A DNA stretch of 64,000 nt from Xestospongia muta (Eukaryota; Porifera; Demospongiae; Haplosclerida; Petrosiidae), in the NCBI GenBank assembly GCA_963693285.1, contig OY848929.1, positions 1,490,501 to 1,554,500 on the forward strand. The letters are read 5' to 3'. The position numbers and the translations under genes are program-made. Within the stretch, counting starts at the first letter, position 1; each line of letters begins with the position of its first letter. The notes below the pieces were generated by a model. The model worked only from the letters and a program-made list of their open reading frames with translations, was not told the DNA's origin and ran no database searches. Below, one piece after another: positions 1 through 64,000 of the stretch.

Positions 1-2
1 TG

Positions 3-2294
3 TTACGAAACACATCATCACCTTGTTTCTATCAAATAGAAGACTCCTCCTACATATTTGCATCTAACGTTGAGATCTATGTTGAAGACAACACTGCGGG
101 TATTACTGGACATTTTCTCAATGGAGGTAGACTAGTAGATTGTGAACTTGTAACTAATTTTCCTCACTCTTACTGCTATAGGTCATCTTTTATCTGTGGT
201 CTAGATATTCTTAAGAGTATCATCCATCCTTATCCTGTAGATGATCCCTACTTTATTTCATCAGAAGCTGTAGCAGTAGTTTTTTGCAATGGGAGTGAAC
301 TTTATTATTATAAGACGGATCATGATGTTTATGCAATGCCAGGTCAAGCATTTAATGTTAGCTTGGTTACTGTTGGAGAAACATTAGGTATATCTCCTGG
401 GACAATAGAAGGTAGTGTTGTTAATAGAAACACTGTTATGAGACGGTTTATGTTGAGAACTGGTAACTATTGTGCCAATTATACATTTGCTGTAAAAAGC
501 TATGGAAGTGATAAAGTTGGGATATTCCTTCAAACGACTCTTAAAGTTGTTTATGTCCCTGCCAGCATAATTCCAAGACTTATCATTGTTTATTTTGAAG
601 AATGTTCACCTGGATTTAATCTGTCTAGCACAAACAATGATGGTTCTTACATATGTGACTGTGATAGCTATATTAAAGGACTTGATTCTAATATCCAATG
701 TGATGTAAATACTTCTAACATCACTACTCATCCCCAGGGAGAACAGACTTACTGGATTGGTTACAACGATGACAATAATTGTACCTATATTGGAGACAAT
801 TGTCCTTTTGACTATTGTGTTTCTAGTAGTGTCACATTCAATATTCTCCACTCTGATGTCCAGTGTCAACTTAACAGAGCTGGTATTTTATGTGGTGAGT
901 GTTCTGAAGGTCTGTCTCTTATGTTAGGTTCTAACAAATGTGGGAAATGTTCTGATAATGGTATTGCTCTGTTGTTAGTGTTTGGTGTGGCAGGACTAGC
1001 TCTTGTTATTTTATTAATTGGTTTAAATTTAACAGTATCTGTGGGTACCATCAATGGTCTCATCTTCTATGCTAACATTGTTAAAATGAATGAACCCATT
1101 TTCTTTCCCAAAGGTTCCATACCTTTTCTTAGTCAATTCATCTCATGGCTCAATCTTGACTTGGGTATTGATGTCTGTTTCTCTAACAATCTGACTTCAC
1201 TTGTCAAAGTGTCACTACAGTTTGTTTTTCCAATCTATATATGGTTTATTATTTTAACAACCATTGGTGTTAGTCGTTGTGTCTCAAGATTTCCTAAAAT
1301 AGCACCATATGTTCTGAAACTAGTTGGTAACAATGGTGTTCAAGTATTTGCCACTCTTCTTCTACTCTCTTACACTAAATTAATACGTACACTAATATTG
1401 GTATTTGCCGACACTATTGTTAACTGTGATGGCACACCAAGTAGTCGATGGCGTGTAGATGGGAACATTGAGTATGCTCAGAAAGGCCATCTTGCTTTGT
1501 TTATTTTTACTCTATTATTTGCTGCTGTCGTTATTGTTCCTTATACGCTATTTCTTGTTGGATTACCTATTGTTGTTAAAGTATTCTCTAATTGTGGTAG
1601 TCTATGGTTGGGTTTTTTCAAACCACTGTGTGATGCTTATTCAGGTCCTCATAAAGACAGCTGTCGATTTTGGGCTGGATTGTTGATTGTAATTCGTATA
1701 TTGATTGCTGTTGTCGTTTCTGCAACTCAAAATCACGTTGTTGCATTGTATGTTATTTTGTTTAGTGCTATTGTTTTGATCACATTGGCACTCGATATTG
1801 ACGGACCTTATGAAAAACAGCCGCTAAATATTTTAGAATCTTTTTTTCTTGCTAATTTGCTTGGATTGTCTATTTTAACTCTTGGTGGTCATGCTTATGT
1901 TGGGATCATTATATCCACTATTTTAGCTTTTATAGCATTTGTCATTATTATTGGCTACCATATTTTTGTTCGTTTTAAACCTGTTATCGCCAAATCAAAG
2001 TTTACTCCTCTCCGAAGCTTGGCTAGTGGCAGGCATGAACTTTCGTTGAGTGATGAAAGGCAAATAAACGAAGTGAATGTTGACAGATCTGTTATTGTAT
2101 CTGGGCCCAAAACAACTGCTACTAGTTCAGTGGTTTTAAGGAAGGCACGATATGCTGGAAGTGCGAGTTCTGATAAGACGAGTCCTAAATCTAATAATTC
2201 TACAATTGTTGGTATTAATAATCTACAGCAAGCTGATTATGATCGATACAGAGACTCCGCTTTGGAAGTGGTTGACCATGATGAACTCAAGTGA
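3..2294 (+). CDS. Beta-helix / multi-pass membrane protein, copy A (5' end outside window)
   Basis: Open from the window edge to the stop at 2294 (763 codons), so this is the C-terminal part of a longer gene. It matches residues 554-1316 of the complete copy at 5719-9669 almost residue for residue, with scattered substitutions. Visible parts are the end of the beta-helix ectodomain, a Cys-rich juxtamembrane module (CSPGFN, CDCDSY, CPFDYC, LCGECSEG, CGKC), about eight hydrophobic helices and a polar tail of about 100 residues. The internal Met at 336 is not the start: the same frame is open upstream and the alignment to copy B continues to base 1. No inactivating change is visible. Molecular function is unknown; a surface receptor or adhesion role is inferred from topology only. 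Confidence 0.85.
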   Translation, partial: LRNTSSPCFYQIEDSSYIFASNVEIYVEDNTAGITGHFLNGGRLVDCELVTNFPHSYCYRSSFICGLDILKSIIHPYPVDDPYFISSEAVAVVFCNGSELYYYKTDHDVYAMPGQAFNVSLVTVGETLGISPGTIEGSVVNRNTVMRRFMLRTGNYCANYTFAVKSYGSDKVGIFLQTTLKVVYVPASIIPRLIIVYFEECSPGFNLSSTNNDGSYICDCDSYIKGLDSNIQCDVNTSNITTHPQGEQTYWIGYNDDNNCTYIGDNCPFDYCVSSSVTFNILHSDVQCQLNRAGILCGECSEGLSLMLGSNKCGKCSDNGIALLLVFGVAGLALVILLIGLNLTVSVGTINGLIFYANIVKMNEPIFFPKGSIPFLSQFISWLNLDLGIDVCFSNNLTSLVKVSLQFVFPIYIWFIILTTIGVSRCVSRFPKIAPYVLKLVGNNGVQVFATLLLLSYTKLIRTLILVFADTIVNCDGTPSSRWRVDGNIEYAQKGHLALFIFTLLFAAVVIVPYTLFLVGLPIVVKVFSNCGSLWLGFFKPLCDAYSGPHKDSCRFWAGLLIVIRILIAVVVSATQNHVVALYVILFSAIVLITLALDIDGPYEKQPLNILESFFLANLLGLSILTLGGHAYVGIIISTILAFIAFVIIIGYHIFVRFKPVIAKSKFTPLRSLASGRHELSLSDERQINEVNVDRSVIVSGPKTTATSSVVLRKARYAGSASSDKTSPKSNNSTIVGINNLQQADYDRYRDSALEVVDHDELK

Positions 2295-2508
2295 CAATCT
2301 ATTTGATTCCTATAAATATGTTGGTTGCAAATTGTGTGCTTGTACAAACTACTTTATATTTTTGTGTTGATTTTGTTGCTCTTAATTGCTTTTTTGGGCA
2401 TTTTTTAAAGCTAATGTTTTGAATCAAGTGATCCTTCATTACTTATAATAGTATTAGATGTCATACACTAACACTTCCAAATTTGTAGGCATAGAGTTTC
2501 TATACAGC

Positions 2509-2510
<2 letters not shown>

Positions 2511-2543
<33 letters not shown>
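2511..2543 (+). repeat. (GT)n microsatellite in the 3' flank of copy A
   Basis: About 16 GT units roughly 220 bases after the stop codon. The same repeat lies at the equivalent place after copy B (9894-9942) but is longer there, so it pre-dates the duplication and has since changed length. Confidence 0.95.
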
Positions 2544-2544
<1 letters not shown>

Positions 2545-2704
2545 ATGGTTTGTTTCAGTGGTTACTTTTGTGTACTAACAGTGATTACCAGCTCCTTATT
2601 ACCAATACAAATTCTTTGTCATCTATTTGTCTTTGCTTTGTGTTTTAATTTTTTTGTAATGTAAGGAGTAGTTGATCGTCTCTTATTTTAATCATGTAAC
2701 ATCT

Positions 2705-3224
2705 TGTGGGCCAACGTCTGCGATGCACTATGAACTCTGAGATGGTTACCAGCATACTCGTAAGGGTATCCTTCTGGTGGACTAGGATATGGCTGGTAGC
2801 CTTCTTTTAAACATAACGAGGCTTGGTATATTGTGGGTCCAGTTTCAACTGACAATGACTGCTTAGACACCCTGCAGAGCTTGAATCCCGTACGGCTGGT
2901 TTGAAGTGAGGGTGAAGTTCCAGCCAGGATTACCTCGTCTTTGGATGAGGGTTACCAGGCCATGGAGGTGGTTCTAGCTAGCAATAGCAGGGAATCCTGG
3001 AGCCTAAGTAGAGGCCCCAGTGAGTGAGTCGGGAGGAATCATTTGGGCAACACAACATGTTTTTTTATAAATTTTGAATCAATTTTAAACTACTGGGAAG
3101 AATGTCAGTAGAACTTGGTTCAGAACATTTTCAACTTTTTGATTTCACATTATTAATTGATCAACTTTTAGAATTATTTTGCATTTTTCTAAACTGTAAT
3201 AAAATCTTTAGGTAGCTGTTTATT
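2705..3224. other. Intergenic, no gene recognised
   Basis: Sequence unique in this window, starting exactly where copy A and copy B stop matching. It is less AT-rich than its surroundings up to about 3050. No splice-consistent coding frame was found. It could be part of the adjacent hAT element or another repeat, but no terminal repeats were identified. Confidence 0.4.
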
Positions 3225-4521
3225 TCCTCTTTATCCACTTGAATTGTGCATCATAAACAGAATAAACATGTCCATAGTCTTCTTTGTTGTGCCTCTAAGA
3301 CAGAGTTTTTACATTGTGTAATGAGTTCCTTGCTGGGCTTGAAGTTGAAGCAATTCTGTGGAAGATTAAACTGAATTGTTAGCAGTGAATTTAGTGTGGA
3401 CATACCAAGGCTATTCCTTATTTAGTTTTATTTAGGCCAAGATGACTGAACAATCGCTCAGTGTCAGCATTTCCATGTGCAATAACAAGAAGAGCCTTTG
3501 CCAGTCTGGTCATGTGGAATAACGATATTCTACTTCATTAAGATTTTTAATCTTTAATTTCTAACTTTGTGTCAGTACCTATCAACTTCTCTAATGTCAC
3601 TGATACTAGGAGGCAAAGGTGATGTACAGAAATCCATAAACTCTTCTTCCACAATGTTTTCCACACTGATCACCTGAGCCAAACAATCTGCAACAGCCAG
3701 CACTTGATGAAAGTTGCTGTACTGTTGTAGACCAGGTTGTAGCCACTCTAAGTTAGCACCTTAACTGATCCAACTGTGTTATCAAAAAACCTGAGCATGA
3801 TAGCAGCTTGCTGCGTGACAGTAATGTCAGTCGTTTCATTTGTTTTTTAAAACTAAAGTATTTGATGTTCTAACTCCTTCAATTATATGCCATAATGTAT
3901 CCTGTGCAATGATGACCTTCGGTGTTGCTGTGACTTTTGTACGACTACACTTAAAATCTTTTGCAATAAATGAATCAGGAAATTGAAACATGGGCTTAAA
4001 GCTTAGTGCAATGATCTGCTAACTGAAATGCAAGGTGATGTTCACCAAAAAATAACCAAATTTCACATCTGCACAAATGACTGATTCATCTCAAACAGGA
4101 CCAAAGTATGACTGTAAAGACATTGCTACACAACCTTTTTCTGCTTCTGAATGTATAGATGTTTGTTCATGCCTTTTAAGATCTTTAGTTCCACCTTGGC
4201 CCATACTTATGTCACGGTTATGTCTCATACAAAAGCCTAAGTGGGACCCTTTTGGGAATTTGTTGACCATGGAAATGCTTTTGAGTACTTCGTACGATAA
4301 ACAGACATATACTTCTTAGCCTTCTCTTGTGGTGGTGTACTAGAAGAAGAATGTGAGTCCTCTTGGTAAGCTGTAACAATGACGTCCTCTTCATCTGAAT
4401 CAGGACTCCCACCAGATAATTGGCTAAACAAGGATGATGTCACAATACAGTCACTGTGAGCCACAGCACCTGCAGGTGATATTATTGAGCCAATTGAAGA
4501 GCCACTTGAGCCAGACGCCAT
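3225..4521 (-). pseudogene. Decayed hAT-family transposase (ZNF862/BED-finger type)
   Basis: Reading the minus strand from the Met at 4521, fragments of a hAT transposase appear in order but in shifting frames with stops. They are an acidic/Ser-rich N-terminus; a BED-like zinc finger (FCMRH then DLKRHEQTSIH, about 4170-4260); AKDFKCSRTKVTAT (about 3940-3990); FFDNTVGSVKV (about 3750-3800); and the C-terminal dimerisation segment LLVIAHGNADTERLFSHLG (about 3440-3520) followed by LNSLLTIQFN- and FKPSKELI-like remnants (about 3300-3400). Most of the catalytic core between the last two blocks is missing, so it is a deletion derivative and cannot encode an active transposase. Family assignment rests on recognised motifs; terminal inverted repeats were not found. 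Confidence 0.8.
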
Positions 4522-5718
4522 TTTTCACACTGGGACATGATTATTGTTAATAATAAAAGTCTTAAAATCTGAATTTATTAATAAACAAGATAAAGTCCGT
4601 CCGAACCTAGATTTTCAAAATAAGAATCCGATTAATCAGGATAAAATCTGATACTGTGGCAGCACTAGTATCCACACTCCTACATATCTTAACATTGTAA
4701 CAGTAGTGTCTTCTGTTATGTTAACGGTAGTACTATGATACCATAAAAGGAGTTATTATTTACTATCCTACTAGTGCTAAACTATATACATCATCTTTCT
4801 TTGTCATCTGATAACAAACAGCTGGTTGACTCATACAGATAAATACTAGGAATACATAGATACACACAGAGATTGCCTTGTGCAGTAAAAGGTTAGATTT
4901 ATTGATAAATGTGGCTTTGATCTCTCAGAATAAAAGTAATTACATGTACATATATGCATATGTACATGTATATGTACATGTACATGTATATATATGTGTA
5001 TAAAGTTTAACACAAATAGTACATACCTAGCTTCTAACTTAGTTTTTGATCTCATTCACTTTCACAACACACTACTCTACACCTATTATGCTCTTTCAAT
5101 TGTCTTAAATTTATCTGCTCTTTGCTTGCTTCAAATTTTGTTACATAGCTAAATGTTGAGTAATGCTTTCTATATGGAGACAACAATCACATGTTCTTCT
5201 ATACTCTGTAGTTAAAGATTCCAGTAAACCTATTGTTACATTCCTAAGTATAACTAAACCACACACACACACACACACATAGAAATGTAAGGTGATATTT
5301 GCTGCACTGTTTGAATTAGCTGTCTCACACTAATATTTAGTTTATCTAATGATGACTACAATATAAGATGTACTATTAAATACAGAGACAGTAGCTATGT
5401 TATTACTATGATATATTTAGGACACATAATTACATCCATCATCAGTGACACATACAACTGTGTATAGTCCTTAATATCAATTCCTTATTTCCTTATCATA
5501 TAGTTTGGGAAAATAACTGAATATCAATGATACTTTCAATGTTTTGATATTATTATGATACATCACTAGTAAACTACCAATATTATATTAAAATTATACT
5601 CTGTACTATGTTTACATAGTAACTGATCACTATCACTATAATTAGTGAATGTCATGTGATCATAGTCTGCTCTAGTCTCCAGAGGATCACTTTATCTTAT
5701 TCTCCTATTTGTTTAACT
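4522..5718. other. Intergenic region upstream of copy B
   Basis: AT-rich, no convincing exon. It contains a nested palindromic tract of TACATG/CATGTA/TATATA units at 4941-5000 and a short (CA)n at 5262-5278. The last few hundred bases should carry the promoter of the gene starting at 5719; no TATA box could be assigned with confidence. Confidence 0.5.
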
Positions 5719-8700
5719 ATGAAGCTCTGTATTATACTTGTACTATTGACTGTTAGCATAGTTCTACAAATGGTCTCCTGTACTATGTATTATGTCTCTG
5801 CTTCTAATGGAACAGATTGTCCACATAATACTGTATGTAATAACCTCTCCTATTACTTGGATAATGAGCTCATGACCTCTAACACTGTCTTAATCTTTCT
5901 TAATGGAACTCACGTCTTGGAAAGAGAGGAGCCAGTAGTGATAAGTGGAGTAACTAACTTGACATTAAAAGGAGAAGGGATTATGGAAGAAGGTAACCAT
6001 TGGACAGTGAAACAATCTACTGTTGTTATAAAATGTCGACATCATAAAGTAGGGCTGTTTATTGTAGACTGGTCTAATGTACATATCAGTTCTATTACAT
6101 TTGATGGATGTGGTTTACCAGTTCAAGGACAATTAAAGACACATATTATGTCAAATTATAATTCATCTTTTCCATATAATTGGGAATTTGTTGTCGGTTT
6201 AGATGCAGGTCACACTCTCATGTTTCTAAACGGATCTGGTTTGAATCTCAACTATGTTACTATTCAATATGGTACAGGATATGGTCTAACAATTGTCAAT
6301 TCATACAATGTTAGCATCACTAACTCTTACTTCTTTAAGAACAACATTGTAAACAAAGATAGACAATGTTTTTTCAATTCTTCTTGTCGAGGTGGCAATA
6401 TTCGAATTGCTCATGTACTGTCAACTGGATGTCCAAATTTCAAAGAAGAGAGCAGTGTGTTAGCTATAAGACATACCTATGTCTCCTACGGTTTCAACAA
6501 TGGAACACCGAGTCTCTCTGTTATCCCATTCCGATTTTTTACAACATATGATAATTTATATTTTCCATTTGGTGGAGGTATTGGAGTGATTTCTACTGAT
6601 TACAGTTGTAACAAGTTCAAATTTGAATTAGACTCTGTTACCATGTACAATAACTATGCTTATTTTTCAGGATCTAATATTGGTCTTCTTGGTCTACCAG
6701 TACCACTGACTATATCACGTTCACATAGTCTCTCTGGAATGACTTCTACACATGCAGGTGGCTTTGTTGCTGGTGGAGGATTTGGTGCTGGTATTCTTAT
6801 TAATGTCTTTGAGATCCTCCCATCTGATGTTCAATCAGAGCTTAATATTATTAATTCTACATTCTCTGATAACTTTGCTTTTTATGGCAGTGGTCTTTAC
6901 TTGAGGACATACAGAGAGAGATCATGGGACATTATTACCATTGACTCTTGTACATTCAATAACAATAGAGGTTATGAAGGAGCCAGTATTCTTATTGAAA
7001 GAAAAAATTTTGTCAATCCAAGTAGTGTTAGTATCAGCATAAAAGATGTGACGGTTACAAACACATTGAGAAACTATGTCACAGATTTGACAGCAAGTTA
7101 TAAATTTGGTGGAGCAGTTACACTTATCAATATTGTTTGTAATGTGTCTGGTCTACATATTGCTGACAATGCAAGATCAACAGGACTGGTAATGTACTTG
7201 ACTAAAATGTACTTACAAGGAGAAAATACCATACGAAATAACAGTAACTTTGAAGGTGGAGGTGCCATTTTGTATACAGGATCTTACTTTATTTTACAAC
7301 CTCCATGTAAGCTCTCTTTTATCGGTAATCATGCTGACACTTTTGGAGGAGGCATATATATACCACCAGAAGCAATGTTACGAAACACATCATCACCTTG
7401 TTTCTATCAAATAGAAGACTTCTCCTACATATTTGCATCTAACGTTGAGATCTATGTTGAAGAAAACACTGCGGATATTACTGGACGTTTTCTCAGTGGA
7501 GGTAGACTAGGAGATTGTGAACTTGTAACTAATTTTCCTCACTCTTACTGCTATAGGTCATCTTCTAACTGTGGTCTAGATATTCTTAAGAGTATCATCC
7601 ATCCTTACCCTGTAGATGATCCCTACTTTATTTCATCAGAAGCTGTAGCAGTAGTTTTTTGCGATGGGAGTGAACTTTATTATAATGAGACGGATCATGA
7701 TGTTTATGCAATGCCAGGTCAAGCATTTAATGTTAGCTTGGTTACTGTTGGAGAAACATTAGGTATATCTCCTGGGACAATAGAGGGTAGTGTTGTTTAT
7801 GAAAACACTGTTATGAGACGGTTTATGTTGAAAACTGGTAACTATTGTGCCAATTATACATTTGCTGTAAAAAGCTATGGAAGTAATGAAGTTAATATAT
7901 CCCTTCAAACGACTCTTAAAGTTGTTTATTTCCCTGCCAGCATAACTCCAAGACTTATCATTGTTAATTTTGAAGAATGTTCACCTGGATTTAATCTGTC
8001 TAGCACAAACAATGATGGTTCTTACATATGTGACTGTGATAGCTATATTAAAGGACTTGATTCTAATATCCAATGTGATGTTAATACTTCTAACATCACT
8101 ACTCATCCCCAGGGAGAACAGACTTACTGGATTGGTTACAATGATGACAATAATTGTACCTATATTGGAGACAATTGCCCTTTTGACTATTGTGTTTCTA
8201 GTAGTGTCACATTCAATATTCTCCAATCTGATGTCCAGTGTCAACTTAACAGAGCTGGTATTTTATGTGGTGAGTGTTCTGAAGGTCTGTCTCTTACGTT
8301 AGGTTCTAACAAATGTGGGAAATGTTCTAATAATGGTATTGCTCTGTTGTTAGTGTTTGGTATGGCAGGACTAGCTCTTGTTATTTTGTTAATTGCTTTA
8401 AATTTAACAGTATCTGTGGGTACCATCAATGGTCTCATTTTCTATGCTAACATTGTTAAAATGAATGAACCCATTTTCTTTCCCAAAGGTTCCATACCTT
8501 TTCTTAGTCAATTCATCTCATGGCTCAATCTTGACTTGGGTATTGATGTCTGTTTCTCTAACAATCTGACTTCACCTGTCAAAGTGTCACTACAGTTTGT
8601 TTTTCCAATCTATATATGGTTTATTATTTTAACAACCATTGGTGTTAGTCGTTGTGTCTCAAGATTTCCTAAAATAGCACCATATGTTCTGAAACTAGTC

Positions 8701-9669
8701 AGTAACAATGGTGTTCAAGTATTTGCCACTCTTCTTCTACTCTCTTACACTAAATTAATACGTACACTAATATTGGTATTTGGCTACGCTACTGTTAACT
8801 GTGATGGCACACCAAGTATTCGATGGCGTGTAGATGGGAACATTGAGTATGCTCAGAAAGGCCATCTTGCTTTGTTTATTTTTACTCTATTATTTGCTGC
8901 TGTCGTTATTGTTCCTTATACGCTATTTCTTGTTGGATTACCTATTGTTGTTAAAGTATTCTCTAATTGTGGTAGTCTATGGTTGGGTTTTTTCAAACCA
9001 CTGTGTGATGCTTATTCAGGTCCTCATAAAGACAGCTGTCGATTTTGGGCTGGATTGTTGATTGTAATTCGTATATTGATTGCTGCTGTCGTTTCTGGAA
9101 CTCAAAATCACATTGTTGCATTGTATGTCATATTGTTTAGTACTATTGTTTTGATCACATTGGCACTTGATATTGACGGACCTTATGAAAAACAGCCGCT
9201 AAATATTTTAGAATCTTTTTTTCTTGCTAATTTGCTTGGATTGTCTATTTTAACTCTTGGTGGTCATGCTTATGTTGGGATCATTATATCCACTATTTTA
9301 GCTTTTATAGCATTTGTCATTATTATTGGCTATCATATTTTTGTTCGTTTTAAACCTGTTATCGCCAAATCAAAGCATACTTCTCTCCGAAGCTTGGCTA
9401 GTGGCAGGCATGAACTTTTGTCGAGCGATGAAAGACAAATAAACGAAGGGAGTTTTGACAGATCTGTTATTGTATCTGAACCCAAAACAGGTACTACCAG
9501 TTCAGTGGTTATAAGGAAGGCACGATATGCTGGAAGTGCGAGTTCTGATAAGACAAGTGCTAAATATAACAATTCTACAATTGTTGGTATTGATAATCTA
9601 CAGCAAGCTGATTATCATCAATACAGAGACTCTGCTTTGGAAGTGGTTGACCATGATGAACTCAAGTGA
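5719..9669 (+). CDS. Beta-helix ectodomain / multi-pass membrane protein, copy B (complete, intronless)
   Basis: 1316 residues in one exon. The ATG at 5719 opens a clear signal peptide (MKLCIILVLLTVSIVLQMVSC); the frame extends upstream only through a GTG. Residues about 25-700 form a repetitive, Asn-glycosylation-rich ectodomain with parallel beta-helix character and repeats of the FxxN plus GG[AG][IL] type seen in chlamydial polymorphic membrane proteins (for example FIGNHADTFGGGIYI near 7318-7363). Residues about 750-875 are Cys-rich (CDCDSY, CPFDYC, LCGECSEG, CGKC). From about residue 876 to 1210 there are some eight hydrophobic segments, then a polar tail rich in Ser/Lys/Arg. Expected topology: secreted N-terminus, membrane-embedded C-terminal half, cytoplasmic tail. 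No specific ligand or signalling partner can be read from the sequence. Confidence 0.85.
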   Translation: MKLCIILVLLTVSIVLQMVSCTMYYVSASNGTDCPHNTVCNNLSYYLDNELMTSNTVLIFLNGTHVLEREEPVVISGVTNLTLKGEGIMEEGNHWTVKQSTVVIKCRHHKVGLFIVDWSNVHISSITFDGCGLPVQGQLKTHIMSNYNSSFPYNWEFVVGLDAGHTLMFLNGSGLNLNYVTIQYGTGYGLTIVNSYNVSITNSYFFKNNIVNKDRQCFFNSSCRGGNIRIAHVLSTGCPNFKEESSVLAIRHTYVSYGFNNGTPSLSVIPFRFFTTYDNLYFPFGGGIGVISTDYSCNKFKFELDSVTMYNNYAYFSGSNIGLLGLPVPLTISRSHSLSGMTSTHAGGFVAGGGFGAGILINVFEILPSDVQSELNIINSTFSDNFAFYGSGLYLRTYRERSWDIITIDSCTFNNNRGYEGASILIERKNFVNPSSVSISIKDVTVTNTLRNYVTDLTASYKFGGAVTLINIVCNVSGLHIADNARSTGLVMYLTKMYLQGENTIRNNSNFEGGGAILYTGSYFILQPPCKLSFIGNHADTFGGGIYIPPEAMLRNTSSPCFYQIEDFSYIFASNVEIYVEENTADITGRFLSGGRLGDCELVTNFPHSYCYRSSSNCGLDILKSIIHPYPVDDPYFISSEAVAVVFCDGSELYYNETDHDVYAMPGQAFNVSLVTVGETLGISPGTIEGSVVYENTVMRRFMLKTGNYCANYTFAVKSYGSNEVNISLQTTLKVVYFPASITPRLIIVNFEECSPGFNLSSTNNDGSYICDCDSYIKGLDSNIQCDVNTSNITTHPQGEQTYWIGYNDDNNCTYIGDNCPFDYCVSSSVTFNILQSDVQCQLNRAGILCGECSEGLSLTLGSNKCGKCSNNGIALLLVFGMAGLALVILLIALNLTVSVGTINGLIFYANIVKMNEPIFFPKGSIPFLSQFISWLNLDLGIDVCFSNNLTSPVKVSLQFVFPIYIWFIILTTIGVSRCVSRFPKIAPYVLKLVSNNGVQVFATLLLLSYTKLIRTLILVFGYATVNCDGTPSIRWRVDGNIEYAQKGHLALFIFTLLFAAVVIVPYTLFLVGLPIVVKVFSNCGSLWLGFFKPLCDAYSGPHKDSCRFWAGLLIVIRILIAAVVSGTQNHIVALYVILFSTIVLITLALDIDGPYEKQPLNILESFFLANLLGLSILTLGGHAYVGIIISTILAFIAFVIIIGYHIFVRFKPVIAKSKHTSLRSLASGRHELLSSDERQINEGSFDRSVIVSEPKTGTTSSVVIRKARYAGSASSDKTSAKYNNSTIVGIDNLQQADYHQYRDSALEVVDHDELK

Positions 9670-9889
9670 CAATGTATTTGATTCCTATAAATATATGTGT
9701 GTTGCAAATTGTGTACTTGTACAAATTACTTTATTTTTTTGTGTTGATGTTGTTGCTCTTAATTGCTTTTTGGGCATTTTAAAGCTAATGTTTTGAATCA
9801 AGTGATCCTTCATTACTTATAATAGTATTAGATGTCATACACTAACACTGTCTTTGCAATATAACAGTTTTGTAGACATAGAGTTTATA

Positions 9890-9893
<4 letters not shown>

Positions 9894-9942
<49 letters not shown>
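9894..9942 (+). repeat. (GT)n microsatellite in the 3' flank of copy B
   Basis: About 24 GT units; the orthologous tract after copy A has about 16. Both follow the shared 3' flank at the same distance from the stop codon. Confidence 0.95.
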
Positions 9943-9944
<2 letters not shown>

Positions 9945-10220
9945 TTGTTTCAGTGGTTACTTCGGTGTATTAACAGTGATCACCAGCTGCATACTACCAA
10001 TGCAAATTCTTTGTCATCCGTTTGTTCTTTGCTTTGTGTTTTAATTTTCTTTCAATGTAAGGAGTAGTTGATTGTCTCTTATTTTGATCATGTGACATCT
10101 AGTTTATGTATTTGGTCATTAACGACAATAGATGCGATACATTTTATTGATTACTGAGGCATAAATAACTAGACCTGTATCTATAATAATATTGTTTGAT
10201 GGTGCTTTTTTTCACTGTAG

Positions 10221-13200
10221 GTCTATTGAAAGTTGTCTTAAATACAAATACCAATCTGTTTGGAACCTTGTGCTAGGGGTCTTGGAAACATTTTACACTA
10301 TAGCTGGCAAGCAGTGCTCTAACCTCATGGCTAAGGTAGGAAGTGTTGATTTTCTATTTATTTATTTATTTTATTTGTTATTGATATTTCAATGGAAGTT
10401 AGAATTCTGATATTATATTGTGTATCTTCCAGTCTTTACAGTCATTAAATGAACTGCATAACACACCCAATTTTGCATTTAATACTGAATTAGAAGCAGC
10501 ATTTGGTGCAGCTGTTAAATCAATGGGACCAAGGTATTTGTTAATATTTTAAAGAATTTTATCTATCTAATTACATGTATGTGTTTTGTGTAGGGTTGTT
10601 TTGAAAGCTGTTCCACTTAAACTTGATGTAGTTAGGTGAGTAAGCGAGAGAAGGGGGGAAGACATATGTCCTTGTTGTGAATTCACTTTTGTAGTGATCC
10701 ACCAGACTTTCCTCAAAGTTGGATTCTCCCTGTATTACAAGACTATGTACAGTGTACTGAGATAGCCTATTATGTGGAGGAATTGTTACCCATTGCTGGT
10801 AAAATGAGAGAACTGTCTCAGACTTGGAAAAAGAATGGAAAAGAACTCGAGGCTAAACTGTTTGATACGCTAGAATATCAGGTACCCTAGTGAGCAAATA
10901 AATGAACTTAAATAATATAATATCTTTCTTTACAACAGATTTGGTGTCTACTCTCTTCATTTTGTATAAAACCTACCGATATATTAGCCTCATTTCAATC
11001 GATAGCAAAAATATTGGGAACAGCTTTGACTGAAAAGACTGAAATCAGAAACATGGTCTGTCTTTCATTGAAATCTTTAATTGAAGGAAATAAAGGAAAT
11101 GGTAACACATTATGACAGTTTGGTAACTGAGATTTTTCATATCATTTTTTGTTGTTAGGTACTGATCAAGCTGAAATAGGACGATTTTCCAAAAACTACC
11201 TGCCAATCTTGTTTAATTTGTATACTAATGATCATTTAGAAGGTGAACCACCTCGTGAACCTATTTTAGAGTGCATTGCAGCCTTCCTATCTATCACAGA
11301 ACAAAAGGTACTTTCACTAAATGAACGATCAATCAAAGGACCTTTATGTATCATACCACTATATTACAATCTGGCCTCTAATACAACATATATTATTATA
11401 ACATCTGTCCTTATCTTTGGGTTTTTTTTCCTTTTTAGTTGCTTCAAACTTTCTTCTCTAAAGTATTGACGAAATTGAGAGATCCAGCTGTTCAATCTTA
11501 TGCTAGAATGGCTCTAGAAGACATTGCAGAAGTGTTCGTTCCATATCTTCACCTGACCAGTCTTGTTGAGCTATTTCAATTAGTTTCTCCAATTCTTGAT
11601 GTAAGATAGAGGAATGCATTCTATTTGTATGTAGAATTATAAAATATAGTTTAAATTAAAACAAAGAGAAGTAACAGAAAGTGGCATGAAAACAGGCATT
11701 GATTACTGAATGCAAAAGATGATCTTTAGATGACTAGTTGACATACTTCCCTGTATACCCAACAAATGATTACATGTGTATACCATACCTCACCGAATTT
11801 TGGTAGGTAGGAAGTTTTACTTTGCAATATTTATTATTGGACTGTAAGTTCTTAGCTTGTATTATTCATACATATAATAATTTTAGATACAGACTGAAAT
11901 GATTTCTGTATTATTCTAGAGTGGAAATACCACATCTCAAAAGAAAGCATACAAGCTGTTAGCAGCCATTTTGTCTTGTACCAGTCCCGAACACACTTCA
12001 TTTATTTCTGAGCATCTCTCTGAACTCCAGAGTGTCCTTTTGTCATCTCTATCAACTGCTGGAGTAGGCACCAAGAAAGTTAGTCATGTGTTGTTTAATC
12101 TCTATAATTATACGAAAGACTTAGAATACTGACACCCTAAATATAAGCACAAGACTGAAATAAGTGTCCTGAATGATATATTCCCATAGAATTTTTATAA
12201 CATGAGATATATTTGGGGTGTGATAAGCATAAGGTGAAGCAAGGAAGTGTCATTTCCTTTGATTGCCTTTAATTGGAATCATAGAGGATATCCTATCTTT
12301 ATAAGAGATTCTACTTTAAAATTATTGATTTCGTCTCTTATATTATTGATTGTATCGCACACTATAGCCAAGATTAAGATGTTTGATAAACATTGTACCT
12401 CATTTGACATCAGACAACACAGATTTTGTACTAGCAGTAATACCTGAGGTAAGAAGATGCAGCATGCTTTCTCTATTTGTGACTGTTAATATTTTGTAGG
12501 CAATAATGTGCACTAAAGAATCTAATGAAAAATGTCGTAGTCTCTCTTATCAACTTCTCAGCTCTCTAGGATGGTCATCACAACGTCTATACTTAAAATC
12601 TCCAGAAGGTAGGATTGAATGAAATGAATACATTTCACCCTATTACAACCATGTTAACTATGGATATCATGTTAACCATAGATAACTATAAATAACTATA
12701 GATAACCATAGATAACCATAGATAACACCAATCTTTAACATTAGTAAACTTTATTCTTATAATCATAACAATTTTTGTTACTGTATTACAATTATATTCT
12801 TGTTCTCTATAGATTCAATGAGGGAATATTTCAATATAGTGATAGCAGGTCTAGCCGGTTCTTCACATATGGTATCAGCAACTATTGGAGTACTGGCACG
12901 ATTAGTCTACGAGTTTCATGGTTAGTACTAGTATAATGATGGGCTAAGTACTAACTTATAATTTTGTAGATTTATTGGGGAGCCAACTGATAGAGACTTT
13001 GCTTAGCAGTGTGTATGTTTTCTTGTCTGCTAAAGTTAAAGAAGTAGTCAGATCTACTCTCATTTTTATTAAAGTGAGTAGACATGTGATGTTAAATACT
13101 TTTATATTTCTTATTTGAAGGTTGCCATTGGTATTCTCCCTCAAACTGAGCTAGCTCCACATGTCAAGGACTTGGTATAGCAGTTACCTTTGTTTTGATC

Positions 13201-14886
13201 ATTAAATGTTGAAGTTTGTCATTTGTAGATTGAGAGCATCTTGACATGGAATGAAAACAACAAGAACCACTTTCGTCTCAAAGCTAGAGTCATTCTAGAG
13301 AGATTAATCAGAAAATTCAGGTGAGTATAGAGTGAAGTAGAGAAATGATCTGATCTGACCTGATTTCTAATGACAGACACCTCTTTTTTCTGTTTCAGTT
13401 TTGAAATGATAGCTAGTTTTGTTCCTACTAAACACAGACGTCTCATAATACATATTAGAAAGACAAATGATCGTTATAAACGAAAGAAGAGAGAAAAATG
13501 GGAAGAAACAATTGCTAAGGTTAGAAAAAAACACAACAACACAACATGACCAACAATAACAAACAGACCTGGAATGTAATAATTATTTGTAAACTATACA
13601 GTGAGTAGTTAACAAGTAGTATGTTCTCTATCTTCTATAGAATGATGATGAAGACTTTATCATAACCAAGAAACCTACTTCTAAGCCAAGGTATGACTGC
13701 TACTCTCTTTTCATTACAATTTTACATTTTTATTTCAGTTTTGAAGAATTGATATATGACAGTGATGATGATGAAAGAGATAAAAGAAAGCAATTTTCTG
13801 TAAAAGTAAGTCTCAAATATTTAATTCTCTGGTCAACATATCTCTGCTCTAGGGCAAAAAAGAGACTCAAAAATCAGGAGGGAGAACTTGGCTTAAAGAA
13901 GGAGAGAACGATGAACCTCTTAACTTTCTAGACCCTTCTGCTACTCAACGAGTGTTAGGTATGTCTGATTATGTATGTGACATCAGATTTGACTTTTGTA
14001 AAAAACAGGCACAGATCCTTCAAACCTCAAAAAGAAGCAGAAATTGTCAGATGAATTCATTTTCTCAAATGATGGACGACTAATAATTAATGATGATATA
14101 CAGCTGGAGAAGACAGAAGGGAAGAAAGACTTAAGTGAGTTAATTATTACTAATTGTGCAGTGCCTTAGTGGTCTATTGTAGCTATCCTTGAGACTAATG
14201 ACTTAGATCCTACTGATGTTAAGCGTCAGAAGAGAAAAAGAGGAAGAAGTGAAGACAGTGATCAGGATGATGATAAATTCCCACTGTCAGCAGGTAATGG
14301 GTTGACAATATATATTTGTATGTTACACTAATGGACCAGGTGCTGTTGGTGGGTCTGGGATACATAGAAAGGACCCGGTAAAGATGAAATTTAAAGATTA
14401 TGGAGCCGATTATCGAGCTAAGGTGGACTATTAATTATATCTAAGTAAATTATTTCATTATATTTTGTCTCTATAGAAAGCCAGAGGAGATATAAAGAAG
14501 CCAGGCAAGCCTGATCCTTACGCATATATTCAACTAGACAGACAGAAACTAAACAGAAGGTATGTCTATCCTAGTTAAATCTCTTAAGACACAATGTTGT
14601 GACAATAAAACTAGCTGGTACTATTCTGTGTGATAATATAAAGCATATTACATTAACATATAGTCTATATATAGATAAAAGCCTTTTATTCTAATACTAT
14701 TGATTTATAGATAATACTATGTAGTAATAAATAGCAGGTGTGTCCTCAAATGGTCATTGCTATATGTATTATTGCTACGTTAGGAAAAGAGCTAAATTGT
14801 CTGGGCAATTTCAAGGAATACTTCACAAAGCAAACAAAGGAGCTGCTCTTGGTCGAAAACAGAGAGGAAAGAGATTGAAAAAATGA
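10221..14886 (+). CDS. RRP12: RRP12-like ribosome-biogenesis protein, C-terminal part
   Basis: Twenty-three exons: 10221-10335, 10433-10533, 10594-10635, 10695-10881, 10939-11101, 11159-11307, 11439-11600, 11920-12078, 12368-12448, 12500-12608, 12813-12920, 12970-13073, 13121-13174, 13229-13320, 13399-13519, 13641-13690, 13739-13805, 13853-13958, 14009-14134, 14183-14293, 14340-14422, 14477-14559, 14784-14886. They keep one frame to the stop (824 codons). Diagnostic pieces are [18 protein letters not shown] NUC173/HEAT sequence, [65 protein letters not shown] and a basic Gly/Lys C-terminus. RRP12 is a HEAT-repeat factor for nuclear maturation and export of pre-ribosomal subunits. The first exon starts at a clear acceptor (TTTTTTCACTGTAG), so the gene must continue upstream, yet no 5' exon is present in the 10 kb to its left; about 450-500 residues are missing. 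AATAAA follows the stop near 14920. Confidence 0.9.
12649..12727 (+). repeat. Short AT-rich minisatellite in an RRP12 intron
   Basis: Irregular repeats of ATAACCATAG / ATAACTATAG (about 11 bp) inside the intron 12609-12812. No function is evident. Confidence 0.7.
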
Positions 14887-14999
14887 ACACATTCTTTGTA
14901 AATAATAATCAGGTGTTTTAAATAAAAATATTATTAACAAAACAAATTGGAATCAAACATTGTTTTACAATACTACAGCTTAATATAAAATTATGGTTA

Positions 15000-17369
15000 C
15001 TATTGTGTCTTACAGCCTGATGATGTTGTAGCTGGGGCAATACTTGAATCAGAAAACTCTCTACTATAATCACCTGTATGCATCTGTATAAGCTCAGCAC
15101 GTCTCTCTGAAAATACTTCAGCAAATTCACTAAACGTCTTCTCATCAATGATGCAAATATTTATCTCACGCAAAGTATCGTCATGGAGATAATCATAATC
15201 TAAGATAGCTGTGATAAAAGCATTGGCGGCAAGTTTCCTGTTCACATTGTAATGCCCTGTAGCAATAGGAGGTATTGCTATCGAAGCACAGCCCAGCTTG
15301 TCTGCTTTTACTAAACAATCTGTTATAAGTTTTATCATCTTCTGTTGGAGAACATTTTGTGTGTATTTGTTACCATCAGGTCCCACAGCATGTATCACCC
15401 ATCGACATTTTAAGCTGCCTCCACTGTGAGTAGACATGAGTCCACATTCATCCAAGAAGCCATGCTTTCGAACCCATTCATCACAAAATTCCTGCATTTT
15501 ATTGTTACTAGCAATATTGATTGCTTTCGACAGGCCACCATTGTGACTAAGGCGACGATTTGCAGCATTGACAATTACTACCACATTTTCTTTAGTGATA
15601 TCTGCTTTTTTTAAGCAAAGCTTTCTTCCTGACATGAAGATAGTAAGATTCATTTCTGATTCCATTTGTAGTTTGGCTTGGTTCATCATTTGACTGTTTG
15701 TGGATACTATTTGGATGACTTCTAGATCTTCTAAATAAGTAAAACTGCAAAATGGGTATGTTTGATTGTATTGTGTTAATTTGTGTTCTATTTCTTCTGG
15801 CGGGCAATTTGGTGGGATGCGTACAAATTCTAAACATGATGGCTGATTGGCTAGCTGACGATAAACACCAACCACTCTTGTTGCTCGATTTGGCAGGGAC
15901 TCCATTGGTGTTGAGATAATGGTTACACAGCCAGGTTCGGGGTCACAGTACGTGACACCAGATAGTTCACCTAACTTGCTTTTGCTTAACAAAGCCACCA
16001 AATCTGGATTAAGACCTGTTATGACTTTCTTATTGGGATCACGTGAAACTTGGTCAGTGAACCTAGTCTGCTTGGAACTAGATGTTATCGTTTCACTAGT
16101 TTCATCTTTGTCATTCAGTGTTTCTTCATTTTCAGGTGGTGGCTGTGATAGGATCTCTTTAAGCTCATCCAACTTTGTCTCTAGTTCTTTGCTTTTTTCT
16201 ATCTCTTTCTGAAGCTCTTCATCTTTCGTTTTTATCAATGCTTCGTGCTCTTTAAGCATCTCTTCAAGCTGTCCAATCATTTGTTGATTTGCTTTAGCCT
16301 CTTCTAATTCCTTTAGCTGTGTCTGCATTGTCTCCTCATTAGCACTCAACTTTTCTTTGTACGTACGTATGTCATTTTTCAACATTTCGATTTCAGTGGT
16401 TTTCTCTTTTATGATAGATGTAGACATGTTTGGAATACTAGTTGAATCATTCTCTAATTGTTGGTTTGTATCTTGTTTACTTTGAGTATATATCGGCATT
16501 AGTTTCAATTTTTCAAGATGTTGACACAAATCTGAGCTACTTGGTCTCTTTGTAGGCATGTCCTCGATACAACGAATAGCTAACGGACGTAGGAAATGAT
16601 TTGGTGGAATGATACCTAATTGTTTAGCTCGTCGATCGACCTCCTTAACAGGCATTCGTACAAATCCTGTCGGTGAGGCAGCATCAGCAACTAAGACTTC
16701 GTGTGTATCAGGCTCAGGGAAACGACAGGTGAGAATTTGAATGATCAGAACACCAAATGAGAAACAATCAAGTTTCTCAGAGTAGGCTGGTAGTTGATTC
16801 AAAGCTTCAGGTGGCATGTATATCGGACTTCCCGGACACTGTGTCATACGCTGTTGTGCATCTCTCAATTTTGAGACACCGAGATCAGTGATTTTAGCCC
16901 GACAATCTCCTTTTAAAAGAATGTTATTACTGGAGAGATCACGATGAATGATGCCATTATTGTGAAGAAAATGCAGAGCTAGAGCCACATCATGACAAAT
17001 GTCTATTTGGCAATGTGCAGGGACAGGATGACTATCTGGATCATGTCGATCCAAGAAACAGGTAAGGCTCTCGTCCATTAGTTCCATGAGTAGTGCAGTG
17101 CATCCTCTAACAGGATCGTGGTATTCTCCAAGGAACTGAACAAGACAAGGATGTTGTAATGACGAGAGAAGAACACATTCTTGATGGAATCTGTCAATGG
17201 TGTCTTTTACGGCTGGATCTGTTGAATTAAGGAACATAGGATGAAGAATCTTAGCTGCACAGGGTAAGTGATCACATTTAGCTTTATATACTGAACCATA
17301 TGCTCCACTGCCAAGAGGTTCGTTAAAAGCTATGTACACATTTTTAAATCTTAGCAAGGATTGCGTCAT
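15000..17369 (-). CDS. Protein kinase - coiled coil - KH-like - macrodomain protein 1
   Basis: 789 residues, single exon, ATG at 17369. Residues about 8-290 are a protein kinase domain: glycine loop GSGAYGSVYKAK, lysine in CAAKIL, catalytic HRDLSSNNILL, metal site DLG in place of DFG, and MPPEAL. The HRDLSS loop fits neither the usual Ser/Thr (HRDLKxxN) nor Tyr (HRDLAARN) pattern, so specificity is open. Residues about 315-415 are a Glu/Lys coiled coil. Residues about 445-575 resemble the KH-like module that precedes macrodomains in PARP14-type proteins. Residues about 580-755 are a macrodomain with the ADP-ribose loop intact (VNAAN, HNGGLSKAI, WVIHAVGPDG, ATGHYN). The protein ends CKTQ. It is divergent from its neighbour at 17544, with 174 bp between the start codons. 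A cytosolic or membrane-tethered role in ADP-ribose-linked signalling is inferred. Confidence 0.9.
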   Translation of the reverse strand: MTQSLLRFKNVYIAFNEPLGSGAYGSVYKAKCDHLPCAAKILHPMFLNSTDPAVKDTIDRFHQECVLLSSLQHPCLVQFLGEYHDPVRGCTALLMELMDESLTCFLDRHDPDSHPVPAHCQIDICHDVALALHFLHNNGIIHRDLSSNNILLKGDCRAKITDLGVSKLRDAQQRMTQCPGSPIYMPPEALNQLPAYSEKLDCFSFGVLIIQILTCRFPEPDTHEVLVADAASPTGFVRMPVKEVDRRAKQLGIIPPNHFLRPLAIRCIEDMPTKRPSSSDLCQHLEKLKLMPIYTQSKQDTNQQLENDSTSIPNMSTSIIKEKTTEIEMLKNDIRTYKEKLSANEETMQTQLKELEEAKANQQMIGQLEEMLKEHEALIKTKDEELQKEIEKSKELETKLDELKEILSQPPPENEETLNDKDETSETITSSSKQTRFTDQVSRDPNKKVITGLNPDLVALLSKSKLGELSGVTYCDPEPGCVTIISTPMESLPNRATRVVGVYRQLANQPSCLEFVRIPPNCPPEEIEHKLTQYNQTYPFCSFTYLEDLEVIQIVSTNSQMMNQAKLQMESEMNLTIFMSGRKLCLKKADITKENVVVIVNAANRRLSHNGGLSKAINIASNNKMQEFCDEWVRKHGFLDECGLMSTHSGGSLKCRWVIHAVGPDGNKYTQNVLQQKMIKLITDCLVKADKLGCASIAIPPIATGHYNVNRKLAANAFITAILDYDYLHDDTLREINICIIDEKTFSEFAEVFSERRAELIQMHTGDYSREFSDSSIAPATTSSGCKTQ

Positions 17370-17543
17370 ATCGTATTAATAGAGACTCCTGTGTATCTGC
17401 GCTGCTAATTTTGAATCATATAGTACTACAGAAAATTGGAGACAATGAGAAAGCAGGAAGAAAGACGATCACTCACTTAAAAGGGAAAATTCAGAACTAA
17501 AATAGGCGTGGTGTAAGTGAAACGACCCACCCAATTCTTAAAC
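17370..17543. promoter_or_regulatory. Shared intergenic promoter region of two divergent kinase-macro genes
   Basis: 174 bp separate the start codons of the genes at 15000-17369 (minus) and 17544-19757 (plus). Both transcription starts must lie here or overlap the neighbouring 5' UTR, so co-regulation is likely. No TATA box or known factor site stands out. Confidence 0.6.
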
Positions 17544-19757
17544 ATGGCTACTACTTTTTCATCCGACTATGGATTCAATGAGATCAAGATTTACAGAGAT
17601 CAATACTTGGGTAGTGGTGCTTATGGTATAGTATGTAAAGCCAAATGTGACCAATTACCCTGTGCTGCCAAACTCCTTCATCCAACGTTCTTAGTCCCTG
17701 GTAACTGGGCAGCTGATAAGTTCATGCAAGAGTGTTCTTTTCTGGCCTCTCTCAAACACCCTCACATTGTACAGTTCTTAGGACTACATACAGAGCCTTC
17801 CTCAGGACAAGCAGCACTTCTCATGGAACTAATGGATGAGAGTCTGACCAATTTCTTGGAGAGACACTGTTCCACTGATCGAACAGTACCTCTGCATATT
17901 CAAGTCAACATGTCTCATGATGTAATCTTAGCACTACAATATCTTCATAGCAATGGTATCATTCATCGTGACCTCTCCAGTAACAATGTTCTCTTGTTAG
18001 GAGAATGTCGAGCCAAAGTGACTGACTTTGGCATGTCTAAACTAACTTGTAACTCATCCCCTCTTTCATCTTTGACTCAAGTACCAGGTTGTCCAGTCTA
18101 TATGCCACCAGAGGCATGGATAAGTCCCCCTATATACACAGAGAAGCTGGATATCTTCTCTCTAGGTGTACTCATTGTACAAATGATAACATGCTGTCTA
18201 CCAAACCCAGGACCATTAGAAGTATTAATAGCTGATGAGCGATCTCCGACTGGTTTCATGAAACTTCCTGTATCTGAAGTAGATAGGAGAAGTGAAGACA
18301 TTGCTCAGATCTCTCCTGATCATCCTCTGAAAGACATTGCACTGGAATGTTTGACGGACAGAGCAGAACAGCGACCAACGTCAAAAGACTTGTGTCAAAA
18401 ACTGGAGACACTCAAGATGTCACAGTATTACCAGGACAGTAAAGGTAACACAGGACAGCTAGTAAATGAGGTACCTACTGACAGTTCTGACTCTAGTCAT
18501 AAAAAGGACTCCTTAGAAAAGACAATAAAGGAAAATGAGACGGAACTACAAAAAAAGAAAGAGAGAATTGCCAGTCTTGAAGTAGAGGTCAAATCATTGA
18601 AAGAAATTGTTTCCGAGAAAGATTCCGTTATTGAAAAGCTAAAAGCTGAACTAAAAGAGAGTAAGGCTGCTTCTGTTCCAGCTCCAATTCCTGCCAAAAA
18701 ATTATTGCAAAATGAAGTGGAGAGGATAGTTATAACTGGCCTATGTCCCGAGATTCTCTCCATTTTATCACGGGACTCTAATACCATTCTCTTCAATATT
18801 GACTACAACATCAACGAAGGAAAAGTTACATTTTTCCATCATCCTCACATAGCAGATAAAGACAGACACGTCAAATTATTTCTACATGTCTATCAACATC
18901 ATTTCAATTCAGGCAGACTTCGGGTTGGCTTTCATCAGATTCCTGAATCTTATCCAAGTTCTGTTTTGAAGAAATATCTTGCTGCATGTAGCAAGAAACA
19001 CAATGAATGCTTTTTTCAGCATGTAGAAGCTGCTGGTGTGGTAAAAGTGTTATCTAAGTCATCAGATCTTTTCAAGTTGAGCACACAAGTAATTCAAGAT
19101 GCACTCTGCTTTGCTATCACGATTCCTGGAGGTCGAAAACTATCGATTAAACATGGAAACATCTTGGATGAAGAAGCAAATATTTATGTCACTGAAGCTC
19201 AGCCAAATTTAAGTAACTCAAAGGGTTTTTCATCAGTTATGAATATCGCCAGTAATTTTGAGCTTCAGAAGCATTGTGAGGAGTATATAAAGAAAAATGG
19301 CCCACTTAAACCTGGTCAAGTAGCTGCCACACTCAGTGGAGGATTAAAAAGTAACTGGGTCATACACTCACTGGGTCCTACTTCAGCGTATGCTCGAGAG
19401 AAAAAGTCTGACCAAATGGAATTTGAAGTGAAATCAATAATGAGAGAGTTATATACAAATATTCTTCTAAAAGCAGAAAAGCTCAAAGCTACATCCATTG
19501 TTTTACCTGGACTTGGATCTGGTCTTCTCAGCTTTGATGATGATGATGTGTCAGCTGAGCTAATGATTGAGATATTGTTAACTTATCGTTATGTATCTTT
19601 GAAAGATATCAGATTAGTTATATTAAATGAGACAGTTTATAACGTATTTCTCAATGTGTTCATTAACCAGAGCACTTATTGGACGACCCAATCGTACCAG
19701 CCACTTATAATTAGTACTGATGATGACACTACTGGTAAATCTTGTAAACATCAATGA
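17544..19757 (+). CDS. Protein kinase - coiled coil - KH-like - degenerate macrodomain protein 2
   Basis: 737 residues, intronless. The ATG at 17544 (AACATGG context) is chosen because the frame upstream has only a GTG and paralogue 3 begins similarly. The kinase (about residues 10-290) has GSGAYGIVCKAK, CAAKLL, HRDLSSNNVLL, DFGMSKL and MPPEAW, all key residues present. A coiled coil follows at about 315-385, then a KH-like region. The C-terminal macrodomain fold is recognisable (WVIHSLGP, LPGLGSGLL) but its ADP-ribose loop is altered: the NAAN position reads TEAQ and the GGL position reads SKGF. It probably does not bind ADP-ribose normally. It ends CKHQ. The first 370 or so residues are nearly identical to paralogue 3 (19926-22181), with which it is convergent. 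Confidence 0.88.
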   Translation: MATTFSSDYGFNEIKIYRDQYLGSGAYGIVCKAKCDQLPCAAKLLHPTFLVPGNWAADKFMQECSFLASLKHPHIVQFLGLHTEPSSGQAALLMELMDESLTNFLERHCSTDRTVPLHIQVNMSHDVILALQYLHSNGIIHRDLSSNNVLLLGECRAKVTDFGMSKLTCNSSPLSSLTQVPGCPVYMPPEAWISPPIYTEKLDIFSLGVLIVQMITCCLPNPGPLEVLIADERSPTGFMKLPVSEVDRRSEDIAQISPDHPLKDIALECLTDRAEQRPTSKDLCQKLETLKMSQYYQDSKGNTGQLVNEVPTDSSDSSHKKDSLEKTIKENETELQKKKERIASLEVEVKSLKEIVSEKDSVIEKLKAELKESKAASVPAPIPAKKLLQNEVERIVITGLCPEILSILSRDSNTILFNIDYNINEGKVTFFHHPHIADKDRHVKLFLHVYQHHFNSGRLRVGFHQIPESYPSSVLKKYLAACSKKHNECFFQHVEAAGVVKVLSKSSDLFKLSTQVIQDALCFAITIPGGRKLSIKHGNILDEEANIYVTEAQPNLSNSKGFSSVMNIASNFELQKHCEEYIKKNGPLKPGQVAATLSGGLKSNWVIHSLGPTSAYAREKKSDQMEFEVKSIMRELYTNILLKAEKLKATSIVLPGLGSGLLSFDDDDVSAELMIEILLTYRYVSLKDIRLVILNETVYNVFLNVFINQSTYWTTQSYQPLIISTDDDTTGKSCKHQ

Positions 19758-19925
19758 CATTTAATTTTATTTTACAATCCCTTCTTAGCCCACTTTTCAA
19801 AAAATTGTTTTTTAATATTAGATATTTATTGATGACAAATACATGATGTTATTAGTAAAAAAATATTTTTTGAATATTTTTTTGAAAAATTTATTTGAAA
19901 AAAATATACATATGATCTGACATTA
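19758..19925. other. AT-rich spacer between two convergent genes
   Basis: 168 bp between the stop codons of two inverted paralogues, with several A and T runs that could form short hairpins. It presumably holds both poly(A) sites. Confidence 0.5.
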
Positions 19926-22181
19926 TTATTGATGTCTACATGAGCTAGGTAGAGAAGAGGAAGAAATGGATGATGAAGAGACAACCAAATCATTAGGACT
20001 AGAACTTGCAGGTGTTTTTTTAGGTCCTTTTAATTGAAGCTCAATAAATTCATCAACAAACTGTTTGAATATATTATCCCTTAATATAACCACACAAATA
20101 TCAACAAGAGAAGACGAAGGAGAAAATTCATAACTTGAAAGACCCTCCAAGATACCCTTAGCAGCTACGCTAGCTACCAGCATAAGACTGCCTGTACTGA
20201 TGGCTGGAATGGCTATGGAGGTTGCTTCGAGTTTTTCTGCTCTTTGAAGAATCCTATGCATCATTGCTTTCATTTCTTTCACTATCTCTGCTTTCATAGT
20301 TGGATCAACTTTCTCATTATTGATTAAAATCCCAGCAGGTCCAACAGCATGGATAATCCATTTACATTTTAAATTGCCACCAGCCTTTGTGTGAGCTATC
20401 TGTCCAATGTCCAGACCACCATGTTTTTCAACATATTCATTGCAATGTTTTTGTACTTCAAACTGACTGGCAACATTAATGGCTGCTGAGACACCCCAAC
20501 GATGCATTAGGCCAGAATTAGCTGAGCTGACAATTATCGATACATCTTCATCAACTATGTTTGCTTTCTTCAGTGTTAGTTTTCTCTCTTCACTCAGCAT
20601 TAGTCGCAAGTTGAGAAGATTGTTTAATAATTTAGTTGTATTTCTGTGTAATTCCACTGATTTTGAAATCACTTTAATCATATTCGCTTCTTTGATGTAT
20701 TCAAGTGGACTTACATTGGACTTCAGACCACAATATGCTAATACTTTACCGACAAACTCACTTGGAAAGGTTGCTGGAATAGGAAGAAACTCTACACGAA
20801 GTTGACTGGAGTTGAAAAAATGTTGGTAGACTTGAAGAAAGACTCGCGTATTTTGTTCTATACCTTCAGCTCCTGGATGAAGATGAAAAATGACCCTACC
20901 ATTTTTAACATCATATGCAATATTGAATACTCGATATTCAGAGTCCTTTGATATGATACTTAATACTTCAGGACTGAGAGAAGATAATGTTGTTCTATCA
21001 TCTTCATGTTTGAAAGGTTGGTTGAGAGCCTCATTTCGTGTCATTGCTTCAGCTTTTAGTTTTTCAATAACAAAGTCTTTCGCGGAAACAATTTCTTTCA
21101 ACGATTTGACTTCTCTTTCAAGGGTGGAAATTTTCTCTTTCTTTTTTTGTAGTTCCATCTCATTTTCCTTTATTGTCTTTTCTAAGGAGTCCTTTTTATG
21201 ACTAGAGTCAGAACTGTCAGTAGGTACCTCATTTACTAGCTGTCCTGTGTTACCTTTACTGTCCTGGTAGTACTGTGACATCTTGAGTGTCTCCAGTTTT
21301 TGACACAAGTCCTTTGAGGTTGGTCGCTGTTCTGCTCTGTCCGTCAAACATTCCAGTGCAATGTCTTTCAGAGGATGATCAGAGATCTGAGTAATATCTT
21401 CACTTCTCCTGTCTACTTCAGATACAGGAAGTTTCATGAAACCAGTCGGAGATCGCTCATCAGCTATTAATACTTCTAGTGGTCCTGGGTTTGGTAGACA
21501 GCACGTTATCATTTGTACAATGAGTACTCCTAGAGAGAAGATATCCAGCTTCTCTGTGTATATAGGGGGACTTATCCATGCCTCTGGTGGCATATAGACT
21601 GGACAACCTGGTACTTGAGTTAGAGATGAAAGAGGGGATGAGTTACAAGTTAGTTTAGACATGCCAAAGTCAGTCACTTTGGCTCGACATTCTCCTAACA
21701 AGAGAATATTGTTACTGGAGAGGTCACGATGAATGATACCATTACTATGGAGATATTGTAGTGCTAAAATTACATCATGAGACATGTTGACTTGAATATG
21801 CAGAGGTACTGTTCGATCAGTGGAACGGTGTCTCTCCAAGAAATTGGTCAGACTCTCATCCATTAGTTCCATGAGAAGTGCTGCTTGTCCTGAGGAAGGC
21901 TCTGTATGTAGTCCTAAGAACTGTACAATGTGAGGGTGCTTGAGAGAGGCGAGAAAAGAACACTCTTGCATGAACTTATCAGCTGCCCAGTTACCAGGGA
22001 CTAAGAACGTTGGATGAAGGAGTTTGGCAGCACAAGGTAATTGGTCACATTTGGCTTTACATACTATACCATAAGCACCACTACCCAAGTATTGATCTCT
22101 GTAAATCTTGATCTCATTGAATCCATAGTCAGACATAAAGGAGCTTGTGGAGCTTAAAGATGAGGATGAAATGGATGCCAT
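19926..22181 (-). CDS. Protein kinase - coiled coil - KH-like - macrodomain protein 3
   Basis: 751 residues, intronless, ATG at 22181, followed by a Ser-rich N-terminus not shared with paralogue 2. The kinase domain has GSGAYGIVCKAK, CAAKLL, HRDLSSNNILL, DFGMSKL and MPPEAW. It differs from paralogue 2 at only about ten residues over the kinase and coiled coil, including a one-codon deletion (QISDHPL versus QISPDHPL). After VIEKLKAE the two proteins diverge abruptly. The macrodomain (about residues 530-700) has SSAN in place of NAAN and HRWGVSAAI in place of GGLxxAI, but keeps WIIHAVGPAG and IPAISTGS, so binding may be changed rather than lost. It ends CRHQ. It lies head-to-head with CRAMP1, 378 bp between start codons. 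Confidence 0.88.
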   Translation of the reverse strand: MASISSSSLSSTSSFMSDYGFNEIKIYRDQYLGSGAYGIVCKAKCDQLPCAAKLLHPTFLVPGNWAADKFMQECSFLASLKHPHIVQFLGLHTEPSSGQAALLMELMDESLTNFLERHRSTDRTVPLHIQVNMSHDVILALQYLHSNGIIHRDLSSNNILLLGECRAKVTDFGMSKLTCNSSPLSSLTQVPGCPVYMPPEAWISPPIYTEKLDIFSLGVLIVQMITCCLPNPGPLEVLIADERSPTGFMKLPVSEVDRRSEDITQISDHPLKDIALECLTDRAEQRPTSKDLCQKLETLKMSQYYQDSKGNTGQLVNEVPTDSSDSSHKKDSLEKTIKENEMELQKKKEKISTLEREVKSLKEIVSAKDFVIEKLKAEAMTRNEALNQPFKHEDDRTTLSSLSPEVLSIISKDSEYRVFNIAYDVKNGRVIFHLHPGAEGIEQNTRVFLQVYQHFFNSSQLRVEFLPIPATFPSEFVGKVLAYCGLKSNVSPLEYIKEANMIKVISKSVELHRNTTKLLNNLLNLRLMLSEERKLTLKKANIVDEDVSIIVSSANSGLMHRWGVSAAINVASQFEVQKHCNEYVEKHGGLDIGQIAHTKAGGNLKCKWIIHAVGPAGILINNEKVDPTMKAEIVKEMKAMMHRILQRAEKLEATSIAIPAISTGSLMLVASVAAKGILEGLSSYEFSPSSSLVDICVVILRDNIFKQFVDEFIELQLKGPKKTPASSSPNDLVVSSSSISSSSLPSSCRHQ

Positions 22182-22559
22182 CAGTTGTGTATGGGTGGAG
22201 CTGTTTTGGGTGTGGCGAGCGCTATTATTATTATTATATCTAGCTATTTTTATGCATGGACGGTATTGGAAATGTTACGATTTTGCTACAACCATTTTTA
22301 TAAGTACCGTTATATTTTTTAGTATAAAACACATATCAATACTACATCAATAATAATTATTAATAATAAGTTTATTTTTATTGTCGCAGAATGCGTGCCG
22401 GTAAAATCGGGATTATTTACGTTTCTATTTCTAGTTCACTGAAAAGATGGAGGGCGAGATTTGAATTGACAGAAAAGATAAACATGAGCTTTATCAGCTC
22501 TTGAACTCGAAATACAGCAAGTTAGAAGACGGAGGAATCAATACGCTGTCTAATTTAAT
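22182..22559. promoter_or_regulatory. Divergent promoter region, kinase-macro 3 / CRAMP1
   Basis: 378 bp between opposing start codons. It contains an ATT trinucleotide run near 22225 and AT-rich palindromic stretches around 22345-22380, but no identifiable TATA box or named factor site. Both 5' UTRs lie here. Confidence 0.5.
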
Positions 22560-28738
<6,179 letters not shown>

Positions 28739-28943
28739 TTTTTTTTCTATACATTGTGTCATATCTCTCAAAATGATAGTACTAATTGTATTATTATTAT
28801 TGAGAATAGTTATTCGATTATATTCAATACTAGCTTGTCTGTATTTGCAAAGTTGGGTTCGTCGTATTTCAGTTATATTATATTATACTATAATTATAGT
28901 TAATAACCTTTATTACTAATGAATAATGATATTATGAAATATC

Positions 28944-28963
28944 CGGAGATATCCTTATCTCCG
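28944..28963 (+). promoter_or_regulatory. Perfect 8-bp stem, 4-nt loop upstream of V-ATPase B
   Basis: CGGAGATA-TCCT-TATCTCCG, 65 bases before the start codon of the V-ATPase gene. It could be a 5' UTR hairpin or a palindromic protein-binding site. Function unknown. Confidence 0.5.
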
Positions 28964-29027
28964 TATACTTAGTCAGGTGCTTCAGCCACTGCTTTATAAA
29001 CTCCAATTATCCTGTCTTAGCCTCAGA

Positions 29028-31786
<2,759 letters not shown>

Positions 31787-32278
31787 CCTTGACTTTTTCA
31801 CTTGGATAACAATTTGTGATTTGATCAACTGACTTGATTTGTAGATTTTGTTTTTGCAGTGTGTTTGTAAAATTGGTAGATATATTTTGTTAACAATAAA
31901 TAGTTTTAGTTATGTGCTAATTAACATCTGTCTTCTAGTTCAGTGAAATTATAATATTGAGTGAATTAAAAGGACTACATGAAAGATGCTATAGTTAATG
32001 GACTGATACTTTACATTGGATATGTAACTGTTGTTGTGTCTGTTCATTGTCATGACCTCACTCAGTTAGCTTCATTGGGTCTTAAAGATTATGAAATTAA
32101 TTTTACAGTTATGATAGTTAAGACAAAAATGATGCTTTCATATCTCCTACTAAATCGCTACTTGTTTTAGCATTTTAATTGTATAACAATTACGCTAAGT
32201 TCCATTGAAATTGGTGTGTATGAGTGGGCATAGATCTACTCTTTGGGAGTGGCTAATGTGCCCTGAGATCGCTGAGTT
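31787..32278. other. Intergenic between V-ATPase B and the Death-domain gene
   Basis: 492 bp holding the V-ATPase 3' UTR with a poly(A) signal and the promoter/5' UTR of the next gene on the same strand. A 63-codon frame at 31979-32170 has no family features and is judged chance. Confidence 0.5.
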
Positions 32279-33054
32279 ATGGCAAAAAAACAAATCGATT
32301 CAAAGTTGTTGTTGTCCCTTCTAAGCCAAGTTCAGCTAGGTAAGTAGTCTTCTGTAATATTAAAGTATCGAATTTGTGTGTAACATTTTATAATCCCCTG
32401 AGGTCTTATTACTTTTACTTCAGATATAACTCACTTAAGTGATGTATTGGAAGTCTTGAACATGTTTCCACATCAAAGATGGTTTCAACTAGGTCTATTG
32501 TTGGGTATATTACAACCTACGTTGGCAAAAATTGAAGCAGACCATCGTAATGATGTAGTTCGATGTCTTCAGGAGTGTATGACTTGTTGGCTGAGAAGAG
32601 TTGATCAAGTTGATGAGAGAGGAAGACCAACCTGGGATGTGCTAGCTACTACTTTGAAGAAAATGGAAGAAAACTATGTTGCTGATAAAATTATACAAAC
32701 AGGTACAATATAACTCTACAAATAGACTGGGTTGTAATAGAATTGTTATCTATTTTTAGTGAATGGAAAAATTAAAAATGCTGCACAAATTCTGATATAT
32801 CCAGTTGAAATAGCACAGCTGTTGTATAGTGAGAGACGTATTAGTGAAGTGACCCTTGATGAAGTAGAGAGACTAGAAGGGTCTCTAGAAAATAAGATGA
32901 TAACACTTTTGTCTGCTATCCATACAGCAGTGTGTTTAGATCACCAGAACATCAAAGTATTTGGGACAGTTTTGTCCAAATTTGAGGAAATGAGATCCCT
33001 AGGAAATGAAGTTCTCACTTTATATGGTAAGAGCAAGATAAATATATATATATA

Positions 33055-33109
<55 letters not shown>

Positions 33110-35854
33110 TTAAATAAATATATGTTCTTTTAATCAGCTCAAAGGTTCCTTAATAAGAAAGAGACAGTTCTTCGAGAGATAGCAACTAGTGATGAGATGA
33201 GTCCCGAGGATAGTGCTATTGATATTCTGCGTAAATATTATGGAGCCTTATCTCAATCTCTTCATCATCCTACTAATGTGGCACAACTCCTTTGTGAAGA
33301 GAAGATAATATCAAATGCAATGTTATCTCATGTAAAGGACAGTGGACGATCACAGTCAGAGATAAAAGGAGTGTTATTAAAAGCTGTACGCAATGCTGTT
33401 CATATCAATCATCATAGTTTGGAGGTGTTTGCCAGGATACTAAAGAGCTCCTCTGAGAATGCACAAACTGGTGATGATATCTTTAATGATTATGGTTAGT
33501 ATATTAACTGTGAGTTTCAATATATCATTTATAATTACACATATATTTATAGTGCGAACAGTTAAGAGAGATGAAGTTCAAATTGTAGCTGCTGATTTTT
33601 ATACAAGTGAAGGTGTGATGTGTTGTCATTATTATAATTATTTTATTTGACATAATATGTTTCATTTTGCAGTGAATAGTACATCCACTTCCAACAGCAG
33701 TTCACAAAATGTCAAAATCCCAGTTCCTCGTAGCATGAGTTCAGAGTTTACTAAAATTAGAGCAAAATTTGGCATTGCCTTTAACAATATCAGAAGCATA
33801 ATTAAAAGCAACCCACCTCCACTGGAAGATATAAAAGAATTCCTTGAAGACTGTGACTCTTCTCTCAGGCCTTCCTTAGCTCATTCTAAAAGTATTAGTG
33901 ATGTTCTGAATGCTGTTCGAGACAAGTGCACACTCGTTGATATCAATTATCTGAATGCAGTTGTTACACGATTCAACATAGAAGAAGCTAAAACACATAT
34001 TGATTCCTATGAGAAAGTTATTGAAGAATTTTGTTGCTCTGTGTCTGTTCGTCTTTGTCTGCAGGAAATATTTCCAGTAACATTCACGCCTTCTTCTCTA
34101 AAATGTGAAACTGCTACATTTGTCCTCAATTGGGATCCAGGTGACTACATGTTAAATGACATCACAAATCTTTTATCAGAAGTGTTCGAAAGATTACATA
34201 AATGGGTGACAGTGAAAGTCATCAAAGAAGGCAACTCTATCATTGTGATGTGTACCTTTCCACCCAATCTACTTGGTCCAATCATTGCCAAAGCTCAGGA
34301 GACAATCCTTTCAATAAATAAGAAAGGATTGATCAGTTTTACAATTGGTCATTGCATTATTTGGGATATGCATAAAAGAGATGAAGTAAGAGATGTTTAT
34401 AATATTTAAACAATCATCTCTTTTGTTGTTTGTAGAAGATTCAATACCTAGAAGAGAACATGTCTAAGAGAGATCACCTGATAACAGAATTGAAGTCTTC
34501 TCTTGAAGGTGGATATTTTTAGTATAAAAGTTCTTTATTTGCATTTTTAACACATAAAAATGATAATTAGTTCTGTAATAATTTAATATACTCTATTATT
34601 ATATGTTAGTTTATACCAGTATGGACAGAGAACAACAGGACCAATCATCAACTGACATTTTATCAGGTACTTGTATGTTAATTGAGGTATTAACTATGTA
34701 CCAAATGTAAATAGAGAAGCTTAAACTATTGGATAGAATAAGTAGGACAAAAACATTTGAGATTGAGAAGTTGACTAGACAAAAAGAAAGTGAGCTATAG
34801 TACTGTTGATATTATATAATATAATTATGATTATTTTATTTTATAGCTACTAATAAAGCTTTAGTAGACTACCAAAACGAGATAGAGACACTGAGGGAGA
34901 AAATAACATCATTAAATTTAGAACTAATGGAGACAAAAGAAAAAAACATTCAGTTGATGGAGAAGATGAAAGGTAAGAAAAATATGAATATTCTTTTAGT
35001 TCATGATATAATTGGATCTGCAATCTTGGATAGCAGAAGTGAGTGCTTGGATTAAGTCAACTAAACCAGAGTTAAGTCAAAGATTTGATGAGATCGTAAA
35101 TGATAAACCTTCTTCTTCTTCTTCTCTTGAAGGTAGGTATAGAACTGGTTTTGTTACATATTTAGTAGTAAAGTGATAACAGCTTTAAAATCATTAACTT
35201 TATTTTATAAGTGTACCCTATCATTATATGTTAGTTTATGTCAGTATGGACAGAGAACAAGACCAGTCATCAACTGAGACCAAGTATGCTAATCCCATGT
35301 CTAATATATTAGTAGAAGTTGCTCAATTAATATCCGATTTTGAGCACACTGATATAGAACTTCTAAGAAGTCTTATTATTATATTGGAAAGGGTCATTCA
35401 TTTAGCACCACTGGAGCAATCCCATTCAGTACTTCGACGTATGTCAATTCGTATAAATGAACTGACTGAAAATATAAAGTATGATATACCTAGTGGAACA
35501 TTAGTGAAACACTATTTTTCTGATCCTGTTGTTAACAAAAGACCACAACCATCTGATATTGGATACCAAGGCTTAGAGGAACAGTCCAATTCAAATGACC
35601 AAAATGAAGTTTATGTGACAGATAGTGGTGGCAATGGTCAGTAGAATATTGTGGATAGATGCATGAGGGAAGAAGGAAAGATGGATGCAATAACAGTAGA
35701 TAAATATATTATAGTATAAACAAATCCATCAATTCATTTATCACATTTTATAGATCAACTACCATTACATTCAGTCAATTCTAACATTGTAAAGGATGAC
35801 CATGTGCCTCAAGAAAAAGAAAGAGAGCCTACAAAAGAAGAGAAAAAGATATAA
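32279..35854 (+). CDS. Death-domain protein with CARD-like repeats and coiled coils
   Basis: Thirteen exons, 888 residues: 32279-32339, 32424-32702, 32760-33026, 33138-33494, 33553-33612, 33673-34385, 34436-34508, 34610-34666, 34715-34789, 34847-34972, 35037-35132, 35235-35636, 35754-35854. Exon 2 encodes a Death domain (RWFQLGLLLGILQPTLAKIE ... TWDVLATTLKKM). Exons 3, 4 and 6 each carry a helical repeat of about 85-100 residues with a shared pattern (VEIAQLLYSERRISE; TNVAQLLCEEKIISN), resembling CARD-like death-fold modules expanded in sponges and cnidarians. Exon 6 continues into a globular region of unknown type (VLNWDPGDYML, FTIGHCIIWDM). Exons 7-11 are coiled coil, exons 12-13 polar. Death-fold proteins work as adaptors in apoptosis and innate signalling; partners here are unknown. 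The unit of one repeat per exon suggests growth by exon duplication. Confidence 0.75.
33043..33113 (+). repeat. TA/TG microsatellite in an intron of the Death-domain gene
   Basis: Alternating TA with a central GT block, within intron 33027-33137. Low-complexity frames crossing it are not coding. Confidence 0.9.
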
Positions 35855-36295
35855 TGGAATTCTTAAATGTTATGTCCAGTCTACTAGAACCTTTTTAAAG
35901 ATGGAATAGCACACTTTGAGTATCAAATATACTGTATATAAATGTATAGATTTGTGATGATTGTTTTATGGTTGCAGATTTTTAACTATTCATACAAACG
36001 AAATAATCTTTCAAATTAGTAAATAAACTCAAATGCACATTCAAAGTTAATGTTACAAAATCACCAAGCCTGGACCATACCTTGAATGCCAAATATACAG
36101 CTGCTTTTACTACATACTTCTTCAATAACTAATCTTTTATTATAATAATAAAAGAAATTCCAGGAATAGGTTCAAAATCTGCAACAGTTTGCATAGCAAC
36201 CAAATGAACAAGACTATTTAGGCAGCCAATGATTATTATAATGTGTTTGACTTGAAATGGTTTCATAAAGACATTTCTGTGACATTACATTACAT

Positions 36296-36450
36296 GTAGT
36301 CAATTCTAACATTAAAGTGGATAGTCATGAGCCTCAACAAGAAGAAGAAAAAAAAGAACGAAAACTTACAGAAGAAGTGAAAGATGGTTAAATGAAACTC
36401 TTAGATTCTATGTCTAGTCAACTAGAGCCGTTTTTAAAAATGGAATAATA
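36296..36450 (+). repeat. Partial duplicate of the Death-domain gene's last exon
   Basis: This segment repeats 35770-35910: GTCAATTCTAACATT, then a GAGCCTCAA-type motif, a Glu/Lys-rich stretch, and the 3' UTR segment around ACTAGA(A/G)CC. In the duplicate the frame also ends in a stop (GATGGTTAA). It lies about 0.5 kb downstream of the gene end and could be an alternative terminal exon or a dead copy. Confidence 0.75.
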
Positions 36451-37404
36451 TACCTTGTGCTGATATGGTGTATATAATTAATATTAATAGATTGCAGTAG
36501 TTTTAGAAGTACCATTAATATACAATATATTGTATTTTTGTATTGTCATTAGGTGACATTACCATTTGATTATCTAGTCATAATAGATAAATTTGAGGAA
36601 TACATATACTATAATATTACTATGATTGTGACATCTTGAAATGCTAACATCATGAGTTAATCAAAAACCTTTGTTAATGATAGAAACATCTGTCTGGGTC
36701 TTATATTATGAATACTACACCAGTAAGTGGTACTTATTGTCTTATTTTTACAATAAACTCTTATGCTAAATGAAGTGCAGATATGGAGACAGATAACTAT
36801 ATCAGTGCAATATAGAGATCCAATACCATATGAGCTTTCATTTACTGAGACCAAAATACCATATGAAATGAGGTTGAATGTTTATCATATAGCTGTCACA
36901 TTTAACTGAAATAGAGTCTCGGTAACTTAAGTTAAATGAGAATATGACAATCAAACAATGGCCATTTTATGGAATTATTATTATTCAAATACCTAACTGT
37001 ATCAGACATCCAAACTCATGTTATGGTGAGCTATGGTGCATCTCAACGTGTTCCTTCTGGTACCATAGACAAAAAAGCAGAACTGGGTTCGAGAGTAATT
37101 ACATTTCTTCCTCACAGTCGTCTTCCTTAGTTTGGTGAGGCTAGTCCTTAAACAAAGGGACTGGCCTGAGTAGCCTCATCAGACTACTTACAGTAAAATT
37201 AAGTTAGTACATAACAACTGTCTACAATTGTGAGTGGCTGATATTAAAACTCATTGCATTTAGTAAATATAATGGAATAATATATATATTTGGTGTGATT
37301 CTATTTTCCAAAAAAGTTTAGTTTTTCTTGTTCTTTTTACATAAGCTTATAGGTGCAGATTAATTAATAATGGGTGGAGCTGGCACCATTACCACGTGTA
37401 ATCC
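36451..37404. other. Intergenic region upstream of RNPC3
   Basis: No convincing exon. An imperfect inverted repeat built on GGCTAGTCC / GGGACTGGCC lies at about 37137-37180 and may be a MITE-like remnant. The RNPC3 promoter must lie in the last part. Confidence 0.4.
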
Positions 37405-39916
37405 ATGGACAGACTTCTTGTTCGAAAATTGCCAGGATGGTTGAGACCAGTCGACAAAGAGAGTCTACTGAAGTACTTTGGTGCTATAGAAGTTACTGTT
37501 ATGTCTCAAAGAGGAAAAATGGTAACAAAGACAGTCTAGCCATTGATCTAACTATAGAAATTATTTGTCTCTCATCTATGACCAGAGGAACTGTGCATTT
37601 GCTACTTTTGCAAACCCAGTTGATGCTAAAATGGTATGAGAGATACACATATAATATTACTAAATTTACTATCATATCTACACATGTATCATTTATAGGC
37701 TATGACAAAACTTCATCAATTGGACGTCTTTGGCTCTCGACTGATAGTTGTCTTTGCTACTCCTCAAGATTTTCAACACAGCTCTGTTGAAGACAAGTTG
37801 AGTTACTAATATATCATGATTGATCAATTGACATATGATAATATTAGATGGGAATGTGATAAAGTCAAAGTAGATGAGGATAATAATGATCAAGTTACAT
37901 CTACAAAACCTGTACCACCAGCTGCTAAACAAGAGTTAATTTGATAATTATGTATAGTTTAATTCTTATTATCACTTTTCTCTTTATAGCTTACAAACTG
38001 ATTCTTCTCCTCGACTAACTTATCTCTATCCTCCTCCTACTCAGAACATCATTGCTAACATGGCCAATACTATTGCTAGTGTCCCAAAACTATATACACA
38101 GGTAAAGAGCTTCTATGATACCACTACTAGCCAAGTACACCTGTAGACACTACATCTCATGAACAAAATGAACTTACCTCCTCCATTTGGGCCACCTACT
38201 CCTGCACCAGTCCTGGTAAGGAACATCTTATCATTAATGTTGTCATAGTCTGTTGTCTTAGCCTCCTGGTCCTAATGGAGATGGATTGAGCTCTGGTGAG
38301 TCAGAAGTTGACAGTGATGGAGAAGGGAGTGGAATTACAAAGAGAATCAAGTGAGTATTACTTATTGTAAAAACATCAATGAGTTATACATACTGTCTGG
38401 TGTATACTGGTCCCTAGACTCTATGATATCCAGTTGTCAGGCAGTCTGGGGACAAGACTAGTACTGATAAATATGTTATTAGATCACACATACTTTAACT
38501 AAGTAGAGTTGTTGTTTTCTTGTCATTATAATAGTCTGTAAAATGTACAAGTTACTATGTGTTTTGTAATGATTCATTTTCATTCTGTTTACGAATACAG
38601 GAGGAAAGCTGTGAGTGTTCATCTCCTAATTCACTAGTGCATTTCTCATTAACAAAGTTTTTTTATTGTATCCACAACCAATGTATCCTTAAGTTAAATA
38701 ACAATGCTTTACATTAGAGACAATCAGTGTATCCTTATATATTAATATTACTTAAGTAATCAGGTGTAATTGAATCAGTGTTGTGTTCTCTAGGTCAAGT
38801 CAGAAGATGGCTAAACGTAGGAGCATCACTTTTAAACAAATTAAAGAGACAATTCTGCCTCCATCAAAGAAGTTGAAAGAAGAAGAAAGATATTTGGTTA
38901 GTTTGAGTTCAAGTTACTAATAGCCCAATCCCATGTGGTCTAGTGGTTAGGATCCGGCGCTCTCACCGCCGTGGCCGGGGTTCGATTCCCCGTATGGGAA
39001 TTGTGTTTTTTTGTTTGTTTTCCTATTCATTTTTTTCCAATTTTTTTAATCTTCCAGATACCATCAAGAAAGATTGAAATCAAGGCACCATTGGAGTTAC
39101 CTTCTGTTACTGATTCATCTATTAATGTTGAAAATATTTTTACCATTGCTGCTACTCCAACATCTGCTCAATCAACTATTGTAATACCAGCACAAACAAT
39201 TATTGGAGAAGCTGCTTTTATGGAACCTCAAAGTGCTCTCTCTACATCTACCATGGACTTAACATCAGATCAGACAATATCCACTGTATCCATGGCAACA
39301 GATTTGGATACAGTTTTAACTGAAGACACACGTACAGAGGAACAGTTTATTACGATAATAGAATTACAATCAAATCACGCCACAGCTGAAGGTAGACTAG
39401 AATGAGACACGAAATAACAACTTTCATTTTTTTTTTATTTTTAGAAATAGAAGAAAACAGTGCCTTTAAAAACTACACACAAGGAGAACCATCAATGAGA
39501 CTATACATCAAAAACCTAGCGAAACAAGTGACTGAAACAGTTAGTGATCATCATGATTATAACATGTACATGTTGTAAATATCAGGACTTAAGATATATT
39601 TATGGCAGCTATATTAACTGGGATTCAGAGGTTGACAAAAACAGGTAAATAAATGGTATAATGACTTGTCTTGAAATTTTTTTTGTTAGCTTTGATGTTC
39701 GAGTTATGCAACAAGGTCGTATGAAAGGTCAAGCTTTTGTTGGCATGCCTAGTGAAGAGATTGCTAGCAGAGCTCTTCAAGATACACACGGCTACAAATT
39801 ATACAACCGACCAATGGTTGTGGTAAGTAACTATTAAATAAAAACAGTTGATCATTAAATGTACATTATTGTTACAGCAATTTGCCAGATCTAATAAACC
39901 TAAGGACACTATTTAA
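37405..39916 (+). CDS. RNPC3: U11/U12 snRNP 65K protein (two-RRM protein of the minor spliceosome)
   Basis: Thirteen exons, 460 residues: 37405-37521, 37586-37633, 37699-37796, 37848-37934, 37990-38101, 38147-38215, 38262-38350, 38794-38896, 39058-39391, 39445-39539, 39586-39644, 39690-39822, 39878-39916. The N-terminal RRM reads LLVRKLPGWL ... LLKYFGAIEVTVMS ... CAFATFANPVDAKM ... RLIVVFA. The middle contains YPPPT, NMANTIASVPKLY and LHLMNKMNLPPPFGP, the segment between RRMs typical of this family. The C-terminal RRM is LYIKNLAKQVTETDLRYIYG ... MKGQAFVGMPSEE ... MVVQFARSNKPKD. The protein bridges U11 and U12 snRNPs and binds U12 snRNA through the C-terminal RRM. Its presence implies a working U12-type spliceosome. 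Two introns are notable: 38351-38793 with paired U12-type motifs and 38897-39057 with a tRNA gene. Confidence 0.92.
38683..38736 (+). promoter_or_regulatory. Paired U12-type 5' splice-site motifs in an RNPC3 intron (candidate USSE)
   Basis: GTATCCTTA occurs at 38683-38691 and again at 38729-38737, both inside the U2-type intron 38351-38793. Each matches the U12-type 5' splice-site consensus. An acceptor-like site (TTTACGAATACAG) lies about 80 bases upstream at 38589-38601, followed by GAGGAAAGCT and a GTGAGT donor. In animals and plants, genes for minor-spliceosome proteins (48K and 65K) are autoregulated by a tandem U12-type 5' splice-site element (USSE) that binds U11 and activates an upstream 3' splice site. 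This arrangement matches that design; the assignment is inference. Confidence 0.55.
38929..39000 (+). tRNA. tRNA-Glu (anticodon CTC)
   Basis: 72 nt, cloverleaf complete: acceptor TCCCATG pairing with TATGGGA (one G-T pair), A box TGGTCTAGTGG, anticodon loop CTCTCAC with CTC at 38962-38964, B box GGTTCGATTCC, discriminator A. No intron. It lies in the sense orientation inside an RNPC3 intron. Sequence is close to animal tRNA-Glu(CTC). Confidence 0.97.
39006..39012 (+). terminator. RNA polymerase III terminator of the tRNA-Glu gene
   Basis: Run of seven T starting six bases after the tRNA 3' end; it also lies in the pyrimidine-rich part of the RNPC3 intron. Confidence 0.8.
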
Positions 39917-40433
39917 ACTATCCTTTAATAATAATATTGATTTTCAAAGCAAAGAAAAATAAAATTGTGAAGTGTCAAGATTCAATTGTCTTACTGACAT
40001 TAGATGAAATACTATAATACTAAACACAACATTTAGTACACACACATTATCTTCCTGTATCCTCTGAGCAAGGTTAATCAAGCCTAATATTAACACTTAG
40101 GAGACATATAGAGAAAGAATATTCTCACCTTCAATGCCAAAAGTGATATATTTATTATTTATTGTTATAAGATCAACTGGGCAGTTTGAGTTACAGGTAG
40201 TGTACCAATAGAACTGTTTGTTTATTTTACTATTTGAAATCATCAGTAACATCGTGTGGTGACTGGATTAATTATAATCCTGATATGTCTAATACACATT
40301 GTTTAATACAATACATAATTAATTTTAATCAAATTAATAAAGATACAGGAATGTTTAAGTTTCTAGTCTAAACATTTAATATACCAACTTGTACAGGCTT
40401 ACATGTTCTAGATCTACAAACTTAAAAACCACA
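39917..40433. other. Intergenic, convergent gene ends
   Basis: 517 bp between the stop codon of RNPC3 and that of the minus-strand secreted protein. AT-rich, no exon recognised; it contains both 3' UTRs. Confidence 0.5.
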
Positions 40434-41328
40434 TTATAACAAATAAATTAGTTCAAGCAGAAGACACACACCTATCGATAAGATCACACTGCTGTGTAGC
40501 AAGCATACACTACCACTGCCAACATCAGTTGTGGGACTACTGCCTATAATAAAATACAGATAACAATATATGTACTTTAATTATATCCCACTTACTTGTA
40601 GTGCCAGTAGTAGCATTTGTGACATTAGGAGCCTCAGTTGGTATTGAGGTAGGACAACGACCAGAGGGCTGAACACCACATGATGGATAATCGATGACAA
40701 TCTGTGGTAGCTGGTCAGAATCAGGTTCATCATCCAAGATGATCAACATGTTGCTAATAAATGTCTCTAAACAGCACCCAAGTGATGCCTTAGCTCTTTG
40801 TAGGTTAGTACTGCAATTTTCTCTACAAATGCCAACACTACCATTGCAAATTGCCACTGTTTGTATGAGTAATGGTGACTCTCCTGATTTCTGTGTTTCA
40901 TAGATCTGAACAATACAGTAAGTGCCATTAACTTGTGAGCATGTCACATTAGATAGAGCATCAAGGAACAATTGTGTTATGATGGGACTGGAGTCATTGA
41001 ATATGCATCGAATGAATTCTAGAGTATCATCGAGACAATTAGTCATGCAGTAATCATTCAAATAGTTTGTTGCATTCTTTCGAAAATTGACAAGACCACT
41101 TGATCGACGAGTATCTAAACCCAGTGCAATAAATTTGAGCTCAAAGGAAATCTCAGCCAATTCAAGACACTCTTCTGTTATATTCACTTTCTCTTTGCAG
41201 TACTCTTCTCTATTACCATTTCGCTTGACAATCTTCTTGTCATTGATTCTGAAAAGCTTATAACTGGAGCAAACAAGATATAGCTGAGCCAACAAAAGTA
41301 AAACATATATCAATGCTTTCTTCATCAT
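40434..41328 (-). CDS. Secreted Cys-rich protein A, probable GPI-anchored
   Basis: Two exons on the minus strand, 40596-41328 and 40434-40543 (280 residues). The start MMKKALIYVLLLLAQLYLV at 41328 is shared with paralogue B and begins a signal peptide. The body has paired Cys motifs (CKEKVNITEEC, CMTNC, CSQVNGTYC, CNGSVGICRENC, LGCCLE), many N-glycosylation sites and a Pro/Thr stretch before the end. If the donor GTAAGT at 40590-40595 is used, the protein ends in a hydrophobic tail (VILSIGVCLLLELIYLL); without splicing it ends in an unrelated short tail. A hydrophobic C-terminus plus signal peptide suggests a GPI or membrane anchor. No known family recognised. Paralogue B lies at 48149-48990. 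Confidence 0.75.
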
Positions 41329-41640
41329 TGTCACAATGAGTATGTAAATTGTCATTATATAGTACTACTAGCAGGAAACAACCAGTCGTTATTTAATACA
41401 AGTATATCATGTAATATGGACTAGTTCATATACCATTAGGAATATGTCCATGTGGTGACTGGCAGTGGTTTCCTTGGATTATTGGTACAACCGGTTTGGA
41501 ATTGAATGTAGATATCCCTCACTTATCAGACACCTCTGAAATAATTATTTTCCAGTAAACACTGGACGTAATCAAGGATATCATATTAACATTATTACAC
41601 AACAATGTATTATAATATTATTTTATTAGTTAAGAATAAG
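41329..41640 (-). repeat. Duplicated upstream region of the secreted Cys-rich genes
   Basis: About 310 bp upstream of protein A nearly match 48991-49310 upstream of protein B, including TATATAGTACTACTAGCAGG just before each gene and a segment ending ATTATTACACAACAATG. Conservation of both coding and 5' flank shows a segmental duplication that carried the promoter along. Confidence 0.85.
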
Positions 41641-42239
41641 ATCATTGAAATTGTATAAATGAATAAATTCCTTCCTTTAATTCTTTCTCTCTTTAGACAC
41701 CAAAATTGATTAACTGTCCATTCAAAAGGAATGTGTTACATTACAGAGAAATAATAGTTGAGTTGTAATAAATACACAGTACATCAAAAGGCACGACCAT
41801 AATTATCTCAAACTGTTACTAGTATAGATTTAGGGCGTTTTATGTCTCCAATTGCTCTTATAAGATATCAACAATCTGGATAAGATTCATACAGATCAGA
41901 GAAACTGCATAATTATCTTACTTCCTGTATAGTAAAACTAAGTGAGACTATGATGATGTATACTATGAGCAGTAAATTCACACGTAAGGGTTTAGGGTAC
42001 AGTACAATGTCTGAATGACAAATCTATAAATTTAATTTATGGTTAAAATTTACAAAATGTAAAGTTTCTTAATGAAATTTAACTAGAACTGAAATGGGTA
42101 CATGTAATGATTGATATATTTTAAAATACAGAATTTTTCAATGCTAGCACTGACAGATATGAGTCCATGCAACTAGTGTGATACACCATGATAGCTACCT
42201 CCTACATACACACATGCTAGTTTCACTAACTTATAATAT
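41641..42239. other. Intergenic, no gene recognised
   Basis: About 600 bp of AT-rich sequence between the duplicated promoter segment and the first array unit; no coding frame, no repeat of other parts of the window seen. Confidence 0.45.
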
Positions 42240-42473
42240 ATATTGATACACACATATTGTAACGAAAAAATAACTGAGACAGCTAAACTGACTAGTGTGG
42301 GAGTTTCCGATAGAAATATTGTACCCTATATTGTGTATAGACATTGTCTTACAACTATATTTCTTTCCAATAACAACTTGTAAAATAGTTAAAGTGCTAT
42401 AATATTTTATGTATTTTGAAGACTTTTTTAATTAGTTGTTAATTAAATCAATTAAAAATCAATTAATGTTTGT

Positions 42474-42498
42474 CACGTGTGAAGTGTTTCCCGCCAAA
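42474..42498 (+). promoter_or_regulatory. E-box plus E2F-type site, array unit 1
   Basis: CACGTG at 42474-42479 followed by TTTCCCGCCAAA at 42487-42498, a full E2F consensus. The ATG of the 18-codon ORF is 40 bases downstream. The pair is kept in all three units, so this is the probable core promoter. Confidence 0.6.
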
Positions 42499-42538
42499 TT
42501 TGTCACAAGTTTCTGGTGACTGACTGTCAAATTGAAGC

Positions 42539-42595
42539 ATGACAGGATCTCTTGATGATATTAAAAGGACTCCATTTTGCAAGCTTATAGTATAA
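42539..42595 (+). CDS. 18-codon conserved ORF, array unit 1
   Basis: MTGSLDDIKRTPFCKLIV, first ATG after the E2F site; its TAA is followed by G and then the donor GTGAGT at 42597. All three units keep it, with one substitution in unit 3. It may be a micropeptide, an upstream ORF, or the chance content of a non-coding first exon. Confidence 0.4.
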   Translation: MTGSLDDIKRTPFCKLIV

Positions 42596-43142
42596 GGTGA
42601 GTAATCTCTCCATCCAACATCTCTCAACCATTTTCAGTTGTTACAAATTCTCTCTCTTTCTCCCTCTATGTTCTCTACGACTCGCATCATCGTTGGATCT
42701 TCTCGTACTTCGTTGGATCAACTCGCCCATCTCCTCGCTGGATCATCTTTTTGTTTCATTTATGTCATCTTTATCTGTTCTTTTCTTTTTTATTCTACTT
42801 ATTTTGTTTATTTTTACTTTTTAATTTTTGTAATTTTTTTGATTTTTGTAATTGATTTCTTCTCACTCTTCGTTTCTACAGGGCTCGACTTGGAAGTTCT
42901 TACTGTATTCTCGACTGTTCTTCTCTGGTGTTCATGACTGTCTTCTATGATGTTCTCTGATGTTCTCTCGACTGTTCTGATGTTCTCTTGATGTAAAAGA
43001 TGAGTCGCTCTCTGTGTCATTGGACTCTTTCCTGTCTTCCTTCCAGCCTTCTTTCCTCTTCTTTTAATTTTTATTTTTATTTTTTTTTTGGGCTATCCAG
43101 CCCATACACCATACACACACTCATACAATCCCTAAAAATCAT

Positions 43143-43214
43143 CTCTCCCCTGCCGCCTGGCGGCCAAAAAAAATTTTTTTTTAATATCCAAGGCCGCCAG
43201 GTGGCGGGGGAGAG
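43143..43214 (+). repeat. GC-rich 23-bp inverted repeat, array unit 1
   Basis: Arms 43143-43165 and 43192-43214 (CTCTCCCCTGCCGCCTGGCG... and its partner) flank an A-run/T-run loop. The two non-Watson-Crick positions are G-T pairs, so an RNA copy would pair along all 23 positions. This is a marked GC island in AT-rich surroundings. Confidence 0.85.
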
Positions 43215-43363
43215 CTCTGATCTTCTAGGGTGCGTGTGTGTGTGTTGTGTGTGTGTGTGTAGGTTGGTGGTCCCTTTTCACTTCCTCTGTCTCTCTTCAC
43301 TCTCTCTATCCAGTCATTGTCACTTCCAGTTCAGTTATCACTGCTTTTTTTCTTTCCCTACAG

Positions 43364-43383
43364 GAGCAGCACTGTTGAAGAAG
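43364..43383 (+). other. 20-nt exon-like segment, array unit 1 (also 45491-45510 and 47627-47646)
   Basis: GAGCAGCACTGTTGAAGAAG is bounded by a strong acceptor (TTTCTTTCCCTACAG) and a donor (GTGAGT/GTGAGC) in all three units. The donor-side 85 bp resemble the sequence after the first donor at 42597, so the unit has an internally duplicated splice-donor block. Confidence 0.5.
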
Positions 43384-44598
43384 GTGAGTTATCTCTCCAT
43401 CCATCCATCTCTCATCCATTCTTTAGTAATCCAGTTGTTAGCTCTCTCTTTCTCCCTCTATGTTCTCTACTTGTGGCCTGACTGGACTGTTCTTCTATGA
43501 TGTTCTCTGATGTCTTTTAACTGTTCTCTGATGTTCTTGTGATTGTTCTGATGTTCTGGGAACTCTTCAACTACTGAGACTGTCTTATTTTAATTTATTG
43601 TATTTCTTTTTTTCCATGTTTTTCTTTAATTTGTCTTCAAGTTATTGTTATTTTTTGAAAATTTTTCAAAAAACGTTTTTCACTAAAATTTGTCAAAAGT
43701 CAATTATCTTAACTTAGTTTTCAAATAAATATAAGTTAATAATTAATCACCAAGTTTGAAATTCTAAAAATTCTAGATTTAATAAAAGTAGTTTTTAGAA
43801 TTTAATTTAGTGAATTCTTACAATTTTTATTGTATTACAAATCATGTCTATCTTGTTCATTTTACCTATATTGATTTACAAGAATTTTAACAATTCATTA
43901 GTTTGTATCATATTATGTCTTTTTAGAAAAAAGTTATTATCTTTTTTTAATAATTAAAAATCTATTAACGCATTCTGCTGGCGTGTGTGCTGATAATATT
44001 TTCCTGCCTAACCAATGTGTGGTCATTTGTAATGGAGAATCTGGAGACCTTCTTTGACCGGCTTTTAATTGTTAAAATTAATTTGTATTTTATCATTAAA
44101 ATTGTTTGTTGTTTGTTTAAAAAGTTTACGGTTCAGTACTCTCACAAAATATCAACAAACTGGATGAAATATTTATATTTGAAAGCTATATTTTACTGTG
44201 TTGTCAGTACATTCCTTGCTGAAACAAAATCCTCACTTCTTATCTAAATGAACAGTCTTTTAATTTAGACTTATGGGACTGTTTGCCTCATACAACTGTT
44301 ACAACAGATCACTGTGCTCTTGATATTGTATTCCTACTTTGGGCTTGTTTGAGACAATTTAATTTATATTGATACACACATATCGTAACAGAAAATTACT
44401 GAGACAGCTAAACTGACTAGTGTGGGAGTTTCTGATAGAAATATTGTACCCTATATTGTGTATAGACATTGTCTTACAACTATATTTCTTTCCAATAACA
44501 ACTTGTAAAATAGTTAAAGTGCTGTAATATTTTATGTATTTTGAAGACTTTTTTAATTAGTTGTTAATTAGATCAATTAAAAATCAATTAATGTTTGT

Positions 44599-44623
44599 CA
44601 CGTGTGTAGTGTTTCCCGCCAAA
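44599..44623 (+). promoter_or_regulatory. E-box plus E2F-type site, array unit 2
   Basis: CACGTG at 44599-44604 and TTTCCCGCCAAA at 44612-44623; same spacing as unit 1. Confidence 0.6.
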
Positions 44624-44663
44624 TTTGTCACAAGTTTCTGATGACTGGCTGTCAAATTAAAGC

Positions 44664-44720
44664 ATGACAGGATCTCTTGATGATATTAAAAGGACTCCAT
44701 TTTGCAAGCTTATAGTATAA
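44664..44720 (+). CDS. 18-codon conserved ORF, array unit 2
   Basis: Identical peptide to unit 1; donor GTGAGT at 44722. Confidence 0.4.
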   Translation: MTGSLDDIKRTPFCKLIV

Positions 44721-45269
44721 GGTGAGTAATCTCTCCATCCAACATCTCTCAACCATTTTCAGTTGTTACAAACACTTTCTCTTTCTCCCTCTATGTTCTC
44801 TACGACTCGCATCATCGTTGGATCTTCTCGTACTTCGTTGGATCAACTCGCCCATCTCCTCACTGGATCATTGTTTTGTTTCATTTACGTCATCTTTATC
44901 TGTTTCTTTTCTTTTTTATTCTCGTTATTTTATTTATTTTTACTTTTTAATTTTTGTAAATTTTTTGGATTTTTGTAATTGTTTTTTTTCTCACTCTTCG
45001 TTTCTACAGGGCTCGACTTGGAAGTTCTTACTGTGTTCTCGACTGTTCTTCTCTGGTGTTCTTGACTGTCTTCTATGATGTTCTCTGATGTTCTCTCGAC
45101 TGTTCTGATGTTCTCTTGATGTAAAAGATGAGTCGCTCTCTGTGTCATTGGACTCTTTCCTATCTTCCTTCCAGCCTTCTTTCCTCTTCTTTAAATTTTT
45201 ATTTTTATTTTTTTTTGGGCTATCCAGCCCATACACCATACACACACTCATACAATCTCTAAAAATCAT

Positions 45270-45343
45270 CTCTCCCCTGCCGCCTGGCGGCCAAAAAAAA
45301 AATTTTTTTTTAATATCCAAGGCCGCCAGGTGGCGGGGGAGAG
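45270..45343 (+). repeat. GC-rich 23-bp inverted repeat, array unit 2
   Basis: Arms 45270-45292 and 45321-45343, same sequence as unit 1 with a slightly different A/T loop length. Confidence 0.85.
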
Positions 45344-46736
45344 CTCTGATCTTCTAGGGTGCGTGTGTGTGTGCTGTGTGTGTGTGTAGGTTGGTGGTCC
45401 CTTTTCACTTCCTCTGTCTCTCTTCACTCTCTCTATCCAGTCATTGTCACTTCCAGTTCAGTTATCACTGCTTTTTTTCTTTCCCTACAGGAGCAGCACT
45501 GTTGAAGAAGGTGAGTTATCTCTCCATCCATCCATCTCTCATCCATTCTTTAGTAATCCAGTTGTTAGCTCTCTCTTTCTCCCTCTATGTTCTCTACTTG
45601 TGGCCTGACTGGACTGTTCTTCTATGATGTTCTCTGATGTCTTTTAACTGTCCTCTGATGTTCTCATGATTGTTCTGATGTTCTGGGAACTCTTCAACTA
45701 CTGAGACTGTCTTATTTTAATTTATTGTATTTCTTTTTTTCCATGTTTTTCTTTAATTTGTCTTTGAAGTTATTGTTATTTTTTGAAATTCTTCAAAAAA
45801 CGTTTTTCACTAAAATTTGTCAAAAGTCAATTATCTTAATTAGTTTTCAAATAAATATAAGTTAATAATTAATCACCAAGTTTGAAATTTCAAAAATTCA
45901 AGATTTAATAAAAGTAATTTTTAGAATTTAATTTAGTGAATTCTTACAATTTTTATTGTATTACAAATCATGTCTATCTTGTTCATTTTACCTATATTGA
46001 TTTTAGTTTTACAAGAATTTTAACAGTTAATTAGTTTGTATCATATTATCATTAATGTCTTTTTTAGAAAAAAATTATTATCTTTTTTTAATAATTAAAA
46101 ATCTATCAACGCATTCTGCTGGTGTGTGTGCTGATGATATTTTCCCACCTAACCAATGTGTGGTCATTAGTAATGGAGAATCTGGAGACCTTTGACCAGC
46201 TTTTAATTGTTAAAATTAATTTGTATTTTATCATTTAAATTGTTTGTTGTTTGTTTAAAAAGTTTAGGGTTCAGTACTCTCACAAAATATCAACAAACTG
46301 GATGAAATATTTATATTTGAAAGCTATATTTTACTGTGTTGTCAGTACATTCCTTGCTGAAACAAAATCCTCACTTCCCATCTAAATGAACAGTCTTTTA
46401 ATTTAGACTTATGGGACAGTTTGCCTCATACAACTGTTACAACAGATCACTGTGCTCTTGATATTGTATTCCTACTTTGGGCTTGTTTGAGACGATTTAA
46501 TTCATATTGATACACACATTTCGTAACAGAAAATTACTGAGACAGCTAAACTGACTAGTGTGAGAGTTTCTGATAGAAATATTGTACCCTATATTGTGTA
46601 TAGACATTGTCTTACAACTATATTTCTTTCCAATAACAACTTGTAAAATAGTTAAAGTGCTATAATATTTTATGTATTTTGAAGACTTTTTTAATTAGTT
46701 GTTAATTAGATCAATTAAAAATCAATTAATGTTTGT

Positions 46737-46761
46737 CACGTGTGTAGTATTTCCCGCCAAA
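46737..46761 (+). promoter_or_regulatory. E-box plus E2F-type site, array unit 3
   Basis: CACGTG at 46737-46742 and TTTCCCGCCAAA at 46750-46761. The spacer has a point change (GTAGTA versus GTAGTG) while both motifs are unchanged. Confidence 0.6.
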
Positions 46762-46801
46762 TTTGTCACAAGTTTCTGGTGACTGGCTGTCAAATTGAAG
46801 C

Positions 46802-46858
46802 ATGACAGGATCTCTTGATGATATTAAAAGGATTCCATTTTGCAAGCTTATAGTATAA
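46802..46858 (+). CDS. 18-codon conserved ORF, array unit 3
   Basis: Same peptide with Thr11 changed to Ile; donor GTGAGT at 46860. Confidence 0.4.
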   Translation: MTGSLDDIKRIPFCKLIV

Positions 46859-47406
46859 GGTGAGTAATCTCTCCATCCAACATCTCTCAACCATTTTCAG
46901 TTGTTACAAATACTCTCTCTTTCTCCCTCTATGTTCTCTACGACTCGCATCATCGTTGGATCATCTCGTACTTCGTTGGATCAACTCGCCCATCTCCTCG
47001 CTGGATCATCCTTTTGTTTCATTTATGTCATCTTTATCTGTTTCTTTTCTTTTTTATTCTCGTTATTTTATTTATTTTTACTTTTTAATTTTTGTAAATT
47101 TTTTGGATTTTTGTAATTGTTTTTTTCTCACTCTTCGTTCTTACAGGGCTCGACTTGGAAGTTCTTACTGTGTTCTCGACTGTTCTTCTTTGGTGTTCTT
47201 GACTGTCTTCTATGATGTTCTCTGATGTTCTCTCGACTGTTCTGATGTTCTCTTGATGTAAAAGATGAGTCGCTCTCTGTGTCATTGGACTCTTTCCTAT
47301 CTTCCTTCCAGCCTTCTTTCCTCTTCTTTAAATTTTTATTTTTATTTTTTTTTGGGCTATTCAGCCCATACACCATACACACACTCATACAATCCCTAAA
47401 AATCAT

Positions 47407-47480
47407 CTCTCCCCTGCCGCCTGGCGGCCAAAAAAAAAATTTTTTTTTAATATCCAAGGCCGCCAGGTGGCGGGGGAGAG
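47407..47480 (+). repeat. GC-rich 23-bp inverted repeat, array unit 3
   Basis: Arms 47407-47429 and 47458-47480; arms unchanged from units 1 and 2, loop A/T runs vary. Confidence 0.85.
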
Positions 47481-48148
47481 CTCTGATCTTCTAGGGTGCG
47501 TGTGTGTGTGCTGTGTGTGTGTGTAGGTTGGTGGTCCCTTTTCACTTCCTCTGTCTCTCTTCACTCTCTCTATCCAGTCATTGTCACTTCCAGTTCAGTT
47601 ATCACTGCTTTTTTCTTTCCCTACAGGAGCAGCACTGTTGAAGAAGGTGAGCTATCTCTCCATCCATCCATCTCTAATCCATTCTTTAGTAATCCAGTTG
47701 TTAGCTCTCTCTTTCTCCTTCTATATTCTCTACTTGTGGCCTGACTGAACTGTTCTTCTATGAGGTTCTCTGATGTCTTTTAACTGTCCTCTGATGTTCT
47801 CATGATTGTTCTGATGTTCTGGGAACTCTTCAACTACTGAGACTGTCTTATTTTAATTTATTATATTTCTTTTTTTCCATGTTTTTCTTTAATTTGTCTT
47901 TGAAGTTATTGTTATTTTTGAAATTCTTCAAAAAACGTTTTTCACTAAAATTTGTCAAAAGTCAATTATCTTAACTTAGTTTTTAAATAAATATAAGTTA
48001 ATAATTACTTTGAAATTCCAAAAATTCTAGATTTAATATAACTTTTTTTTCTGAAAACTGACTTAGTTTAGAATTTAATTTAGTGAATTCTTACAATTAC
48101 AAACACTTTGGTGTTCATGAGCTACAGTTATAACATCAAAAATAGACA

Positions 48149-48990
48149 TTAGAAAATGCTTAATAGTTCAAAAAGAAGACAGCAGCCAATTAACAGGAAT
48201 ATACTACCTATAATATAAGAGATGTTAAAATAATTATGTAGAGAATTATTTCTTGCATACTTGTAGCGATGGTAGTAGCATTTGGTATTTTAGGAGCCTC
48301 AGTTGGTATTGAGGTAGGACAACGACCAGAGGGCTGAACACCACACGATGGCAAATCAATGACAATCTGTGGTAGCTGGTCAGAATCGGGAACATTCTCA
48401 AGAAAGGACATTATATTGCTAAGAAATGTCTCTAAACAGCACCCAAGAGATCCCTCAGCTCTTTGTAGGTTGGTACTGCAGTTTTCTCTACAAATGCCAA
48501 CACTACCATTGCAAATTGCCACTGTTTGTATGAGTGGTGGTAACTCTCCTGATTTCTGTGTTTCATAAATCTGAACAATACAGTAAGTGCCATTAACTTG
48601 TGAGCATGTCACATTAGAAAACACTTCAAGGACCAATTGTATTATGATGGGACTGGAGTCATTGAGAAGACATTGAAGAAAATCTAGAGCACTATCAAGA
48701 CAATTGGTCATGCAATACTCATTCAGAGAATTAGTGGCACTCTCTCTAAAATTGCTAAGTCTACCTGATTTAGAAGAATCTAAAGTCAGTGCAGTAAGTT
48801 TCAGTCCAACAACTGTTACAGTTAAATTTAAACACTGTTCTGTTATGTTCACTTTCTCTTTGCAGTACTCTTCTCTATTGTCATTTCGCTTGACAATATT
48901 TTTGTCATTGATGCTGAAAAGCTTATAACTGGAGCAAACAAGATATAGCTGAGCCAACAAAAGTAAAACACATATTGCTTTCTTCATCAT
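48149..48990 (-). CDS. Secreted Cys-rich protein B, probable GPI-anchored
   Basis: Two exons, 48261-48990 and 48149-48207 (262 residues), paralogue of protein A. The start MMKKAICVLLLLAQLYLV opens a signal peptide. Cys positions match protein A (CKEKVNITEQC, CMTNC, CSQVNGTYC, CNGSVGICRENC, LGCCLE) while the helix-like stretch at about residues 50-110 has diverged. Splicing at donor GTATGC (48255-48260) gives a hydrophobic C-terminus (IFLLIGCCLLFELLSIF), consistent with a GPI or membrane anchor. The best conserved part is residues about 135-235. Its 3' end is only about 50 bp from the truncated array unit. Confidence 0.72.
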
Positions 48991-49354
48991 AGTGTCTTGA
49001 TGAGTGGCAAAAGTATCCAAATTGTCATTATATAGTACTACTAGCAGGAAACAACCAGTGGTTATTTAATACAAGTATATCAAGTAATATGGACTAGTTC
49101 ATATACCATTAGGAATATGTCCATGTGGTGACTAGCAGTGGTTTCCTTGGATTATTGGTACAACCTGTTTGGAATTGAATGTAGATATCCCTCACTTATC
49201 AGACACCTCTGAAATAATTAATTTCCAGTAAACACTGGACGCAATCAAGGATATCATATTAACATTATTACACAACAATGTATTATAATTATGTTATTAA
49301 TAAGATCATTGAATTGTATAAGATAAAACAAGTTGATGGAATAATACTAAAATT

Positions 49355-51877
<2,523 letters not shown>

Positions 51878-51883
51878 TGTCAT

Positions 51884-52180
51884 CCAAGAGAGGATTCTGG
51901 TCAGTGGTATTGACCAGCTGTTGGTTTTATTTAAATGGAGCATGTAAAATGTACCTGAAAGAATTGAGAGAAGAAATGAAATTTCATATTTATGGAGTAG
52001 TCTATTGTCAGATAAATAAATACGTACAACACTGGGACAACTACATCTCTCTAACAGAGAACGCGCTATATGCATTGCTCACCTGTCATGTATCAAAGGC
52101 TGAAACCCGCCATCTTTAATCAGACTCAGCAGTTCCAAATCTACTATATTAGGGTGGAGCTGGCTGTTTGAAGAAACAAT
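51884..52180. promoter_or_regulatory. Divergent region between ANGEL and SIAE gene 1
   Basis: About 300 bp between opposing start codons; holds both 5' UTRs and promoters. No specific site identified. Confidence 0.45.
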
Positions 52181-54100
52181 ATGGATCACTTTGCCTTCTT
52201 TTTGGCTCTCTTGACTGTTCTAGTAGACGCGAACCAGTATGTCCAGGCTCAAGGTAAAGGGTGTGATTTATACTGTATATTTTCCAATACCTTTTGCACA
52301 AAGTAGGAACTGAATTTCGTTTTGCCAATTATTATGCTGACCATATGGTGTTGCAACGAGCTCCAAAAGTAGCTATTATATGGGGTTATGTACCTAACTG
52401 TGATCCTGTAGAAGTTACCTTCAGTGAAAATGGAATACAAGCTAAGATTACACCTGTATCAGGACAAAGTAAACCATTATGTCATGAAAATAACTTATCT
52501 ATTGATGCTACATTGATACTGCAGCTTATTGTCATTGGAAAGTCCAACTGCCGCCAACTGTAGCTGGTGGTCCTCACACAATCTCGGCTAAGAGCAAGTC
52601 TGCAATGATCTCCATTACTGATGTATTGTTTGGTGATGTATGGATGTGTGGAGGACAGAGCAACATGGTGTTCACTTTATCTGAAGTATGAGAAATCTAT
52701 TATAATGTTAAGTATGTGTAGTAATGTTGTTTAAGGCTTTCAATGCAACAACGGAAATCCAGAAGGCATCCAACTATCCTCATATTAGAATTATGACTGT
52801 ACAGAGAGTTCCATCAAATGTGACAAAAGAGGAGCCATTCTTGACTCTCCCATCTTGGTTAGTGGCTGGTCCAGGTAAGTCAGACATTAAAATAATATCA
52901 TCTAGAGTTGATTCTTTATCAGAAACTGTTGGTGCATTTTCTGCTGTTTGTTGGTTCTATGGACGTGATTTATACGATGTTTATTCAGTACCTATGGGTC
53001 TTATATCATCTAATTGGGGAGGTACTAAAATACAACTTTGGTCTTCACCTGATGCTTTGAAGAAATGTAATCCTGAGTATGTATGAATTGACATTTAACT
53101 GAGACTTAATTATAATATTATTCTTTTAGCTATAAGAGAATTATTTATAGCTTTGGTAATGAGGCTGTTGGACCATCTGATCTCTGGAATGGTATGATAT
53201 ATCCCTTTCTGAATATGTCTATATATGGTGCTATATGGTATCAAGGAGAAGCTAATGCTAACGCAGGTTAGTGTGCCTTCATTAAATTTGGCTTTAAATA
53301 TGTTATTTTCATAGAAGAGGCAACAAAGTACAAATGCTTTTTTCCTGCTATGATCAATGATTGGAGACAAAAATGGTACGAGGGTACTGATCGTCAAACT
53401 GATCCCATGTTCCCATTTGGATTTGTACAAGTAAGTTATCTTTGATAAATCATAAATGCTCAATTTTAATGTAAATTCTGTGTTTCAGTTGGCTGCAAAT
53501 GGAGCTAACAATATGACAGCTGGCTTCTTTCCAGAATTAAGATGGTCTCAGACAGCTGGATATGGTTATGTTCCAAATGATGTTCTTCAGAAAGTTTTCA
53601 TGGCCGTTGCTATTGACTTGGGTGATCCTAACTCACCTCACGGTAGTGTTCATCCAAGAGATAAACAAGATGTCGGTATTCGTTTATCTACAGCAGGCAG
53701 AGCCATTGCTTATGGAGATTCATCTATCTATTATACTGGCCCTCTTCCTACTGAAGCTATGTTAACTAATGTTGGTAGTGCTGTCTCTCCAATTGAAGCT
53801 AAAGTGTCCTACAGTAGTATATTAGATAAACTTTACTATACTTCGAAGTATGGTTTTGAGCTAGTCTGTACATCTTCAAGTGAAGATACGTGGATTGCTG
53901 GCACTGTCTCTCACACTGATTCTATGAATTTTGTATATGTGTCATTTCCTCAGTGTCCTGCAGGGTACAAACCAGGACAGTATATCCGATATGCCTGGAG
54001 ACAAGACCCTTGTGTTTTTAAGCAGTGTGCAGTATATAGTGGGACAAGTTATCCATTTCCTTCACCTCCTTATCTCATCAATATAAAAATGGTAGAATAA
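52181..54100 (+). CDS. SIAE: Sialate O-acetylesterase, gene 1
   Basis: Eight exons, 517 residues: 52181-52253, 52307-52468, 52525-52685, 52736-52874, 52923-53076, 53130-53266, 53315-53430, 53489-54100. A signal peptide (MDHFAFFLALLTVLVDA) is followed by FANYYADHMVLQRAP, the catalytic serine block LFGDVWMCGGQSNM, FSAVCWFYGRDLYD, GLISSNWGGTKIQLWSS, GAIWYQGEANA, CFFPAMINDWRQKW and SVHPRDKQDVG with the catalytic Asp/His region. The length fits the SIAE family. The enzyme removes O-acetyl groups from sialic acids in lysosomes or outside the cell. The partner gene on the opposite strand has the same exon order, so the two arose by inverted duplication. Confidence 0.92.
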
Positions 54101-54336
54101 TATTTTGAACATCATAAGTTGCTGTCATTAAAAATTTTATAATAATATTTTTGCTGAATGCTAGTTAATGAAGTTTTAGAATGTATTCATTATAACTGAT
54201 AACTTTAGTTATATTTGCTATAAATGTTATTCATTAATCAAACAAGGTCATATGTAATTGTAGCAATCTACCACAAATGGAAAAGGTCACAATTGTATGA
54301 ATAATATATAGTACAATTGGAGCACAAGACTTGTTC
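54101..54336. other. Spacer between convergent SIAE genes
   Basis: 236 bp between the two stop codons; AT-rich, contains both 3' UTRs. Confidence 0.5.
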
Positions 54337-55264
54337 TTAGCCCAAGCTAATAATAAATGGTGGTGATGGTAGACCTCCACTATACACAGCACATTTCATG
54401 AAAGGGCAGGGATCTTCCATCCAAGCATATCGAACACTAGTCATTTTAGATCCTTCAGGACACAGAGGGAAATCTATATCAACAGATGTAGCTCTTTCTA
54501 CTTGTACTGCAGTTCCTGGAAGAAAAGTTGTATGGGAACCAGCTGTGCAACCTACACTAGAATAAAATACAACAATACTGTATCATTATCTCTTCATTAT
54601 AGGTTAAGTATAGGTCAAATGTTCTTACATGTTGGGTATCAAGGATAGTTCCAACTATACTGTAGATTTACAGATGCAGGGTAGGGCACTATAGCTAGCA
54701 CCTATCATGGCAATGAAAGGTGACATATCTAGCTATGTTAAATTTGACAGTAAAAGTTAATTATATGTCATATTTCCTTAAATCATTGAAATGATATTGC
54801 ATTAAACCATCACTGTTATATAAAATGAAATATATATTTCTATAATAAATGTGTTTTTAAGCATATTTAAATCCATCTGGGAATATCATCTAGTCGATTT
54901 CGAGATTAGAAAGGCCCTCAGACTCTCTTTAGAAGTTGCCTCTTAGCTTGTGATGATCATACTATGACAAAATGAATGTGCTGAACAACATTAAAATTTA
55001 ACTAACCAAAGATATCATTAGTCAGAAATACTGGATTTAGTGCTTTCAGTTCTTTTAATAAAGTATCAAGAACTCTCTTGCTTTCAATACGATTGTATGT
55101 TTTGCTAATGCATAGGCAAAAATAAGAAGTAAAATACAAAAAACAAATATTAAAACTAACCCATTCCCTATCTGGAAACCAGTGAAGGACTCATTCTCAC
55201 TCTAAAGAGCGTTATATACTCGTCTTGTCTCTCACTGTGGTAGTGAAGTGATAAATCAAGAACA

Positions 55265-56098
55265 TAGAAACTTTGTAACTTACGCTAACTGTATTGGATA
55301 TTTCCCTGGCCATACTTTTTTCTTCCCGGTTCACACAGGGGTCAGATGTACATGGAGTACATGGACTACCAAAGAATTTACACTTAGGCCTACACAAACA
55401 CAACAAGTTTAAATAATATATGTAAGCACAACTAGTCAATATTTATGTAACACAATAGTTAACAAAGTCTGTACTTTCTACTGTACAAATTTTAACAAAA
55501 TGTCTAACAATAATACTAACTGGATAACGTACCGTCAGTGGAAACTTGTGAAGGTAAAGGTGTTAATGTTGGTGTAGTTGATGATAGGTAAGACTTTAAT
55601 ACTGGCTCTGTTGATTTTGTAAGTCCTTTGAATTTATAACTATTGCTAGGTTGCTTATTTCTTCTATTGCGATTGACAGGTGGTTTTTTCTCTAGACTTT
55701 GGATACGGGTAACGCTGTCTCTTTCTTCTGGTATTTGTCCGTATCTTTCTTGAATCTTCCTCAGAGCAAGAGATACAACTAGTTTGTAAAAGTGTACGTT
55801 TTACCGTTCCATTTCAGGTTCAAAAAAGAAGACATGTCAGTATAGGAACGCAGACTCGTTAGAACTTTAGCTGTCTTTACAATTCACACCACGATTGAAG
55901 CGTATGCTCAACGTTTGTGGGTGGAGTAAGTAGGCGTTCCTTTACATTCCTGAGAATACCATTGATGAATTGATTAAGTTTATGTCGAAAGTATTCAGCA
56001 AAGTATTCAACATTCAACTCACATTTTAACAAGTTTGCAATCTCATTGTATATGGCTAAAAAAAGTAACTTTTCACCAATAGAAGTCAAACCTTTCAT
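55265..56098 (-). other. Exon-like minus-strand segments within the CACTA element
   Basis: About 55532-55790 reads LALRKIQERYGQIPEERDSV then a Lys/Arg/Ser-rich stretch. It can splice to 55267-55387, which reads PKCKFFGSPCTPCTSDPC and REEKSMAREISNTVS before a GTAAGT donor. A 73-codon frame also lies at 55877-56098. These may be a second element-encoded gene. No family was recognised, and a 26-nt gap with an in-frame stop near 55800 makes the 5' end doubtful. Confidence 0.35.
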
Positions 56099-56109
56099 TT
56101 ATTTTGTTT

Positions 56110-57074
56110 TCTCCAGAATGCCTTACTGTTCGTGAATATATCTCATGTTCACTTTCACAATGGAACTGCAGGTGCTTAAACAATTAATTTCCTAACCATT
56201 CTGTAAAGACATTTTGTCAACCATGTTGTTCTGCTTTGTTGAAGTCTGTTTGTTTTTCTTCTGGCAAGTGTATTTACTACCCATTAAAAGTTTACTGCTA
56301 TTACCCTTTGAAAATGTATATACAGCAAATGGTTCTACGTCCTGGTTTTATCGACTTATGTAGACAGCTGAAATACAAACTTAACTGATGTTTATGATGG
56401 AGAAATTTGAAAAACTCATATGAACATCAGATACAAAATCCCATTGAACACAGTTGCACTAATGCTGAATATGGATTGGTTTAAGCATCCACATACTCTG
56501 TTGGGATGATATACCTAACAATTATGAACTTATCGCATATGTCTCGCTTTAAAAAGGAGAATGTCTTAACAGTAGGAATATTACCTAGACCTCGATTCAT
56601 GAGCCAAACCTTCACATGAACATCCTTTAGATACACTTGTATCTGAGCTCATTCGACTACAAAATGGGATAATAATGATTGTGTTTTCATCAACTTCAAC
56701 ATATGAAATTCCTATTAGATGCTCTTACACATTGGGATGTAGCAATCTTTGGATCATTTCCTACTCCTTTGTATACCCAATTAGAATGCAACAGTAGCTT
56801 TCTTCCTCTAAAGATACATCACTTTTGTCCTGTTTCTTTCAGTGTTGTAGATGAGGTTTCAAACTTAACAATAGCTATTTGTTTATGGTATCTCCCCCAT
56901 CGACAATTTGGTAGGATAGGTAAGCCTGTGCAATTCTGGTGTGTTGATAAATTTGAACATCCAAGTTATTATAGTTTTGTTCCTATACGTTTAATAAAGC
57001 AGCGTTGTTCATATTCAAAGATCTGCATCCATGAGGATGGTTGTTATAGAGTGAAAAAATCTTTGTTCTCTTAA
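56110..57074 (+). pseudogene. Decayed Tnp2-type (En/Spm) transposase
   Basis: Across shifting frames with stops, Tnp2 landmarks appear in order: a Cys-rich segment with EYISC and CCSALLKSV, KVYCYYPLKMYIQQ with LRPGFIDLC, YDGEIWKTHMN, NTVALMLNMDWFKHP, IYLTIMNL, RFKKENVLTVGILPRP, ELIRLQNGIIM, and a late YLPHRQFGRIGKPVQFW ... FVPIRLIKQRC. The order and spacing match metazoan and plant En/Spm transposases with large deletions. It cannot make an active enzyme. The last part (56700-57074) is one open frame of 124 codons, which should not be taken as a separate gene. Confidence 0.7.
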
Positions 57075-59150
57075 CAAATAATGTATTTTTCACACTTGCA
57101 CTCAGACAAAGTTTCATGTATTATTACTATTGACTCAAGTTAGCATGAATTTCTATACTAAATTAAATTCAATAATATTTATATCTCATTCTATATATTA
57201 ACTAAATATGACCTATCTATCCATTATCCTACATCTACTAATAGGTGACAGATTTGACACATTATAGGTAACAAATTATTTCAGATATCATTAGCTGACC
57301 AAAATGTGGCATATACTGTATCAGGATAACTACAGTAAATCTTGAGGATACCTCAGGCTCAACTATCCTGTACATTTCCAATAAGCCAAATTTTCAGGAT
57401 AGTTAGCTTTTTGTCTAGTGCTAGCTCAAATCCATAGGGTGAGCGGAGTTCAATTTTATCTCCAGCAGGCACGTTATGAAATGTAACAATGATATAAGTT
57501 GTTTTACTGCCAGGAGGAGGTGGTGCTATTGTTACTCCCTGAACAAGAGGTCCTGAATAGTAGACAGTGTTATCACTGTAAGCTATAGCTCGTCCTGCTA
57601 AAGCCAATCTTGCACCAACATCTTCTTTATCTCTGGGGTGTACACTACCGTATGGAGATGAAGGATCACCAAGATCCATTGACACAGCCATGAAGACATT
57701 TTGAAGAGCTGGATTGGGAACGTACCCATAACTAGCTGTTTGGGCCCATCGTATTCCCGCAAAACCATCCTCTGATTGGTTGTTACTTCCAACAGCAGAA
57801 AGCTACACCAATTGACATTGTAATGGACCATACAAATATAGTGAAACATACCTACCTGTACAAAACCAAAGGGGAACATTGCATTAGTTTGACCATTGGT
57901 GGCCTCATGCCATTTCTGTCTCCAGTCACTGATCATAGCTGGGAAAGTACAGTTGTATTTCTCTGGGTCATCTAAATTACAGATTACATGAGTCTCTATT
58001 TTAAATACATGTGTACATACTAGCATTAGCTTCACCCTGGTACCATATAGCACCATATATGGTCATATTAAGGAGAGGATACATCATAGAATTCCATAGG
58101 ACAGATGGTTGATGTGGATCAGGACCAGCATCAACTCTTTACCATGAAATAGTACATTAATGTTATGTAAAATAGTAGTATTAATTACTAACTTTCTAAT
58201 AGAGGTTCTTTTTACACTTGAACACATTTTTAAGGCATCTGGTGATGACCATGCTTCGTCTGGAGTGCCTCCCCAGTTAGAGGAGATGAGACCCAATGGT
58301 ATCTTATATTGATCATAAATATCACGTCCATAAAACCAACACACAGCAGAGAAGTATTGCCATGCACCACCATTAACAGTTGCTGTGAGAAAATAGCACA
58401 TAAATACAATAAATGTTGACACAATAATTAAGTTTGGATTTACCGGTGCTGGCAACAGACCACTGTTGAAGAATCTCTGGAGGCTCTTCCAACTCTGTTG
58501 CTGAAGATACTCTTTGTACAGTAAAAAGTCGAATATTAGGATAATCGGCAGCTTTAGCCATCTCTTCAGTAGCATTATAAGCCTGTTGAATTAGAGGTAT
58601 ATTTTAACTTAAAAGAACTAGTCTATTTACCTGGGGTAATGTAAAAACCATGTTACTCTGTCCTCCACAGACCCACACATCACCAAACAGTACATTCTTC
58701 AATGTTATGGCGCCTCCTTGATCAGTAGTGGCTGAGATTGTGTAAGGTCCACCAGCAGATGTTGGAGGAAGCTGTGCTGAAAATTGACAATTGCTATTGC
58801 CTGCCAATGGAGTAGATCAATAGTCAATGTGGAGGCCAATTAATACTAGTAGCAGTCACCTTGAATTATAGTAGCTGGTATAGTTTTTCCATTGAACATA
58901 ATGTTCACTGGTTTACAGTTTGGGACATAGCCCCACACAATGGCTGCAGCAGGAGCTCTTTGTAAGACCATATTGTCACCATAGTAATTGGCATATCGAA
59001 ATGTTGTTTGAGCTATTATTTATAACAGTTATCAACTTACACATAATTATGTCCCTACAAGATATCACTAACCTTCAATATGTCCACTAACAACTAACAA
59101 GGTTGCAGCAAATATGAAACAAAACTCCATGTTAAGTTTACTAGTACCAG

Positions 59151-61790
59151 CTTACAGTGACCTAACTACATTCATAACTTTGATCTTGTGACTTCATGTC
59201 ATTACTTTATTCATGGTTGTTGTTGTGGATCCTTTTCCTTAAATGATTTATACTGACAACAGAACAGTAATCACAACAATTTATACACAAATATAACTAA
59301 GTTCTAGTAGATCTAAGAAAGAGGATTCCAGACTGTTTACAAAATCAAAAAAGTACACTTATTATTACACAAAGCTCAAACAGAGTTCTTTGATAAACAT
59401 AGTTGTGTCACATAGGAGTGTTGTCATCTTTAAACAGAACACATTTTAGGTGTCAATTGTTTAATAAAATTCATGAGAGGATGTAGCACAAATACAACTT
59501 ACCCCACAAACATATCTAAACAATTTCAGTAGTACAAATAAATAAGAACTAAGGAGAACCTGACTGGTGGTCCTTTCATACCATTTATAAGGAAACTTTC
59601 ATAATATTTCTGATGAAGCTTTCAAAATATTTATAAACTGCAACTTTTATAACGTTTATAAATAGACCACCTTTTTGTTTTGATTTTACAAGTGAATATT
59701 GATGTATACAAATTGACAAGTTAGTACTGAAAGGCCAAAATCAAAGTCAATATTTAGGTGATGTGAGCTGTTTTGGAGGAGGTAGATGTCTAGGTGAGTT
59801 TTGAATCATGCAGATGGAGCAGCACCAAAATTACTTCGAGTGAGTGTGGTCAATAATCCCTAGACTCTAGACCTAAACCAGAGTCTAATATTTTGTAACA
59901 CTACGCAATGGATGCAACTTGCATGTGAAATTGTAAGTTTATTTAACTTATATATATGGCAGTCATTAATAGTATGCTACCATCAAAATCCCTTTTAAAA
60001 TGTATACAAATATTTTTAAATGATTTACAATACATTAGTTAAAACATATTTGATTTAAATCAGTACATCATTACTTAAATCTGTTGTTTTGTTTTCTTTT
60101 TTTCTCAGTACACTGCCTAAAATTATTACTTCTGTTCAAATAGGCAGTAATTAATGGCCAACAGAGTTCATTGATAAACATAGTTGTGTACATAGGAGTG
60201 TTGTCATTTTTAAACAGAACATATAATATATATCACATTTTAGGTGTCAATTGTTTAATAAAATTCATGAGAGGATGTAGCACAACTACAACTTACCCCA
60301 CAAACATATCAAAACAATTTCAGTAGTACAAATAAATAAGAACTAAGGAGAACCTCACTGGTGGTGGTCCTTTCATACCATTTATAAGGAAACTTTCAGA
60401 ATATTGACTTTCCTAATACTTATAATCTACATCTTTTATAATGTTTATAAATTGACCACCTTTTTGTTTTGATTTTATAAGTGAATATTGACGTATACAT
60501 ATTGAGAAGTTAGTAGTGAAAGACCAAAACCGATTTTAAACTGAGTGCTCAAGATTTAGGAGACGTGACCTGTGTTGTCATCATTTAACTTACCAGATAT
60601 CTAACATTAAGTCAATTCAAACCTCAAAAGTAATGTCATCTTTACGTATGTTATCACTGAAGTGTTCCTATGGATATATCAAGCATGACGTAGTGGATCT
60701 TGGCATATGGCAGAATCAGCTTACAGTGACCTAACTACATTTATATCTTTGATCCTGTGACTTCATGTCATTATTTTGTTATCATGGGTCCTTTTTCTTA
60801 AATGATTGATACTAACAACAGAACAGTAATCACAACAATTTATACACAAACAAATATTACTAAGTTCTAGAAAGTTCTAAGAAAGAGGATTCTACACTGT
60901 TTACAAAATCAAAGACATACAATTATTATTACACAAAGCTCAAACAGAGTTCATAGATAGACATAGATTTGTGAGAGTTGTGTATACAGGAGTGTTAGTT
61001 ATAATATGTCAAGTATTAATTGTTTTAAGAAATTCATGACAGGATGTAGTGCAAATACAACTAGCCCCACAACCATATTAAAAGAATTTCAGCAGTAAAT
61101 ATAAATAAGAACTAAGGGAAGGTTACATGGTGGTCCAGAAAGTAAGAGGGAAGGGCTGGTACATCTTTAACAAACAGTATCTATTAAAAATTTACAAAAG
61201 CAAAAAAAAGTTTAAAAGTGAGTCAATTTAAAAAATTAAAAAAAATTAAAAAATGAAACATTAGCCTCTCTCATGCTTCAAGCTGACCACCTTTTTGCTT
61301 TTGATATTACAAAGTTGATAATGAAAGGCCAAGTTCAAATGTTTATAATTAGGAGGAGGTGTGAATAGTTTTGTAAAGTATACTTTTCTACTTGAGGAGT
61401 CAGATGGATAGACAAGTATCCTTCAATCATATACGTGGAGAACAGCACTGAAATTAATTTGAATGAATGTGGTCAATAATCCTATACCAGGCCTAAACTT
61501 ATTTTGTAACACTACCCAATGTCACATTAATATAGCTTGCATGTGAAACTGTCAGCTAATTTTAAACAATACATAATAGTTGTCATTAATAGTACATTAC
61601 CATTAAGATCCCTTTTAAAATCTGTTCACTGATGTTTTTATGAGAGTTGCAATACATTAGTTATAAACTTTTCTGTCAGATCAAGATGTTTGATTTAAAG
61701 CAGTACATACTACATAGATTACTTAAATCTGTTGCTTTTCACTATAGACTGTCTAAAATTGTAACTACTGTCCAAATGGACAGTGATCAA
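59151..61790. repeat. Degenerate tandem duplications upstream of SIAE gene 2
   Basis: The segment 59151-60120 (starting AGCTTACAGTGACC) recurs, diverged, at 60718-61790. An extra partial copy lies at 60160-60580 (starting CAGAGTTCATTGATAAACATAG, compare 59385 and 60947). A weaker fourth trace is near 62900-63010. The repeated segment includes the immediate upstream region of SIAE gene 2, so duplicated promoter sequence lies kilobases from the gene. No transposon ends seen. Confidence 0.75.
60633..60717 (+). pseudogene. Truncated copy of the small Cys-rich gene at 62171
   Basis: Begins MSSLRMLSLKCSYGYIKHDV, matching the first 28 or so codons of 62171-62482 and its upstream 50 bp. It then runs straight into the repeat starting at 60718. 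One Cys (CPCG to CSYG) is lost. It is a remnant of the local duplication. Confidence 0.7.
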
Positions 61791-62170
61791 TGCATTATGG
61801 CTCTATATTTTAGACCTTATCCTAAAATTGAGATACCATCAATCTACATAATCTACTTCTAAATTTAGTGTTGTTTCATCTAACAAAAATCTTTTCGTCT
61901 CTTTTTATCACAATAAAATGCAGCCTTGGTGAAGGTTATGTATGTGATGGCATGTCTTTGAGAATGTGAGGAGTTAACGATGTTTTGAAAGAGCCAAAAA
62001 AGTATTGTTATGAAACTCTCTATGCATAGGATAAGACTATAACAATCATTATACTGAGTGTGCACAATATTTTTGATCATGTGATTCAAATAATTATATT
62101 CATGACTTGACTTTGTCAGCATTTAACTTACCAGATATCTAACATTAAGTCAATTCAAACCTCAAAAGTA

Positions 62171-62482
62171 ATGTCTGCTTCACGTACGTTATCCCTGAAG
62201 TGTCCCTGTGGATACATCAAGCATGATGTAATGCATCTTGGCATATGGAAGAATCATCATGATCGTCTTCTGAAATACTGTGGTGGATTGTTTATGGTCA
62301 AGGACTCAGGTGATGCTGTTGTTTGCAAAAAATGTAGTGATATTGCAGAGAGGATTGAATTCAACTGTGCATTCTGTGGTCGTGTGACAATAATTGGTGT
62401 ACAAGAAAGAGTTTCTGAAAGAGCTGGAAAAACTGTTGTTATGGAACTTTCTATACATAAGACAGTTGTCTTTTCTTCTTAG
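62171..62482 (+). CDS. Small Cys-rich, zinc-ribbon-like protein
   Basis: 103 residues from an ATG. Cys and His positions suggest metal binding: KCPCGYIKH, a later YCGG, CKKCSD and CAFCGR. The family was not recognised. The N-terminal region is also kept in the truncated copy at 60633-60717, where changes include synonymous ones, which supports a real gene in the ancestor. No introns are needed. It could also be a single exon of a longer gene or a repeat-derived ORF. Confidence 0.5.
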   Translation: MSASRTLSLKCPCGYIKHDVMHLGIWKNHHDRLLKYCGGLFMVKDSGDAVVCKKCSDIAERIEFNCAFCGRVTIIGVQERVSERAGKTVVMELSIHKTVVFSS

Positions 62483-63824
62483 TTAAAATATCGGCAATAA
62501 CTTTTATATATTGTACATGTATTTGTTCATACGTTATGTATCAGGGGGTAGGAACCAGGTGGGCAAAAGGGGCCTAGGACCCCCAACTTTTCAACAGGGG
62601 GCCTTGCCCCCCTGTAATTATTATATAAAACATGTACCATGTTCATTAAACTATTTTGGACAATTTTAACTGTATGTTTGTTTTAATTATTGTATTAAAA
62701 AACATTTCCATGTTGCTGGTCAGAGAAAATAGTATGCACTCAAAAATGCTTAAAAGGCACTATCATAATATAGTACATAGTTTACTCTAACATCATCATG
62801 TAGGGTTGTGTCCCCCTATGAATTTCATCTTCCTACTCCCCTGTGTATCTAATGAAATTAACTTGTGTATTCTTGTAACAAAATTTATCCATTATTCATA
62901 ACAGGATGTAAACTCATAAGGTTTTCGCCCCACTAGAGCACAAAGTCAAAATCAGCAGTAAATATAAAAGAAAAGTTCTGCCATCCATTGTGGTGGTCCG
63001 GAAAGTGAGGGTTATCGTTCACTCAGTCTACACAACTTAACCACTATACCTCACTTCTCATTTGACCGCTTTTTAATTTTTACTTTTCCACAAGTATATT
63101 TAATGACAAACAACATCAGTCTAAATGTAAATGGAAAAGTCATCTATCTCAAAAATAGTGAATATCCACAGAGAGAGTGAATCATATGATAACTGATTCT
63201 ACTGTGTCATTTATCAATGTAAAGTATAGACTTCTAGACACTGATCTTCACTAGCAAGACATACTGAGGGTGTAACTACATTATAAACCTAACACTTGAA
63301 TCTTTACTTCCATTTTGGTCATACTAATAGTTACAGTTATCACAGCTAAAAATATATAGGATGTAATAAGGATGTACATTTGTTACCTACAAGTATAATG
63401 AGAAAAACAAAACCACTATATAGTGATTACAGTAACATCACTAGTGATCTAGAAAGCAAATGCTTACAAACATTATTTGGCCCTGTTGTAAATCCAAACT
63501 TAAAATCAAGAGCTAATATAGCTTAATTAATTTCTCTTGCTTCAAATTTGGTCGCCTTTTGTATCCTTGACACATTTCATAATCTGCAAATACAATCCAA
63601 GAAAATAGTGTGTGAGTAAAAAGAGATTTATAATATATTGTTAGTGAGTAGTGACAACTTAATGGAATGCAGATGTAGCTTGTAGTAGTGTGTGTATTTT
63701 CATTACAACTACACAATGACACAAACAAAATGAATAATATTTTAACAGAGAGAAAAATCATGAAACAAAGCAAAAGAATGAATGGTTCACATGAATCATT
63801 GAGATTAGCCCATCCCCTTTGAAA
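62483..63824. other. Intergenic with a G/C-run repeat
   Basis: Mostly AT-rich. At 62545-62615 there is an unusual segment with GGGGCCTAGGACCCCC and GGGGGCCTTGCCCCCC palindromes, which may be a repeat terminus. A possible minus-strand terminal exon at 63522-63584 (acceptor TTTGCAG, reading DYEMCQGYKRRPNLKQ then a stop) may belong to the gene at the right edge as an alternative end. Confidence 0.4.
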
Positions 63825-64000
63825 TTAACTTGGGGATAATGAGCGATCCCGCCCACTCTCATTAAAAGATGGTGACCCTTGGAAATCATCGGGGAGTTGA
63901 AAGTCTTCTCCAGTAGGTGAGTCAGGTTCTTCACTTGAATGTCTCTCTAATGGAATGTGTTCTTTGATTACTTCCTTGTCAGTCACCTCTTTATCTACTT
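63825..64000 (-). CDS. C-terminal exon of an unidentified gene (continues past window)
   Basis: A minus-strand frame is open from the window edge to TAA at 63825-63827. It encodes about 57 acidic, Ser/Pro-rich residues (for example SSEEPDSPTGEDFQLPDDF, ending RDRSLSPS). The composition is unlike the AT-rich noncoding flanks. The family cannot be named from this piece; an acceptor may lie outside the window. Confidence 0.55.
   Translation of the reverse strand, partial: VDKEVTDKEVIKEHIPLERHSSEEPDSPTGEDFQLPDDFQGSPSFNESGRDRSLSPS

What the first reader, a model, noticed from the sequence alone, without database searches (positions are those of the whole stretch)
15000..22181. Three-gene cluster with a protein kinase - coiled coil - KH-like - macrodomain architecture
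Each gene encodes a kinase domain with all catalytic landmarks fused to a C-terminal macrodomain preceded by a PARP14-like KH region. Kinase and macrodomain in one chain is, to my knowledge, not a standard animal architecture. It would link phosphorylation to ADP-ribose recognition, a pairing suited to stress or antiviral signalling. The three copies sit in 7.2 kb as divergent and convergent pairs.
Basis: partly seen in the sequence, partly recalled or inferred. Interest (0 to 1): 0.9.

Follow-up and report, generated by a model that had tools for sequence, protein, structure and literature searches.

The report
Sponge kinases with an ADP-ribose-reader tail
A genome that is most likely a sponge's carries three neighbouring genes whose proteins join an intact-looking protein kinase to a macrodomain (a module that usually binds ADP-ribose) and end in a predicted lipid-attachment signal; the same combination recurs in dozens of related sequences, which points to a family of signalling kinases that I found no description of.

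Summary
Three single-ORF genes (789, 746, 751 aa) match Pkinase and Macro well above Pfam cut-offs. The architecture recurs: 43 of 120 listed kinase relatives carry both domains (one is the window's own), including an Amphimedon protein named "STE20-like". One pattern scan each of viral and prokaryote contigs found no such fusion.

(1) Of 44 sequences, 42 have Cys exactly at -4; other Cys occur twice in the last 20 positions. Tails read mostly C-[K/R]-x-[Q/S], nine times CKQQ, the farnesylated tail of LKB1; 42 of 42 pass a published yeast farnesyltransferase rule. (2) Convergent W2/W3 are 99% identical in kinase, 39% in the KH-like/macro half; other same-contig pairs repeat this. Kinase trees follow genomes, macro trees follow type. 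The signature Asn of the macrodomain is kept in 19 of 19 type C and 13 of 16 type B, and in 0 of 9 type A.

Best reading: farnesylated kinases that read ADP-ribose (function inferred). The KH part is weak by fold and unsupported by sequence.

The parts
15000..17369 (-). W1 (type C): kinase - coiled coil - KH-like - macro - CaaX, 789 aa, single ORF
   Evidence: near-identical P0001 (99% over residues 440-770)
16518..17324 (-). W1 kinase domain (residues 16-284), DLG instead of DFG
   Evidence: Pfam E 8.8e-38; landmark residues
16152..16421 (-). W1 long helix, predicted coiled coil (residues 317-406)
   Evidence: AlphaFold2 model m1fa3137b646e; weak matches to coiled-coil-type families
15645..16031 (-). 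W1 KH-like region (residues 447-575), two alpha/beta units
   Evidence: model pLDDT 88.7; weak KH-type matches
15222..15572 (-). W1 macrodomain (Pfam match residues 600-716) with VNAAN signature
   Evidence: Pfam E 5e-22; PARP14 chain 3vfq E 6.2e-28
15003..15014 (-). W1 C-terminal CKTQ, predicted farnesylation box
17517..19757 (+). W2 (type A): kinase - coiled coil - KH-like - degenerate macro - CaaX (likely start ATG 17544, giving 737 aa, the length of P0123)
17598..18401 (+). W2 kinase domain (residues 28-295)
   Evidence: Pfam E 1.2e-39
19203..19550 (+). W2 macrodomain (residues 563-678), signature lost (VTEAQ)
   Evidence: Pfam E 4.6e-14
19743..19754 (+). W2 C-terminal CKHQ
19926..22181 (-). 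W3 (type B): kinase - coiled coil - KH-like - macro - CaaX, 751 aa
21297..22097 (-). W3 kinase domain (residues 29-295)
   Evidence: Pfam E 9.1e-41
20184..20531 (-). W3 macrodomain (residues 551-666), VSSAN signature
   Evidence: Pfam E 2.8e-17
19929..19940 (-). W3 C-terminal CRHQ
17562..18650 (+). homogenised tract, W2 arm: 1,089 aligned columns, 96.6% identical to W3 arm; stops inside the coiled coil
21048..22133 (-). homogenised tract, W3 arm (inverted partner)

Best explanation
A family, probably of sponges, of farnesylated macrodomain kinases. SHOWN BY SEQUENCE: one chain joins a TNNI3K/IRAK-type kinase with intact catalytic residues, a long helix, a KH-like region, a macrodomain and a tail ending in a conserved Cxx[Q/S] box. 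Members fall into three macro types (C, A, B) that stand together in this window. The kinase halves of A and B are nearly identical within a genome while their macro halves stay different. INFERRED: gene conversion does this; the tail is farnesylated and, being of the non-cleaved (shunted) kind, holds the protein at membranes or in complexes. Types C and B bind ADP-ribosylated targets through the macrodomain, as PARP14/PARP9 macrodomains do. Binding clusters the chains through the coiled coil and so activates the kinase. Type A, with the same kinase but a blind macrodomain, acts as regulatory partner or reads something else. The net effect would convert an ADP-ribosylation mark, perhaps laid by the PARP-type enzymes of the same genome, into phosphorylation.
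For: Domains. Over 44 sequences the catalytic Lys is kept in 42 of 42 covered, HRD Asp and DxG Asp in 44 of 44. Family: 43 of 120 listed kinase relatives carry Macro. CaaX: Cys at -4 in 42 of 44, other Cys in the last 20 positions only twice; X is Q in 36 and S in 6; 42 of 42 avoid the residues that block yeast farnesyltransferase (rule from passages of PMC10320760); controls 1 of 77 kinase relatives without Macro and 4 of 113 macro relatives without kinase, the latter including partial records. CKQQ (9 of 44) is the farnesylated tail of LKB1 (passages of PMC10320760; tail letters in PMC3898322). The own genome has nine matches to the prenyltransferase family at three places and an ORF with Macro, WWE and PARP catalytic domain (L041). 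Discordance: on 21 of 44 sequences, grouping the kinase tree by macro type costs 684 log units, and grouping the macro tree by genome (five pairs) costs 1025. Signature Asn kept in 19 of 19 C and 13 of 16 B, 0 of 9 A.
Against: No binding, kinase, prenylation or expression data. Two of 44 members lack the Cys (P0129, P0132). A-type macrodomains lack the signature Asn in 9 of 9, three B-side ones (P0140, P0143, P0155) have Ser there, and the first Asn of VNAAN is kept only in 9 of 19 C, so reading is not common to all. HRD His is Tyr in 3 of 44. Related kinases of the same genome end in Kelch propellers, so the kinase may serve a broader role. The KH part is weak, and the W1 model has pTM 0.43.
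Confidence: 0.52

Rival explanations
1. The macrodomain is an eraser or nucleotide pocket rather than a reader: it removes ADP-ribose or senses free ADP-ribose or a relative, and the kinase phosphorylates local targets independently.
For: PARP14 MD1 and PARP9 MD1 are hydrolytic (passage of PMC13224862). W1 keeps the VNAAN and GGL motifs.
Against: Many members drift at the signature (VSSAN, VTATN, VTEAQ), which suits binding or loss better than a conserved catalytic role. No hydrolase-diagnostic residue was tested here.
Confidence: 0.2
2. A generic scaffold kinase: single-ORF TNNI3K-like kinases take various C-terminal interaction modules (Kelch, macro), and the macro half is mainly a protein-protein interaction surface with no ADP-ribose role.
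For: Many related kinase frames in this genome; L004-L006 carry kinase and Kelch matches. A-side macrodomains have lost the signature Asn in 9 of 9 and three B-side ones too.
Against: The signature Asn is kept in 19 of 19 type C and 13 of 16 type B. The macro types are kept distinct over long divergence.
Confidence: 0.23
3. The C-terminal Cys is conserved for another reason (for example metal, disulfide or a partner-binding tail) and is not prenylated.
For: No prenylation assay exists. a1 is mostly basic and a2 non-aliphatic, not the classic CaaX. The rule used comes from yeast farnesyltransferase.
Against: The exact -4 position, Q/S at X and absence of charged a2 match the non-canonical farnesyltransferase targets LKB1, Pex19, Nap1, Ydj1.
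Confidence: 0.1
4. The near-identity of W2 and W3 kinases is a recent tandem duplication with fast macro divergence, or an assembly artefact, not gene conversion.
For: The pair is an inverted repeat, a possible source of assembly error. The W2+W3 node has only 66% support.
Against: The macro halves of W2 and W3 are 90% and 93% identical to P0123 and P0122, but 39% to each other, so the macro types are older than that split. The pattern recurs in other pairs. Synonymous change is also low in the tract: 19 synonymous codon differences in 354 codons.
Confidence: 0.05

Closest known systems
PARP14 / PARP9 / DTX3L (macrodomain PARP and Deltex network)
   Same: W1's macrodomain matches a PARP14 macrodomain chain best among solved structures. 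Clustered, duplicating genes are reported for PARP14-like proteins, sponges included (passages of PMC4245714). PARP9 and DTX3L share a bidirectional promoter (passage of PMC13224862), as W1/W2 might.
   Different: No PARP catalytic, WWE or RING/DTC match shown; a kinase instead. The KH link is not shown by sequence.
LKB1/STK11
   Same: Kinase with a C-terminal CKQQ farnesylation box; DLG also in W1 (LKB1's DLG is recalled).
   Different: Another kinase group (recalled); no macrodomain (recalled).
ZAP-L (PARP13)
   Same: PARP-family protein whose C-terminal CaaX box mediates farnesylation, membrane localisation and antiviral activity (abstract of PMC8568172).
   Different: RNA-binding domain and inactive PARP domain (same abstract); no kinase, no macrodomain (recalled).
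TNNI3K / IRAK4 (TKL kinases)
   Same: Best kinase matches among solved structures after one EGFR-named entry; one source names P0002 TNNI3K.
   Different: Those carry ankyrin repeats or a death domain (recalled), no macrodomain.
Kinase - coil - Kelch proteins of the same genome (L004-L006)
   Same: Related N-terminal kinase in a single ORF; the coil is my reading of the translations.
   Different: Kelch matches instead of Macro. Among listed kinase relatives without Macro, 76 of 77 lack the Cys at -4.

Membership tests
Eukaryotic protein kinase (TKL-like) | Catalytic Lys, helix-C Glu, HRD, Asn, DxG, APE Glu (roles recalled) | tested here: met
   Of 44: Lys 42 of 42 covered, Glu 43, His of HRD 41 (Tyr in 3), HRD Arg and Asp, Asn, DxG Asp and Gly, APE Glu 44 each
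Eukaryotic protein kinase (TKL-like) | Phosphotransfer activity | not testable with these tools
   needs an assay
Macrodomain family | Match to Macro profile above cut-off | tested here: met
   W1, W2, W3 at 78.5, 52.8, 63.2 bits against cut-off 22
Macrodomain family | ADP-ribose signature residues (roles recalled) | tested here: inconclusive
   Last Asn of VNAAN: C 19 of 19, B 13 of 16, A 0 of 9; W1 intact, W3 partly, W2 lost
PARP14-like proteins | PARP catalytic domain | tested here: not met
   No PARP match at E up to 10 among 11 of 11 (W1), 25 of 30 (W2) and 22 of 22 (W3) matched families shown; the method finds it in L041
PARP14-type KH | Profile similarity to PARP14 KH domains | tested here: not met
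   No Pfam KH match among the families shown; hhalign probability 1.2% against 16 PARP14-like proteins
KH fold | KH-type alpha/beta fold | tested here: inconclusive
CaaX farnesylated proteins | C-terminal Cxxx acceptable to farnesyltransferase | tested here: met
   42 of 44 have Cys at -4, W1-W3 among them; 42 of 42 pass the yeast a2/X rule
CaaX farnesylated proteins | Lipid actually attached | not testable with these tools
   needs labelling or mass spectrometry

The most novel reading that the evidence does not exclude
A two-specificity sensor system: within each genome gene conversion keeps one shared signalling half (kinase, often with coil) identical between two neighbouring genes while two reader halves stay distinct, one ADP-ribose-competent and one pseudo-macrodomain. 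The two products would form mixed, farnesyl-anchored oligomers in which ADP-ribosylation controls a kinase, a direct ADP-ribose-to-phosphorylation relay of early animals.
Probability: 0.3. Interest if true: 0.88.

Novelty: new variant of a known kind. Interest (0 to 1): 0.74.

Why it matters
Each module is known, but I found no description of the chain kinase - macrodomain - farnesyl box (searches, listings only). It offers a testable physical link between ADP-ribosylation and phosphorylation, probably in an early animal lineage, next to a gene family (PARP14-like) tied to host-virus conflict. The recurrent homogenising of the kinase half with preserved reader types is a natural experiment on modular sensor evolution.

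Tried and rejected
PARP14-type KH by sequence: not supported. Viral or bacterial origin: one scan of viral contigs gave 269 pattern matches and no relative; one of prokaryote genome contigs gave 29 loci at 25-34% identity in the best segment, all matched within query residues 3-400 (kinase, one reaching the coil), none reported over the macro half; both scans start from short peptide patterns, so they are not exhaustive. Reverse-order fusion in the same genome (Macro then Pkinase, L039 4555-7479): real as one ORF, but 0 of the 120 listed relatives (of 163) carry both Pfam domains, so treated as separate and probably local. A fourth kinase-first fusion in the genome: a search with W1's kinase over the 33 own-genome loci L009-L041 gave kinase only in the window's three genes and in L014/L039; loci reach only about 1.5 kb each side and genome counts are lower bounds. 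Literature for the architecture: none seen in the listings; passages of PMC4245714 describe sponge PARP14-like duplications and show no kinase fusion.

Many sequences are probably mechanical ORF predictions, so multi-exon members may be missed. 'Same contig' rests on equal longest-contig lengths. The A/B pairs P0126/P0129 and P0127/P0128 are assigned to one genome by kinase identity, which is circular; the others (W2/W3, P0122/P0123, P0124/P0125, P0131/P0133, P0135/P0139) are not. The tree test used 21 of 44 sequences chosen after seeing the trees, so its p-values are descriptive; the W2+W3 node has 66% support. P0001 and P0121 (copies of W1 and W3) were dropped before the 44-sequence counts. 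My type lists (8 A, 11 B) left out P0132 (A side of the macro tree) and P0140, P0143, P0145, P0155, P0161 (B side); one search counts all of them. On this recount I lowered the main confidence slightly and raised the scaffold rival.

Full report
Observation. Three ORFs of 789, 746 and 751 aa lie at 15000-17369 (-), 17517-19757 (+) and 19926-22181 (-). All three match Pkinase (E 9.1e-41 to 8.8e-38) and Macro (E 5e-22 to 4.6e-14) in Pfam. By sequence, W1's macro region matches a PARP14 chain (3vfq, E 6.2e-28) and its kinase matches, after one EGFR-named entry, TNNI3K and IRAK4. The AlphaFold2 model of W1 (mean pLDDT 77.8, pTM 0.43) shows kinase, one helix from 317 to 406, a KH-like block 447-575, a macrodomain to 764 and a tail (766-789) of pLDDT under 50. 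W1 and W2 are head to head, 147 bases between W1's start and W2's listed GTG, 174 to its first ATG. W2 and W3 are tail to tail with 168 bases between stops (coordinates).

The genome. The window is contig C13:1490501-1554500 of an unnamed 158.0 Mb assembly of 28 contigs. That it is a sponge is inferred from named relatives. A Macro search there gave 50 places; over the 33 own-genome loci L009-L041, W1's kinase finds a kinase only in the window's three genes and in L014/L039, the reverse-order fusion. Nearest kinase paralogues L004-L006 carry kinase and Kelch matches in a single ORF, and clusters of related kinases lie on C2 and C7. Other macro ORFs carry RING and Deltex C-terminal domains (L017, L019) or WWE and PARP catalytic domains (L041).

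The family. A search with W1's KH-macro part gave 215 proteins (120 listed), of which seven, the best seven, carry both Pkinase and Macro. A search with W3's kinase gave 4254 (120 listed), of which 43 carry both; one of these (P0121) is the window's own W3, and P0001 is 99% identical to W1 over the region searched. One is Amphimedon queenslandica P0204, 776 aa, named 'STE20-like serine/threonine-protein kinase'; it resembles P0005 (775 aa) from end to end, so a named gene model also joins the parts. Viral contigs gave no relative, and prokaryote contigs only kinase-level matches. By the longest-contig lengths, members of different types seem to share contigs: P0131, P0133 and P0151 (364,387 bases), P0132, P0150 and P0161 (19,405), P0137 and P0006 (645,662), P0143 and P0156 (7,076). 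So a multi-type cluster recurs outside this genome.

The CaaX box. Among 44 sequences (W1-W3 plus 41; the copies P0001 and P0121 dropped) Cys stands at -4 in 42. Elsewhere in the last 20 positions Cys occurs twice in all. Exceptions are P0129 and P0132, both on the A side of the macro tree. X is Gln in 36 and Ser in 6; a1 is Lys or Arg in 40 of 42; a2 is never charged. Controls: 1 of 77 kinase relatives without Macro and 4 of 113 macro relatives without kinase. PMC10320760 (passages) reports that yeast farnesyltransferase tolerates most CXXX except D, E, K, R at a2 and K, P, R at X, with Gln at X as a positive pattern, and lists LKB1 CKQQ, Pex19 CKQQ and Nap1 CKQS as non-canonical; its Figure 1 legend calls Ydj1 and LKB1 shunted. 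42 of 42 tails pass; nine are CKQQ and three CKQS. Farnesylation itself is inferred. The genome has nine matches to the prenyltransferase family at three places.

Concerted evolution. W2 and W3 match at 96.6% over 1,089 aligned columns (17562-18650 against 21048-22133), starting 45 bases inside W2's listed frame (18 after its first ATG) and 48 inside W3; the 300 bases upstream show no match. Over residues 16-370 there are 10 amino-acid and 19 synonymous codon differences in 354 codons; beyond, 222 amino-acid differences in 367. Kinase against KH-macro identity (%): W2/W3 99 and 39; P0122/P0123 97 and 40; P0124/P0125 99 and 33; P0126/P0129 97 and 33; P0127/P0128 96 and 41; P0131/P0133 83 and 35; P0135/P0139 75 and 31. 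C-type members against A or B members on one contig are ordinary paralogues (54-68% in kinase); P0132/P0161 are 82 and 29. The macro of W2 is 90% identical to P0123 and that of W3 93% to P0122. The high-identity tract runs into the coil in four pairs (W2/W3, P0122/P0123, P0124/P0125, P0126/P0129), ends between residues 280 and 320 in P0127/P0128, and is shorter in the two others. On 21 of the 44 sequences, forcing the kinase tree by macro type costs 684 log units (AU p 0.0004) and forcing the macro tree by genome, five pairs, costs 1025 (AU p 1.4e-33); the unforced trees agree with kinase by genome for those five pairs and macro by type. Support for the kinase pairs is 66, 93, 100, 100 and 99. 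Hence the kinase half was probably transferred between the two loci more than once.

Macro types. W1 keeps D-I-T, VNAAN and a TGHYN loop; W3 has N-I-V, VSSAN and STGS; W2 has N-I-L, VTEAQ and GSGLLSF, yet still matches Macro. By side of the macro tree, the last Asn of VNAAN is kept in 19 of 19 C, 13 of 16 B (Ser in P0140, P0143, P0155) and 0 of 9 A; the first Asn in 9 of 19 C, 0 of 16 B and 0 of 9 A. What these positions do is recalled knowledge of macrodomains.

Mechanism. See best explanation. ZAP-L is a precedent for a CaaX box serving an antiviral PARP-family protein (abstract of PMC8568172), LKB1 for a farnesylated kinase (passages of PMC3898322), and PARP14/PARP9/DTX3L for macro and KH modules in interferon signalling (passages of PMC13224862).

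Verdict. A real, recurrent family that I found no description of, probably of sponges; the function is inferred.

Noticed in passing
L039 4555-7479 (+), G000:C13 about 734555-737479: A 974-aa ORF with Macro (173-288) then Pkinase (727-962): a macro-kinase fusion in the opposite order; in the neighbouring copy the kinase is split over two ORFs.
   Followed up: partly
L017 391-2700 (-), L019 508-3204 (-): Macro plus RING-type plus Deltex C-terminal domain matches, L019 also with B-boxes: DTX3L-like genes on the same contig as the window.
   Followed up: partly
G000:C7 1.13-1.50 Mb and C2 14.0-14.2 Mb: Large clusters of related kinase frames, some with one in-frame stop; looks like a big lineage expansion.
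   Followed up: no
17370-17543: Short (174-base) head-to-head gap between W1 and W2's first ATG, a candidate bidirectional promoter like that reported for PARP9/DTX3L.
   Followed up: no
24683-24845, 29510-29577, 30937-31058, 50671-50894: Long perfect TC/GA dinucleotide tracts (34 to 112 copies).
   Followed up: no
25360-28378: Two long ORFs (479 and 430 aa) without a Pfam match at cut-off; GC skew -0.34 at 26001-28000.
   Followed up: no
42913-47259: Recurring short repeats (TTCTCTGATG, GTGTTCTCGACTGTTCTTCTATG) spread over about 4 kb.
   Followed up: no
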